Assembly (NCBI GenBank): GCA_029567325.1 | Contig: JAKQLF010000327.1 | Coordinates: 1 to 49,349 of the forward strand | Reading direction: 5' to 3' | Length of the DNA stretch: 49,349 nt | Origin: Bacteroidota bacterium | Lineage (GTDB): Bacteria > Bacteroidota > Bacteroidia > Chitinophagales > Saprospiraceae | Shown: piece by piece, positions 1 through 49,349 of the stretch | How the letters are laid out: the number at the start of each line of letters is the position of its first letter | Numbering within the stretch: the first letter of the stretch is position 1 | Made by a program: the position numbers and the translations under genes | The notes under the pieces: generated by a model | Databases searched by the model: none | What the model was told of the DNA's origin: nothing | What the model saw: only the letters and a program-made list of their open reading frames with translations

Positions 1-68
1 AAAAAGAAGCCAATCGCTGCTTGGTAAGTCCCTAAATTTGCTTTTTGATATGTAGTATCTGTTATCAT
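1..68 (-). CDS. N-terminal fragment of an unidentified protein (cut by window edge)
   Basis: An ATG at 68-66 opens a frame that stays open to the left edge, giving 22 residues that begin MITDTTYQKANLGTYQ and become more hydrophobic (AAIGFF). It starts 15 bases after the stop of the RIC gene on the same strand, so it is probably the third gene of the rrf2-ric transcript. A role in nitric oxide or respiratory stress would fit the context, but the fragment is too short to name. Confidence 0.4.
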   Translation of the reverse strand, partial: MITDTTYQKANLGTYQAAIGFF

Positions 69-83
69 TATCTTTTCTATAAC

Positions 84-818
84 CTATAAAAGATTTTTTG
101 AAGAGAAGGCGGACTCATACATTTCCAAAGCTTTTGGAAAAAGGATGTTATTTTCCAAATGAATGTGCTTGTGAAGATCTTTTTCAAATTCTTGCAAGAC
201 CATAAAAGCTACCTGATATGTTTGGCATGCGTCTTTTGGCAGTGTATATCCACTTGTAAGAGCAGCAATTTTTTTGAAGCGGGCCCCTTCTTGTTCATGT
301 TCCATTTTCATCATGCTAATCGGGTTTTCCAAGTGTCCAAAATGTGGCTGAGAAAGTTGGAATTGTCCCCGTTGAGCCGCCGCTAGCGCTTGAATGTAAG
401 GAAATAATATTTGCTCTTCTCTTCCCATATGGTTGGTCAGTTCAATTGCAGATTGATCAAATAATTCTTTTATTTCATACAATTCAGGATGCCGCTCTCC
501 ATGCACTTTGCACAATTTGGTAAGATAGGTGGACAAAGCAGGTATGGTATTTCTGACATAAGAATGGTGCACTTTTTCGATATAAGTTGCCAACTCATCT
601 AAAGGCATGTTTCCGAAATTTTCAGTTTCTGGACTCGAAAGGGCTTGATTGATTTCTGCGATGACTGTTTGTAAGTCATAATTTTGCTGTTTACAAGCTA
701 AGTCAAGTGAAATCCCACCATTGCAACAGAAATCAATTCCATAAGCGGTGAATACTTGAGCCGCCTTATAATTTTGAGCAACTATTTTGCTCACTTTTGT
801 ATTTGCTAAATCTTGCAT
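84..818 (-). CDS. ric: Iron-sulfur cluster repair di-iron protein (RIC/ScdA/YtfE family)
   Basis: Cytoplasmic di-iron protein of the family that restores iron-sulfur clusters damaged by nitric oxide or oxidants. The 244-residue product has the expected two parts. An N-terminal ScdA_N (DUF542) domain carries the Cys-Cys-Asn-Gly-Gly signature at about residues 31-35. A hemerythrin-like four-helix domain follows, with repeated His-containing iron-ligand segments (HMGREEQILFP, HFGHLE, MEHEQEG, HIHLENNILFP). Length is normal for full-length ScdA/YtfE. It lies 60 bases downstream of an Rrf2-type regulator on the same strand, and a palindrome in that gap (845-860) matches one before the regulator gene, so control by that regulator is likely. 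Family assignment is firm; the NO-responsive role comes from family knowledge and context. Confidence 0.92.
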   Translation of the reverse strand: MQDLANTKVSKIVAQNYKAAQVFTAYGIDFCCNGGISLDLACKQQNYDLQTVIAEINQALSSPETENFGNMPLDELATYIEKVHHSYVRNTIPALSTYLTKLCKVHGERHPELYEIKELFDQSAIELTNHMGREEQILFPYIQALAAAQRGQFQLSQPHFGHLENPISMMKMEHEQEGARFKKIAALTSGYTLPKDACQTYQVAFMVLQEFEKDLHKHIHLENNILFPKALEMYESAFSSKNLL

Positions 819-844
819 GTTTAATAATTTTTATATAAGATAAA

Positions 845-860
845 AAGATGTTAATATCTT
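845..860. promoter_or_regulatory. Operator-like palindrome AAGAT-N6-ATCTT upstream of ric
   Basis: Perfect 5+5 inverted repeat AAGAT/ATCTT with a 6-base centre, 27 bases before the ric start codon. The same arms and spacing occur upstream of the rrf2 gene (1367-1382). The AAGAT half-site resembles the AAGATGCATTT half-site known for enterobacterial NsrR. Binding by the local Rrf2 protein is inferred. Confidence 0.55.
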
Positions 861-878
861 TAATTATGGTAAAAAAAC

Positions 879-1322
879 TCAATACTTAATATACCCCTTT
901 CCCACTTCAATGATTTGCTTCATTTCTTCTACATCTGTGGAAGCCAATGCTCCTTTTAGATAATCACGCACACTCTTGAACTTAAAATGAGCAGGGCAGG
1001 GGCGATGCTCAGAACATTCTTTAAAACCCAATACACAGCCGTCCAATAGTTGGTTACCGTCAATGACTCGTACGATATCTTCTAATGATACTTTTTTATC
1101 CTTAGGTAAACAAAAACCTCCATTGGGCCCACGGAGGGACTCCAACATTCCTGCCTTACTTAACTGTTGTAAAATTTTTGCGGTGAACGGTTGTGGGGAA
1201 CCAATAGCATCTTTGACTTGTGATACGCCGATATAAGTTACTTCATTTTCGTCAATAGTTCGCTGCTGAAGTGCGAAGTAGATCATGATTTTGATTGCGT
1301 ATATGCAAGATTTTGAAAACAT
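879..1322 (-). CDS. Rrf2-family transcriptional regulator (NsrR/IscR-like)
   Basis: Winged-helix regulator of the Rrf2 family, whose members often bind a [2Fe-2S] or [4Fe-4S] cluster and sense NO or redox state. The N-terminus FSKSCIYAIKIMIYFAL is the usual Rrf2 helix, followed by the HTH region and wing (ESLRGPNGGFCL). Three cysteines spaced C-x6-C-x5-C (GCVLGFKECSEHRPC) match the cluster-binding segment of the family. I place the start at ATG 1322-1320 (MFSKSC). The frame is open to 1343, but that would overlap a good -7 promoter box at 1341-1348. The ric gene follows in the same direction, so this is most likely its regulator. Whether it senses NO or peroxide cannot be read from sequence. 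Confidence 0.88.
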   Translation of the reverse strand: MFSKSCIYAIKIMIYFALQQRTIDENEVTYIGVSQVKDAIGSPQPFTAKILQQLSKAGMLESLRGPNGGFCLPKDKKVSLEDIVRVIDGNQLLDGCVLGFKECSEHRPCPAHFKFKSVRDYLKGALASTDVEEMKQIIEVGKGYIKY

Positions 1323-1340
1323 ATCTTTTAAAGTATAGAA

Positions 1341-1348
1341 CAAATATA
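1341..1348 (-). promoter_or_regulatory. -7 box TATATTTG for rrf2
   Basis: On the minus strand TATATTTG matches the Bacteroidota -7 consensus TAnnTTTG exactly and would start transcription about 10-13 bases before ATG 1322. No clear -33 TTG is visible; the palindrome at 1367-1382 sits in that region, where a bound repressor would block the polymerase. Confidence 0.5.
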
Positions 1349-1366
1349 ATGACTATTTCGGAATAT

Positions 1367-1382
1367 AAGATATTTTTATCTT
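1367..1382. promoter_or_regulatory. Operator-like palindrome AAGAT-N6-ATCTT upstream of rrf2
   Basis: Same arms and same 6-base centre as the site at 845-860. It covers the -33 region of the rrf2 promoter, which suggests autoregulation by the Rrf2 protein. Confidence 0.55.
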
Positions 1383-1511
1383 TTATTATTTTGATTATTT
1401 TTTCTTGCTACTTTTCGCAAAAGGATTATGTGCTAAAGACAACCGTATCCAATAGTCCAAATCTTCATCCAAATCAAATCCCTCTGGATCAACAAAGACA
1501 AATCCTTTGAG

Positions 1512-1964
1512 TTATTGATCTGTCGCATAAGCAAAATACATCGCTTCTAATACTTCGGCAGGCTCTAAAGAATGATAAAATGAAACCGCTTCTACATCTT
1601 GTTTTTCTGCTTGTACAGATAGTAATTGGAAATTTTGTTCCATACAATAGGTCTTTGCAGCATACATTAATTTTTTGCCAACGCCTTGTCTTTGATAAGC
1701 TGTCAAAACAGCAAGATCTTGAATATAGAGAATTGGTTTGGTAGAATGATATTGCTCAAGCACATATGCGGTCAATCCTGCAATTACCTGATCATTCAAT
1801 AAGGCAACAAATACATGGCAGCTATTTTCCCTGAGTAATTTGGCAAGATGTGCTTCATTTGGTCGAGCATACGGTTCATATTCAAAAACAATATCAAATA
1901 CGCTCAATAGTTGTTTGAAATATTCAATCTCAGCCTCTTCCAATTTTTTGATTACCACATCCAT
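1512..1964 (-). CDS. GNAT acetyltransferase resembling AAC(3)-I aminoglycoside acetyltransferases
   Basis: Cytoplasmic acetyl-CoA-dependent N-acetyltransferase of about 150 residues, the usual length for the AAC(3)-I group. The acetyl-CoA loop is seen as YQRQGVGKKL, preceded by LYIQDLAV, with a second block LLSVQAEKQDVEAVSFYHSL near the end. The middle segment (FVALLNDQVIAGLTAYVLEQY) is very like AAC(3)-I enzymes. The frame is open upstream to 2126, but that part overlaps the VOC gene out of frame. I use ATG 1964-1962 (MDVVIKKLEEAE), which lies 10 bases after the VOC stop, so the two genes are probably co-transcribed. Substrate is unproven; environmental members need not confer drug resistance. 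Confidence 0.8.
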   Translation of the reverse strand: MDVVIKKLEEAEIEYFKQLLSVFDIVFEYEPYARPNEAHLAKLLRENSCHVFVALLNDQVIAGLTAYVLEQYHSTKPILYIQDLAVLTAYQRQGVGKKLMYAAKTYCMEQNFQLLSVQAEKQDVEAVSFYHSLEPAEVLEAMYFAYATDQ

Positions 1965-1974
1965 GATTCTACGA

Positions 1975-2364
1975 TCAAAGTTGCGTCCCAACTGACCACA
2001 TATTGCCCGCAAAGTCAATAAATGTCGCGCGTCTGTCTGGGTCTCCTTCCCGTTGTTTTGGGGCTTCTGAAATTTCGCAGCCGGCTTCGATTGCTTTATG
2101 AAAAATTTCATCCACGTTGGGCACATACACGTGCATGACCAAGGTAATCGGAGGATATTTATCAGTGGCGTCAGAAACCATAATGATCGAATCGTCTATT
2201 TGAACTTCAGCATGCATGATTGAGCCATCGGGATTTTCAAATCTCCTCATTTCTTTTGCATCGAATATTTGTTGTAGAAGGGTAATTAATTTCCCAGCAC
2301 CATTCACAATGAAGTACGGTGAAACAGAATTGTAACCTTGTGGTTTGAAGTCTTTGGAATTCAT
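1975..2364 (-). CDS. VOC (glyoxalase/bleomycin-resistance fold) protein, PhnB-like
   Basis: Small cytoplasmic protein of the vicinal-oxygen-chelate superfamily. It has the typical betaalphabetabetabeta pattern: NSVSPYFIVNGAGKLITLLQ at the N-terminus, HAEVQIDDSIIMVSD in the middle and a C-terminal FIDFAGNMWSVGTQL strand pair, as in PhnB-like/YP_-type VOC proteins. The usual GN-x-W block is present. Starts at 2364 (MNSKDFK) or three codons earlier at 2373 are both possible. It is followed at 10 bases by the AAC(3)-I-like gene. Enzyme activity or ligand cannot be predicted. Confidence 0.8.
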   Translation of the reverse strand: MNSKDFKPQGYNSVSPYFIVNGAGKLITLLQQIFDAKEMRRFENPDGSIMHAEVQIDDSIIMVSDATDKYPPITLVMHVYVPNVDEIFHKAIEAGCEISEAPKQREGDPDRRATFIDFAGNMWSVGTQL

Positions 2365-2484
2365 TTTTAGCAATTTTTTGTAGGGCTAAAATAGGTCTTA
2401 TTATTAAGAATTGAGCTAAATATTAAGACTATAAAATTGAATGCTTTTAAATCAAAAATTTTTAATTGTATTTCAAAAAAGCTA

Positions 2485-4263
2485 TTACTTAATTTTTCCA
2501 AAAATAGCCAATCCGGAATTATTCAAAGCTGTTGGTGCGCACATCACAAACGTTATTTGATCTATTGCCACAGTTTTAAAAATTGCACCATTTGATATAT
2601 CTTGTGGGTCATTGGCTTTTTCATATTGGTACCATTGATTTCCCGTGGATTTGAGCAGAACTCCCCCTGACGTTATTGAATATTCATTTGAAATGGAAAC
2701 CGTAGACAATTGTGAAATTAGCTTTTTTGATTTCCTAATCCATTGATCATTTTTAAACTCTACAAAATGAATGTTATTATGAAAATCACCGATTGCTGCA
2801 TAATTATCTGTTAATGATACACTTGTACCAAATCCACCTGAAAATACGGGAGTGTCATCAGCCATTTTTGAGTGAAATGTCCATGTGTTATTGATTAATT
2901 CAAAAAAATATGCACTTCCACCATACGGTGCACCAACATCATCAAGTGCAGCACCTATGACCATTTTATCTTCAAACAAACTTATGGAAAAACCAAACCA
3001 ATCTTCAAAATTTCCATCATTGGCCAATACTACTTGATCAGGGACCCAAAAATTTCCATCAAAAGTGTATGTGTGTACAGATCCAGTAAAATCATTTGAG
3101 CCTACATTTCCAATGATGATGTGAGTAGCTGAAATACTATTATCATAGCCAAATAAATTATTGCTTACCCCGGCAGGATCAATGATTTTTTGATGTTCAA
3201 CCCAAGAACTTCCATTGTAATGATAAATGTATGAAGCTCCGCGATCAAAATTACCATTAAAGTCTGCTTTTGAAGCACCAACTATTGCCCAATTACCAAA
3301 AATGGCAACTGAATTACCAAATTCATCAGATGCGATTCCGTCACTAGCTGTAATTTTTTGCATTTCTACCCATTTTTGACCATCAAAATGGAAAATGTAC
3401 GCACAACCTTGAGCGAATTTGCCATCTACTGTTGCATCTTTAGCTCCTATGATGGCAAAGTTTTCATGAATATCAGCATCGGTACCAAAGCCATCCATAG
3501 CCGCACCATCACTTGCGAAAACAGGATTATATGCAGTTAAATTATCCATTTCACATCCCCATGAACCAAATCCAACATTACCATTGCTATTGGATGGTGG
3601 CATCCAAGCCATAGTACCATTACCATTACTTTGAAGTACTTCTCCAAGTTGACCTATTTGCCCAGCTGGTTTTATTTCTCCGGTTATATTCATGCTTCCA
3701 TTTACTTCGAGTTTCTCTGATGGCGAAGATGTGCCAATGCCAACATTACCCACATTTCCATTATAAATATCATTTCCACTCAATGTCCAATTCCCACTTC
3801 CAAAATTGTCAAGACTATTGTAATGACTTGCTGTTATTTCCCATTTTTGGATGGTAATGTCATACTTTAAGGTAACACTACCACCATTGTATACTGCAAA
3901 TGTCCCTCCAGTTCCTGTGTAGATTTTATTTGGTCCAATAGCATTGGCATCGTCATTATAAATTTCTAATGAATGGCCACTGCGATTGTATAAAGTGATG
4001 ATTCTGTCATGTTCTGCTGCTGCTATTCCTCCTATTTGATAATTACCCGTTGGGCCGATTAACTTGTAATGATTTAATTTATTTGTGTTTATATCTAAGT
4101 TCAAAGTATTACCATCTAACACGGATAATTCACTACTTTTCAATATCAAATCACCTGCAATATCCAAGGTTGCCTTTGGATCTACGGTGCCGATTCCTAT
4201 GTTTTGGCTGAAAAGCAAAGAAAAATTGAAATAGAAAATTGAGGTCAATATAATTTGTCTCAT
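2485..4263 (-). CDS. Secreted FG-GAP repeat protein with fibre-like N-terminus
   Basis: A 592-residue exported protein. Residues 1-19 form a signal peptide (hydrophobic core ILTSIFYFNFSLLFS, then QNIG). Two motifs of the form IGIGTxxPxxxLxIxG (QNIGIGTVDPKATLDIAG and VGIGTSSPSEKLEVNGS) are typical of Bacteroidota proteins whose N-terminus resembles phage tail-fibre or trimeric collagen-like stalks. The second half contains at least five FG-GAP repeats (patterns such as SDGIASDEFGNSVAIFGNWAIVGA), which should fold as a beta-propeller. No T9SS sorting domain is visible at the C-terminus, which ends GLAIFGKIK. It stands alone, with gaps on both sides. A surface or adhesion role is inference only. 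Confidence 0.8.
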   Translation of the reverse strand: MRQIILTSIFYFNFSLLFSQNIGIGTVDPKATLDIAGDLILKSSELSVLDGNTLNLDINTNKLNHYKLIGPTGNYQIGGIAAAEHDRIITLYNRSGHSLEIYNDDANAIGPNKIYTGTGGTFAVYNGGSVTLKYDITIQKWEITASHYNSLDNFGSGNWTLSGNDIYNGNVGNVGIGTSSPSEKLEVNGSMNITGEIKPAGQIGQLGEVLQSNGNGTMAWMPPSNSNGNVGFGSWGCEMDNLTAYNPVFASDGAAMDGFGTDADIHENFAIIGAKDATVDGKFAQGCAYIFHFDGQKWVEMQKITASDGIASDEFGNSVAIFGNWAIVGASKADFNGNFDRGASYIYHYNGSSWVEHQKIIDPAGVSNNLFGYDNSISATHIIIGNVGSNDFTGSVHTYTFDGNFWVPDQVVLANDGNFEDWFGFSISLFEDKMVIGAALDDVGAPYGGSAYFFELINNTWTFHSKMADDTPVFSGGFGTSVSLTDNYAAIGDFHNNIHFVEFKNDQWIRKSKKLISQLSTVSISNEYSITSGGVLLKSTGNQWYQYEKANDPQDISNGAIFKTVAIDQITFVMCAPTALNNSGLAIFGKIK

Positions 4264-4547
4264 AACTTCATTTTAAGTATGAGACAAATGTCTATCAAAT
4301 TATTTTGAGAATTTGGGACGTTGTGTGGATCACTACAGCCATTGAGTAAAATACACCTCCTGTTGATTGTTTACCGACATACTGGGGTTATTTATTTGAA
4401 TAGGATAGGAAGTTTGGTATCGTTTGAAGTGAAAATTATTTGACAAATTCATCAATCAAAATTAATTGGCAACTCCACCTTTAACAACAATTCATTAACA
4501 AAAAGTAATCATCTTCCATTTTATGTTTGCATCCTAAACATCATAAC

Positions 4548-4685
4548 ATGCAATACAAATTACTTTTTTTATTCGTGAGTTTATTAATTTCTAATTTGAC
4601 ATATGCAAAAAGTGAAAAAGTCATTTTGGGCCCAAATGTCAAATTACCAACAGATACTAAATCTCCTGCAACTTCATACAATTAA
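4548..4685 (+). CDS. Possible small secreted peptide (45 residues)
   Basis: A short frame with a convincing signal peptide (MQYKLLFLFVSLLISNLTYA, cleavage expected after Ala-20) and a 25-residue mature part starting KSEKVILGPNVKLP. It is convergent with, and its last 29 bases overlap, the 3' end of the glycosyltransferase gene. No family recognised. The exact start coordinate may be off by one base. The signal-peptide shape is the only support, so this could be chance. Confidence 0.35.
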   Translation: MQYKLLFLFVSLLISNLTYAKSEKVILGPNVKLPTDTKSPATSYN

Positions 4686-5598
4686 AATGCCCTTTGGGAC
4701 AGGTTTTGTAGCCCAATTTACTACATGGCCGGCAGGATAAATTTACTTCTTTGTTGATGAATGGAATAAGATTTTGAAACCCGTAATAAGGGTACATTCC
4801 AAATTTCGGAGTTGTATTTCCCCAGAAAACAGTTATGGGCTTTTTTAAGGCAGCACCGATGTGCATCATGCCCGTATCTCCAGTATAGATGTAATCACTT
4901 TTTTGTAGGATGAGCGCAGAAGTTGAAAGGTCAGATTTGCCTGTAAGATTGATGACGTTTGTTGCGGTTTGCTCTAAATATTGAGCTTCTTCCTCAACAT
5001 CTTTTCCACCGATCAACACTACTTTTTTGCCTGTGGATTTGATAATGCGTAGTGCTAGTTCCTTGGGTATTCGTTTGGTTGCATGGGCAGCTCCTAATAC
5101 TAGCACTTCATAAAAATCTGGAATTTCTGCTGGTAACAAAGATTGAGGATCGATAAAAAAGTCCAGTCCCATTCCATCGTCTTGGATACCGATTGGCTGC
5201 AGAGCTTCTAAGTAACGATCAACCAAATGTTTGTCTGGTAGGAAATCTTTTTTGAAATTTACGAATACCCATTTTTGGATATTGAGTTTGTCAAATGCGA
5301 TGGTCTTATTTCCTAACTGCCTACACAATCGCCTCGTTTTTAATGATTTGTGCAAGTCAATAACCAAATCATAATTTTCAGAACGGAGTTTGTTGAGTAA
5401 TTCACTTTCATTTGACTCATCTAGCAAATGAATTTGATCAATGTAAACATTGTGTTTTAAGATGTTTTCGAAATTGGATTTAGTCAAAAAGTGGACTTCT
5501 GCCAATTGTTGTTTTTTCAACCACCGGACAACAGGACTTGTGAGTACGATGTCACCGATTGATGACAAACGTACCACAAGTACCTTATTGATCTTCAT
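4657..5598 (-). CDS. Glycosyltransferase family 9 protein (ADP-heptose:LPS heptosyltransferase-like)
   Basis: A 313-residue GT-B fold enzyme of family GT9, which in other bacteria transfers heptose or related sugars to the lipid A-core on the cytoplasmic face of the inner membrane. The N-terminal motif KVLVVRLSSIGDIVLTSPVV is diagnostic. The C-terminal nucleotide-sugar site is seen in YIYTGDTGMMHIGAALKKP with ITVFWGNTTPKFGMYPY. It begins 21 bases after the stop of the M4 protease gene on the same strand and is probably last in that operon, although a functional link is not obvious. Sugar donor and acceptor are unknown. Confidence 0.88.
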   Translation of the reverse strand: MKINKVLVVRLSSIGDIVLTSPVVRWLKKQQLAEVHFLTKSNFENILKHNVYIDQIHLLDESNESELLNKLRSENYDLVIDLHKSLKTRRLCRQLGNKTIAFDKLNIQKWVFVNFKKDFLPDKHLVDRYLEALQPIGIQDDGMGLDFFIDPQSLLPAEIPDFYEVLVLGAAHATKRIPKELALRIIKSTGKKVVLIGGKDVEEEAQYLEQTATNVINLTGKSDLSTSALILQKSDYIYTGDTGMMHIGAALKKPITVFWGNTTPKFGMYPYYGFQNLIPFINKEVNLSCRPCSKLGYKTCPKGHFNCMKLQEI

Positions 5599-5619
5599 AT
5601 TTTCGTTTGAGATAAACTT

Positions 5620-8600
5620 TTATTTTTTCACAAATTGCTTTGCGTACGCTTTTTCACCTATTGAAATCCTCAATGTATATAATCCAGATGATAAATCTTG
5701 AACATTTAAGTTGATGCTATTATCTCCAAAACTGCCTCTGTTTTTGAATGTTTTTATCAATTTTCCGGCAGTATCGTGAATTTGGAGAGTTAAATCATTG
5801 GCTTCTTTCAGATTCAAACTCAACCACAATTGATCTTCGGTAGGGTTTGGAGTGAGTGATAATTCAAGCGCTTTCAACTCATCTTCAACTCCAGTTAGTA
5901 CCCTTTGACCGTTACTGAACCAAACTGCCCATTTGGCATCCTCGATGTAATCATTTCCTTCTTCATCTTCCGATGCAATTTTAGAATCTTTTAATATTGC
6001 AAATTTCAAATTCCTTCCATCCGATAAGGTTTTAGTATCATATACCACTACATCATCATTTTTGCTGTAAGTGGGATAACCAAGTGTGTTATTTTGCGCA
6101 ATGACGTCTACGTCGCCCGTTTCTATATTGGCTCCGAGCACGTAATTGATGTCATCTTCTATGTAATCAAAAGCAACGATGTAAGGACTGTTTTTGGCGA
6201 AGGTAGGATTGCCTACGTCCACTCCTTCGGGCAAGCCGCTGAACAATTTGTCAAACAGTATTTCATTACCAGTAGTGAAGTTGTTTTTGTCTATTTCCCA
6301 GACTTTCATGAAATTGATATCCCAGTAGGAGATTTCACCAGCAACTGGGCTATTGATTACGTTGTATGCATCATACATCAAATATTCCCCAGTATAATCA
6401 AATTCCATAGCATCTGCATATTGCACGTCACCCGTGGAAATACCTGCTGCAGTTGTAGCATTTTTGAACGTATTCACAGTGCTTTTGCCAATGCCCAAAT
6501 CAATAATAGTAACTTCTGGAGTTAATTCTTCTCTCAATAAAGCAAGTCTCCTTCCATCTCTCGAAATGACGACATTTCTGAATTTGATGGTTTCTAATAA
6601 AACTTGTTCTTGGGCCTTTTTGGTTTGGTAATCTACGGTGATGTTATGCAGTTTACCATCGCTGGCTATGTATACAATTTCTGTTCCGTCATCGGTTACA
6701 CTTGGTTTACTGAGCGGATCATTGATGGACAAATTTGGTGAAAATATTAAATTGACATCTGGATCGATCATATAAATATCCGTTTGATCTCCATTTGAAA
6801 CAAGGATTAAATCAGCCCCTGGGTTTACTTTGATATCTGTCTGATATTGACTACCTGGATCTGGAGTTCCGCCCCCGCCGCCTGTACCGCCTTGTATACC
6901 GACATTGTTGAACGCTGTTTCAGCAATAGCTGCAACGGATGCACCATATAAATCTTGTGCAGCTTTCATCACCGCAAACTTAGCATCTACAAATTGAGAG
7001 GATTTGGTCAAATATTGACTCAATGCTCTATAGTATACTTTTTCTGCACGGTCTTTTCCTACTGCAGCATTGGAAGCAAATAAGAAAAATGCATAATTTG
7101 GAATACCACTATTGATGTGAACCCCACCATTATCTTGAGATCCTTTATATTGTTCGCTTACATTTTTTGGTTGAAAACCAGCTCCGTAATCGTTTGCAGC
7201 TGCTTTATTATGTGGATCTGATAAATCACGAAGTGCACCAGATGGGAATGCATTTGTCTTTACCACATCTTCGCCTATCAACCAATCATCTCTATCAATC
7301 AGTGCACCAAAAACATCGGCAAAAGACTCATTTAGCGCTCCTGATTCTCCTTCGTATTCCAAATTGGCAGTATTTTGTACAACACCGTGCGTCATTTCGT
7401 GACCAGCAACATCCAATCCTCTGGCCAACTCTCTGAATCCTCCATCTCCATTACCATAAAACATAGCTGCACCATTCCAAAATGCATTGCCCATTGATTT
7501 TCCGTCTTCATCCGCCACATTGATCAATGAAATGATGTTTCCACCACCACCGTTGATCGAATTTCGGCCATGTACATTGATGAAATAATCATATGCTTTT
7601 GCGCCATTATATTGTGCTGAAACAGCAGCGGGTGATTTCCAGGTCGTTTCGGTTGTCTTTACGTGGTCATAATTGAAATCATCCTTTTGCGGTGAGGTGT
7701 TTTTTGCATCAATGGTCCAAATCGTACCATCTGGATCATTGGGTAGGGCAGAAGAGGTTACAAACATTGGTCTGTTTACATCAATCAAATACCTCACGCC
7801 ATTAAAATCAAGACTGTTGATGGTCCTGCTGACTCCCAATAAGTCCGTTCCCTGCATGGCTATGTGGCCATTTAAGATGGTACTATTTTCAACTTTATCC
7901 TCAATGATAGTTGGAGTTTCTGGCTTTGCGTCTACGATTTCGCCAAAGCTGCCATGATTGTGCAATTTGCAACTGTTGACATATTTGTTTATCAGTGTTC
8001 CGTTATGTGCATCGATGAAATACTCCCATCGGTGTAAATTATCGGGATAGGCAGTTATGTGATAAGTAAGTGTAGGCTTTTTATCGTGATAGTATATGAC
8101 CAATTCTGATTTCGGATCACGATCTCCCAAAATACCCATGACATCTTTTAGTGGCATGAATTTTTCTGATTCGCTGAGCAATGCAAGAGCAGTGGCTTCA
8201 GAAATACTTGGATTTACTTCAAATTTTTCTAAACTCTTTTTCCATCGACCATTCAAATAGTCGATTTTATCGCGGTTGGTATGTAACAATAATTCACTTC
8301 CATAAATTTTGACGCCATTGTATTGTTGATCAAATCGGATGTGTTTACTACCAAATTCATCTGTATCAATACGCGTCATCACAAATTCTGATTCAGGGTT
8401 TTGCACCTTGATTTGCGTTTTTACAGCATTCAAGTAAGCATAACTTTGGGTAATCAAATCTTTGCCTTGTCTGGCTTTGTCAGATAATTTTCCTTTAATG
8501 GCAATAGGTAAGTTTTCATCATTGTATTGAATGACCGAAAACTTAGAAAAATCAAGCGCTGCGCCATTGATAGCGCTGAAATTTGATGATTGTGCCGTGG

Positions 8601-8766
8601 TTTTGCTGAAATCTGCACCCTTATAAAGCGACTTTAGTTCTTCGACATCAATATTTAATGGACTAGGTTTAGTATCAGGGATTGTTCCAACCACTTTTTT
8701 AAACTGGCCAATAAGCGCAGCTGTTGAAAGCCATAAGCCTAAAATTGTTAAAATTATTTTTTTCAT
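5620..8766 (-). CDS. T9SS-secreted M4 (thermolysin-like) metalloprotease
   Basis: A 1048-residue secreted zinc endopeptidase. In order: signal peptide (about 1-20), FTP/PepSY-type propeptide (about 60-250), M4 catalytic domain with His-Glu-Met-Thr-His at 456-460 and the third zinc ligand Glu-480 (NESFADVFG), exactly 24 residues after His-456 as in thermolysin, and the catalytic-His segment DNGGVHINSGIPNYA. A Gly-rich linker follows, then a beta-propeller-like region with TolB/WD40-type strands and a C-terminal type A T9SS sorting domain (LTPNPTEDQLWLSL ... LSSGLYTLRISIG ... KQFVKK). The sorting domain predicts crossing of the outer membrane and surface attachment or release. Its ATG overlaps the stop of the upstream lipoprotein gene (TAATG), so translation is coupled. 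Confidence 0.95.
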   Translation of the reverse strand: MKKIILTILGLWLSTAALIGQFKKVVGTIPDTKPSPLNIDVEELKSLYKGADFSKTTAQSSNFSAINGAALDFSKFSVIQYNDENLPIAIKGKLSDKARQGKDLITQSYAYLNAVKTQIKVQNPESEFVMTRIDTDEFGSKHIRFDQQYNGVKIYGSELLLHTNRDKIDYLNGRWKKSLEKFEVNPSISEATALALLSESEKFMPLKDVMGILGDRDPKSELVIYYHDKKPTLTYHITAYPDNLHRWEYFIDAHNGTLINKYVNSCKLHNHGSFGEIVDAKPETPTIIEDKVENSTILNGHIAMQGTDLLGVSRTINSLDFNGVRYLIDVNRPMFVTSSALPNDPDGTIWTIDAKNTSPQKDDFNYDHVKTTETTWKSPAAVSAQYNGAKAYDYFINVHGRNSINGGGGNIISLINVADEDGKSMGNAFWNGAAMFYGNGDGGFRELARGLDVAGHEMTHGVVQNTANLEYEGESGALNESFADVFGALIDRDDWLIGEDVVKTNAFPSGALRDLSDPHNKAAANDYGAGFQPKNVSEQYKGSQDNGGVHINSGIPNYAFFLFASNAAVGKDRAEKVYYRALSQYLTKSSQFVDAKFAVMKAAQDLYGASVAAIAETAFNNVGIQGGTGGGGGTPDPGSQYQTDIKVNPGADLILVSNGDQTDIYMIDPDVNLIFSPNLSINDPLSKPSVTDDGTEIVYIASDGKLHNITVDYQTKKAQEQVLLETIKFRNVVISRDGRRLALLREELTPEVTIIDLGIGKSTVNTFKNATTAAGISTGDVQYADAMEFDYTGEYLMYDAYNVINSPVAGEISYWDINFMKVWEIDKNNFTTGNEILFDKLFSGLPEGVDVGNPTFAKNSPYIVAFDYIEDDINYVLGANIETGDVDVIAQNNTLGYPTYSKNDDVVVYDTKTLSDGRNLKFAILKDSKIASEDEEGNDYIEDAKWAVWFSNGQRVLTGVEDELKALELSLTPNPTEDQLWLSLNLKEANDLTLQIHDTAGKLIKTFKNRGSFGDNSINLNVQDLSSGLYTLRISIGEKAYAKQFVKK

Positions 8767-9227
8767 TATTTAGAAGAATTTGCTGTTGATGTTTCTAATT
8801 TTTTAACCATTGCCATGAAGTTTTTGTGAAAGATTTCTGGAGCTTTATTTGCCAACTCCTTATATCCCCACTGAAGTTTGTGTTCTTGGCCATTTCCTTT
8901 GTGAACCATAAAGTAATACCTATTTCCAGGCTCGTCCAATACTTGCTTATCAAAATTTAATGTTTGGTAAGATTCAAATAATTGACTTGCAATGTCTTTT
9001 TCAAATTTTCCAACTTCTGTAAAGGTGGTGTCGGTATTTCCAGACCTGAATACCAGTCCATTTTCAAGCAGATAATATTGTGATACTGCTCCTGTAAAAC
9101 CGCCACCACTTCCCAAGATGATCATATTTTTGCTGTAATTGGCGGGGTTGATGACCTCTTTGTTACAGGAGAAATTGAGTATGATCAGGAATAATAGGGC
9201 TGAAAATGGGTGATAATTTTTATTCAT
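8766..9227 (-). CDS. Emfourin-like lipoprotein, candidate inhibitor of the adjacent M4 protease
   Basis: A 153-residue lipoprotein with an SPII signal (ALLFLIILNFSC, lipidated Cys at about 21). The mature part has a Gly-rich opening strand (IILGSGGGFTGAVSQYYLL), an acidic helix and a late strand (NRYYFMVHKGNGQEHKLQWG). This order resembles emfourin, the small M4-protease inhibitor first found beside protealysin. The likeness is by eye and weak; related Bacteroidota lipoproteins without a protease neighbour also seem to exist. Context is the stronger argument: its stop codon overlaps the M4 protease start by one base. A lipid anchor would keep the inhibitor in the envelope while the protease passes to the T9SS. 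A canonical promoter ends five bases before the ATG. Confidence 0.5.
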   Translation of the reverse strand: MNKNYHPFSALLFLIILNFSCNKEVINPANYSKNMIILGSGGGFTGAVSQYYLLENGLVFRSGNTDTTFTEVGKFEKDIASQLFESYQTLNFDKQVLDEPGNRYYFMVHKGNGQEHKLQWGYKELANKAPEIFHKNFMAMVKKLETSTANSSK

Positions 9228-9232
9228 AATTC

Positions 9233-9263
9233 CAAAGATATTGGATGTCAGATTGTTGCCAAA
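9233..9263 (-). promoter_or_regulatory. Canonical Bacteroidota promoter (TTTG-N19-TATCTTTG) for the lipoprotein-protease operon
   Basis: On the minus strand TTTG (9263-9260), 19 bases, then TATCTTTG (9240-9233). Both boxes and spacing match the Bacteroidota consensus. Only five bases separate the -7 box from ATG 9227, so the transcript should start at or next to the start codon (leaderless). Confidence 0.6.
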
Positions 9264-9713
9264 ATATTGATGCAGTTATTTAATATTCTTTGTAATTTTT
9301 AGGACGTTGATGTGGGCTAAAGGTAACCATTTGTCTTCTTCTCAATGTTGTCGGTGTTCAGACATGGGAAATAAAAGGAAAAAAGTTGGAGTTCCATAGG
9401 AACGGCCCATATGACGGAGAGTCTTTTTCAAGGGAGAATTTGTTTCATCCATGAAGGACAGGTTTATGATCTTTACTAAATTGTATTCAAGAATTGTAGT
9501 TGTTTACCATTATAAACAAGCATTTCTGACTCACCTCTGGAGGTACATTAACAAACAATTTTCAATAAGGCAAAGACATTTTTCATTTAATTATTTAAAT
9601 TTGTCTAGATCTTTACCAAAAGTCTATCACAAGTCAATCAATCAATGCTATAGAAAGTTTATGGATCGATTGCATGCTATGAACAAGCTTATACCTACAA
9701 AAATTAAATTAAT
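9264..9713. other. Gap between the protease operon and the haloperoxidase gene
   Basis: No gene supported. It holds small inverted repeats (GTTCC-ATA-GGAAC at 9391-9403 and CCTCTGGAGG near 9536). A 98-codon open frame at 9451-9747 has no recognisable protein character and runs into the haloperoxidase gene in another frame. Confidence 0.5.
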
Positions 9714-11039
9714 ATGCAGAAAGCTTTCCAAAAGTTATTTTTTCTAAGTTTAATATTGTTGTTTTTTTCCTGCCAAGATGAAGAAGTTACTCCATCGACG
9801 ACAGACAAATATTCCCACAATGTTGCTTCATCTTGGGTAAACTTGGCGCTTGACATGGTTAAAAATAGTCCGGGATTTAGTCCGCCAGTTGCCGCACGAA
9901 CTTATGGGTATTTAGGATTAGCAATGTACGAAGCAGCACGCCCCGGCATCACAGGTTATAAAACATTGGGTGGGCAAATCAATGGACTTTCGGAAGAAGC
10001 CATTCCAGATGCCGAACCAGGATTGGAATACAATTGGGCTTTGGCCGTCAATGCTGCAGCGGCAGAAATATTACACGCTTGTATGGATGGCGCTCGTGCA
10101 GAAAATGCGGGTATCATCGAAAGTAATTTAGCCGTTCAAACAAGCTTGTTCAAATCTGACAATTCAGTTGCGGTTGTGGAGCGTTCTCTTGCATATGGCC
10201 AACAAGTTGGACAGGCAATAGTTAAATTTGCAGGATCAGATGGTCAAGCAGAGTGTTATAAATCAAATTTTCCAGCGAATTTTAAGGTTCCTACAGGAAA
10301 TGGCTTTTGGGTTCCAACCAGCGCACAATTAATTCCACTACAGCCATACTGGGGCAATGTGCGAAGCTTTGGACCAGGAAATCCAGATGTGGCAGTAGAC
10401 CCTCCATTGCCATACTCGACAGAACCAACATCACCATTTTACAAAGAAGCCGAGGATGTTTATTTGATTTCACAAGGTCTTTCAGCAAGTCAAAAAACGA
10501 TCGCAGAATATTGGAGCGATGATCCTGGAAAAACGGCTACTCCGCCAGGACATTCTTTATCAATCGCCAAAATTGTGGTCAGTAAACAAGGTGTAAACTT
10601 GGGCAAAGCGGTAGAAACGTATGCAAAAGTCGGAATGGCCGTGCATGATGCTTTTGTTTCTTGCTGGAAAACTAAGTATCAATATAATCTGGTCAGGCCA
10701 ATTACTTATATCAGACAACAAATGAATCAATCATGGACACCCATTTTGCCCACACCACCATTTCCAGAATATACCAGTGGCCACTCTGTCCAGTCAGGTG
10801 CAGCAGCACAGGTTTTGGAAAGTCTTTATGGTTTTGAATATGCTTTTAAAGATAATACACACGAACAAAGAAGTGACATCAATGGGACGCCTCGCAATTA
10901 TGTCTCTTTTGCTGATTTTGCAAATGAAGCTGCAATCAGTCGATTTTATGGAGGCATTCATTATAAAAAAGCCATCTTTGAGGGTGTAGGACAAGGTAGA
11001 TTAGTTGGGTTGAATGTATTGAAACTACAGTTTAAGTAG
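9714..11039 (+). CDS. Vanadium-dependent haloperoxidase/PAP2-like lipoprotein
   Basis: A 441-residue exported lipoprotein (SPII signal KLFFLSLILLFFSC) of the vanadium haloperoxidase/acid phosphatase superfamily. The vanadate or phosphate site is visible as three blocks: KYQYNLVRP (K-x6-R-P), YTSGHSVQSG (S-G-H) and SRFYGGIHY (S-R-x5-H). The Asp often found four residues after the last His is Ala here (HYKKA), which may mean phosphatase or altered activity rather than halide oxidation. Length suits the bacterial VHPO-like group. The gene stands alone on the plus strand and converges with the susD gene. Family is firm; substrate is open. Confidence 0.85.
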   Translation: MQKAFQKLFFLSLILLFFSCQDEEVTPSTTDKYSHNVASSWVNLALDMVKNSPGFSPPVAARTYGYLGLAMYEAARPGITGYKTLGGQINGLSEEAIPDAEPGLEYNWALAVNAAAAEILHACMDGARAENAGIIESNLAVQTSLFKSDNSVAVVERSLAYGQQVGQAIVKFAGSDGQAECYKSNFPANFKVPTGNGFWVPTSAQLIPLQPYWGNVRSFGPGNPDVAVDPPLPYSTEPTSPFYKEAEDVYLISQGLSASQKTIAEYWSDDPGKTATPPGHSLSIAKIVVSKQGVNLGKAVETYAKVGMAVHDAFVSCWKTKYQYNLVRPITYIRQQMNQSWTPILPTPPFPEYTSGHSVQSGAAAQVLESLYGFEYAFKDNTHEQRSDINGTPRNYVSFADFANEAAISRFYGGIHYKKAIFEGVGQGRLVGLNVLKLQFK

Positions 11040-11360
11040 CAGAGCGTATATAAAATGGTTCAGAATTAACTTTAAATATACTCCAGACGAGAGATGAAGG
11101 ACGAAAGATGAAAGTTCAATAAATTTCAACAATATCAAAAACCGCTTTGAAAAATACTTTCATTTTATTGAAGTTTACATTAATCCAGAACATGAAACAA
11201 TTAATGTAATAAAAAGAGAATTTATTTTTTCCCTTGAAGAGCAATTATAAAAAATTGGAAAGAGACGGTATTTGACTAATAACGATCCCTTTTTTCTCAT
11301 ACCTATGGCTTACATGCCTTTTTTCTTTCGACTTTTTTATTCCGAACTATTGTAAAATAA
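11040..11360. other. Gap between convergent genes
   Basis: Contains a short word-like repeat (11088-11117, reverse-complement relative of the stretch near 16828) and a 43-codon open stretch without a start codon (about 11120-11250) that could be a gene relic. No gene is supported. Confidence 0.4.
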
Positions 11361-11392
11361 AAGAAGGGCAGTGTTACATCACCGCCCTTCTT
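11361..11392 (-). terminator. Terminator of the susC-susD operon
   Basis: Perfect 9-bp stem AAGAAGGGC/GCCCTTCTT with a further GTG/CAC pairing inside, followed on the minus strand by a T-rich stretch (TTATTTTAC). It lies 38 bases after the susD stop. Confidence 0.7.
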
Positions 11393-11430
11393 ATGTTAGT
11401 CCAAATCAAAATCGGAAGAATAATCTAATA

Positions 11431-13017
11431 TTATTTAAGCAACCACATCTTATCATTGATGTCGTCTTTTCCACCAAATTGTGCCATGATGGATGACTCA
11501 TAATTTGCCTGATTGGTGGTTCTTTCAGAATAAGGGTATTGCCATCTCAACGCAATCCTTTCTGAATTACCGGTTCCAACACCTACATAAAATTTTGGAA
11601 ATCCAGTCCTTCTCCAGTTGAAATAAGCTTCCATTCCTGAATTCATGAAGAAGGCCAAATACTTTTGAGTGAGGATTTGTTCCAAACCTTTCGCGTCAGC
11701 AGTGTATTTTACATTTGCTTGGGTTAAATAAGAACCATTCAAATTAAAATTATAATTGAAAGAAGCAAAGTCAGAGGCGTTTTTGCCACCAGTTTTTGAA
11801 TAGGTGAATGTGTTAGCACCATCTTTAATTCCATAAAATTCGAAAGAAGCCTTGATACCGTTTTCATACCAATTTTGAGCAGAACCTGCAGCCCAACCTC
11901 TGTGAATGCCTTCTGCAATGTTGAAACACATCTCCGGATAACCCACGATGAAAGTTGCTTCACCTTCGTAATTGGTATAGTATCTATTGCGATTTTGGAA
12001 AGAATAAGAACCTGGCGCAAAAGTTCCATTACTTGTTCCAGCTTTGAATGACATGTCTGCCAAATCTTCTCCTGAACTAGCCCCATGATATGCAGCGAAA
12101 TCACTTGCAGGTTTTCCAGCTTTCAATTCTGAACCAGCAGGCTCTGAAGTCACAAATAATCGAGGATCTTGTCTTTCTTTCAATCTATCTATGTACGCAG
12201 CAGACATATTCTGTCTGGTAGCATCAAATCCAAAGTTATCGGGATTTGATGGATATTTGTTGAAGTTATTGGAAACAAACTCAAGATTATCACCCAATCC
12301 TTGTAACAAAGGATATTTTCCAGGATTAGTAAGGATAGCAGCGAATCTGCCTTTGATGTTAAGGTCTGGATCACTTTCTTTAGCACTCAAAGTCGTTAAA
12401 ATTCTCAATTGAAAAGCATTGACCACTTTTTGCCATTTTGCCAAATCACCTCCAAAATAAATATCACCAGCTACATTGTTGTTTCCTTTATTGACCAAAG
12501 TCGCAATTTCATCATTGGATTCCTCCAACCATTTCAATATCTGCACGTATATTTCCTTTTGTGAATTGTATGCAGGTTCAAAATTTTCAACACCTTTCAA
12601 CGCATCATTGAGTGGCAAATCACCCACTCTTTTGGTCATTTGATCGTAGAAAAATGCTCTGAAAAATTTGCCCAATGCGCTGTAAGGATTTACTGTCTCA
12701 GCCCCAGCATTGATCGCCTCTTCTTCCATCTTCACCACATTTTTCAAAGTGATGAAATGATTTGGCATTTCCGACCAAGTGTATTCGTTGGTAGCGTAAT
12801 AATTATAATTAGAACAGTAGAATTGATTCCACCTCATCTCACCACTGAATGCCCGACCTGTACTGTTGTACATTTGGAATTCAATATTATTCAAAATCAA
12901 AGAAGCAGGAGCGGTGACTGGTCTGTTTGGGTCCTTTTCCAAATCTTCAAAATTGTCCTCGCATCCAAAGGTAGTCACTAAAAAAAGTGCTCCTATCAAT
13001 ATGATTAATTTATTCAT
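11431..13017 (-). CDS. SusD/RagB-type nutrient-binding outer-membrane lipoprotein (SusD-like_2)
   Basis: A 528-residue surface lipoprotein (signal LIILIGALFLVTTFGC, lipid Cys about 19) that acts with a SusC-type channel by capturing substrate and closing the barrel like a lid. The start of the mature part, EDLEKDPNRPVTAP, is characteristic of the SusD-like_2 subfamily. The helical middle (AYNSQKEIYVQILKWLEESNDEI) and the C-terminal ALRWQYPYSERTTNQANYE also fit. It follows the susC gene by 33 bases and ends at a strong terminator. No glycosidase, peptidase or sigma/anti-sigma gene is adjacent, so the nutrient cannot be guessed; many SusD-like_2 pairs import peptides or metal complexes rather than glycans. 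Confidence 0.93.
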   Translation of the reverse strand: MNKLIILIGALFLVTTFGCEDNFEDLEKDPNRPVTAPASLILNNIEFQMYNSTGRAFSGEMRWNQFYCSNYNYYATNEYTWSEMPNHFITLKNVVKMEEEAINAGAETVNPYSALGKFFRAFFYDQMTKRVGDLPLNDALKGVENFEPAYNSQKEIYVQILKWLEESNDEIATLVNKGNNNVAGDIYFGGDLAKWQKVVNAFQLRILTTLSAKESDPDLNIKGRFAAILTNPGKYPLLQGLGDNLEFVSNNFNKYPSNPDNFGFDATRQNMSAAYIDRLKERQDPRLFVTSEPAGSELKAGKPASDFAAYHGASSGEDLADMSFKAGTSNGTFAPGSYSFQNRNRYYTNYEGEATFIVGYPEMCFNIAEGIHRGWAAGSAQNWYENGIKASFEFYGIKDGANTFTYSKTGGKNASDFASFNYNFNLNGSYLTQANVKYTADAKGLEQILTQKYLAFFMNSGMEAYFNWRRTGFPKFYVGVGTGNSERIALRWQYPYSERTTNQANYESSIMAQFGGKDDINDKMWLLK

Positions 13018-13050
13018 CTCTTTTAATTTTTAATTATTTTAGAAATAAGT

Positions 13051-16000
13051 TTAGAAGTTGAAATTGATATTCACTCCATATCTTCTGGTTGAAGGAGTTT
13101 GTACATCTGATGAACCACCGCTGATGTACTGATTGAGGTCAATGTCTTTCTTCTCAGCAAAATAAAGTAAGTTTCTTCCCACGAATGAAATACCCACGTT
13201 TTGGATGGATTTACCAAACCATTTCTGAGGCAATGTGTATCCAACAACCACTTCACGAAGCATGCCGAAAGATCTGCTCATCAAATTACCTTCGTCTGAA
13301 TTGTAATATCTACTTACCCAGTCTTGAAGGAATTGTTTGGTATCATTTGGTTTGTATGTTAAAGCTCCATAGTTGGTTACCAAACCATTCGCATCAAAGT
13401 TTAAGCTCGTTTCATTTGAAATTTGCACGCCTTCACCAACATAAGATTTGACTCCCAAGTAATCTTGATATCTTGCTTCTCCATATTCACCTTGTACAGT
13501 AGCAATGTGTCTACCACCTCTGAATGTTTGTTTTTGAACGTAATTGGAAATTACTCCCCCAATTCTTCCATCAAATTGGAAACTCAAACTCACTGTTTTG
13601 TAAGATAATCTGTTGTTGATACCAAAAACAAAATCAGGGTTGATGTTTCCTAAATATTGTGCTACTGGCGCATAAATTGGTCGACCACTTGCATCATTGA
13701 TGATTTGACCTTCAGGATTTCTTACGAATGCTCTGCCATAGTATTTGTCAACTCTGTCGCCTACTTTAAAGAAGTTGTTCAAACTTTCAACACCTGGGTA
13801 AATCTCCGTGAGCTTTTCCTGATAAGTGGACCAGTTTGCTAAGAAATTCCATGAGAATCCGTTTGGATCGAGTATTGGACTTCCTGACAATGACAATTCT
13901 ACACCTTTTTTCTGTGTTTTGATACCATTTACGAGCGCAGATGTATAACCTGATGTGCTAGAAACTGGAAGCGCAAATATTTTTGGACCTTCATTAGAAA
14001 TAAAATAAGTTGCATCAAAACCAATTCGATTATCCAAAAACTTAAGGTCAATACCCAATTCTGTTTGAGAAGTTGAACTCGGTTTAAGGTTTGGATTATT
14101 GAGTTGGTTTGTGAATACCGCTGATGGCTGGTTGTTGTAATTTGTTACGATTGAGTAAACCGCAGAGTTCTGATAGGTTGGTCCATCATATGGCGAAAAA
14201 TATTGTTCACCATAACCAATAGGATAAGATGATACTGGAGTTGCTCCGATAGATGATTGTGTAAGACCATCTTTCACATTGGCATAAGAAGCCCTTACTT
14301 TACCGTAAGAAATGAAGGTTGGCATTGGGAGGTAATCTGTAAATGATGACGCCAATGAAACAGAAGGATAGAAGAATGTATTGTTTCCCGCAGGAAGGGT
14401 AGAAAGTTTATCAACCCTACCAGTCGTAGATAAGGTAATCAAATTTTTCAACGTAAAGTCTGCAGAATAATATCCAGAATATACGCTCATATCAGATTTG
14501 AAGTTTGCCAATCTTACTGGATTTGATGAATTATTGAAGTTGTATAAACCAGGTACATTCAAATAATCAGTTGTTCCAAATTCTGAATTATAATTAAAAC
14601 TTCTGACGTTACCACCTGCCCAAATTTTTGAATTCAAACCCTTTATAAGGTCTTTGTCAAATCTTACTAAGATATCTGTATTGTTTTCGAAAAGGCTTCT
14701 GCGATCTTCTCTATAATCTCCTCTTCTTTCATCTCTACCATAAGAACCAGCGGAGTATGGCATTTTCTCTGTTCTGAGTAAATCCCAAGTTGTTACTTGT
14801 GTTCTCACCATCACATCCATGAAGGGAGTTATGTCATATGTCATGCTAGCTTGGCCAATCACGTCTGTTTTGTGGTGACTTCTCAACCATTCGTAACTCA
14901 TGAAATAGGGATTGTTGTATCGTTGGTATTCGGCATATACTTGTTGAATACCTTCTTTACCTGGCTGCCAGTAGTTTTTCATATCGTCGATGTTCCAATC
15001 CGCAGCACCCCAGAAAATCATGTTGTATATGATTGAGTTTGGACCGTAGTTGATGTCTGGATAGTTAGGACTGTTTTGTCTATTGTATTGAAGTCCTGAA
15101 GAGAATTTCAACTTTGAAGAAAAGGCATAATCAGTTACCATATTGAAGTTGACGATGTTTAATTTGGTATTGGGAACCAGGCCTTTTTGATAAGTATTGG
15201 AACCAGAAATTCTGAAGTTGTATTTGTCACCTGAAGAGGCCAATGCAATGTTGTTGGTACTTAAAATACCTGGCTCAAGGAAACGTGTCAAGTTATCTTT
15301 TCCTCTTGCTACATAAGGTGTTCCTTGTCTGATGCCTGTTGCTGGATCTACAGGTGAATCATATTGTGGAATAGGTTGACCGTCAAATTTTGGTCCCCAA
15401 CCACCATCATAATCTCCGTCATTGAGTCCACCGCCTTTTCCATCGACAAAGGCATATTTACCGTGGTCACCAGGGCCGTATTCATCTTGTACTTTTGGAA
15501 GTGCAATGAAGCCATTGTCAACCATGGTTGAACTGTTGAAGTCAATTTGGAAACCTCTTTTGTCTTTAGATCCTCTTTTTGTAGTTACAAGGATGGCGCC
15601 ATTTTTACCCCTGAAACCATACAATGCTGAAGCCGATGCTCCTTTCAAAACAGAATAAGTTTCAATATCATCTGGGTTGATGTTCCAAGTATCTGAGTTT
15701 ACAGGGACACCATCCACAACAAATAAGATGTCGGTATTACCTCTCAAAGAGATATTTGGCTTTCTCAATAATTCTGGTTGAGCGCCAATGGTCAAACCAG
15801 CAACTTTTCCAGCCAATGCATTGATGGCGTTTGGTTCTCTGGCTTTTGTTGTAGCTGCTCCATCTACAGATTGGATAGCCACACCAATTCTTCTGGAATC
15901 TTTTTTGATACCCAAGGCAGTAACTACCACCTCCTGGATGGTCACCCCTTCACTCATTATAAACTCAATTTTGCTTCTTTCACCTACTAATTCTTGTCTA

Positions 16001-16251
16001 GTTTCATATCCTATATAAGAAGATTCAATGATGTCAGTAGATTTCACACCTTCTAATACAAAGTTTCCATCAGCGTCAGAAATTGTGCCTGTAGTAGTGC
16101 CAACAATCAGGATATTTACCCCGATCAAGGCTTCATTGGTACGGTAATCAATTACCTTTCCGGTAATCGTTTTTTGTGCATAACTACTTATACTTGAAAG
16201 CATAAGTAACATGACACAAACATGCTTTGCCAGCGTGTAAAGTTTTTTCAT
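13051..16251 (-). CDS. SusC/RagA-family TonB-linked outer-membrane protein
   Basis: A 1066-residue TonB-dependent transporter. A signal peptide (about 1-25, ending SSYAQ) is followed by a carboxypeptidase-D-like Ig domain (TITGKVIDYRTNEALIGVNI ... DGNFVLEGV), a TonB-box-like segment and the SusC/RagA plug signature (EVVVTALGIKKDSRR ... ISLRGNTDILFVVDGVPV). The 22-stranded barrel fills the rest and ends RRYGVNINFNF with the terminal Phe expected of outer-membrane barrels. It is first in a two-gene operon with the SusD-like lipoprotein and imports an unknown ligand using TonB energy. Confidence 0.96.
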   Translation of the reverse strand: MKKLYTLAKHVCVMLLMLSSISSYAQKTITGKVIDYRTNEALIGVNILIVGTTTGTISDADGNFVLEGVKSTDIIESSYIGYETRQELVGERSKIEFIMSEGVTIQEVVVTALGIKKDSRRIGVAIQSVDGAATTKAREPNAINALAGKVAGLTIGAQPELLRKPNISLRGNTDILFVVDGVPVNSDTWNINPDDIETYSVLKGASASALYGFRGKNGAILVTTKRGSKDKRGFQIDFNSSTMVDNGFIALPKVQDEYGPGDHGKYAFVDGKGGGLNDGDYDGGWGPKFDGQPIPQYDSPVDPATGIRQGTPYVARGKDNLTRFLEPGILSTNNIALASSGDKYNFRISGSNTYQKGLVPNTKLNIVNFNMVTDYAFSSKLKFSSGLQYNRQNSPNYPDINYGPNSIIYNMIFWGAADWNIDDMKNYWQPGKEGIQQVYAEYQRYNNPYFMSYEWLRSHHKTDVIGQASMTYDITPFMDVMVRTQVTTWDLLRTEKMPYSAGSYGRDERRGDYREDRRSLFENNTDILVRFDKDLIKGLNSKIWAGGNVRSFNYNSEFGTTDYLNVPGLYNFNNSSNPVRLANFKSDMSVYSGYYSADFTLKNLITLSTTGRVDKLSTLPAGNNTFFYPSVSLASSFTDYLPMPTFISYGKVRASYANVKDGLTQSSIGATPVSSYPIGYGEQYFSPYDGPTYQNSAVYSIVTNYNNQPSAVFTNQLNNPNLKPSSTSQTELGIDLKFLDNRIGFDATYFISNEGPKIFALPVSSTSGYTSALVNGIKTQKKGVELSLSGSPILDPNGFSWNFLANWSTYQEKLTEIYPGVESLNNFFKVGDRVDKYYGRAFVRNPEGQIINDASGRPIYAPVAQYLGNINPDFVFGINNRLSYKTVSLSFQFDGRIGGVISNYVQKQTFRGGRHIATVQGEYGEARYQDYLGVKSYVGEGVQISNETSLNFDANGLVTNYGALTYKPNDTKQFLQDWVSRYYNSDEGNLMSRSFGMLREVVVGYTLPQKWFGKSIQNVGISFVGRNLLYFAEKKDIDLNQYISGGSSDVQTPSTRRYGVNINFNF

Positions 16252-16965
16252 TTGTCAATTAATTGTATATTGTTTAATAAATGAGATTGGAAATCTGATA
16301 AAAGTCTTGTAATTATCAACTTCCGGATTAAGCTGCAAATCTCTGATTATTAATACTTTGGAATGGAATGTGACATATTATGGAATGTTTAATATCTGAC
16401 ACCATGTATGTTAACTATGTTGCCATAATGTAAATTTAATCTTATAAAATTTCAGGCCTATTTTATTTATATATTTAATTCTATTCGGTGTTCGCACTTT
16501 TTAATGCTTACCATTTTACCATTGTGTTTTATAATTATAGCAATGGAGTTTGGCTTTCAAAATTTTGTTTGGAAAGGATCAAAACAAAAACTTAATATAT
16601 GTTATTAAAGTGTTAAGGATTTTTGAAGTGGGATATTAAGTTATTGTTACGTGTGCGGTTTCATAGAAGAGAACTTATGTCCAAGAAAAAAAATGCTGGC
16701 AAATTCAACCCCAATTCGGGGTTGTCAAAATTTGGGTATTTGATTTCCCCGAGCTTCGCACGGGGCTAATCAAGTTGAACCCTGTCAGGGTTCAGCACAT
16801 TCACCACCTTATAATTGGCATTTTCTTTCGTCCTTCGTCTCTAATCTCTCATCTCACTCGAAGCTCGAAGCTCGTGGCTTGTGGCGCTAATGGCCCGTGG
16901 CTCAAGCAACATGGCATGAAAACCATTTACTTCCCACATTCGTTTAGATATTAAACCATAAAATT
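16252..16965. other. Long gap upstream of susC with three palindromes and word-like repeats
   Basis: Divergent gap expected to hold the susC promoter (minus) and the promoter of the plus-strand lipoprotein gene; I cannot place either convincingly. 16706-16793 has three small palindromes and 16828-16911 a degenerate repeat (GCTCG and CATCTC words). Confidence 0.5.
16706..16793. repeat. Cluster of three perfect small palindromes
   Basis: CAACCCC-AATTC-GGGGTTG (16706-16724), CCCCG-N9-CGGGG (16747-16765, flanked by TTGATT/AATCAA) and GAACCCTG-T-CAGGGTTC (16777-16793). These look like dispersed REP-type elements of Bacteroidota gaps. Confidence 0.65.
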
Positions 16966-17859
16966 ATGCTCATCCATAAAATTGCAATCTTAATCTTCGG
17001 CATTGGATTTTTGAGTTCGTGCCAAAATACCCAACCAGAAAGTGCCGATGATTTTAAAAGGGAAATATCTGGCAAGGAAAAAGATTACTGGTACAACGGC
17101 ACCGCAGAATTGACGAGTTATAAGCTGATGCAATCAAGATATGGTGAGCAACATGTCGGAAATGCTGTTTTGATTTTTGTGACAGAACCATTTTCTCCAA
17201 CCAAGTTTGTCAAAGCAGATAGGGAAGGCAAGGAATATATCAGCGTTTTGAAACTCAATGCCACAAAAAAGTTTGATACAGGAATTTATCCTTATTCATT
17301 GATGACCAGTACTTTTACGCCATTTGAAAATACAGATCATGCTCTGAAAATCTCTTTCAGTGGTCAAGAATGGTGCGGTCATGCCTATATGGAAATGGTC
17401 CATAAGTTTAATCCCGAAGTAGAAGTTGCGTCTTATTTTGAGGGAGAGTCTTTTGATCAAAAGGAGATTCCAGCAGAATTTTATGAAGATGAAATTTGGA
17501 ATTTGATCAGACTAGAAAGTAAAAAACTGAAAACTAGTAAAGCCCAAATGGTACCTTCTTTTGAATTTTTGAGGTTGTACCACAAAGAAGTAAAAGCTTA
17601 TGCTGCTGAAATAACGCTTGAAGAAGGAACAGCAAATACTAAACTGGTGAAGCTGACTTATCCTGATCTCAAAAGGACTTTGGAAATAAAATACACCAAA
17701 GATTTCCCTTTCAAAATATTAGGATGGACGGAGCAAATTTTGATTGATCAGAACACCACCTACACCACTGAAGCTATGCTAAACAAAAGCATCAACTTGG
17801 ATTATTGGACCAAACACAATGTCCAAGACAGTATTTATAGACAACAACTGGGTTTATAA
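16966..17859 (+). CDS. Conserved Bacteroidota lipoprotein of unknown function
   Basis: A 297-residue lipoprotein (SPII signal IAILIFGIGFLSSC, Cys about 19). The core with the patterns DYWYNGTAELTSYKLMQSRYG, TGIYPYSLMTSTFTPF and GQEWCGHAYMEMVHK belongs to a family widespread in Bacteroidota that is sometimes labelled septum formation inhibitor Maf; nothing in the sequence resembles the Maf nucleotide pyrophosphatase, so I do not use that name. It has no coding neighbours within 390 bases. Envelope location is clear; function is unknown. Confidence 0.75.
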   Translation: MLIHKIAILIFGIGFLSSCQNTQPESADDFKREISGKEKDYWYNGTAELTSYKLMQSRYGEQHVGNAVLIFVTEPFSPTKFVKADREGKEYISVLKLNATKKFDTGIYPYSLMTSTFTPFENTDHALKISFSGQEWCGHAYMEMVHKFNPEVEVASYFEGESFDQKEIPAEFYEDEIWNLIRLESKKLKTSKAQMVPSFEFLRLYHKEVKAYAAEITLEEGTANTKLVKLTYPDLKRTLEIKYTKDFPFKILGWTEQILIDQNTTYTTEAMLNKSINLDYWTKHNVQDSIYRQQLGL

Positions 17860-18254
17860 TTAGGAAATATAGGTATTGTTAAATACGCAGAGACGCAAGG
17901 CCTTGCGTCTGTACTTTGGGTAATTTTAAATAAAGGAAAGTGACAAGGCCTTGCGTTTGTACAGAAAGGTCATAAAGTTTGAAGGGAGTTTAATTGTTTA
18001 TACGTTAAATCGTTTATAGTTGGCAAACTTATGAACTTTGAAATTGCTCCAGATTTCTGATTTCAATAGACTCGTTGCTCGTGGCTCGAAGATCGCGGCT
18101 TTCCGTCCTCCGATTTCCAACAATTTCACATTTTACATCATACATCTCACATTCTCAAAAAAGCTGAAAGCTGAAAGCTGATAACTGAGAGCTGGTTTCT
18201 CGATGCTCCCTTCGATTTCCTTCCGAAAGCTATCGGAACCGGTCTCCAAGCATT
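17860..18254. repeat. Intergenic repeats: 20-bp perfect palindrome and word-like tandem repeats
   Basis: AGACGCAAGG/CCTTGCGTCT forms a perfect palindrome at 17891-17910, with a half copy (ACAAGGCCTTGCGTTTGT) at about 17943-17960. From 18062 to 18248 the sequence is made of repeated short words (GCTCGTGGCTCG, AAAGCTGAAAGCTGATAACTGA, CGATTTCC). No gene is visible. Confidence 0.6.
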
Positions 18255-19718
18255 TTACATTTCAAGAAGAATTTGCGCAGTCTCATGCTCCATCCCATTC
18301 TGAAAAATACCATTCAATTGAGCCATGATCGTTTCTTGTAGGCCACCAATTTGGGACAAATCTTCTCCCCATAGTTTTGGATCAGAAAGTAGTTGTGTAA
18401 ATAGGTGCTGATCTGGTATGGAATCTTCTTTGGCTTGACTCCAGAAGGTTTTCATCGTGTTTACCACATATGAATCATCATTGATCACGAATTTTAAATC
18501 ATTGTAATGGCCGCGATACAATAAAATCATGGATGAAAAAGCCAAAATAGTACCTTTGGGAAAAGTGCTATTTTGGTTAAAATATTCCTTAATGGTGGGT
18601 ATGATGCGAACTCTTCCTTTTGAAAAAGAATTGAGCGAAATCGTTTCAAGTTTGTGGTGTAGGAAAGGATTTCTGAAACGGTCTAAGGTGTCCTTGGCAT
18701 AATCTATCAATGTTTGCTTGTCTAAGGGCAAAATGGGAATGATTTCCTGATAAATCAAATGTTCCACATATTTTGAGAGCAAGTCGTCTTCCAAAACCTC
18801 TCTCACAATTTCTAATCCATAAAGTAAACCAACTGGAACCAGACTTGAATGTGCACCGTTGAGTATTCTTATTTTTTTGATCCTATATTCACTGAGGTCT
18901 GAGGTATAAATGATTTGAAGTCCGGGTGTTTGATGCCAGGGTAGGGCAGATCTTACTTTGTTATCTGCTTCTATCACAAAAATGTGGTAGGGCTCACCTT
19001 CTGTAATGAGATTGTCTACATATCCAACCTTTTCTTGAGCTGCCGATAAATGGTTTCTACTCACACCTGGTACAATACGGTCCACCAAAGTATTGCAGAA
19101 AATGCAAGATTCGTCCACCCATTTCTCAAAATCTGAGGACAATTGCCAGTGGTGTATATATTTTTTAATAAATGTCTTTAATAAGTCGGCGTTGTTTTCG
19201 ATCAATTCGCAAGGCATGAGGATACAACCTTTACTTGCATCACCATCGAAATATTGAAACCTACGCAATAACCATTTTGTCAATTTTGCAGGAAAAGTGT
19301 CGGGGATTTCATCATTGAATGATTCTTCTTTGAATACAAGGCCGCTTTCTGTCACGTTGTTGACCAAAAATTGGATAGATGGATTTTCTGCAGTTTTCAT
19401 CCATAGCTCCCAGTCTTCATAAACTGCAAGGATATCAGAAACACAACTTATCAGGTCTGATTTATCAATCACCTGACCTTCTTTTAAACCTTTGGTAAGC
19501 ACATGATACAAACCATCCTGAATTTTCCAGTCGTGATAATCACCTGGTGTCACCTTTACGACAACCGCTCCAAATGGTTCTAAAGCTGATTTATTATATT
19601 CATTTAAAAAATAAAGGATGAATGCTCTTACAAAATTTCCACCACCGAAGACCATCATTTTGGTGTTGGGTAAAGGTTGAAAATCTACAGTGTTCCTGTT
19701 GAGTATTTGCAATGGCAT
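18255..19718 (-). CDS. uxaB: Tagaturonate reductase (altronate oxidoreductase)
   Basis: NAD-dependent reductase converting D-tagaturonate to D-altronate in galacturonate catabolism; member of the polyol/mannitol dehydrogenase superfamily. The 487-residue length is typical. An N-terminal Rossmann segment (MMVFGGGNFVRAFILYFLN) is followed by LVNNVTESGLVF and a C-terminal catalytic domain with KIRILNGAHSSLVPVGLLYG, including the Lys-x4-Asn-x2-His catalytic pattern of this superfamily. Other hexuronate genes (uxaA, uxaC, kdgK) are not in the window, so it appears as a single gene. Distinction from mannonate or mannitol enzymes rests on overall pattern. Confidence 0.85.
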   Translation of the reverse strand: MPLQILNRNTVDFQPLPNTKMMVFGGGNFVRAFILYFLNEYNKSALEPFGAVVVKVTPGDYHDWKIQDGLYHVLTKGLKEGQVIDKSDLISCVSDILAVYEDWELWMKTAENPSIQFLVNNVTESGLVFKEESFNDEIPDTFPAKLTKWLLRRFQYFDGDASKGCILMPCELIENNADLLKTFIKKYIHHWQLSSDFEKWVDESCIFCNTLVDRIVPGVSRNHLSAAQEKVGYVDNLITEGEPYHIFVIEADNKVRSALPWHQTPGLQIIYTSDLSEYRIKKIRILNGAHSSLVPVGLLYGLEIVREVLEDDLLSKYVEHLIYQEIIPILPLDKQTLIDYAKDTLDRFRNPFLHHKLETISLNSFSKGRVRIIPTIKEYFNQNSTFPKGTILAFSSMILLYRGHYNDLKFVINDDSYVVNTMKTFWSQAKEDSIPDQHLFTQLLSDPKLWGEDLSQIGGLQETIMAQLNGIFQNGMEHETAQILLEM

Positions 19719-19886
19719 GGTTTGTTATTAGATAGTAAAAATAGTTTTAATAAGGTTTAAAGGTAAACAAACGAAATTATTCCGCGGCCTAGACTGCATG
19801 TTTAACTTATGGAAAAACCTGAAGAAATGAGGATTCTTTTTCTATGTAAGTATGTAAAATAATGGATATTTAAAGAAATAGATCAT

Positions 19887-22058
19887 CTATTTCAAAACCG
19901 TAATATCGCCATACAGAAAATCTGTCTTTCCATTTTTCAATTCATATTGCAAAAAATAGGAATAAACTCCAGTCTCCGCCGATTGATTTTGTATGGTAGT
20001 ATTCCAAGCGTTATTTTCCGAATCTGAGCAGGAATAAACTTGATTTCCCCATCGATCATAAATGGCACAGCCAAGAATAGAAACGCCATCACCAAGATCA
20101 AAGTTGACAATGCTGTTGAGCTGCGATATGCTTTGCACAATATTAGGAATACGGGATTTGAGGTCTTTTAAAACGACATCGACGAATAAATTTTTACTCA
20201 GGCTACAACCGCCTTCGCCTTGTAAGGTAAGTGCGTATTCCTGACTTGAGAAACCTTTGAATAATAGTCTGTCTTCAAGATAATAAAGTCCAGAGTTTGG
20301 GCTGATGATTACGTCATCTAAAGCATCTCCTTTTATGCCCAGATCAATCCACATAGTATCACCTTCTTCTATATTTACAAGGCCTGGTATTGTTGTGTTA
20401 AAATCAATGCCTTTTTGTAGGAAAATGGAAGTGTCTTTTTTACATCCAAACTCATTGGTGACAGTAAGCAAAATTTCATCATCCCGATTGGTAATAAATT
20501 CATTGGTGGCACTATAATTATCATTTTGGTGCCATAAATAGCTCCAATGATCATTACTTATCAGCGTCACAGCACTATCAAAGCAGAGAAGTTGATCTCC
20601 CGTTATAGAAATAATGGGGACAGCATGGTTTTTTACATAAATCTCAATAAGTGTATCACAGCCACTATCTGCCAACAACCATTTGGCAATGGTGTCTCCT
20701 GCAAAATAGTCTTTTCCTTCAAATGGGAAGATATCTTTTCCACAAACAAAAGTGTCACTTGAAATAGTGATTCCCACAGTAATGTAGGAATGAATAGTGT
20801 CTCCTGTTTTAGCAGCATTGCTGCCCACAATTTGAATATCTCTTACTCCATAAGTTTTGGGTAAGGCTGTATTTTGGTAAGTAATATTTTTGAGAGCAAG
20901 CGCATAAATGCTATCAGGAGTATTTGGACTTGAACCTTGCAGTCTATAAACACTATTTCCACTATCGGTGAAGTTTATACCAGGCAAACCCGAAAATATC
21001 AATTGTTCATTCCCTTGATCTCTGACATCTTTCAAAAAAATGTCTATGTGTGAAAGTGGATATGAGGTATGAATATAAGTATCCTCATCAGCAATTTTTG
21101 CAGTATTGCCAAAGCATAACCTATCTTCGGGACTGAAATCATAGGGAAATAGCAATCCCGAATTGTTTCTGTCTAAATCAATCAGCAAATCACAATTCGT
21201 TTCCGACGCCAGGAATTCGCTTGGAGAGATAACATTTTGATGAAGTAGTACTTCTCCAGGAGCAACAAATGAAGTGTGATCACTCAATATGCCCAATTCA
21301 ACATTGAGTTTATACACATGGACGGTATCAATTTCGCCCCATTCAGAATTCTTAAAATTCAAAAATCCATACATTTGGATGGAATCACAATCTTGTACTA
21401 CACTGGCAATTTGAGTTATTGGTATATCTAGTTGAATTTTTTTAATAAGATCCAACGAGTTTATATCAAAATGGAACAAATAATTATTGCTATTCTCAAA
21501 TCCCAGTACAATTAATTTATCTTTGTAAACAGTCATGTCCGAAAGTATGAAGTTTAGATCAACTTCTAAATCTAGTTCTGTCAGAGTAGGATTTCCACCC
21601 AAATAATTATTAGAGCGATAAAAAATAGGTTCTGTATTTTGAGTAGTGCTCATCGCATTTGAAAAGTATATTCTCCCTAAATGATCAATATAAAAGGGCC
21701 AAAAGAGTTTGGAATCATTTGCTTTCAGGATTCTAGCGTTTTTGAAATTATATGAAATGCTATTAGATTTAGAACAATCATTAATATCAACATTATAATT
21801 TGACCATGTTGCGTACGCTATTGTGTTAATACCATCAGAGGGAAAATGCTTAAGGTCACCTCTATACTCCTGGATTTTACTCCAAGGATGATAAAACCGT
21901 AGTTGATCCCAATTGTCTATACAAGGTATCGGCTGTAAAGTTTGACTTTTAATCTCATAGGAATAACTTTGTGTGCCTACGCAAAAATAGAGTTGGCCAT
22001 TTGAAAATGTAAGAAAAGAAAATATAAGAACTAAAACACTAAAATACTTTACCATCAT
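19887..22058 (-). CDS. Secreted protein with type B T9SS (gliding-motility-associated) C-terminal domain
   Basis: A 723-residue exported protein. The signal peptide (YFSVLVLIFSFLTFSNG) is followed by a propeller-like region with repeated PFYIDHLGRIYFS-type strands, a PKD/Ig-like segment (TLISNDHWSYLWHQND ... LLTVTNEFGCKKDT) and a CHU_C/TIGR04131-type C-terminus (ILGCAIYDRWGNQVYSC ... GVYSYFLQYELKNGK ... LYGDITVLK). The C-terminus marks it as a T9SS substrate of type B. It follows the 22135-23511 gene, but a 12-bp-stem terminator lies between them. Function beyond surface export is unknown. Confidence 0.85.
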   Translation of the reverse strand: MMVKYFSVLVLIFSFLTFSNGQLYFCVGTQSYSYEIKSQTLQPIPCIDNWDQLRFYHPWSKIQEYRGDLKHFPSDGINTIAYATWSNYNVDINDCSKSNSISYNFKNARILKANDSKLFWPFYIDHLGRIYFSNAMSTTQNTEPIFYRSNNYLGGNPTLTELDLEVDLNFILSDMTVYKDKLIVLGFENSNNYLFHFDINSLDLIKKIQLDIPITQIASVVQDCDSIQMYGFLNFKNSEWGEIDTVHVYKLNVELGILSDHTSFVAPGEVLLHQNVISPSEFLASETNCDLLIDLDRNNSGLLFPYDFSPEDRLCFGNTAKIADEDTYIHTSYPLSHIDIFLKDVRDQGNEQLIFSGLPGINFTDSGNSVYRLQGSSPNTPDSIYALALKNITYQNTALPKTYGVRDIQIVGSNAAKTGDTIHSYITVGITISSDTFVCGKDIFPFEGKDYFAGDTIAKWLLADSGCDTLIEIYVKNHAVPIISITGDQLLCFDSAVTLISNDHWSYLWHQNDNYSATNEFITNRDDEILLTVTNEFGCKKDTSIFLQKGIDFNTTIPGLVNIEEGDTMWIDLGIKGDALDDVIISPNSGLYYLEDRLLFKGFSSQEYALTLQGEGGCSLSKNLFVDVVLKDLKSRIPNIVQSISQLNSIVNFDLGDGVSILGCAIYDRWGNQVYSCSDSENNAWNTTIQNQSAETGVYSYFLQYELKNGKTDFLYGDITVLK

Positions 22059-22086
22059 TCTTAAAAATCATAAGAAATTAAAAATT

Positions 22087-22123
22087 AGTTAGTTGGAGGT
22101 AGGTATATACACTCCAACTAACT
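22087..22123 (-). terminator. Strong hairpin terminator after the dockerin-like T9SS gene
   Basis: Perfect 12-bp stem AGTTAGTTGGAG/CTCCAACTAACT with a 13-base loop; on the minus strand it is followed by AATTTTTAATTTC. It sits 12 bases after the stop at 22135. Confidence 0.75.
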
Positions 22124-22134
22124 TTAAATTTGTC

Positions 22135-23511
22135 TTAAAAATTTGAGCTCAATTTTGAATAAGTTTTCCCTTCCTGATCTATTAATTTTAACGCATAAAT
22201 CTGGGGTAGATTATTAATATCTACAAAATTTTCTCCCTCCATAAGGTATAATTTTCGAGAAAATAAGTTCTTCCCACTCATATCATAAACATTAAGAGTT
22301 GCAGATTGGTCAGTATTTGATGAAATAATAACTCCTGAATTGTCAAGTTGATTATACATATAGAAGTCAATCTTAGGGGGAATAATTTTGTCAATTGATA
22401 AGCTAACTTCAACATTTGAAATTTCAATTTTATCGTTTACTAGTTCTGGCTTTATTTCATCAGACCAGGTAATATTTTCTTCATTAAAATAGATGTCTTC
22501 TAAAACTTCAAATTCTATTTCAAACAATTTTTTTGGACCTGAAAGTTTATAAACATATAAGGAGTCATGATTGTATGTGATACATTGGGCACCTATATAT
22601 TTGTTATATTTTTGATTTAGATATTTGAGATTTTCAAGATTGGAAAATTTGTTTATTCGAAATTTGGTTAGGTCGAACTTAATAGGAAGATACATTGCAA
22701 CCAAATTATCATTGCCTTCTGCTTCTACTGTAGTTTTTATTTTACTTCCTTTTTGAATAAACTTTGTATGTTCACTTCCATTCAAAAACCTTGATTTTGT
22801 GTCAATATTTGATGTGAAATAAGAACCGCAGATCCAAGAGTTGCTTCCAGAGCCACTTGTTTGGACTACATCTCCCATTTTCATTACTCGATATCGAAAG
22901 TAAACTGCATTTGTGACCTCAATCCAAACACCGTAGAGAGGATAAAATGAAATAGAACCAGAGTAATTATCTTCGTTATTTACAGCATCCAATCTCCATA
23001 AGTTAGATCCTTGAGCTGTGTAAACAGGGTCATGAAAAAAATACCAACTTGGAGTTGGATTTCCTCCTCTTCTTATTGATGGGAAATTAGTGTTTACTCC
23101 ATCTAAAAGATCCTGAATTAGTTGAGCATCAGAACTGGCTATTTGTCCACCTTCATCTACATCATAATTTACATAATTGCCTAATGGATTAGTTCCTGTG
23201 CCATTTAATGCCTGAATTGCTGTTTTATCATGTATACTAATTCCATTTTTATAATCGTTATAATCATTAGCTGTAGATGGTGTAACAGAAACAGAGTTTG
23301 ATTGGAAGTAATATAAGCTAGGATTTCCGTTGGAGATTGTACCACCCAAGCCACTGCATGAAGTGGAAAGATTTGATGGTGAAGAGTTAATTGAGATGTT
23401 GTAATTGATATTGCTTACATATGTGGAACTACCTTTGTAAACTGAATATCCTGAAACATATACAGTTTGTGAATATAGAAGTTGAGGTAAATTAAGTATT
23501 ACGACTAGCAA
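22135..23511 (-). CDS. T9SS-exported protein with divergent dockerin-like domain; signal peptide split by a poly-G frameshift
   Basis: About 458 residues in frame, ending in a type A sorting-like domain (SATLNVYDMSGKNLF ... INNLPQIYALKLID). Near residues 90-145 a dockerin-type I-like pair is visible: a GISIHDKTAIQALNG half and a YDVDEGGQIASSDAQLIQDL half, then GVNTNFP, as in Bacteroidota surface proteins. The frame only offers a TTG start at 23511 with no charged n-region. In the neighbouring frame ATG 23555 encodes MRTKFYFIKNILGG and joins at a run of seven G (C on plus, 23514-23520). One more G would give a perfect signal peptide (…ILGGVLLVVILNLPQLLYSQ). Either phase variation or a homopolymer sequencing error. 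Confidence 0.75.
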   Translation of the reverse strand: MLVVILNLPQLLYSQTVYVSGYSVYKGSSTYVSNINYNISINSSPSNLSTSCSGLGGTISNGNPSLYYFQSNSVSVTPSTANDYNDYKNGISIHDKTAIQALNGTGTNPLGNYVNYDVDEGGQIASSDAQLIQDLLDGVNTNFPSIRRGGNPTPSWYFFHDPVYTAQGSNLWRLDAVNNEDNYSGSISFYPLYGVWIEVTNAVYFRYRVMKMGDVVQTSGSGSNSWICGSYFTSNIDTKSRFLNGSEHTKFIQKGSKIKTTVEAEGNDNLVAMYLPIKFDLTKFRINKFSNLENLKYLNQKYNKYIGAQCITYNHDSLYVYKLSGPKKLFEIEFEVLEDIYFNEENITWSDEIKPELVNDKIEISNVEVSLSIDKIIPPKIDFYMYNQLDNSGVIISSNTDQSATLNVYDMSGKNLFSRKLYLMEGENFVDINNLPQIYALKLIDQEGKTYSKLSSNF

Positions 23512-24100
23512 TACCCCCCCAAAATATTTTTGATAAAATAAAATTTTGTTCTCATAACTAAATTTTTAATAATTAAATAAATAATAAGTAAAAAATATAG
23601 ATTGGGTCTACAAAACTTCTGAAATGGGTTAATGCATAATGTTACACTAGCCGGCTTTTTGGTATTATTATGTGCATTAATGAATGAATATTCCTTGCGA
23701 AAGAATTCCCTTCATTATTACATGTTCAATTCGCAACCTGAACAATCAACGTATTTCAATCATTAAATAGAAAAATCTCTTTTGATTTCTTAACTAATAA
23801 AACAAATATATGTGTAAAAGTATGTCTTGTCAATACCTAGCATCAATTAATTTAGTTAAAGTTTTATGTAGGAGTAATGAATTGTCGCCCCCTAACCACC
23901 GCCGACGGGTGCAAGTCAAGCTCATGGGCTCGTGGATGAATCATTGAAATACCAATTAATGTTGTGAATTGTTTGGAACTTAGAAACTAATAATCTGAAA
24001 AAAAACTGAAAACTGAATGCTGACCACTGAAAAACCTCGCTGCTCGCTGCACGCTGCTCGTTGCTCGAGGCTCGTTGCTCGCTGCTGATAAAGTAAGGGC
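23512..24100. other. Gap with word-like repeats
   Basis: Besides the split signal-peptide start (up to 23555), no gene is seen. 23985-24090 consists of GCTCGNTGCTCG-type and AAAACTGAAAACTGAATGCTGA-type words. A 70-codon minus-strand open frame here is only the translation of these repeats. Confidence 0.5.
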
Positions 24101-24260
24101 AAAAAAAAAGCCCGTGAGACTTTTCCCCGGGCATTACTCAATTTAATAACCAAAACTCATTTATCTTAAACTGCTAAGCAGTGTTCTTTCTAAAAAGGGG
24201 CTCTTCGATTTTTGAGGTCCAAGAGCATTTACTTTCAAAAGCACCTATCTTTATAAGCAC
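24101..24260 (-). ncRNA. Candidate small non-coding RNA with own promoter and intrinsic terminator
   Basis: A canonical promoter (24265-24295) is followed about 160 bases later by a textbook terminator on the same strand: stem GCCCG/CGGGC at 24132-24110 and nine T at 24109-24101. In between are two more hairpins, GCTCTT-N15-AAGAGC (about 24225-24199) and CTGCT-TA-GCAG (about 24179-24169). No convincing protein is encoded (longest start gives 12 codons, MLLDLKNRRAPF). I do not recognise the class; 6S RNA, an antisense regulator or a leader are options. Both neighbours at this point are gene-free. Confidence 0.5.
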
Positions 24261-24264
24261 GACA

Positions 24265-24295
24265 CAAATATAGAACACATTATGATAATTTGCAA
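24265..24295 (-). promoter_or_regulatory. Promoter TTG-N20-TATATTTGT of the candidate ncRNA
   Basis: Minus-strand TTG at 24295-24293, 20 bases, then TATATTTG at 24272-24265 followed by T. This matches the Bacteroidota -33/-7 consensus TTG…TAnnTTTGY in sequence and spacing. Confidence 0.6.
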
Positions 24296-24827
24296 TATAT
24301 AAGTCATTAAAATTCATCATTTATTATAAAAAAAATTAATATAATTTATAATATATAGATAATCAGTACGATACAAATTCAAATATTTAAATATCATCAA
24401 ATAAAAGTTTAGCTTTTTTTCGAGATTTGAATTTTAGGTCAAAAATCATTCAGATAATGAATAGTATACACATAAGGTTTTATTGTAATATAATAATTTG
24501 TATCAAAAAATGATTTTTGAAAATAATGGAGGCTGCCTTTTTGCCAAAGCAGCCTCTCAAGTGTAAGGATGACTAATGATCGATAGGGATAAATTAGCAT
24601 TCATCCTTAGATAAAAATGGTATTGTTACAGTTTCTGACCAAACAAGTGTCTAAGCTTTCAGGTAGGGCTGTCCAATACTTATAACAATAAATTAGATTT
24701 TATTATTTAAAATTTAATAGGTAGGCATAAATATACTTTTATTTCACACATAATGCAAATAATAGTATTTAATATTGTTTTTCGACTACAATATTTAATA
24801 AAGTGGAAGGGTGTTAATTAGATGATC
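24296..24827. other. AT-rich gap with a hairpin
   Basis: Very AT-rich without a supported gene. A hairpin GAGGCTGC/GCAGCCTC lies at 24529-24556 (listed separately). Otherwise I see nothing. Confidence 0.5.
24529..24556 (-). terminator. Hairpin, possible terminator of the Gfo/Idh/MocA gene
   Basis: Stem GAGGCTGC/GCAGCCTC extended by TTT/AAA across one bulged C. On the minus strand it is followed by a TTATTTTC…TTTTTTG stretch. It is about 270 bases beyond the oxidoreductase stop, which is long for a terminator. Confidence 0.45.
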
Positions 24828-26258
24828 TTACCAGCCAGTTCTATAGTTTCTTTTTACATATTGGTTTGCGGCTTCAAAATTGGTAATCTTCATATTTATA
24901 CCATCCCAAAGCAATTTCTTCCTTCCAGGAAAATCTTTACTTTCTGGACTTTCTTTATAATTGTAACTCCTGATTGCGAGATTGCCCATGAGAATCGTTT
25001 CTGTAAGAGGTCCTGCAAAATCAAAAGAAGAGGTAAGCATTTTATGTTCCGTGCTGCCAAATCCGGTTTTACATGCTTCTGTCCATAAGGTAGGATGGCC
25101 GTTTTCAGGAGCATTAATAGTTCCTTCATTAGGAATAGGCGGAGCCAATGTTCGGACTTTTTTTCCTTTCATGTAAATTTTGGGATGATTTCCATATGTA
25201 CCGCAAGTCAAAATTCCTTTGGTTCCCATCATGATGACGCCATTTTTACCGTCTGGGTCCCCAATCAAATCCTCGGCTGGAATGATATCAGGATGAAATG
25301 GCCGGAGTCCACCATCCATCCAAATCATTTTGACATCGGATTTATTATACTTTGTTGCAGCAAAATTTAATTGAACGGTAGAGGAAGGAGGGCAACTTTC
25401 GGGGTTGTAATCTGGTATCCAATCCTTGGAAAAAACCGAACCCACACTGCATTGCACTTGGGTAGGATATCCAAGACCCAATGCCCGATAGGGAGGATCA
25501 ATCAAATGGCAGCCCATATCTCCCAGTGCTCCAGTCCCAAAATCCCACCAACCTCTCCATTTGAATGGATGATACAATGGATGGAATGCTGTTGCGGGAG
25601 CAGTGCCTACCCATAAATCCCATGCGAGATCATTGGGCATTTCTGCCTCCACATTTGGTTTTGGAATACCCTGTGGCCAAACTGGTCTATCTGTCCAAAT
25701 ATAAACGGTGTGTACTTTGCCAATTTCACCTTTTCTAAACCAATCTACAAATTGTGCTGTGCCCCTTCCCGAAGCACCCTGATTGCCCATCTGTGTGACC
25801 ACTTTGTACTTGCTAGCTGCCTCTGTCAACATTCTAGCTTCATAAATATCATGAGTCAAAGGCTTTTGCAAATAAACGTGTTTGCCAAGAGACATGGCGT
25901 CCATTGCGATGATTGCATGTTGGTGATCTGGCGTAGAAATGGTTACTGCATCGATGTTTTTCGATTCCGCTTCAAATAGTTTCCTGTAATCTGTGTATTT
26001 CTTTGCATTTGGGAATTTTTCGGCAGCAGCTTTTCCTCTCTGCCAATCTACATCAGCGATGGCCACTATATTATTTTTGCCGTTATCCCAAACATTGAAG
26101 CAATCGGATTGGCCTTTTCCACCTACACCAATACAGGCAATGTTGAGTTTGTCACTGGGTGCTGTATATCCTCTTCCCATAACATGGCGTGGGATGATGT
26201 AAATTCCACCGGCGACCATACCAGCCTTTTTAATAAAATTTCTTCTATCTGTTTTCAT
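24828..26258 (-). CDS. Tat-exported Gfo/Idh/MocA-family oxidoreductase
   Basis: NAD(P)-binding sugar or polyol oxidoreductase-like protein of 476 residues from ATG 26258 (MKTDRRNFIKKAG; an upstream ATG at 26279 is in frame but would bury the signal). The twin-arginine motif DRRNFIKKAG with GGIYI indicates export in folded form. The Rossmann fold shows IACIGVGGKGQSD. The family's Glu-Lys-Pro motif is Gln-Lys-Pro here (HVYLQKPLTHD), as in the exported subgroup common in Bacteroidota and Planctomycetes. C-terminal domain includes WRGWWDFGTGALGDMGCHLID. Substrate unknown; such proteins are often part of sugar degradation. No linked catabolic gene is nearby. Confidence 0.9.
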   Translation of the reverse strand: MKTDRRNFIKKAGMVAGGIYIIPRHVMGRGYTAPSDKLNIACIGVGGKGQSDCFNVWDNGKNNIVAIADVDWQRGKAAAEKFPNAKKYTDYRKLFEAESKNIDAVTISTPDHQHAIIAMDAMSLGKHVYLQKPLTHDIYEARMLTEAASKYKVVTQMGNQGASGRGTAQFVDWFRKGEIGKVHTVYIWTDRPVWPQGIPKPNVEAEMPNDLAWDLWVGTAPATAFHPLYHPFKWRGWWDFGTGALGDMGCHLIDPPYRALGLGYPTQVQCSVGSVFSKDWIPDYNPESCPPSSTVQLNFAATKYNKSDVKMIWMDGGLRPFHPDIIPAEDLIGDPDGKNGVIMMGTKGILTCGTYGNHPKIYMKGKKVRTLAPPIPNEGTINAPENGHPTLWTEACKTGFGSTEHKMLTSSFDFAGPLTETILMGNLAIRSYNYKESPESKDFPGRKKLLWDGINMKITNFEAANQYVKRNYRTGW

Positions 26259-26308
26259 GTAACCAACGATTTGAAACATTAAGATAGAAATTCCTTATTG
26301 TTTTAGCA

Positions 26309-26782
26309 TCAATATCTTAGAAATTGTTCCATTTCATCATCAATACTTTCTCTGAGTTCTTTTAATCGCAAGGCGTATTTTTCTAGTTTTTGCTCAGTTT
26401 CGGTAACAGGTTTCCACTTGATGACTTCGATGGGTTTTCCTTCTGGGTCAACTGCCACAAAGACAATCACACAATGGGTCTTTTTCTCATATTCTTTTTG
26501 AGAGAAATTTTTGGCATAAACATCAACAGCAATGTGGATACTGGTTTTGCCTGTGTAAATGACTGTCGCTTCGATTTTGATGACATCCCCGATGCTGATC
26601 GATTTGTAAAACCTGATGCCACCCACATAAACCGTCACGCAATACGATTCTGACCAATTGCGGGCACAAGTATATGCTGTTTGGTCTATCCATTTCATGA
26701 CCACGCCTCCGTGGACCTTACCACCAAAGTTCACGTCTGTTGGTTCGCTGAGGAATTGGAAGGTTGTTTTGTTTTTTGCCAT
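26309..26782 (-). CDS. Acyl-CoA thioesterase (hotdog fold, YciA/BFIT type)
   Basis: A 157-residue cytoplasmic enzyme that hydrolyses acyl-CoA to free acid and CoA. The hotdog signature is clear: NFGGKVHGGVVMKWIDQTAYTCA (Asn-x-x-Gly-x-x-His-Gly-Gly catalytic region and the Asp on the long helix), then FYKSISIGDVIKIEATVIYTGKTSIHIAVDV. The start at 26782 (MAKNKTTFQFLSEPT) suits the family. A 9/18-bp tandem repeat occupies 26791-26911, immediately upstream, where the promoter and leader should be. Confidence 0.9.
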   Translation of the reverse strand: MAKNKTTFQFLSEPTDVNFGGKVHGGVVMKWIDQTAYTCARNWSESYCVTVYVGGIRFYKSISIGDVIKIEATVIYTGKTSIHIAVDVYAKNFSQKEYEKKTHCVIVFVAVDPEGKPIEVIKWKPVTETEQKLEKYALRLKELRESIDDEMEQFLRY

Positions 26783-26790
26783 AATTTAGT

Positions 26791-26911
26791 TCGTAAAGTT
26801 TGTAAAGTTCTTGAAGTGTTTGTAAAGTTCGTTAAGTTTGTAAAGCTCATAAAGTTTGTAAAGTTCATAAAGTTTGTAAAGTGTCTTAAAGTTTGTAAAG
26901 TTCTTAAAGTT
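26791..26911. repeat. Tandem repeat of AAAGTTTGT / AAAGTTCAT units
   Basis: About 13 imperfect 9-bp units arranged as an 18-bp repeat (AAAGTTTGT-AAAGTTCAT). It starts 9 bases upstream of the thioesterase start codon. Open frames across it (Tyr-Lys-Leu or Asn-Phe-Thr repeats) are products of the repeat, not genes. Confidence 0.8.
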
Positions 26912-27350
26912 GTGAGTGTACGCACGGACGTATGATTGGATGATAAAGTGTACCGGAAGCTTTTCTTCAGGCTCGAATTTCCCGATTTCCAATATCTGAT
27001 TTCCGATCTACGATCTGTTATCCTCGAATTCCAAACAAAGTTTTTTGCAAAAAGCTGATGCTGATAACTGACAACTGAAAGCTTTTCCACATGCTCGAAA
27101 CTCCCCCCATATCCGACTTCACGATTTCCGTCCGATATCCGATAACTGTCGGAATCGGAACCGGTCTCCAGAAAAAAGGTTGCCACGAATTCACGAAAAA
27201 TAACTCTATTTCACGAATTCACTTGTCTTATTCACGATATTCATATAATAATAATGCTGACAACTGATAGCTGATAACTGACAACTGAGCGCTCATTGTT
27301 CGATGCCAAAACGATTTCCGATTTCCGATCTGCGATTTCCTTCCTCCGCA
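26912..27350. repeat. Mosaic of degenerate short-word repeats
   Basis: Repeated words such as AACTGA/GCTGATAACTGACAACTGA (27050-27085, 27252-27295), CCGATTTCCGATNTGCGATTTCC (26985-27015, 27308-27340) and AATTCACGAA (27186-27230). The 17-mer ATCGGAACCGGTCTCCA at 27154-27170 also occurs at 18232-18248. No gene seen. Confidence 0.6.
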
Positions 27351-27815
27351 CTACTCACATTCTCTGTAAGGATTGAGCTCAATCAATTGATGGATGACCA
27401 AACTTTTCACAAGTCGATCCTCCATATTCATTTTTTGTTCCCAAGCGCCTAATACCTCAATAAAAGCTGGGTCTCCTCCATTTTCCACTGAATTGAGGTA
27501 ACTTCTTTCCGTTTTTAAGTATTCTTCACCTTCCATAGCCACATTATAAGATTTTGTTTCATTACAAGGTATAAAACTTGGAGCATCAGCCATGTATCTA
27601 AAATGGCCAGTGATAGATCTACCTTTGTATTCATCATGGTAACTCAAAGTGTCAGCCATCGGCAAAGTATCTCCATTGGAGTCAGCCATATTTGAAGTTT
27701 CAGTGCCATCGTAATTGGTATCATCGATTGTAGAAGGTGGGACAGCGGAGTCAGTATTTGGCTTACACGCAGAGATCCAAAAAACAATAATGATCAGATA
27801 GGTAGAAAACTTCAT
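27351..27815 (-). CDS. NlpE-like lipoprotein
   Basis: A 154-residue lipoprotein (SPII signal YLIIIVFWISAC, Cys about 17) with an acidic low-complexity linker (SNMADSNGDTLPMADTL). The region GHFRYMADAPSFIPCNETKSYNVAMEGEEYLKTERSYL, written here in pieces as GHFRYMADAPSFIPC and YNVAMEGEEYLKTERSYL, resembles the middle segment of NlpE/copper-homeostasis-type lipoproteins (YMADAxxFxDCxTGxRxPVAMEG). The NlpE N-terminal CxxC barrel is not seen, so it is a short relative. Probably sits in the envelope; function not predictable. Ends in an odd Cys-Glu. Confidence 0.6.
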   Translation of the reverse strand: MKFSTYLIIIVFWISACKPNTDSAVPPSTIDDTNYDGTETSNMADSNGDTLPMADTLSYHDEYKGRSITGHFRYMADAPSFIPCNETKSYNVAMEGEEYLKTERSYLNSVENGGDPAFIEVLGAWEQKMNMEDRLVKSLVIHQLIELNPYRECE

Positions 27816-27884
27816 AACTATGTATTTTTGAAATATGGTTATTACAAATTAACAACTATTATAAACAAAAATTAAGATTCAAGT

Positions 27885-28688
27885 TCATGAAATCCTTTTG
27901 ATGAATTTGAGGTGGTGAGTATATTTTTTAGTTTGTTTATTGAAAATGCCTTCATGGTCCAATTTGTCTATTCTTACTCTGCCACTGGCATGAATGATTT
28001 CTTGGTTTGCCAAAACCATTCCCACATGCGTGATTTTCCCCTCAGCATTGTCGAAAAAGGCTAGGTCACCTTCCTGGGCCAATTCTACAAAATCGATCAA
28101 CTCCCCCAAGTTGGCTTGTTGATAAGCATCCCTTGGCAATGCAAATCCCCATATTTTGAATAAAACTTGTGTAAAACCACTGCAATCGATGCCAAATGGA
28201 CTCCTACCTCCCCATAAATATGGAGCGTTGAGGTATTTTTTGGCAATTTTGACCATCATTTCTGTACTAGGCTTTTGCACCTCTGGATTGATGGCGCTGC
28301 CATTGAAAATCAACTTTGATTCTGGCATTTGGAGAGACATTCCATCAAAAGCAGGTAGTGTTGTCCCTAATAAAACAGGTGTATTTACGTCTCCATTGAT
28401 CAAATATGAAACCAAATCAACCGAGTATGCCAATCCTTGTTTACATTTTATAAACTGTTTTTCGGTAATCAAGAGTAACATTTTTGGATCCATCCAGCCA
28501 ATGTATCCATCATTGGTGCACTCAATTTTGATCCAGTTTTTGCCTTTTTTCTGAAGAATTTTGATGGTTTCACCAAATAACAATTGACTTACCATTTCCA
28601 TAGTATCGTCAGGTTTTATACGGATTGGAGCACAAGCCACGGCGCAAATGCCAAAGTCCTTGGGCGCTTTATCGAGTTTTCGGGCCAA
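27885..28688 (-). CDS. NlpC/P60 (C40) peptidoglycan hydrolase with SH3-like domains
   Basis: A 267-residue cell-wall endopeptidase of the YkfC/dipeptidyl-peptidase VI type. The N-terminal half holds SH3-like folds (APIRIKPDDTMEMVSQLLFG ... GKNWIKIECTNDGYIGWM). The catalytic NlpC/P60 domain shows YLWGGRSPFGIDCSGFTQVL with the nucleophile Cys, then DLAFFDNAEGKITHVGMVL with the His. It starts at TTG 28688 (no in-frame ATG upstream) and has no obvious signal peptide, suggesting cytoplasmic recycling of murein peptides or export by an unseen route. No operon partner. Confidence 0.88.
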   Translation of the reverse strand: MARKLDKAPKDFGICAVACAPIRIKPDDTMEMVSQLLFGETIKILQKKGKNWIKIECTNDGYIGWMDPKMLLLITEKQFIKCKQGLAYSVDLVSYLINGDVNTPVLLGTTLPAFDGMSLQMPESKLIFNGSAINPEVQKPSTEMMVKIAKKYLNAPYLWGGRSPFGIDCSGFTQVLFKIWGFALPRDAYQQANLGELIDFVELAQEGDLAFFDNAEGKITHVGMVLANQEIIHASGRVRIDKLDHEGIFNKQTKKYTHHLKFIKRIS

Positions 28689-28889
28689 TTGACACGAGTT
28701 TTTGGTGATAGAAAGATTGGTAAAGGTATATATTAGACCAATTTTAACGAACTTTTGTTTGTCGTAATTTCAATACTTGACTTTACTTTTCAATAACCAC
28801 ATATTGGTTTTATCCAGATTGTCGTTATAACTGCCGTAATTTCATCGGATGATGCGAAATATTAATTATTATATATATATGCATTCAAC

Positions 28890-28897
28890 TATATTTG
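28890..28897 (+). promoter_or_regulatory. -7 box TATATTTG before the DUF3098-uppP-truB cluster
   Basis: Exact match to TAnnTTTG followed by T, 25 bases before ATG 28923. No -33 TTG at the ideal distance. Confidence 0.4.
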
Positions 28898-28922
28898 TGC
28901 CACACAAACATGGATTCAAAAC

Positions 28923-29255
28923 ATGAGTAAAAAGAAAAAAATTGTAATCACCACATCGGAAGCAGGTGCAAATACGGCTTCAGACTTGCAACCTACTACT
29001 TCAAAATTGTCAACTGAAAAACAAAGTACCATTTCTCCTGATGGCTTGTTATTTGGTTACAAAAATTATATGTGGGCATTGGCTGGTGTGGGACTCATGG
29101 CCTTGGGGTTTGCATTGATGGCGGGCGGACACATGCCTTCTCCAGATGTTTGGGATCCTGATTTGATTTATAGTTTCAGACGTACTGTCCTCGCTCCAAT
29201 TTGCATCTTGTCTGGTTTAGGACTTCAGGTGGTGGCGATTTTCGCTAAAAAATAG
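28923..29255 (+). CDS. DUF3098 membrane protein
   Basis: A 110-residue protein with a polar, Thr/Ser-rich N-terminus (about 1-45) and two membrane helices (YMWALAGVGLMALGFALMAGG and TVLAPICILSGLGLQVVAIFA), the hallmark of DUF3098. In Bacteroidota it is usually found between ftsX and uppP, and the same order (without ftsX in the preceding position) is seen here: uppP starts 11 bases after its stop. An envelope or cell-division-linked role is inferred from that conserved neighbourhood only. Confidence 0.85.
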   Translation: MSKKKKIVITTSEAGANTASDLQPTTSKLSTEKQSTISPDGLLFGYKNYMWALAGVGLMALGFALMAGGHMPSPDVWDPDLIYSFRRTVLAPICILSGLGLQVVAIFAKK

Positions 29256-29266
29256 AATAAATCTTT

Positions 29267-30064
29267 ATGTCAGAAATCCTGAAAAGTATTGTCCTTGGCA
29301 TTGTACAAGGCATTACTGAGTTCTTGCCTGTAAGCAGCAGTGGGCACTTAGAGTTAGCAAAATTTATTCTTGGCGAAGAAGCTGTTGGCGAAGAAAGTCT
29401 ATTGATGACTGTTGTGTTACATGTTGGTACAGCCTTGGCAACCATTTATGTTTTTAGAAAAGATATCCTGGAAATCCTCAAAGGCTTGCTGGACAAAAAT
29501 GACAAAGAATCAAAACAGTTTACCCTCAAGATCATTTTGTCTATGATTCCTGCCGCGATAGTTGGTTTATTATTTGAAAAACAAATTGAAGCAATGTTCA
29601 CAGGCAAAATCATGTTTGTTTGTTTCATGCTCATTTTGACAGGTGTCTTGTTGTATTTTGCTGACAAGGCAATCGACACGGGAAAATCTGTTGGTTTCAA
29701 GGAAGCCCTCATCATTGGCATAGCTCAGGCGATTGCCATTACTCCTGGCATTTCTCGAAGTGGCGCGACTATTTCTACTTCCGTATTATTGGGCATAGAT
29801 AAATCAAAAGCTGCAAGGTTTTCTTTTTTAATGGTCGTCCCGCTCATTTTTGGAAAATTAGCCAAAGACCTGATGGATGGGGAGTTTAATGGAAATACCA
29901 ATATAGCAGCTTTATCAGCCGGATTTATTACTTCTTTTATAGTAGGAGTATTGGCCTGTACATGGATGATTCAATTAGTGAAATCTAGTAAATTGAATTA
30001 TTTTAGTGTTTATTGTATGGTTGTTGGTGTCCTAGGAGTTTTGTATTCATTTTATATAAAATAG
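29267..30064 (+). CDS. uppP: Undecaprenyl-diphosphatase
   Basis: Integral inner-membrane enzyme that dephosphorylates undecaprenyl diphosphate to recycle the lipid carrier for peptidoglycan and O-antigen. The 265 residues match BacA/UppP length. Signature motifs are present: GITEFLPVSSSGHLELA near the N-terminus (Glu-rich block and SGH) and ITPGISRSGATIS (PGxSRSG). Several hydrophobic helices cover the rest. It is the middle gene of DUF3098-uppP-truB, with only 6 bases before truB. Confidence 0.97.
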   Translation: MSEILKSIVLGIVQGITEFLPVSSSGHLELAKFILGEEAVGEESLLMTVVLHVGTALATIYVFRKDILEILKGLLDKNDKESKQFTLKIILSMIPAAIVGLLFEKQIEAMFTGKIMFVCFMLILTGVLLYFADKAIDTGKSVGFKEALIIGIAQAIAITPGISRSGATISTSVLLGIDKSKAARFSFLMVVPLIFGKLAKDLMDGEFNGNTNIAALSAGFITSFIVGVLACTWMIQLVKSSKLNYFSVYCMVVGVLGVLYSFYIK

Positions 30065-30070
30065 CATTTT

Positions 30071-30811
30071 TTGAGTATTCAAAAAATATTGAAAGAAAGG
30101 ATTATTTCAAAGCATAATCTGGCAAAAGACCTTGATCCTTTGGAAGGTCTGGTTTTACTGGTGGATAAACCAAAAGATTGGACTTCTTTTGATGTTGTCA
30201 ATAAAATCAGATTTGCCCTCAAACATTCTTTGAAAGTAAAGAAAATAAAAGTTGGCCATGCTGGAACATTGGACCCTTTGGCTACAGGTTTATTATTGAT
30301 TTGTGTTGGAAAATACACCAAATTGATTGATGAATTGGCTTCCATGTCCAAAACTTACGAAGCTGGTGTTAAATTCGGCGCAGTGACAGCTTCCTATGAT
30401 GCAGAATGTGAAGAGGAAGATATCAAAACCGATCTACCGCAATCAAGCCAAGAAATTGAATCTGTTTTGCCCTTGTATACGGGAGATATCATGCAAATGC
30501 CTCCCATTTATAGCGCCATCAAGATAGATGGAAAGGCAGCTTATAAAATGGCTAGAGCGGGAAAGGATGTGGAAATGAAGCAAAGGCCTGTTACCATTCA
30601 TTCGTATAAAATTTTGAATTACGATAAGCCATTTGCAACCTTTTTTATTGATTGCTCCAAAGGTACATACATTCGGTCATTGGCGCATGACTTAGGTCAG
30701 ACGCTTGGTTGCGGAGCTTATCTTACCAGGTTAGTTCGAACATCTATTGATGATTATCAGTTGGTCAATGCTCTTTCATTAGACGAAATTTTGGAGTTTA
30801 TTGGTAAGTAA
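30071..30811 (+). CDS. truB: tRNA pseudouridine(55) synthase
   Basis: Makes pseudouridine-55 in the T-loop of tRNAs. The 246-residue protein has the TruB catalytic motif GHAGTLDPLATGLL with the active Asp, the DKPKDWTSFDVVNKIR N-terminal block, and the C-terminal SKGTYIRSLAHDLG. It starts at TTG 30071, six bases after uppP; no better start is seen. The co-occurrence with uppP is typical of Bacteroidota. Confidence 0.97.
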   Translation: MSIQKILKERIISKHNLAKDLDPLEGLVLLVDKPKDWTSFDVVNKIRFALKHSLKVKKIKVGHAGTLDPLATGLLLICVGKYTKLIDELASMSKTYEAGVKFGAVTASYDAECEEEDIKTDLPQSSQEIESVLPLYTGDIMQMPPIYSAIKIDGKAAYKMARAGKDVEMKQRPVTIHSYKILNYDKPFATFFIDCSKGTYIRSLAHDLGQTLGCGAYLTRLVRTSIDDYQLVNALSLDEILEFIGK

Positions 30812-30865
30812 ATTCAAGCTTCACCATTACAAAAGACCTGCAATACAGTTTTAACTCGCATACTT

Positions 30866-31966
30866 TCAAAGCATTTCTTTAAAAAACGGAATCACTTGTT
30901 CAGCCATCAGTTGATGTTCTTCAACATTTGGGTGACCGGAACATCCTGTTGCTTGCATGGACTTAAAAAAGTGAAGCGCAATAGGAGTATCATTTGGATA
31001 AAGTTTATCTATTGCTGATTTTACTTCCAAAAGACAATTTTGAAAAACCACCTCATTTTCTCCTCTGACCATAGGACTGGATAATAAAGCGATTTTTGCT
31101 GAAGGGTAATGGTCTTTTACCTGCTTTACAAACATAATATATCGATCAGTAAATAGCTTAGAATCGAAAGGAGTTCTTGGATTTACGCCATCTCCATACG
31201 AAGAATCGTTGGTACCAAGTGCTATGCTTACAATGGTCGGATTGATTTTTTTGAAGTGCCATTTGCGTGTACCATTTACTTGGAAATCTATAGTTTCAAA
31301 AACATCAGGCATATTCGGAGATTCCATATTCCACGTGCGATAGATACCAATACCACTCACGCTGCTCAGCACGAAATCAAGCCCCAAAGCCCTCGCTGTT
31401 CTCGGGCCATAAGCCATATAAGCATTGTGCTGATCGTGATAAAATCCAGTGTTACAAGGATATTCTGAGGTGTCTGCAGCAGCACCACAAGTGATCGAAT
31501 TTCCAATAAATTCAATTAAAGGAGTTTCTTTGTTTTTTAAAGGTTTAATGTTTTGTCCTTCAATTCCTGAGATAAAAATGGGTCCTGTGTGCGCTTCAGT
31601 TGCCTTGTAAATCGTTACCGAATGAGTTCCTTCTTTTTCGGCTTCAATTATAATAGGTGCATTTTCATTTCCATTGATTCTCAATCTTTTTTGATAAACG
31701 CCATCCAATTCATATTGCAAATAATTGTGAGCTGTTGAATCAGTGAGAAAGGCAAATATTTTACAATTTTTTCCTTCGAAAGTAAATGAAAAATGAGCAG
31801 CCGAAGTAATGAGTTCCAAATTATTTTCGTCATCCAATAATGTACGTCCTATTGCTTGCAATTCATTGGCTTTGAGCAACATAGGTTTTGGTTTACAGCC
31901 AAATGAAAAACTAGATATCAGTATGATGAATAGTGTTTGGTAAATCAAATTTTTAGTTGAAATCAT
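30866..31966 (-). CDS. SGNH/GDSL esterase lipoprotein (CE2-like acetylesterase)
   Basis: A secreted lipoprotein of about 366 residues from ATG 31966 (MISTKNLIYQTLF; signal ends SFGC). The layout is that of carbohydrate esterase family 2: an N-terminal jelly-roll (about 30-140) then an SGNH hydrolase domain with nucleophile block IEFIGNSITCG, GTND block (VSIALGTNDSSYG) and the catalytic His in SGHPNVEEHQ. The Asp three residues before that His in many SGNH enzymes is Cys here (CSGH), fitting CE2, which can use a Ser-His dyad. Likely removes acetyl groups from plant or microbial polysaccharide. Divergent from the TonB-like gene. Confidence 0.85.
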   Translation of the reverse strand: MISTKNLIYQTLFIILISSFSFGCKPKPMLLKANELQAIGRTLLDDENNLELITSAAHFSFTFEGKNCKIFAFLTDSTAHNYLQYELDGVYQKRLRINGNENAPIIIEAEKEGTHSVTIYKATEAHTGPIFISGIEGQNIKPLKNKETPLIEFIGNSITCGAAADTSEYPCNTGFYHDQHNAYMAYGPRTARALGLDFVLSSVSGIGIYRTWNMESPNMPDVFETIDFQVNGTRKWHFKKINPTIVSIALGTNDSSYGDGVNPRTPFDSKLFTDRYIMFVKQVKDHYPSAKIALLSSPMVRGENEVVFQNCLLEVKSAIDKLYPNDTPIALHFFKSMQATGCSGHPNVEEHQLMAEQVIPFFKEML

Positions 31967-32043
31967 GGCTGTGTACTTTATAGTGTGCAAATAAAAAGAA
32001 TATGATTAAATTTCAGCCCTTATTTAATGAAAATAATAAGAAT

Positions 32044-32994
32044 ATGAAAGTGGAATGGTTGACCAAAGGCATGGCTTTGTTGATTTTTAGTTTTGTGTTG
32101 AATGGATGTAGTGTAAAGCCTGCTATTAACCAGAAGTACCAAGGTATGTACAAATCATATTTGGGTGCAGGTGAAGTTGAGCTATTTGGAACTTTTCAAT
32201 ATATGGTATCCACTGATACAAATGGAATTTTTATATATAGAAGGTTCTTTCCTGATCCTATTCAAATAATTGAAGAAACGCGATATAAGGACGATAAACT
32301 TTTGAAAAAGGATGGTCTTTCTACTAATTGGTATGACAATGGACATAAATGGAGTGAAGGGTTATATTTGAATGAAAGTAGAATAGGTAAATGGAGTTTT
32401 TATCATTGGCAAGGGGGAAATCTTGAAGCAACAGGAGAATTTTTGAATGAGAAAAAAATTGGACTGTGGGAGATATACGATGAGCAGGAAAGACTTATGA
32501 AAATTGAAAAACATGACACTATATTAAATAACTGGACTGTTGAAAGCTATGACACTCTAGGCAACTTTAAAGAGGAATATTCATATAAAAATGGAGAATT
32601 GGTTATAATTGATGATACTATAATCCAAACTCATAATAGTCACAATTATCTTTTTGAAGAGCATATGCCATTTCTGTCATCCTGCAAACATTTGTTGGGT
32701 ATTGAAAGGGATAATTGCTCAAAACAGACACTATTTAAATTCCTCATGGATAATTTAAAATATCCTAAAGAAGCTATACAAAATAATGTTGAGGGTACCA
32801 CTTATACAGAATTCGTAGTTGATATAAGTGGAAATATTACGAATGTTAATGTTATTTCAGGAGTATCAAAAGAAATTAAAGCTGAGACTTTACGATTATT
32901 TTCCTTGATACCAAAATGGGAACCCGCAATACAACACAATAGGAAGGTAGCAGTGCAATATTCTTTACCGATAAAATTTAAATTAACTAATTGA
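32044..32994 (+). CDS. Lipoprotein with MORN-like repeats and TonB C-terminal domain
   Basis: About 316 residues from ATG 32044 (MKVEWLTKGMALLIF; an in-frame ATG at 32002 would lengthen the n-region). Signal LLIFSFVLNGC gives an SPII lipoprotein. The middle holds YwqK/MORN-like repeats (WYDNGHKWSEGLYLN, GKWSFYHWQGGNLEATGEF, GLWEIYDEQERL). The C-terminus is a TonB_C-type domain (NLKYPKEAIQNNVEGTTYTEFVVD ... PKWEPAIQHNRKVAV, split here). Because it is a lipoprotein rather than inner-membrane anchored, it is not a standard TonB energy transducer. Function unknown. Confidence 0.75.
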   Translation: MKVEWLTKGMALLIFSFVLNGCSVKPAINQKYQGMYKSYLGAGEVELFGTFQYMVSTDTNGIFIYRRFFPDPIQIIEETRYKDDKLLKKDGLSTNWYDNGHKWSEGLYLNESRIGKWSFYHWQGGNLEATGEFLNEKKIGLWEIYDEQERLMKIEKHDTILNNWTVESYDTLGNFKEEYSYKNGELVIIDDTIIQTHNSHNYLFEEHMPFLSSCKHLLGIERDNCSKQTLFKFLMDNLKYPKEAIQNNVEGTTYTEFVVDISGNITNVNVISGVSKEIKAETLRLFSLIPKWEPAIQHNRKVAVQYSLPIKFKLTN

Positions 32995-33079
32995 CCTCTT
33001 TTGAAAGAATGGCAATGGACTTGCGATGATTTTTCCAAGGTGAAAGTGAAATAATTCGAGGGTTGATTTCATCTCAAGT

Positions 33080-33751
33080 TTATAAATATTTGGATCCTTC
33101 CTTAATCGCCAGTGGACTGAGTACTTCACGATGATTCCTAATAAATTCGGCAACAGCTACTTTATTGGTTTTGGAATATTGCCTCAATGCCCAACCATGT
33201 GCCTTCCTGATGAAAAAATCTTTGACTTCAAGGGTTGCAAGAATATTGTCACTCATTAATTCAAAGTCTGTTTGTTTTTTGTAAAATATTTGAAAGATTA
33301 TGCTGGTCCTTTGTAACCACAAATTGTTGCTGTCAATCCATTCTTCACATTTATTTCTGATGAAATCCTTGTTTTGAGTTGATAACAAATGCCCAATTTG
33401 ATGAGCTGCCAGGTGATCAACAGTGTCCCACCAAGATTTTGAAGTAATTTTATTTTCGAAATAAGGTAACCACGAGATATCCATCGATTTCAAATATTTG
33501 TCTGTTATGTCGATGGCACAATATTGAGCTTCACGCTGAGGACAGGCCCACAACTCATCTAGAATCTTTTGCAAATCAATTCCCAAAGGCACAGCTTTTT
33601 TATCAAAGTTATTTTTTAAAATTTCTTTTCTCAATTCCGATTTGATGCCAAAGAATTCGAAATGACCTTTCATATAAGCTTTCATTTGCACGGCATAGGA
33701 AACATTTACATTTTGTTCCAGCACTAATATGAGGGAGGCGGCTGTTTTCAA
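33080..33751 (-). CDS. DNA alkylation repair protein (AlkD-like, HEAT repeats)
   Basis: A 223-residue member of the AlkD/AlkC superfamily of DNA glycosylases that excise alkylated bases without base flipping. The family block MKGHFEFFGIKSELRKEILKN is present, then helical HEAT repeats with YFENKITSKSWWDTVDHLAAHQIG and the late block VKDFFIRKAHGWALRQYSK; WWDTVD and FIRKA-GWALR-Y are typical. The Trp/Asp residues of the AlkD cleft appear intact. Divergent from the luciferase-like gene, 140 bases apart. Confidence 0.9.
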   Translation of the reverse strand: MKTAASLILVLEQNVNVSYAVQMKAYMKGHFEFFGIKSELRKEILKNNFDKKAVPLGIDLQKILDELWACPQREAQYCAIDITDKYLKSMDISWLPYFENKITSKSWWDTVDHLAAHQIGHLLSTQNKDFIRNKCEEWIDSNNLWLQRTSIIFQIFYKKQTDFELMSDNILATLEVKDFFIRKAHGWALRQYSKTNKVAVAEFIRNHREVLSPLAIKEGSKYL

Positions 33752-33891
33752 TTTTTTATTTTTGTTAAATGATAAATTAATTTGTTTTACAAAGATGAAA
33801 AACTAAAAGATACTAATTCTAATATTGTAAACTTTTGAAACTCTAATCGCGTTTGGGCGTTTAATACCTTACAATAAAAATAAAATCATTT

Positions 33892-34929
33892 ATGGATAAA
33901 AGATCCATTTCATATTCCATTTTGGATTTGGCCATTGTTCCAAAAGGCAGTTCGACCAAACAGACCATTGAGAATGCGGTGGTCTTGGCTCAAAAAGCAG
34001 AATCTTTTGGATACAAGCGAATCTGGTTTGCTGAGCATCACAACTCGGCTGCTATTGCCAGTAGTGCTCCTCAAATGTTGATTGGTAGAGTTGCACAAGA
34101 AACTAAAAAGATCAGAGTAGGATCTGGCGGCATCATGTTACCAAATCATTCGCCGCTGATTATTTCAGAGCAATTTGGGACGCTTGGCACCATGTACCCT
34201 GATCGAATAGATATGGGCCTCGGTCGTGCTCCAGGAACAGATCAAGAAACAGCATATGCCATAAAGCCAGGTTTTTATCAAGCCACGCAGTCTTTTCCAA
34301 ACGATATAGATCAAATTCAAAATTACTTTTCATTGGAAAATAGAAGTTCCAAAGTGCGGGCTCCTATTGCAGAAGGGGTGGATGTGCCGATTTACATTTT
34401 AGGCTCAAGTACCGATAGTGCGCATTTAGCTGCCAAAAAAGGTTTACCATATGCATTTGCAAGCCACTTTGCAACGGCTCATTTGTTCAATGCCTTGGGT
34501 ATTTACAGAGCTGAGTTCAAACCTTCAGAGGAATTAGAAAAACCTTACACGATCGCTGGCATCAATGTTTTTATAGCAGAAACGGATGCCGAAGCGCAAA
34601 GCATGGCCACTTCTTTCGTCAAAATGATCATAGGATTATTGACTGGAAATCGTGGGGATTATTTGGAAGAAGCGAGTGAAATGACACCGGAATTGATGGA
34701 AATGTTACAACATCCTGCTGTGCATCAGATGACTAAATATTCATTCATTGGCAGTAAGGAAACTGTCAAAACCCAAATAAAAGCATTTTTGGACCAAACA
34801 AAAGTGGACGAGGTAATTGTTTCTACCAATTGCCACAACCAGACCGCACGCATAAATTCTTATCAGATGTTTGCCCAATTGATGGATGAATTAAATATGG
34901 TCAATGCAGAAATGGAAACAGTCCATTGA
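33892..34929 (+). CDS. LLM-class flavin-dependent oxidoreductase (luciferase-like, MsnO8/YhbW type)
   Basis: A 345-residue FMN/F420-type luciferase-like monooxygenase. The TIM-barrel pattern is clear: N-terminal YSILDLAIVPKGSS, RIWFAEHHNSAAIASSAPQML, VGSGGIMLPNHSPLIISEQFG and RIDMGLGRAPGTD, all typical of the YhbW/MsnO8 branch, in which cofactor FMN is usual. Substrate unknown. The next gene, a DHFR-like reductase, starts 35 bases later on the same strand, so they may be co-transcribed. Confidence 0.9.
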   Translation: MDKRSISYSILDLAIVPKGSSTKQTIENAVVLAQKAESFGYKRIWFAEHHNSAAIASSAPQMLIGRVAQETKKIRVGSGGIMLPNHSPLIISEQFGTLGTMYPDRIDMGLGRAPGTDQETAYAIKPGFYQATQSFPNDIDQIQNYFSLENRSSKVRAPIAEGVDVPIYILGSSTDSAHLAAKKGLPYAFASHFATAHLFNALGIYRAEFKPSEELEKPYTIAGINVFIAETDAEAQSMATSFVKMIIGLLTGNRGDYLEEASEMTPELMEMLQHPAVHQMTKYSFIGSKETVKTQIKAFLDQTKVDEVIVSTNCHNQTARINSYQMFAQLMDELNMVNAEMETVH

Positions 34930-34964
34930 TTTTATAAATCCAAAGCGTAAAAAATTAAATTGTT

Positions 34965-35537
34965 ATGAATACACCAAAAGCCAAATTGATTTATTCCATG
35001 TTGATCTCCCTCGATGGATATACAGAAGACGCGTCAGGGAAATTTGACTGGGCAATGCCAGATGAGACATTGCATACATACATCAATGCACTTTCATCTA
35101 ATGTGGGTACATATTTATACGGAAGAAAAATGTATGAAGTGATGGTCTTTTGGGAGACAGCAGATCAAGAGCCTAATGTGCCAGATTACATCAGGGATTG
35201 GGCGATTCAATGGCAACAGAGTCAAAAAATTGTTTATTCCAGTGGATTGTCGGAAGTTCAAAGTCGACACACACAAATCAGAAAGACATTTGACATAGAA
35301 GAGGTCAAAGCATTGAAGGATAGTGCCCAACATGACCTCGCAATCAATGGCCCAGAACTCGCTACCCATGCATTTAAAGCTGGCCTCATTGATGAAATTC
35401 AAATGATCATTTTTCCAGTAGTTGTTGGTGGCGGCAAACGTTTTCTTCCTGAAGGAATAGAACTAGCATTGGAATTAATTGAGGAAAAAACTTTTGAAAA
35501 TGGGGTAGTGGTGTTGAAATATAGGGTAGTTAAGTGA
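34965..35537 (+). CDS. Dihydrofolate reductase-family protein (RibD C-terminal-like)
   Basis: A 190-residue NADPH-binding protein of the RibD_C/YyaP branch, usually described as dihydrofolate-reductase-like without proven folate activity. Blocks: LIYSMLISLDGYTEDASG at the start (SLDGY), TYLYGRKMYEVM, and GPELATHAFKAGLIDEIQMI with FPVVVGGGKRFLP. Position after the luciferase-like gene suggests joint expression. Its stop codon abuts the end of a truncated GIY-YIG gene relic on the other strand. Confidence 0.88.
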   Translation: MNTPKAKLIYSMLISLDGYTEDASGKFDWAMPDETLHTYINALSSNVGTYLYGRKMYEVMVFWETADQEPNVPDYIRDWAIQWQQSQKIVYSSGLSEVQSRHTQIRKTFDIEEVKALKDSAQHDLAINGPELATHAFKAGLIDEIQMIIFPVVVGGGKRFLPEGIELALELIEEKTFENGVVVLKYRVVK

Positions 35538-35625
35538 GTTCTAATCTTGTGTAAGGGTCTAAAGAATAACCCTTGTAATAAGAGTTGTCTGCTAAGCTTT
35601 GGATGATATATACGTAATATTTCAT
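35538..35625 (-). pseudogene. 5' fragment of a second GIY-YIG gene
   Basis: ATG 35625 opens MKYYVYIIQSLADNSYYKGY, SLDPYTRLE, closely matching the first 31 codons of the intact GIY-YIG gene at 35862-36128, then similarity ends exactly at the stop of the DHFR-like gene. The sequence before the ATG (35626-35686), including the terminator, is also nearly identical to that before the intact gene. A truncated duplicate. Confidence 0.8.
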
Positions 35626-35647
35626 ATTAATTGGTTTTCATAAAACT

Positions 35648-35686
35648 AAAAAGTCTCTCCTTACATGTTGTAAGAAGAGACTTTTT
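35648..35686. terminator. Bidirectional hairpin terminator, copy 1
   Basis: Near-perfect stem starting AAAAAGTCTCT and ending AGAGACTTTTT around CTTACA-TGT-TGTAAG. T runs on both strands. Copy 2 is at 36151-36189, directly after the intact tRNA-Asp. Confidence 0.75.
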
Positions 35687-35688
35687 GC

Positions 35689-35709
35689 GCTCCTACACTT
35701 TGTAGGAGC
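35689..35709. repeat. Palindrome of the CCTACA-N3-TGTAGG family
   Basis: GCTCCTACA-CTT-TGTAGGAGC, perfect 9-bp arms. Relatives: 35777-35795 (CCCCTATA-AAG-TGTAGGGG), 35805-35826 (GCTCCTACA-AAG-TGTAGTGAGC) and 36329-36348. Confidence 0.7.
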
Positions 35710-35738
35710 AAGGACATTTTTTCGATTGTTAGAATAAT

Positions 35739-35845
35739 GACTCGAACCCGTCTCTAAAATTTTGTAGGGATGCGTGCCCCTATAAAGTGTAGGGGACAGG
35801 GCGTGCTCCTACAAAGTGTAGTGAGCTGCATTCTAACCAGCTGAA
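35739..35845 (-). pseudogene. tRNA-Asp relic 1, broken up by palindromes
   Basis: Pieces of the tRNA-Asp sequence are kept in order on the minus strand: D-arm (TTCAGCTGGTTAGAATGC, 35845-35828), anticodon-stem start (CCCTGTC, about 35800) and T-arm (CGGGTTCGAGTC, 35750-35739). Between them lie CCTACA/TGTAGG-type palindromes. Cannot fold as a tRNA. Confidence 0.7.
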
Positions 35846-35861
35846 TAATTTTTGTTTTGCA

Positions 35862-36128
35862 TTAAATTTGTTTCAAAATATTTTGATTAGAATTAATGAG
35901 GGCAACCAAACTTTGAGTAGAGTATTTTTTTAATTTTTTCTCTTTGATTAAAGCTTCATTCTTTGTTTCAAAAGCAAGTATGCAAACTAATTTCCAAGGT
36001 GTTTTTCTTGAAGTATATAAACTTTCACCTTGATTATGGTACTCAAGTCTTTCATATGGATGAAGTGAAAAGCCTTTATAATAAGTATTATCAACCAAGC
36101 TCTGGATGATATAAACGTAATATTTCAT
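35862..36128 (-). CDS. GIY-YIG nuclease-domain protein
   Basis: An 88-residue single-domain protein of the GIY-YIG superfamily (UvrC-N/SLX1-like fold). The motif appears as YYVYIIQSLVDNTYYKGFS (Tyr-Val-Tyr … Tyr-Lys-Gly), followed by ERLEYHNQG with the His and the catalytic-region TPWKLVCILAFETKNEALIKEKKLKK, with the Glu. These stand-alone proteins are widespread in Bacteroidota with unknown role. The gene lies just downstream of tRNA-Asp and its terminator, and a truncated duplicate of the same unit lies at 35538-35850, which hints at a mobile or recombining unit. Confidence 0.88.
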   Translation of the reverse strand: MKYYVYIIQSLVDNTYYKGFSLHPYERLEYHNQGESLYTSRKTPWKLVCILAFETKNEALIKEKKLKKYSTQSLVALINSNQNILKQI

Positions 36129-36150
36129 ATTAATTGGTTTTCCTAAAACT

Positions 36151-36189
36151 AAAAAGTCTCTCCTTACATGTTGTAAGAAGAGACTTTTT
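36151..36189. terminator. Bidirectional hairpin terminator, copy 2 (after tRNA-Asp)
   Basis: Same sequence as 35648-35686. On the minus strand it follows the tRNA-Asp discriminator base by one nucleotide and ends in TTTTT, so it should end the tRNA transcript. Confidence 0.8.
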
Positions 36190-36190
36190 G

Positions 36191-36264
36191 CGGACTGGAC
36201 GGGACTCGAACCCGCGACCTCCGCCGTGACAGGGCGGCATTCTAACCAGCTGAACTACCAATCC
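36191..36264 (-). tRNA. tRNA-Asp (anticodon GTC)
   Basis: 74 bases fold as a full cloverleaf: acceptor GGATTGG/CCAGTCC with discriminator G, D-arm with GTTCAGCTGGTTA, anticodon arm CCGCC-CTGTCAC-GGCGG (anticodon GTC), T-arm CGGG-TTCGAGT-CCCG. CCA is not encoded. The adjacent terminator is only one base away. Confidence 0.95.
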
Positions 36265-36315
36265 AAAACAAGAATTAAAAATAAAATTTTCAACCCTTTT
36301 TCTTTATTTTCCATA

Positions 36316-36386
36316 GGACTCAAACCCGTCCCTACAATTTTGTAGGGATGACAGGGCGGCATTCTAACCAGCTGAACTACCAATCC
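36316..36386 (-). pseudogene. tRNA-Asp relic 2 with a palindrome in place of the anticodon 3' strand
   Basis: The first 38 bases (36386-36349) equal the intact tRNA-Asp, up to and including CCTGTCA. The rest of the anticodon arm and variable loop are replaced by the palindrome TCCCTACAA-TT-TTGTAGGGA (36348-36329), then a T-arm-like CGGGTTTGAGTCC. The anticodon stem cannot form, so it should be inactive. Confidence 0.75.
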
Positions 36387-36549
36387 AAAAATTATTATTT
36401 CAGCTTTGCTTTAAAAGCGATGCAAAAGTAATATAATTTTCAACTCACAAAAATTATAACAGAGATATTTTTAAAAAAAATTATATCTGCCCACAACCAT
36501 ATGGTATTATTCGTACCTTCGATTTTCAAAATTACCAAAATTCATTGAC

Positions 36550-37560
36550 ATGATATTTCTTGAGTTTGAAAAAGAACTCGAATCACTCTACGAACAACTT
36601 GAAAAAATCAAGGACGTAGGTGAGGGCGGTGTAATCGATGTATCTGATAAGATAAAGGAATTAGAAAAAAAGATAGCCAGTTCCAAAAAGGAAATCTACA
36701 GTAACCTGAATGGTTGGCAAAAAGTGCAATTATCCCGTCACCCTGAGCGGCCTTATACCCTTTATTATATTGAACAAATGTGTTCGCACTTTACAGAGCT
36801 GCATGGAGATCGGTATTTTGGGGATGATAAGGCCATCATTGGCGGCCTTGGGCGAATCAACGGCCAAACGATGGTCATCATTGGCCATCAAAAGGGAATC
36901 AATACAAAATTGAGACAATACCGTAATTTCGGGATGGCAAACCCCGAAGGTTATAGAAAAGCGCTCCGTTTGATGAAAATGGCAGAACGTTTTAATTTGC
37001 CAGTATTGAGTCTTATTGATACGCCAGGTGCTTTTCCAGGTTTAGAAGCAGAAGAAAGAGGACAAGCAGAAGCTATAGCCAGAAACCTTTTTGAAATGGC
37101 CCAATTGAAGGTGCCAATTTTGTGCTACATCATTGGCGAAGGTGCTTCAGGTGGAGCGCTGGGCATCGGCGTTGGGGATAAAGTGTTTATGCTCGAAAAC
37201 ACTTGGTACACTGTTATTTCTCCAGAAAATTGTTCTGCTATTCTTTGGCGAACATGGGATTATAAAAGAGAAGCAGCAGAATCTTTGAAACTTACGGCTG
37301 AAGATATGTTATCTTTTGGTTTGATTGACGACATAGTAAAAGAACCGCTAGGTGGTGCGCATGCTGACCCTGAAAAAATGGCAAAAATGCTCAAATCTCA
37401 CATCAAAAAGGAAATTGGTCCTTTGATGGAAATGGATGTAGAGGAAAGAATTCTGGCGCGAATCGGTAAATATGAGAATATGGGCCAATTTGAAATCATG
37501 CCAGAAGTTATTGAAGAATTAGAACCTGTTGTTGACAAAAAAAAGAAAAAGAAAGCATAA
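36550..37560 (+). CDS. accA: Acetyl-CoA carboxylase carboxyltransferase subunit alpha
   Basis: Transfers carboxyl from biotin to acetyl-CoA in the first step of fatty acid synthesis, as an alpha2beta2 complex with AccD. The 336-residue length is normal. Features: coiled-coil start ([18 protein letters not shown]), [42 protein letters not shown] and the oxyanion-hole region [19 protein letters not shown]. It ends in a Lys-rich tail. A GTG-started AI-2E transporter gene begins at the next base after its stop. Confidence 0.97.
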
Positions 37561-38826
37561 GTGAAGTTTGACAAGAAATACTTACTGGCAATCATTCCAC
37601 TAGCAATTGTTTGTGGATTGTTGTATTATTTCAGAACCATTGTCTCTTATGTCATCATTGCCTGGGTTGTTTCCATGATTGGCGCGCCTTTGGTTGTTTT
37701 TTTGAGAAGGTATTTGGGCAAAACTCTAGCTGCGACCGCAACCCTCTTCTTATTTGGAATCATCTTTGGTTTGATTCTCTATATATTCATCCCTCCTCTA
37801 GTCAACCAAGCAAAATACCTTTCATCCATTGATTATCAGAAGGTTGTAAATTCTTTGGAAGAACCTTTAAAAGACTGGGAAAACTGGCTTGCAAATAAAG
37901 GATTGCTCAGTAAAAGGCAGGATATGGAGCAACTTGTTTCAAATCCAATAAAGGATAGCGATTATATTTTTAATGAAAATGTTGTCCTTGATTCCCTTGT
38001 TAGAACAATGGACAGTTCAGTGGTAACTCATGTATCCATTAATTTGAAAATAGATGCCTCAGATCTGAATTATCAAAGAGAAAATATAAATCAATCAACA
38101 GCTCAAGAGGATTTTTTTGGAAAACTTAGACAAAACCTGATGTATTACATCAACCCATCAAGGATACAAAGTATTTTCTCTTCGACAGTAAGTGCTTTTG
38201 GAAATATGGTTGTTGGCATTATGTCAGTTATGTTTATAGCTTTCTTTTTTCTAAAGGAACAAGGTTTGTTTTACGAAATGATAAAAACCGCTGTCCCTGT
38301 CGAATATGAAGAAAGGACCACCCACGCTATAGATGAGTCAAGTAAGTTATTAATCAGATATTTCATTGGTATATTCATTCAAATCACGATCGTAACCATA
38401 GTCTCGACGATATTATTATCAGCATTGGGCATCCAAAATGCATTACTGATTGCCTTTTTCGCGGCGATCATGAATGTGATTCCTTACATGGGGCCTATCA
38501 TTGGGGCTTCCTTTGGAGCGATCATTACCATATCATCCAATTTGAATGTTTCCTTTTACAATGAATTATTTCCTCAGTTGATCAAAGTTTTTATTGTTTT
38601 TGGTATTGTACAATTGATCGACAACTTCATTTTACAACCCAACATTTTTTCTAAAAGTGTCAAAGCACACCCGCTTGAAATATTTTTGATTGTCCTCATA
38701 GGTGCTAAGTTGGGAGGTATTTTAGGAATGGTATTGGCTATTCCTTTGTATACCGTAATGAGGGTAATTGGCAAAGTTTTTTTAAGCGAATTTAAAGTCA
38801 TCCAGCGACTGACCAAAAACATTTGA
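37561..38826 (+). CDS. AI-2E family (PerM-like) transporter
   Basis: A 421-residue inner-membrane protein with about eight hydrophobic helices. The N-terminal pair (YLLAIIPLAIVCGLLYYF, AATATLFLFGIIFGLILYIF) is followed by a soluble loop and the conserved C-terminal region IMNVIPYMGPIIGASFGA and LQPNIFSKSVKAHPLEIFLIV, typical of the family. Substrate is uncertain despite the name; some members export small molecules or act as Na+/H+ antiporters. It starts at GTG 37561, right after accA, so it is likely co-transcribed. Confidence 0.9.
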   Translation: MKFDKKYLLAIIPLAIVCGLLYYFRTIVSYVIIAWVVSMIGAPLVVFLRRYLGKTLAATATLFLFGIIFGLILYIFIPPLVNQAKYLSSIDYQKVVNSLEEPLKDWENWLANKGLLSKRQDMEQLVSNPIKDSDYIFNENVVLDSLVRTMDSSVVTHVSINLKIDASDLNYQRENINQSTAQEDFFGKLRQNLMYYINPSRIQSIFSSTVSAFGNMVVGIMSVMFIAFFFLKEQGLFYEMIKTAVPVEYEERTTHAIDESSKLLIRYFIGIFIQITIVTIVSTILLSALGIQNALLIAFFAAIMNVIPYMGPIIGASFGAIITISSNLNVSFYNELFPQLIKVFIVFGIVQLIDNFILQPNIFSKSVKAHPLEIFLIVLIGAKLGGILGMVLAIPLYTVMRVIGKVFLSEFKVIQRLTKNI

Positions 38827-38898
38827 CACAGCGAACTGGTTATAATTACCATGTACAAGATTATTCCTATTCCATTAGTTGATCGCAAAATCTAAAGT

Positions 38899-39924
38899 AT
38901 GCCCTTACTGGAGTTTACAAATAAAGGAATTTATTGCGATCAGGCTCAGGTTTATATTGATCCTTGGCATCCTGTAAAAAAAGCCTTGATCACCCATGGC
39001 CACTCAGATCATGCTACCTCAGGTCACCGCCAATACATTGCAAGTGCTCTCTCAGTTCCGATCATAAAGTATAGATTGGGAAGTCATATCCAAATCCAAG
39101 GTTATCCATATGGAGAAACTTTTTCAATCAATGGAGTAAAATTTTCTTTCCATCCCGCAGGTCACATCGTGGGTTCTGCCCAAATAAGAGTAGAATATAA
39201 AGGTGAAATATGGGTGGCAAGTGGTGACTATAAAAGGTCAGAAGATGGATTGAGCACACCATTTGAAGTAGTTAAATGTCACACTTTTATTACTGAATCC
39301 ACTTTCGGCTTACCAGCGTTTACTTGGAAAAGTCAATTTGAAATTATCAATGAAATAAATGCTTGGTGGCAAAAGAATAAAGAGGAGGGTAAAATCAGCA
39401 TTATTGGTGCTTATGCCTTGGGAAAAGCGCAAAGAATCATCAATAATGTAGACGGCAGTATTGGGAAAATATTCACCCATGGTGCAATAGAAAATACCAA
39501 TGAGGTCTTGAGGAGACAGGGAGTGGCCATCGCTCCAACTATAAAAGTGGATCAATACCAAGCAAAAGATGCGTATAATGGAGGACTTGTAATAGCAACA
39601 CCCTCGGCTATCAACTCTTCTTGGTCTAGAAAATTCAAATCTCAAAGCTCTGCAAATGCATCTGGTTGGATGAGCTTAAGAGGTGCACGGCGTAGAAGGT
39701 CTGTAGATAGAGGTTTCATCATGTCCGACCATGCCGATTGGCAGGAACTATTGGACACAATTAAAGAGACGGGAGCTTCTACCGTTTATGTTACCCATGG
39801 CTACACAGATATTTTCTCTAAATACCTCAGGGAAATTGGTTACGATGCCCACGCAGTAAAAACAGAGTACAATGGTGACGAGGAAGTCCTCAGTGAAGAT
39901 ATGCTTGCAGAAACCGTTGAATGA
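38899..39924 (+). CDS. Ligase-associated MBL-fold DNA exonuclease
   Basis: A 341-residue metallo-beta-lactamase/beta-CASP nuclease of the TIGR04122 type, normally linked to an ATP-dependent DNA ligase and an Lhr-type helicase. Motifs: ALITHGHSDHATSGH (HxHxDH), FHPAGHIVGSAQ, WVASGDYKRSEDG, and the beta-CASP part with IIGAYALGKAQRI and late HGYTD/ SDHADW. Neither ligase nor helicase is in the window, so the usual partners are missing here. A role in DNA end processing comes from the family. Confidence 0.88.
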   Translation: MPLLEFTNKGIYCDQAQVYIDPWHPVKKALITHGHSDHATSGHRQYIASALSVPIIKYRLGSHIQIQGYPYGETFSINGVKFSFHPAGHIVGSAQIRVEYKGEIWVASGDYKRSEDGLSTPFEVVKCHTFITESTFGLPAFTWKSQFEIINEINAWWQKNKEEGKISIIGAYALGKAQRIINNVDGSIGKIFTHGAIENTNEVLRRQGVAIAPTIKVDQYQAKDAYNGGLVIATPSAINSSWSRKFKSQSSANASGWMSLRGARRRRSVDRGFIMSDHADWQELLDTIKETGASTVYVTHGYTDIFSKYLREIGYDAHAVKTEYNGDEEVLSEDMLAETVE

Positions 39925-39951
39925 TTATATATCTCTCAAATAAGATCTAAG

Positions 39952-41280
39952 CTAAAAAGTCCATTCAAGGCCGATTCCTGCAAAATGATTGACTTTTCCG
40001 ATTTTATGATCGATGATAAAACCAGTATTAATTGGTTGGCCTGTCAGCATATAAGAAGCCTTCACATTCAAAGCATGATTTACAAAATAATGCAAATCTA
40101 AAGTTTGAAAGTAATGACTTTTTAGTTCTAAATTGGACTTTTGAGGAGTAGGAGTGTTATTGCCTGAGGTTAGTGAATTTGGAGCCTCATTTGCACGAGA
40201 TTTTTCTAAATGTCTTCTGATACCACCAGTAGTTTCAAGCAAAAATTTGTTATTAAATGCATATCCTACTCCAAGGTGAGCATTAACAATATATTTACTC
40301 GCAACTCTACCTGATTTTGAAGAAGAAAAATTATTGGTGTTTTGGTAGACATTGGTAGCTTCTTTATCCATTAACGGAGAATTTGGGTCATTAAATTCAT
40401 TCACAGATTCATAAGCAAGGTCCAAATTTGTCAAGCCAAGAGATCCTCCTGCTTTTATAGAAAATTGACCGTTTAAAATTTTTCTATATCCAAGACCAAT
40501 TGATGTCTCAAATTGACCAATATTATTTAGAGAGGCAAGTGCTTGAACTCCACCAACAAAGCCTCCATGTATTTCTATTCCCTGAAGAGGTTTAATCAAT
40601 GGAAAAATTGTGGGTATATTATTAGCTAAACTAATTTCCCGACTATTCAAAAGGGCAACAATCTGGGCATTTTGTGTTATAATTTCATTCTGGTTGGACC
40701 CAATTTTGGTTGATTGGGATTGAATTTTTTCAATACCCTCGACTGAAGAAGTAATTGTAGTACTGTTTTCTAATTTATCCGTATTTAAAGATGGTTGAAC
40801 TAAGGTAGTTGCAGCAGATGAAATTGTAGTTTTTGCTAAGAAATCTGAAGTCATCGTGCCCTCATTGTTAGGAGGGATGTTTGAATAATTTTCATTTGAA
40901 GCAAGAGCAATTGCCTTTGTTTTTCTTGCACTAATCTTTGCAGATGTTTGGGGTTGAGCCACATCGGAACTTTCAATAGCAATCTCTGCAGTTGCGATAA
41001 GTTCCGGATTTTCAGCATCATTATCTTCATTCAGACTATTTGAAGCAGGAGTATTTGTTTGTGGCTGATCCAATTTTACTACAACCAATTGATCACTGTG
41101 GGGTAGAGAAGTATCATTATTAAATAATAAAAAACTACCGACTATTATTGTTGCAGCAATACCACTAGCCCACCACCAAATGGCCATTCTTCTTTTTTTG
41201 GAGGTGGGAAGTTCCTTTTCAAGCAAAGTGAACATTTCATTCCATCCTCTATCTTCTAATTTTTTTAGATCATCTTTCAT
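39952..41280 (-). CDS. Anti-sigma-like protein with inner-membrane helix, long linker and outer-membrane beta-barrel
   Basis: A 442-residue protein with an unusual three-part plan. Residues 1-31 are a short charged cytoplasmic segment (WNEMFTLLEKELP, as in anti-sigma domains of this phylum). Residues about 32-54 form one membrane helix (MAIWWWASGIAATIIVGSFL). Residues about 55-235 are a Ser/Thr/Asn/Gln-rich, low-complexity linker. From about 240 to the end the pattern is an outer-membrane beta-barrel (GGFVGGVQALASL … YRKILNGQFSIKAGG … HFAGIGLEWTF) with the C-terminal Phe of BAM substrates. Its start codon overlaps the stop of the ECF sigma gene (ATGA). The likely role is to hold that sigma factor and sense an envelope signal. 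Confidence 0.75.
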   Translation of the reverse strand: MKDDLKKLEDRGWNEMFTLLEKELPTSKKRRMAIWWWASGIAATIIVGSFLLFNNDTSLPHSDQLVVVKLDQPQTNTPASNSLNEDNDAENPELIATAEIAIESSDVAQPQTSAKISARKTKAIALASNENYSNIPPNNEGTMTSDFLAKTTISSAATTLVQPSLNTDKLENSTTITSSVEGIEKIQSQSTKIGSNQNEIITQNAQIVALLNSREISLANNIPTIFPLIKPLQGIEIHGGFVGGVQALASLNNIGQFETSIGLGYRKILNGQFSIKAGGSLGLTNLDLAYESVNEFNDPNSPLMDKEATNVYQNTNNFSSSKSGRVASKYIVNAHLGVGYAFNNKFLLETTGGIRRHLEKSRANEAPNSLTSGNNTPTPQKSNLELKSHYFQTLDLHYFVNHALNVKASYMLTGQPINTGFIIDHKIGKVNHFAGIGLEWTF

Positions 41281-41879
41281 TTTCCCAAATTATTTTTGGT
41301 CAGTTGTTCTTTTAATTTTTGTCTGGCAGAAAAAACATGCCATTTGGAGGTGCCTTCGCTGATACCCAATTCATCACAAATTTCCTGGTGTGAATAACCT
41401 TCCAAGTGAAATTTAATAAATACTTTTTTAGTAGTTTCGGGTAAATGATTGAGATAAGCTATCAAATCTTCAAAGTATAACTTATTGAGCGCATCTCCAT
41501 CATCAGCACCAATATCTTGGATTTCCAAAAATGCAAGACCTCTGTTTTTCTTTCTAAAGTAATCTGAAAGTGTGCTAAAAACCACCCTTCGCAACCAACC
41601 TTCAAAAGAACCAGCAAACTGGAATTGGTCTATTTTTTTGAATGCTTTCAGAAAGCCATCGTTGATGATGGAAACCAACTCATCCTCGTCATTGGTGTAC
41701 TTGGTGCACATACGGTGCATGGACGCAAAAAACTTACGATATATAAACTCCTGTCCCTTCCTGTCATTGACATGACAGCAACGAATCATTGCCTCCAACT
41801 CAATGTCTATAGATGAAGTTTGCTTTTCGATGATTTTTGTATCTATATCCTGCAGCTTATGTGCTCTATCAGGTACCAA
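41277..41879 (-). CDS. ECF-type RNA polymerase sigma factor
   Basis: A 200-residue sigma-70 factor with regions 2 and 4 only. Region 2 shows EFIYRKFFASMHRMCTKY and the FLKAFKKIDQFQFAGSFEGWLRRVVFS core; region 4 shows LPETTKKVFIKFHLEGYSHQEICDELGISEGTSKWHV. The listed end is the TTG 41879 start, but a -7 box TAAATTTG at 41884-41877 overlaps it, so translation probably begins further in, possibly at ATG 41789 (MIRCC) or a nearby codon. It overlaps by four bases with the trans-envelope protein gene, the likely anti-sigma partner. Confidence 0.92.
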   Translation of the reverse strand: MVPDRAHKLQDIDTKIIEKQTSSIDIELEAMIRCCHVNDRKGQEFIYRKFFASMHRMCTKYTNDEDELVSIINDGFLKAFKKIDQFQFAGSFEGWLRRVVFSTLSDYFRKKNRGLAFLEIQDIGADDGDALNKLYFEDLIAYLNHLPETTKKVFIKFHLEGYSHQEICDELGISEGTSKWHVFSARQKLKEQLTKNNLGK

Positions 41880-41884
41880 ATTTA
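41877..41884 (-). promoter_or_regulatory. -7 box TAAATTTG for the ECF sigma operon
   Basis: Minus-strand exact match to TAnnTTTG. It overlaps the nominal start TTG, implying a start farther downstream. No -33 box seen, as might be expected of an ECF-dependent promoter. Confidence 0.35.
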
Positions 41885-42080
41885 CGCGTTTAATGATTCA
41901 GACGTTGTTTGATGACGTAGAAGTTGGTAAAATCAGAAAAAAATAAATAATTTTATAAAAGATTGCCTCACCATAATGTTGGTTTTGAGAATGAGTCCTA
42001 CATTTTGGACACTCAAAGGGACTATAAAGAAGTGTAAAATACTATTGGGATTGACAATTGCAGGGGGACAAAAACAATAA
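41885..42080. other. Gap upstream of the ECF sigma gene
   Basis: No gene seen; the sigma-gene promoter region lies at its start (41877-41884). Confidence 0.4.
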
Positions 42081-42102
42081 GGAGTATAGTAAATTATACT
42101 CC
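42081..42102 (-). terminator. Hairpin terminator overlapping the end of a 37-residue gene
   Basis: Perfect stem GGAGTATA/TATACTCC with a 6-base loop. On the minus strand the tail is TTATTGTTTTTG. The TAA stop of the microprotein lies in the 5' arm. Confidence 0.65.
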
Positions 42103-42207
42103 TAACCAGTTTTCATATTCCTTACCTTGAGGAATTTGTCTAAACTTTTTTGTTTTTGTAAACAAGTTTCTAAAGAAACTGGCTACTTTTTTTGTGATAG
42201 TGTTCAT
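42094..42207 (-). CDS. Candidate microprotein (37 residues)
   Basis: ATG 42207 opens MNTITKKVASFFRNLFTKTKK and ends KEYENWLGV. The N-terminal half would form a basic amphipathic helix (Phe and Leu on one face, Lys and Arg on the other), as in membrane-binding peptides. Its stop codon sits in a terminator hairpin (42081-42102), suggesting a real short transcript. No family recognised; could also be an RNA gene. Confidence 0.4.
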   Translation of the reverse strand: MNTITKKVASFFRNLFTKTKKFRQIPQGKEYENWLGV

Positions 42208-42344
42208 GAACGGGGGGTTTAATAAAATGACTTAATAATTATAATACGTTTCAGATTACAAAAAGTTGCCTGTGGCAAACCATTATAATTATAAAAAGAC
42301 AAAAACCGTACCCAATTTCAGAATATATTCAATATTCGCGATGT

Positions 42345-42521
42345 TTACATACCTTTTATTCTGTAGCTTGTTTCTTCGTCATCGATTTCTTCCCAGAACT
42401 TTGGCGATTTTATAGATACCTTCGATTTTTTATCGGGGCCCATTTTTTTCTTAGGCTTAAGGCTATCAAAGTCCGAATTGCTTTTAGGAACAATTTTCTT
42501 CTTTGATTTGTCAGATTTCAT
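42345..42521 (-). CDS. Small Lys-rich protein (58 residues)
   Basis: ATG 42521 opens MKSDKSKKKIVPKSNSDFDS and continues LKPKKKMGPD … SPKFWEEIDDEETSYRIKGM. Very basic N-terminal two thirds and an acidic end. Strict codon structure without stop in 58 codons and a distinct charge pattern suggest a real gene, possibly an RNA- or ribosome-associated protein; I do not recognise the family. No neighbour within 90 bases. Confidence 0.5.
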   Translation of the reverse strand: MKSDKSKKKIVPKSNSDFDSLKPKKKMGPDKKSKVSIKSPKFWEEIDDEETSYRIKGM

Positions 42522-42611
42522 GTCTCACAAAATTTTAAAAGTAAATAAGATAAATATAAGATTAAATATATACGTAAATGTGCACATTTTCATAATCTAT
42601 AAATAAATATT

Positions 42612-42824
42612 TTAGCTGAATTTTACCCAAAGCTTGTATAAGCCATTGATGATCAAACTCAAGATGATCATAGTTGTAAATGGGAAGTAGAATGAAAAAT
42701 GCTCTTTTTTGTACGAAATGTCTCCAGGTAGTTTACCAACCCAATTGAAAATATTACCAAAGAAGTAATTTAATACTCCTAAAAGCATAAAAATAAATCC
42801 AACCGTGAACAATAGTTTATACAT
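42612..42824 (-). CDS. DUF2905 membrane protein
   Basis: A 70-residue protein with two membrane helices. LLFTVGFIFMLLGVLNYFFG precedes the conserved loop NWVGKLPGDISYKKEHFSFYFP, and TTMIILSLIINGLYKLW follows. The loop with Gly-Lys-Leu-Pro-Gly-Asp-Ile is the DUF2905 signature. It begins 3 bases after the stop of the nucleotidyltransferase gene, same strand, so joint transcription is likely. Function unknown. Confidence 0.9.
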   Translation of the reverse strand: MYKLLFTVGFIFMLLGVLNYFFGNIFNWVGKLPGDISYKKEHFSFYFPFTTMIILSLIINGLYKLWVKFS

Positions 42825-42827
42825 GGA

Positions 42828-43733
42828 TCAATCCCAAAGATTTGATTTGTAGACACCTTGAGTAATGAGGCGTTTGAGCTGTTCTTTGACTTTGGGTTTG
42901 TCGTCTGGATATGTCACTCCAAACCAAGTGGAATCCGTTTCTATCATTTTTACATCCAATATCTGATCTTTGATGAGCACATCAATGACTTTGGGAATGT
43001 ACAACTCACTTTTTTCTTCGTGACCTCTTTCTTTGAGAAAGTCAATAAAAACTTCACTTGTATATTCCATAAAAGATGGTTTAAAGCCCCACATATTCAT
43101 AGAAACAAGTGTTTCAGGACTCAGCATGATTTTTTCGTCATTCAAACCTGGGTAGGAAATGCCTTCTTCATCTTCTGAAATTTTGATACACTCCTCTATA
43201 CCAGAAAGATTTCCTTCTGGCGTAACTTCACAGACACCTCTGTTGACGTGGCCATGCTCTGATAATGTATTTTTGAGCTTGTAACCAATCAAACAATAAT
43301 TTTTTGTCTGATCATTGGTGAGGAAATCTGCCAGTTGGACAAAGGCTTCTTTGCCATAATAATCATCTGCATTGATGACCCCAAAAGGCTCATGAATTAC
43401 TTGATGTCCCACCCAAACTGCATGTGCTGTACCCCAAGGTTTGGTTCGCTCATAAATATATGGAAGTCCGTTTGGAAGGGTCTCTAGTTCTTGACTGACA
43501 TATTCAACCTCAACTTTGCCCTTCAAAATGGGATCAAATTTCTCGATGAATGATTCCCTGAAAGAATTCCTTATGATAAATACAATTTTTCCAAACCCTG
43601 CATCGATGGCGTCATACAGACTGTAATCTATGATGGTTTCACCATTTGGACCAAAATCATCCATTTGTTTGAGACCACCGTAGCGACTACCCATTCCAGC
43701 AGCCAATACAAGTAGTGTAGGCTTTACTGACAT
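42828..43733 (-). CDS. NTP-transferase (sugar-nucleotide) protein
   Basis: About 301 residues from ATG 43733 (MSVKPTLLVLAAGMGSRYGG). The frame extends upstream to 43835, but that part overlaps the ferredoxin gene. The nucleotide-binding loop LAAGMGSRYGGLKQMDDFGP is typical of sugar nucleotidyltransferases (GlmU/RfbA-type Rossmann fold), with GVINADDYYGKEAF providing the metal-binding Asp pair. Which sugar phosphate is used is not clear. 31 bases downstream of the ferredoxin gene, upstream of DUF2905. Confidence 0.85.
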   Translation of the reverse strand: MSVKPTLLVLAAGMGSRYGGLKQMDDFGPNGETIIDYSLYDAIDAGFGKIVFIIRNSFRESFIEKFDPILKGKVEVEYVSQELETLPNGLPYIYERTKPWGTAHAVWVGHQVIHEPFGVINADDYYGKEAFVQLADFLTNDQTKNYCLIGYKLKNTLSEHGHVNRGVCEVTPEGNLSGIEECIKISEDEEGISYPGLNDEKIMLSPETLVSMNMWGFKPSFMEYTSEVFIDFLKERGHEEKSELYIPKVIDVLIKDQILDVKMIETDSTWFGVTYPDDKPKVKEQLKRLITQGVYKSNLWD

Positions 43734-43764
43734 TATGATTTTTTGTAAAATTTTAAAGAGAACA

Positions 43765-44121
<357 letters not shown>

Positions 44122-44240
44122 TTAGTTCAAAGTATTTGCTAGGTTAACAACAAGCTTATTTTCAGGGTTCAAAAATATAACTTTTTTTGAAAAATATAGG
44201 ATATCCCCCTTTGTGTTAGAAATTTCACTAATCTGTCGTT

Positions 44241-44927
44241 TTAAGGTCTAAATATTATGGACTGTATGGTCGATAATACGATGTATATCAAAACTGATAA
44301 AGAAAGTGCATATTTATTATCTATTAAAAGTAAGATGATGAATATGAGAAACATTGCTATCTGAAAATGGTTGTTGACCCATTTTTTATCTAAGCCCTTG
44401 AGTGAAAACATCTTCAGGTTGCTCAACATCATAAATGCAAAAAACAATGGAACAATCCAATACACTACCCAATTTTGCAAATTATTTACGATAAATGCTT
44501 TGTTGTAGTGATAGGAAAGAAATATTCCAATCAAAAATAAAGCAGTTGCTGGTGTTGGAAGTCCTGAGAAATATTTGGATGAAGGGAGTAAATTAAACTT
44601 TGCCAACCTCAGAGCACTTGCCGATATCAAAAACATGGGAGGTAAATATGCCATCCAATGACTTGGATCTGGTGCGAGTTTCCAATACAAATATGCTGGT
44701 GCAATACCAAAACTCGTTAAATCTGCCAAGGAATCCAGTTCTACACCCATCTCTGATTGAGCTTTTAGAATTCTGGCCGTCATCCCGTCCAAAACGTCAA
44801 AAAGTAAACAGAATATGATCAAAATGCTACTCTTATAAAAGTCAGCTACTAATATCGCTGCAAAACCAAAGCACAAATTGAGCAAGGTTATGGCACTTGG
44901 TATTCTGTCACGCTTTCTTTTCTTCAT
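44241..44927 (-). CDS. pssA: CDP-diacylglycerol-serine O-phosphatidyltransferase
   Basis: Inner-membrane enzyme making phosphatidylserine from CDP-diacylglycerol and serine, the route to phosphatidylethanolamine. The CDP-alcohol phosphotransferase motif D-G-x2-A-R-x8-G-x3-D-x3-D is intact (DGMTARILKAQSEMGVELDSLAD). Several hydrophobic helices follow. 228 residues with a basic start MKKRKRDRIPSAITLLNLCFG, typical of PssA in this phylum. A -7 box TACATTTG lies only 5 bases before the ATG. Confidence 0.93.
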   Translation of the reverse strand: MKKRKRDRIPSAITLLNLCFGFAAILVADFYKSSILIIFCLLFDVLDGMTARILKAQSEMGVELDSLADLTSFGIAPAYLYWKLAPDPSHWMAYLPPMFLISASALRLAKFNLLPSSKYFSGLPTPATALFLIGIFLSYHYNKAFIVNNLQNWVVYWIVPLFFAFMMLSNLKMFSLKGLDKKWVNNHFQIAMFLIFIILLLIDNKYALSLSVLIYIVLSTIQSIIFRP

Positions 44928-44932
44928 CGGCG

Positions 44933-44940
44933 CAAATGTA
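44933..44940 (-). promoter_or_regulatory. -7 box TACATTTG five bases before the pssA start
   Basis: Exact TAnnTTTG match with the same 5-base distance to ATG as in the emfourin-like operon, which would give a leaderless transcript. No -33 TTG at the proper distance. Confidence 0.35.
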
Positions 44941-45381
44941 AAAAATGTTTTTGAACTAAGATGTTACTATTTCCTGTAAGTGAGGCTGTTTTCTATAAGA
45001 TGGGATAATTCTTCCTTAACATTACTAATGAAACCGTATTAGTGAGAACACATTGTCTTATTTATGATGTATACTTCTTTAATTTCTTCCTGCCCTTCAA
45101 TTACTGGTGCTAAACTTCAATCTTTGAAGATTTCTTTATATGTTTAATGTTCCAAAATCTTAAAAAATCTCTCTTTTGGCTGGATATAAAATATTATAAT
45201 CAGCCAAAGCTATATAAAAACGCTATCTTTGGCTAGATATAAAAAACTATAATTAGCCAAAAATGATAATAAAACTATATATTTGGCTAGATATAGAATA
45301 TTATAATCAGCCAAAATCATGTAATTTTGATGTTTGGGAGATTGCAATTTTAATCATTTGTTGTATTAAATATGGTTAATA
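44941..45381. other. Gap with palindrome array upstream of the ATPase gene
   Basis: AT-rich. 45175-45315 holds three 34-bp palindromes (separate entry). The remainder shows no gene; promoter of the ATPase gene is expected between 45316 and 45381 but I cannot fix it. Confidence 0.5.
45175..45315. repeat. Array of three 34-bp imperfect palindromes (53-54 bp period)
   Basis: Copies at 45175-45208, 45228-45261 and 45282-45315. Each begins TTTGGCT(G/A)GATATA and ends (T/A)ATAAT(C/T)AGCCAAA, with perfect 7-bp outer arms TTTGGCT/AGCCAAA and weaker inner symmetry. The 19-20-base spacers are unrelated to each other. The centre-to-centre distance is close to five DNA turns. 66 bases before the ATPase start codon. 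Confidence 0.85.
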
Positions 45382-46812
45382 ATGGAACTGATAGGCAGAG
45401 AGGACGAGCAAAAGACATTTAAACATTGCTTGCATGCTAGTGAATCTAAGTTGGTTGCCGTTTATGGAAGAAGACGTATAGGCAAAACCTTTTTGATCAG
45501 GAAGTATTTCGGAAACAAAATCTTTTTTGAAGTTGCTGGGCTTTATAATGGTGAAATGAAAGACCAATTGCTTCATTTTACTAAAACACTGGCCAAGTCA
45601 GGATATTATCCTGCGGCTGTTGCATCACCAAATAACTGGTTTGCGGCCTTTGATCTTCTGGCATTACACATAGATGCCCAAAAAGACAACAAGAAGAAAG
45701 TTATTTTCATAGATGAATTGCCTTGGTTTGACACTCCAAGGTCAAAGTTCTTGACTGCCTTTGAAAGTTTTTGGAATAGTTACTGTTCGAAAAGAAACGA
45801 TCTATTGGTAGTCATATGTGGATCAGCGGCATCATGGATGGTAAATAAAATACTAAAAAACAAAGGCGGTCTCCACAATCGTGTCTCTGAGAAGATACAA
45901 TTGAAAACTTTTACATTGTATGAAACTGAAAAGTTCCTTTTAGAAAAAAATGTAAAGTGGAGCAAGTACGATATCGCCCAATTGTATTTTACAACAGGAG
46001 GAGTACCTTTTTACTTAGATGCGGTAAGGAAGGATGAAAGCGTGGTTCAATTTGTTGATAGGGCATGTTTCACTCCAAATGGTGTACTATTTAATGAATT
46101 TGACGAATTATATGAATCCTTGTTTTATAAAAGTCAACAACACCAGGAAATTGTCAAACAGCTTTCGGCAACACAGCAAGGTTATACCAGAGATGAATTG
46201 ATTGCAAAAACAAAAATGAAATCTGGTGGTACTTTTTCAAAACTCATTGATGAATTGGAGCAATCTGGTTTTGTGCAGAAAGTAAGCCCTTACACTGCCA
46301 ATGTAAATGGAGTTTTATATAAACTAATAGATAATTTTAGTATTTTCTATTTCAAATTTATGTCCAATGGTAAAAATCGATTGAAAGATAGTTGGGCCAA
46401 ACAAATAAAAGGCCAATCTTGGGTCAGTTGGTCTGGTTTCGCTTTTGAAAGGCTTTGTTTTGCACACATCAAACAAATAAAAAATGCATTGGGTCTATCA
46501 GTGATTGAATCAGAAATTTTTACTTGGAAAGCAAAAGATGAGGAAAGAGGAGCACAAATCGATATGCTCATAGAACGATCAGATCGAGTCATCAATGTTT
46601 GTGAAATTAAATTTGCATCAAGTGAATTTAGAATAGATAAGAACTATGCAATGGTTCTAAGGCATAAAATGGACCTATTTGCCCAACTGCCAGAAAATAA
46701 GAAGAAAAACCTATTTCTCACGATGATCACCAGTTTTGGCACTGAGGAAAATATGTATGCTAAGGAATTGGTGCGCGCTGAAGTGAAATTGGATGATCTT
46801 TTTACAAAGTAA
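45382..46812 (+). CDS. AAA-type ATPase with C-terminal DUF234 nuclease-like domain
   Basis: A 476-residue member of the archaeal-ATPase/DUF234 family, common in archaea and Bacteroidota and often in mobile regions. Walker A YGRRRIGKT at 28-36, Walker B VIFIDE at 107-112, sensor-like VVICGSAASWM, a winged-helix segment (TRDELIAKTKMKSGGTFSKL), then DUF234 with a PD-(D/E)xK-like pattern: GAQIDMLIER at about 392-401 and NVCEIKFA about 10 residues later (Asp … Glu-x-Lys). No antitoxin or partner gene is adjacent. Function is not known for any close relative that I can name. Confidence 0.85.
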   Translation: MELIGREDEQKTFKHCLHASESKLVAVYGRRRIGKTFLIRKYFGNKIFFEVAGLYNGEMKDQLLHFTKTLAKSGYYPAAVASPNNWFAAFDLLALHIDAQKDNKKKVIFIDELPWFDTPRSKFLTAFESFWNSYCSKRNDLLVVICGSAASWMVNKILKNKGGLHNRVSEKIQLKTFTLYETEKFLLEKNVKWSKYDIAQLYFTTGGVPFYLDAVRKDESVVQFVDRACFTPNGVLFNEFDELYESLFYKSQQHQEIVKQLSATQQGYTRDELIAKTKMKSGGTFSKLIDELEQSGFVQKVSPYTANVNGVLYKLIDNFSIFYFKFMSNGKNRLKDSWAKQIKGQSWVSWSGFAFERLCFAHIKQIKNALGLSVIESEIFTWKAKDEERGAQIDMLIERSDRVINVCEIKFASSEFRIDKNYAMVLRHKMDLFAQLPENKKKNLFLTMITSFGTEENMYAKELVRAEVKLDDLFTK

Positions 46813-47083
46813 AACCGAGTCTACAAAAGTAATCAATCTTGAATGTTAGAAATGTGGTTAATTCAAAATCTTATTAGCTGGAATTTTGTAGTTATATGAA
46901 TGAATAAACACATGACCACAAAAACATTCCCTTTTTTAGTTTGAAAAACTTAAAAATGATGCAAACCAAAGGTAGAATTATTGAAACTGACCAAATTATT
47001 GCAATGATGACCTGCACGAAGAACAAAAATGACGTACCTTTGCGTTTCTATTTAAAGAAGAAGATTTTCTTCAATGCAAAGAG
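46813..47083. other. Gap between the ATPase gene and ccmE
   Basis: No clear gene. A 43-codon frame (46956-47087) is not convincing. A -7 box lies at 47035-47042. Confidence 0.45.
47035..47042 (+). promoter_or_regulatory. -7 box TACCTTTG before ccmE
   Basis: Exact TAnnTTTG match, 50 bases before ATG 47093. No -33 TTG at 19-20 bases. Confidence 0.4.
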
Positions 47084-47092
47084 TTGATAAAA

Positions 47093-47485
47093 ATGAAAAA
47101 AACATTCATTATACCTTTGATCATGATCGTTGCAGCCATCGTGATTATTACCTCAGCCACCAAAGACGTAAGTACATATGGTGATTTTTCAACAGCTACA
47201 GAATCTGGTGACAGACTTAAAATTGTTGGCAAACTGGCCAAGGATAAACCTATGGTGTATGATGCAGAGAACACACCCAATGAGTTTCAATTTTACCTGG
47301 TTGACGACAAAGGAGCAGAGAGAAAGGTATTGTTGAAAAAACCAAAACCTCAAGATTTTGAAAGATCGGAGCAAATCGTATTGACCGGAAAGATGTCTGG
47401 TGATGCTTTTGTTGCGGATGAAATTTTGATGAAATGCCCCTCTAAATACAAGAACGAAGAAATTTCTATTAAATCAGAGTCTTAA
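47093..47485 (+). CDS. ccmE: Cytochrome c maturation heme chaperone CcmE, Cys-type variant
   Basis: Periplasmic heme chaperone with one N-terminal anchor (KKTFIIPLIMIVAAIVIITSA) and an OB-fold domain (EFQFYLVDDKGAERKVLL, VLTGKMSGDAFVADEILMKC). In standard CcmE a His in HxxxY binds heme covalently; here the position is Cys (MKCPSKY, CxxxY), the variant known from archaea and Desulfovibrio. Start at ATG 47093; a TTG at 47084 in frame is less likely. The ccmF-type gene follows 10 bases after its stop. About 130 residues, normal. Confidence 0.9.
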   Translation: MKKTFIIPLIMIVAAIVIITSATKDVSTYGDFSTATESGDRLKIVGKLAKDKPMVYDAENTPNEFQFYLVDDKGAERKVLLKKPKPQDFERSEQIVLTGKMSGDAFVADEILMKCPSKYKNEEISIKSES

Positions 47486-47495
47486 GATCCAATTT

Positions 47496-49349
47496 ATGGC
47501 CCAAATGAGCTATGCAGGTGAAACGTTGTGGATAGGTTATGCTTGCAGGTTATTGATCATTGCGGGATTTGTGGCAGCCATAATGGGTTCCCTTTCCTAT
47601 TTCCTAGCCTTTCAAAATAGAACTCAAGCGGTACTAGAGAAATCCTGGCAACGGCTTGGAAACATAGGTGCGGCCATCCACGGTCTGAGCATCTTGAGTT
47701 TGATCGGCTTGATTTTTTACAGTATGATCACACGTAAATACGAATACAATTATGTGTTTGAGCACGTGTCTGATGATCTACCCATGCGTTATATTTTGAG
47801 CGCTTTTTGGGAAGGACAGGAAGGCAGTTTTATGCTTTGGATGTTTTGGCACATTGTTTTGGGTGCCATCATATGGTTTACAGATAAAAAGTGGCGAGTC
47901 CCCGTATTATCTGTGCTTTTATTGGTTGAAGTTTGCCTCAATAGTATGATTTTGGGTATATATCTACCATTTACATTGGATGATATACGAATTGGATCCA
48001 ATCCCATGGTATTGATAAGAGAAAATATGGAGGCTCCTATATTTCAGAATGCACAATATTTGTCCCTGATCAAAGGAAGAGGTTTGAATCCCTTGCTTCA
48101 GAATTATTGGAATACCATTCACCCCCCTACTTTATTTCTAGGTTTTGCATCTACGGTGGTCCCTTTTGCTTATGCGATTGCAGGACTATGGTCAAAGGAA
48201 GACAAAGCATGGCTCAATTCAGGAATGAGGTGGTCGTTGTTCTCCGGTGGAATTTTGGGAATTGGCATCTTGATGGGAAGTTTTTGGGCGTATGAAGCGC
48301 TTTCATTTGGTGGTTATTGGGCTTGGGATCCTGTTGAAAATTCTTCCTTGGTACCTTGGATCATCATGATTGCAGGCATACATACTCACCTTATTGCTAA
48401 AAATACAGGATCGGGTTTGCGATCAACCTACTTATTTTATATTTTGTCATTTGTATTGGTATTGTATTCCACTTTATTGACAAGATCGGGAATTTTGGGA
48501 GATACCTCTGCGCACGCATTTACCGAAATGGGACTTGAGTGGCAATTGACAGGTTTCTTGCTCATATTTTTAATAGGAGGTATATCATTGCTTTTGTATC
48601 GGGTCCGTACCATACAGGAACCAACCAAAGAAGAATCCATGTGGAGTAGAGAATTTTGGATGTACGTTGGTGCCTTGATTCTAGCTTTTTCAGGAATATT
48701 GATTACGGCATCTACTTCACTTCCCGTTTACAACACCATTATTAAAATTTTTAAACCGGATTATTCTGGAATGGTTTTGCAAGATCCCATTGAGCATTAT
48801 AATAGGTATCAACTTTGGATAGGTGTATTGGTTTCCCTTTTATCGGGGTTTGCCATCTTCTTAAGATATAAATTGGGAAAATTCACAAGAGCTCACATGA
48901 TCCAGACAGGATTTCATTTATTGCTTGCGGGTATTTTGACCTATTTAGTTTCCAGATGGATTGCATTGCCTCAATGGCAAATGATTTTAATGGCATTTGC
49001 AGGTTTGTATGTTGTAGTTTCCAGTGTTGAATATTTATTCAGAGTAGCTAGTAAAAACATAAGGCTGGGCGCTTCGGGCTTTTCGCATCTTGGCTTTGGC
49101 TTGATGCTCATTGGCTTGTTGGCAAGTGGTGAGAATTCCTATCACCTCAATAATCCATTTTTGTTTAAAGGTTTGAGTGATGAGGAGGGCTTTGAAGAGA
49201 AATATGTACAATTAATAAAAAATAAGCCACTTTTGGTCAGAGGGCACATGGTGACTTATGAATCTGATACCTTGATAGATCGGGAAAGATTTTACACTTT
49301 GGACTTCAAAAAGATTGACAAAGATTTGAAAGTTTTGGACTCTTTCAAA
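47496..49349 (+). CDS. ccmF: Cytochrome c heme lyase CcmF (CcsA-like), cut by window end
   Basis: Open from ATG 47496 (MAQMSYAGETLWIGYACRL) through the right edge, 618 codons without stop. Multi-helix inner-membrane protein. The heme-handling WWD motif is visible near residues 262-285: SFWAYEALSFGGYWAWDPVEN. Other family marks: EGSFMLWMFWHIVL at about 110 and NTIHPPTLFLGFA near 205, with His ligands. It transfers heme to apocytochrome c together with CcmE. The C-terminal end is outside the window. Confidence 0.93.
   Translation, partial: MAQMSYAGETLWIGYACRLLIIAGFVAAIMGSLSYFLAFQNRTQAVLEKSWQRLGNIGAAIHGLSILSLIGLIFYSMITRKYEYNYVFEHVSDDLPMRYILSAFWEGQEGSFMLWMFWHIVLGAIIWFTDKKWRVPVLSVLLLVEVCLNSMILGIYLPFTLDDIRIGSNPMVLIRENMEAPIFQNAQYLSLIKGRGLNPLLQNYWNTIHPPTLFLGFASTVVPFAYAIAGLWSKEDKAWLNSGMRWSLFSGGILGIGILMGSFWAYEALSFGGYWAWDPVENSSLVPWIIMIAGIHTHLIAKNTGSGLRSTYLFYILSFVLVLYSTLLTRSGILGDTSAHAFTEMGLEWQLTGFLLIFLIGGISLLLYRVRTIQEPTKEESMWSREFWMYVGALILAFSGILITASTSLPVYNTIIKIFKPDYSGMVLQDPIEHYNRYQLWIGVLVSLLSGFAIFLRYKLGKFTRAHMIQTGFHLLLAGILTYLVSRWIALPQWQMILMAFAGLYVVVSSVEYLFRVASKNIRLGASGFSHLGFGLMLIGLLASGENSYHLNNPFLFKGLSDEEGFEEKYVQLIKNKPLLVRGHMVTYESDTLIDRERFYTLDFKKIDKDLKVLDSFK

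Follow-up and report, generated by a model that had tools for sequence, protein, structure and literature searches.

ParA is a Walker-type partition ATPase that binds inverted repeats at its partition promoter, works with a separate ParB partner and has no nuclease domain; we know of no family-wide residue–base code for it. Archaeal members of ORC/Cdc6 also bind inverted repeats, and in NLR proteins the winged helix is part of the switch. The anti-phage locus AbiE consists of two genes: the toxin is a nucleotidyltransferase, and AbiEi is a winged-helix protein that regulates its own promoter. In the available parts of the sources, type Ia ParA (F-plasmid ParA) is described as an ATPase that assembles cooperatively on its own partition promoter (PMC8465637) and AbiEi as a wHTH antitoxin (PMC3985639).

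The gene studied here belongs to PDC-S27, an ATPase fused to a PD-(D/E)xK-type domain, which PADLOC lists as a candidate single-gene phage defence; in the available part of the source the PDCs are termed unvalidated, and detections, archaeal and bacterial summed, number 8,065 for PDC-S27 and 39,480 for PDC-S01 (PMC12988326). That part makes no mention of an array of own sites, and 'palindrom' occurs 0 times in its main text. Both families are thus common, uncharacterised candidate defence genes. The window analysed here, a stretch of 49,349 nucleotides from a member of the Saprospiraceae, contains a PDC-S27 gene preceded by a palindrome array. Although the gene family was already known as a candidate for defence, the array and the residue–base code reported below were not found described in the literature searched, with most subscription journals and the larger part of the preprint servers outside it, nor in the available part of PMC13356809.

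Results and discussion

The ATPase

The PADLOC profile PDLC04984 (PDC-S27) matched the protein with 622 bits (E 2e-187) over residues 2–474 of 476, a full-length likeness that includes the fusion of the ATPase to a PD-(D/E)xK-like domain. A sequence-only reading of the window had named it a DUF234 protein, but PF03008 scored 17.8 bits, below its 22.5-bit gathering cut-off. DUF4143 (PF13635) was also below its cut-off (24.8 vs 28.1 bits), and ATPase_2 (PF01637) was above (56.9 vs 33.2 bits). The Walker A and B motifs and PD-(D/E)xK-like C-terminus named in that reading are indeed present and were conserved in an alignment of 30 homologues (Table 1), in which E408 and K410 of the C-terminal motif were invariant and D394 nearly so. 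It had also seen no partner for the gene, and none was obvious here, the neighbours encoding a CDP-alcohol phosphatidyltransferase and CcmE.

An AlphaFold2 model (nine sequences, mean pLDDT 82.8) contained a winged helix made up of helices 251–262, 270–277 and 283–294 and wing strands 298–301 and 312–315; the wing loop 301–310, around residue 309, was of lower confidence (pLDDT 67). The fold neighbours were 2qen (TM 0.51/0.66), STAND/NLR proteins including Avs3, and ORC/Cdc6, some of them DNA-bound, and sequence profiles matched TnsC, 2qen and ORC4. Together these matches suggest a nucleotide-controlled assembly. The STAND/NLR ATPases (plant NRCs, CED-4, Avs3) resemble PDC-S27 in having an ATPase followed by a winged helix in an immune-type switch, whereas the winged helix of PDC-S27 appears, from the covariation described below, to read DNA. 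The ORC/Cdc6 initiators (2qby, 1w5t and human ORC, with ORC4 found by sequence profile) share the AAA+ plus winged-helix fold; PDC-S27 differs from them in its C-terminal nuclease-like domain, its many paralogues and the position of its sites at their own promoters.

Table 1 Features of the PDC-S27 locus (positions in the window)
Feature	Position	Strand	Basis
Half-site (R) TTATATCCAGCCAAAA	45174..45189	-	Family half-site matrix, score 17.1
Palindrome 1 (R-L junction)	45175..45208	.	Exact arms
Half-site (L) TTATAATCAGCCAAAG	45194..45209	+	Family half-site matrix, score 10.6
Full L-17-R dyad, 49 bp, family repeating unit	45194..45242	.	Matrix score 27.1
Half-site (R) TTATATCTAGCCAAAG	45227..45242	-	Family half-site matrix, score 11.4
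Palindrome 2 (R-L junction)	45228..45261	.	Exact arms
Half-site (L) CTATAATTAGCCAAAA	45247..45262	+	Family half-site matrix, score 15.3
Full L-18-R dyad, 50 bp, family repeating unit	45247..45296	.	Matrix score 35.7
Half-site (R) CTATATCTAGCCAAAT	45281..45296	-	Family half-site matrix, score 15.4
Palindrome 3 (R-L junction)	45282..45315	.	Exact arms
Half-site (L) TTATAATCAGCCAAAA	45301..45316	+	Family half-site matrix, score 16.6
TAnnTTTG box, -7-like, after last half-site; probable promoter	45322..45329	+	Consensus match; family register
PDC-S27 ATPase gene, 476 aa	45382..46812	+	ORF; PADLOC full-length profile match
Walker A, residues 29-36 GRRRIGKT	45466..45489	+	G29, R30-R32, G34, K35 invariant, 30 sequences
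Walker B, residues 107-112 VIFIDE	45700..45717	+	D111, E112 invariant, 30 sequences
Winged helix, residues 251-315	46132..46326	+	AlphaFold2 model
Putative specificity residues S281, T284, K287, start of recognition helix	46222..46242	+	Covariation
Wing residue N309, coupled to half-site bases 14 and 16	46306..46308	+	Covariation
PD-(D/E)xK-like motif, residues 392-410 (D394, E408, K410)	46555..46611	+	30-sequence alignment

The repeat array

Three exact TTTGGCT-N20-AGCCAAA palindromes of 34 bp, with starts 53 and 54 bp apart, were found where the sequence-only reading had placed them. They are the only exact matches both in the window and in the whole 5.8-Mb assembly. When up to three mismatches were allowed the window gave 11 matches, compared with a mean of 4.64 and a largest value of 9 in 100 shuffles.

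The unit that is repeated was defined with a matrix for 16-bp half-sites, which started from 14 half-sites and was then refined on the arms of inverted repeats. The matrix found sites at 116 of 137 loci, with the rough consensus TTATAA-n-T-n-GC-[C/T/G]-[A/G]-[A/T]-A-[A/T]. No gaps between half-sites were imposed in the scan; facing (L-R) half-sites were 17 or 18 bp apart in 126 of 141 neighbouring pairs and back-to-back (R-L) half-sites 2–5 bp apart in 77 of 96, and a further 23 neighbouring pairs had the same orientation. The pitch between half-sites of the same orientation was 51–54 bp in 111 of the 125 spacings between 40 and 66 bp, bearing out across the family the helical phasing that had been claimed for the window. 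From these gaps and this pitch it follows that the unit is a palindrome of 49–50 bp with a repeat of about 53 bp, written [TTATAAnnnGCnnAAW]-17/18 bp-[reverse complement] and repeated every 51–54 bp; by arithmetic from the gaps, base 12 of the half-site is the evenly recurring position, about every 26.5 bp. Sequence statistics thus establish the geometry of the array.

In the window the unit takes the form AGCCAAA-N19/20-TTTGGCT with TTATA-like outer ends. The three palindromes are therefore real and exact, but they are junctions between two units and the symmetric unit is the other dyad; the spacers that the sequence-only reading had called unrelated are the 17–18-bp centres of this true unit. 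Four dyads in the window exceeded the threshold defined below, three of them in the array, where the L-18-R dyad was the highest scoring of all 49 kb; the fourth, at 2376, is probably due to chance. No dyad scored downstream of the ATPase gene in the window. The array ends in one single half-site on each side, that at 45301..45316 having no good R partner, as TTTGG at 45333–45337 is 2–3 bp out of register.

Relatives were drawn from 298 sampled genomes of the order, 55 of which had a match at E 1e-60, and the threshold for a dyad was set at the 99.5% point of 845 coding windows. Arrays before homologous genes, which the sequence-only reading had proposed to look for, were the rule: at loci with enough upstream sequence, 175 of 211 had a dyad above this coding background. 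Homologues lacking an array had been named as evidence to the contrary, and by this measure 36 of the 211 loci fall below the threshold; on balance the checks that the reading had set for itself turned out largely in its favour. In the 250 bp preceding the start codon, the top-scoring inverted repeat exceeded all 10 of its own dinucleotide shuffles at 120 of 136 loci, and scores of at least 13 were reached upstream at 104 of 136 loci, downstream at 24 of 132 and in coding sequence at 0 of 136. A chance origin of the arrays is ruled out by these shuffle, coding and downstream controls. The observation is real and general across the family.

The genome from which the window comes has ten full-length homologues, one divergent member and one fragment. 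An upstream repeat array was seen by eye at each of the ten, with about eight types of arm (for example TTTGGCG, CTCGCTCAAA and GGCGGAAT). Seven of the ten passed the dyad threshold; the other three, L011, L012 and L014, have clear palindromes of divergent sequence or layout. The arm core AGCCAAA is common to L006, L008 (the window locus) and L014, and L006 and L008 also have identical residues at positions 281, 284 and 287, so the arrays are not all private. Distant homologues in plasmids, phages and archaea were mixed in this respect: seven of the eight phage copies (L144–L151) were below the threshold, with palindromes visible in several. The arm letters differ from gene to gene and the geometry is constant.

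Covariation of protein and site

Mutual information was calculated blindly between 376 variable protein columns and 13 variable half-site positions across a set of 81 non-redundant loci. The five highest-ranking pairs, and eight of the nine highest, fell in residues 251–315, which contain 58 of the 376 columns (binomial P 2.5e-6); ten of the top 20 were in the winged helix and the remainder were scattered. The predicted winged helix coincides with this stretch of covariation: in the model the recognition helix starts at 283, beside residues 281, 284 and 287, and the wing contains 309 and 314.

In the training loci base 12 followed residue 281, with C for serine (19/19) and threonine (7/8), T for asparagine (21/23) and G for aspartate (19/24) and glutamate (5/5); pooled, S/T gave C12 in 26 of 27 and D/E gave G12 in 24 of 29. 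At base 9, R287 was accompanied by G (19/19) and T284 by A (15/18), and at base 14, K309 by A (47/47) and R309 by T (18/23). These rules look like ordinary protein–DNA chemistry.

The highest raw covariation value paired position 15 with F433 (Z 95) and was set aside: position 15 hardly varies (A in 100% of best sites, as a rounded count), so the value must come from very few deviant sequences, and the pair disappeared once the analysis was restricted to variable positions.

The rules were fixed and then applied to further loci, namely paralogues from ten high-copy genomes (on which the training set had drawn as well), a phylum-wide sample and viral contigs. Of the 75 held-out loci scored, 65 had a dyad above threshold and 61 were used, none of them reaching 75% identity to a training protein and with the duplicate L227 dropped. 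Residue 281 was outside the rules or unaligned in five of them; at the other 56 the base-12 rule was right in 97 of 112 half-sites. Both arms were right at 5 of 5 E loci and at 26 of 26 S/T loci, a count weakened by the fact that 13 of the 61 loci came from one genus (g183). The failures were in the D and N classes, with both arms right at 8 of 12 and 9 of 13 loci respectively, D281 giving T in three of the 12. At base 9, 21 of 23 R287 loci had G on both arms and 6 of 7 T284 loci had A; at base 14, K309 gave A in 32 of 32 and R309 gave T in 6 of 6. Within g183, the nine Arg287 loci had G9 on both arms in eight cases and on one arm in L168, and the loci with Q, D or K at 287 had C on both arms in three cases and C/G in one.

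When 158 non-redundant loci, those used for training among them, were pooled, the base-12 code was right in 257 of 298 half-sites; in 2000 permutations the mean was 96 and the highest count 143. Nearest relatives, paired by an identity computed without the winged helix, differed at base 12 in 19 of 23 pairs in which the class of residue 281 differed and agreed in 73 of 85 in which it was the same; the corresponding figures for Arg287 and G9 were 18/25 and 78/91. The code is in this way established statistically.

One of the functions offered for the array in the sequence-only reading was that of a binding or cleavage site for the ATPase, and the covariation, including that in the held-out loci, argues for binding: the ATPase itself almost certainly binds its own array. 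Another explanation would be that a separate, unlinked regulator binds the array and that the ATPase is merely the gene regulated. Palindromes that overlap promoters are typical operators, and orphan arrays do occur, one of them before a different gene (L299). However, the choice of base tracks ATPase residues 281, 284, 287 and 309, both in held-out loci and between nearest relatives, and the various arm types seen by eye at the ten copies of the window genome would require several regulators; we therefore regard an unlinked regulator as highly improbable.

If read by its own protein, the array gives each PDC-S27 gene a DNA ligand, a measurable promoter and testable residues. With the code, which was derived from natural paralogues, part of a new member's binding site can be predicted from that member's sequence.

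Promoter register and proposed function

TAnnTTTG, the Bacteroidota -7 consensus, was present within 150 bp upstream at 110 of 158 loci, where base shuffles would give 18.2. Within the last unit its offsets from the right arm were -3 (37 cases), -14 to -11 (30) and -33/-32 (17), and in other units -3 (12) and -13 (2); the -3 position follows in part from the arm sequence itself. The window has boxes at 45224, 45278 and 45322, the last of which comes after the half-site without a well-registered partner. By this consensus evidence the sites overlap a putative promoter, with box registers inside the last dyad. As these registers are fixed in the last unit, a protein bound there would lie over the promoter, which points most simply to autorepression. 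Such registers, a matter of sequence statistics like the conservation of the array, also speak indirectly for the operator function that the sequence-only reading had entertained.

The repeats might instead work at the RNA level, as hairpins of an antitoxin RNA or of a structured leader. Type III antitoxin RNA also consists of tandem repeats before one gene, to which tandem inverted repeats bear a superficial likeness, and all arrays seen by eye were directly upstream. Among mismatched arms, however, G-T plus T-G outnumbered A-C plus C-A by 121 to 86 and T-T outnumbered A-A by 72 to 51, the same ratio, and there is therefore no sign of favoured G-U pairs. Promoter-like boxes sit inside the last unit, and a search of Rfam with positions 44900–47100 gave two matches only (E 0.12 and 0.2), far below gathering scores, one of which overlaps the array on the minus strand. 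With no G-U excess over the compositional expectation and no Rfam family, this explanation was set aside as very unlikely.

It is very probable, in our judgement, that the array is the cognate site of the ATPase behind it, read by the winged helix, bound by a cooperative row of protomers and used for autorepression as part of an ATP-controlled nuclease switch. The recognition helix (281, 284, 287) and the wing (309) would be inserted into the 16-bp half-sites. As these alternate in orientation, with base 12 about every 26.5 bp and a unit of about 53 bp or five turns, several protomers could align on the array as a cooperative, helically regular row, and this row would cover the promoter inside the last unit so that the gene represses itself. 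The ATP/ADP state of the STAND/ORC-type module may control assembly and release. If the cell were perturbed, for example by phage, the row would be released or remodelled, whereupon expression would rise and the C-terminal PD-(D/E)xK-like nuclease would be set free or activated. Within one genome, paralogues mostly differ in predicted specificity and would mainly govern themselves, and those with common arm letters may cross-bind. We infer in this scheme the occupancy of the array, repression, the ATP switch and nuclease activity, and likewise a role of the gene in defence, which is suspected.

By analogy, the ATPase may work like an autorepressing DNA-binding ATPase of the type Ia ParA kind, and in architecture it resembles a STAND/ORC switch extended by a nuclease-like tail. 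The resemblance to ParA lies in cooperative assembly of an ATPase on its own promoter; ParA differs in having a ParB partner and no nuclease domain, whereas here there are a nuclease-like tail and a code. AbiE differs in being divided between two genes, while here one protein would be reader, ATPase and nuclease-like domain.

A further possibility is that the array is less an operator than a working platform, which would store the bound ATPase-nuclease as a sensor that responds when the array complex is lost or altered. The several strictly phased units per gene go beyond the needs of simple repression, the ATPase has a STAND/NLR-like fold, and sister DUF4143 genes in the window genome have phased direct repeats. 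The promoter register, on the other hand, fits an ordinary operator, and 48 of 136 loci have just one or two inverted repeats in 300 bp. We consider a platform of this kind possible, though rather doubtful.

Paralogues, solo arrays and mobility

For pairs of proteins of 60–75% identity, the same site was shared by 0 of 11 pairs within a genome and by 17.5% of 177 between genomes; this separation of specificities is a trend only and was not significant. A strict dyad scan of six genomes, in which the reversed pattern gave 0 hits, found 15 dyads in 11 array loci. Arrays at many unrelated genes would have spoken against the sequence-only reading; 4 of the 11 loci, a minority, had no intact ATPase gene in the 3–6 kb read, a proportion that is no rate for all arrays because the strict pattern missed most known ones, including all of those in genome G266. 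One solo array in the window genome (C269) matches the array and flank of the paralogue L009 (198 bp, 84%); the others stand before an apparent gene remnant (G280:C32), alone (G041:C5) and before an unrelated gene (G182). Most solo arrays look like scars of lost genes, and movement of arrays is a possible source.

This bears on the last function suggested in the sequence-only reading, that the array forms the ends of a mobile unit; in such a unit of array and gene the nuclease would be the mobilising enzyme. The copy number is high (ten full-length copies here and up to 21 matches at E 1e-100 in G164), the solo array resembles that of L009, one remnant (L286) is flanked by arrays, and the stretch read lacked the ATPase at 29 ccmE loci of relatives, fetched from the 69 genomes with a match (own included), so that the ATPase is not usually at that place. 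Repeats on both sides were the exception, however: a dyad was present downstream of the gene at 23 of 207 loci, some of which may belong to a neighbouring copy, and in most copies the array lies on a single side. Neither terminal repeats nor duplications of a target were identified, the features of promoter register are not needed for a mobile unit, and in G176, the only same-genus genome listed, the flanking genes are on different contigs and give no clean empty site. A mobile unit is thus improbable, and the cognate site of an autorepressing ATPase is preferred.

DUF4143 genes

The window genome has 12 further matches to the sister family DUF4143 (PDC-S01), 11 of them above the family cut-off. 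Upstream of 10 of the 12 genes direct repeats scored above all 100 shuffles, with lags of 31–33 bp in eight, 22 bp in one and 40 bp in one; the shuffle comparison in this set covered the upstream stretches, and one downstream stretch, that of L309, scored 23. In a phylum-wide sample, direct repeats above all 40 shuffles were found upstream of 8 of 29 genes and downstream of 4 of 29, so the generalisation of phased arrays to this family is partial.

It may be, as a tentative extension, that the stand-alone PDC-S27 and DUF4143 ATPase-nucleases are a class of DNA-anchored immune switches, each with its own phased array and a winged-helix code; the array would be more than an operator, a structural component of the switch onto which the protein is loaded and where it is kept inactive. 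Were the sister family alike, one principle would apply to many thousands of genes. The spacing would then be palindromes every five turns in PDC-S27 and direct repeats every two or three turns in part of the DUF4143 genes; the lags in the phylum-wide sample were solely 22–23 or 32–33 bp, that is, two or three turns of DNA.

Arrays and repeats at other loci

The solo array of L284 is kin to that of L009, one of the PDC-S27 paralogues in the source genome, and the two have a flank in common. No ATPase gene was present in the 6 kb read around this solo array, and the adjoining gene is presumably htpG-like. At L286 the end of the gene remnant has been duplicated in tandem together with its array (203 bp at 89%). 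The dyad of L299 lies immediately 5' of an unrelated gene for a secreted protein, which we take to be DUF1028-like.

Location of arrays, dyads and repeats
Locus	Sequence	Position	Feature
L284	G000:C269	about 2720-2920	solo array
L286	G000:C319	1-620	truncated PDC-S27 gene, arrays on its flanks
L299	G182:C1	3224293	AGCCAAA-type dyad
L056	M. jannaschii plasmid	about 1880-1925	inverted repeats upstream of ATPase_2-type gene

Direct repeats that differ gene by gene were observed in the source genome upstream of ATPase genes of the sister PDC-S01/DUF4143 type (L302-L311). Their period is mostly 31-33 bp, and the direct-repeat score exceeded all shuffles at 10 of the 12 DUF4143 genes in this genome.

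The archaeal inverted repeats of L056 are AT-rich (score 11.5) and stop 11 bp short of the start codon, a hint that archaea share this habit. GC-rich repeats (CCGCGG) were seen upstream of the Wolbachia phage WO copy (L057/L146/L147). Its dyad falls below threshold, and just one of the two arms has the half-site bases G12 and T14 that match its winged-helix residues E281 and R309.

Half-site base 11 is A, not C, in a subgroup comprising L211, L223, L228, L229, L235, L236, L245 and L246.
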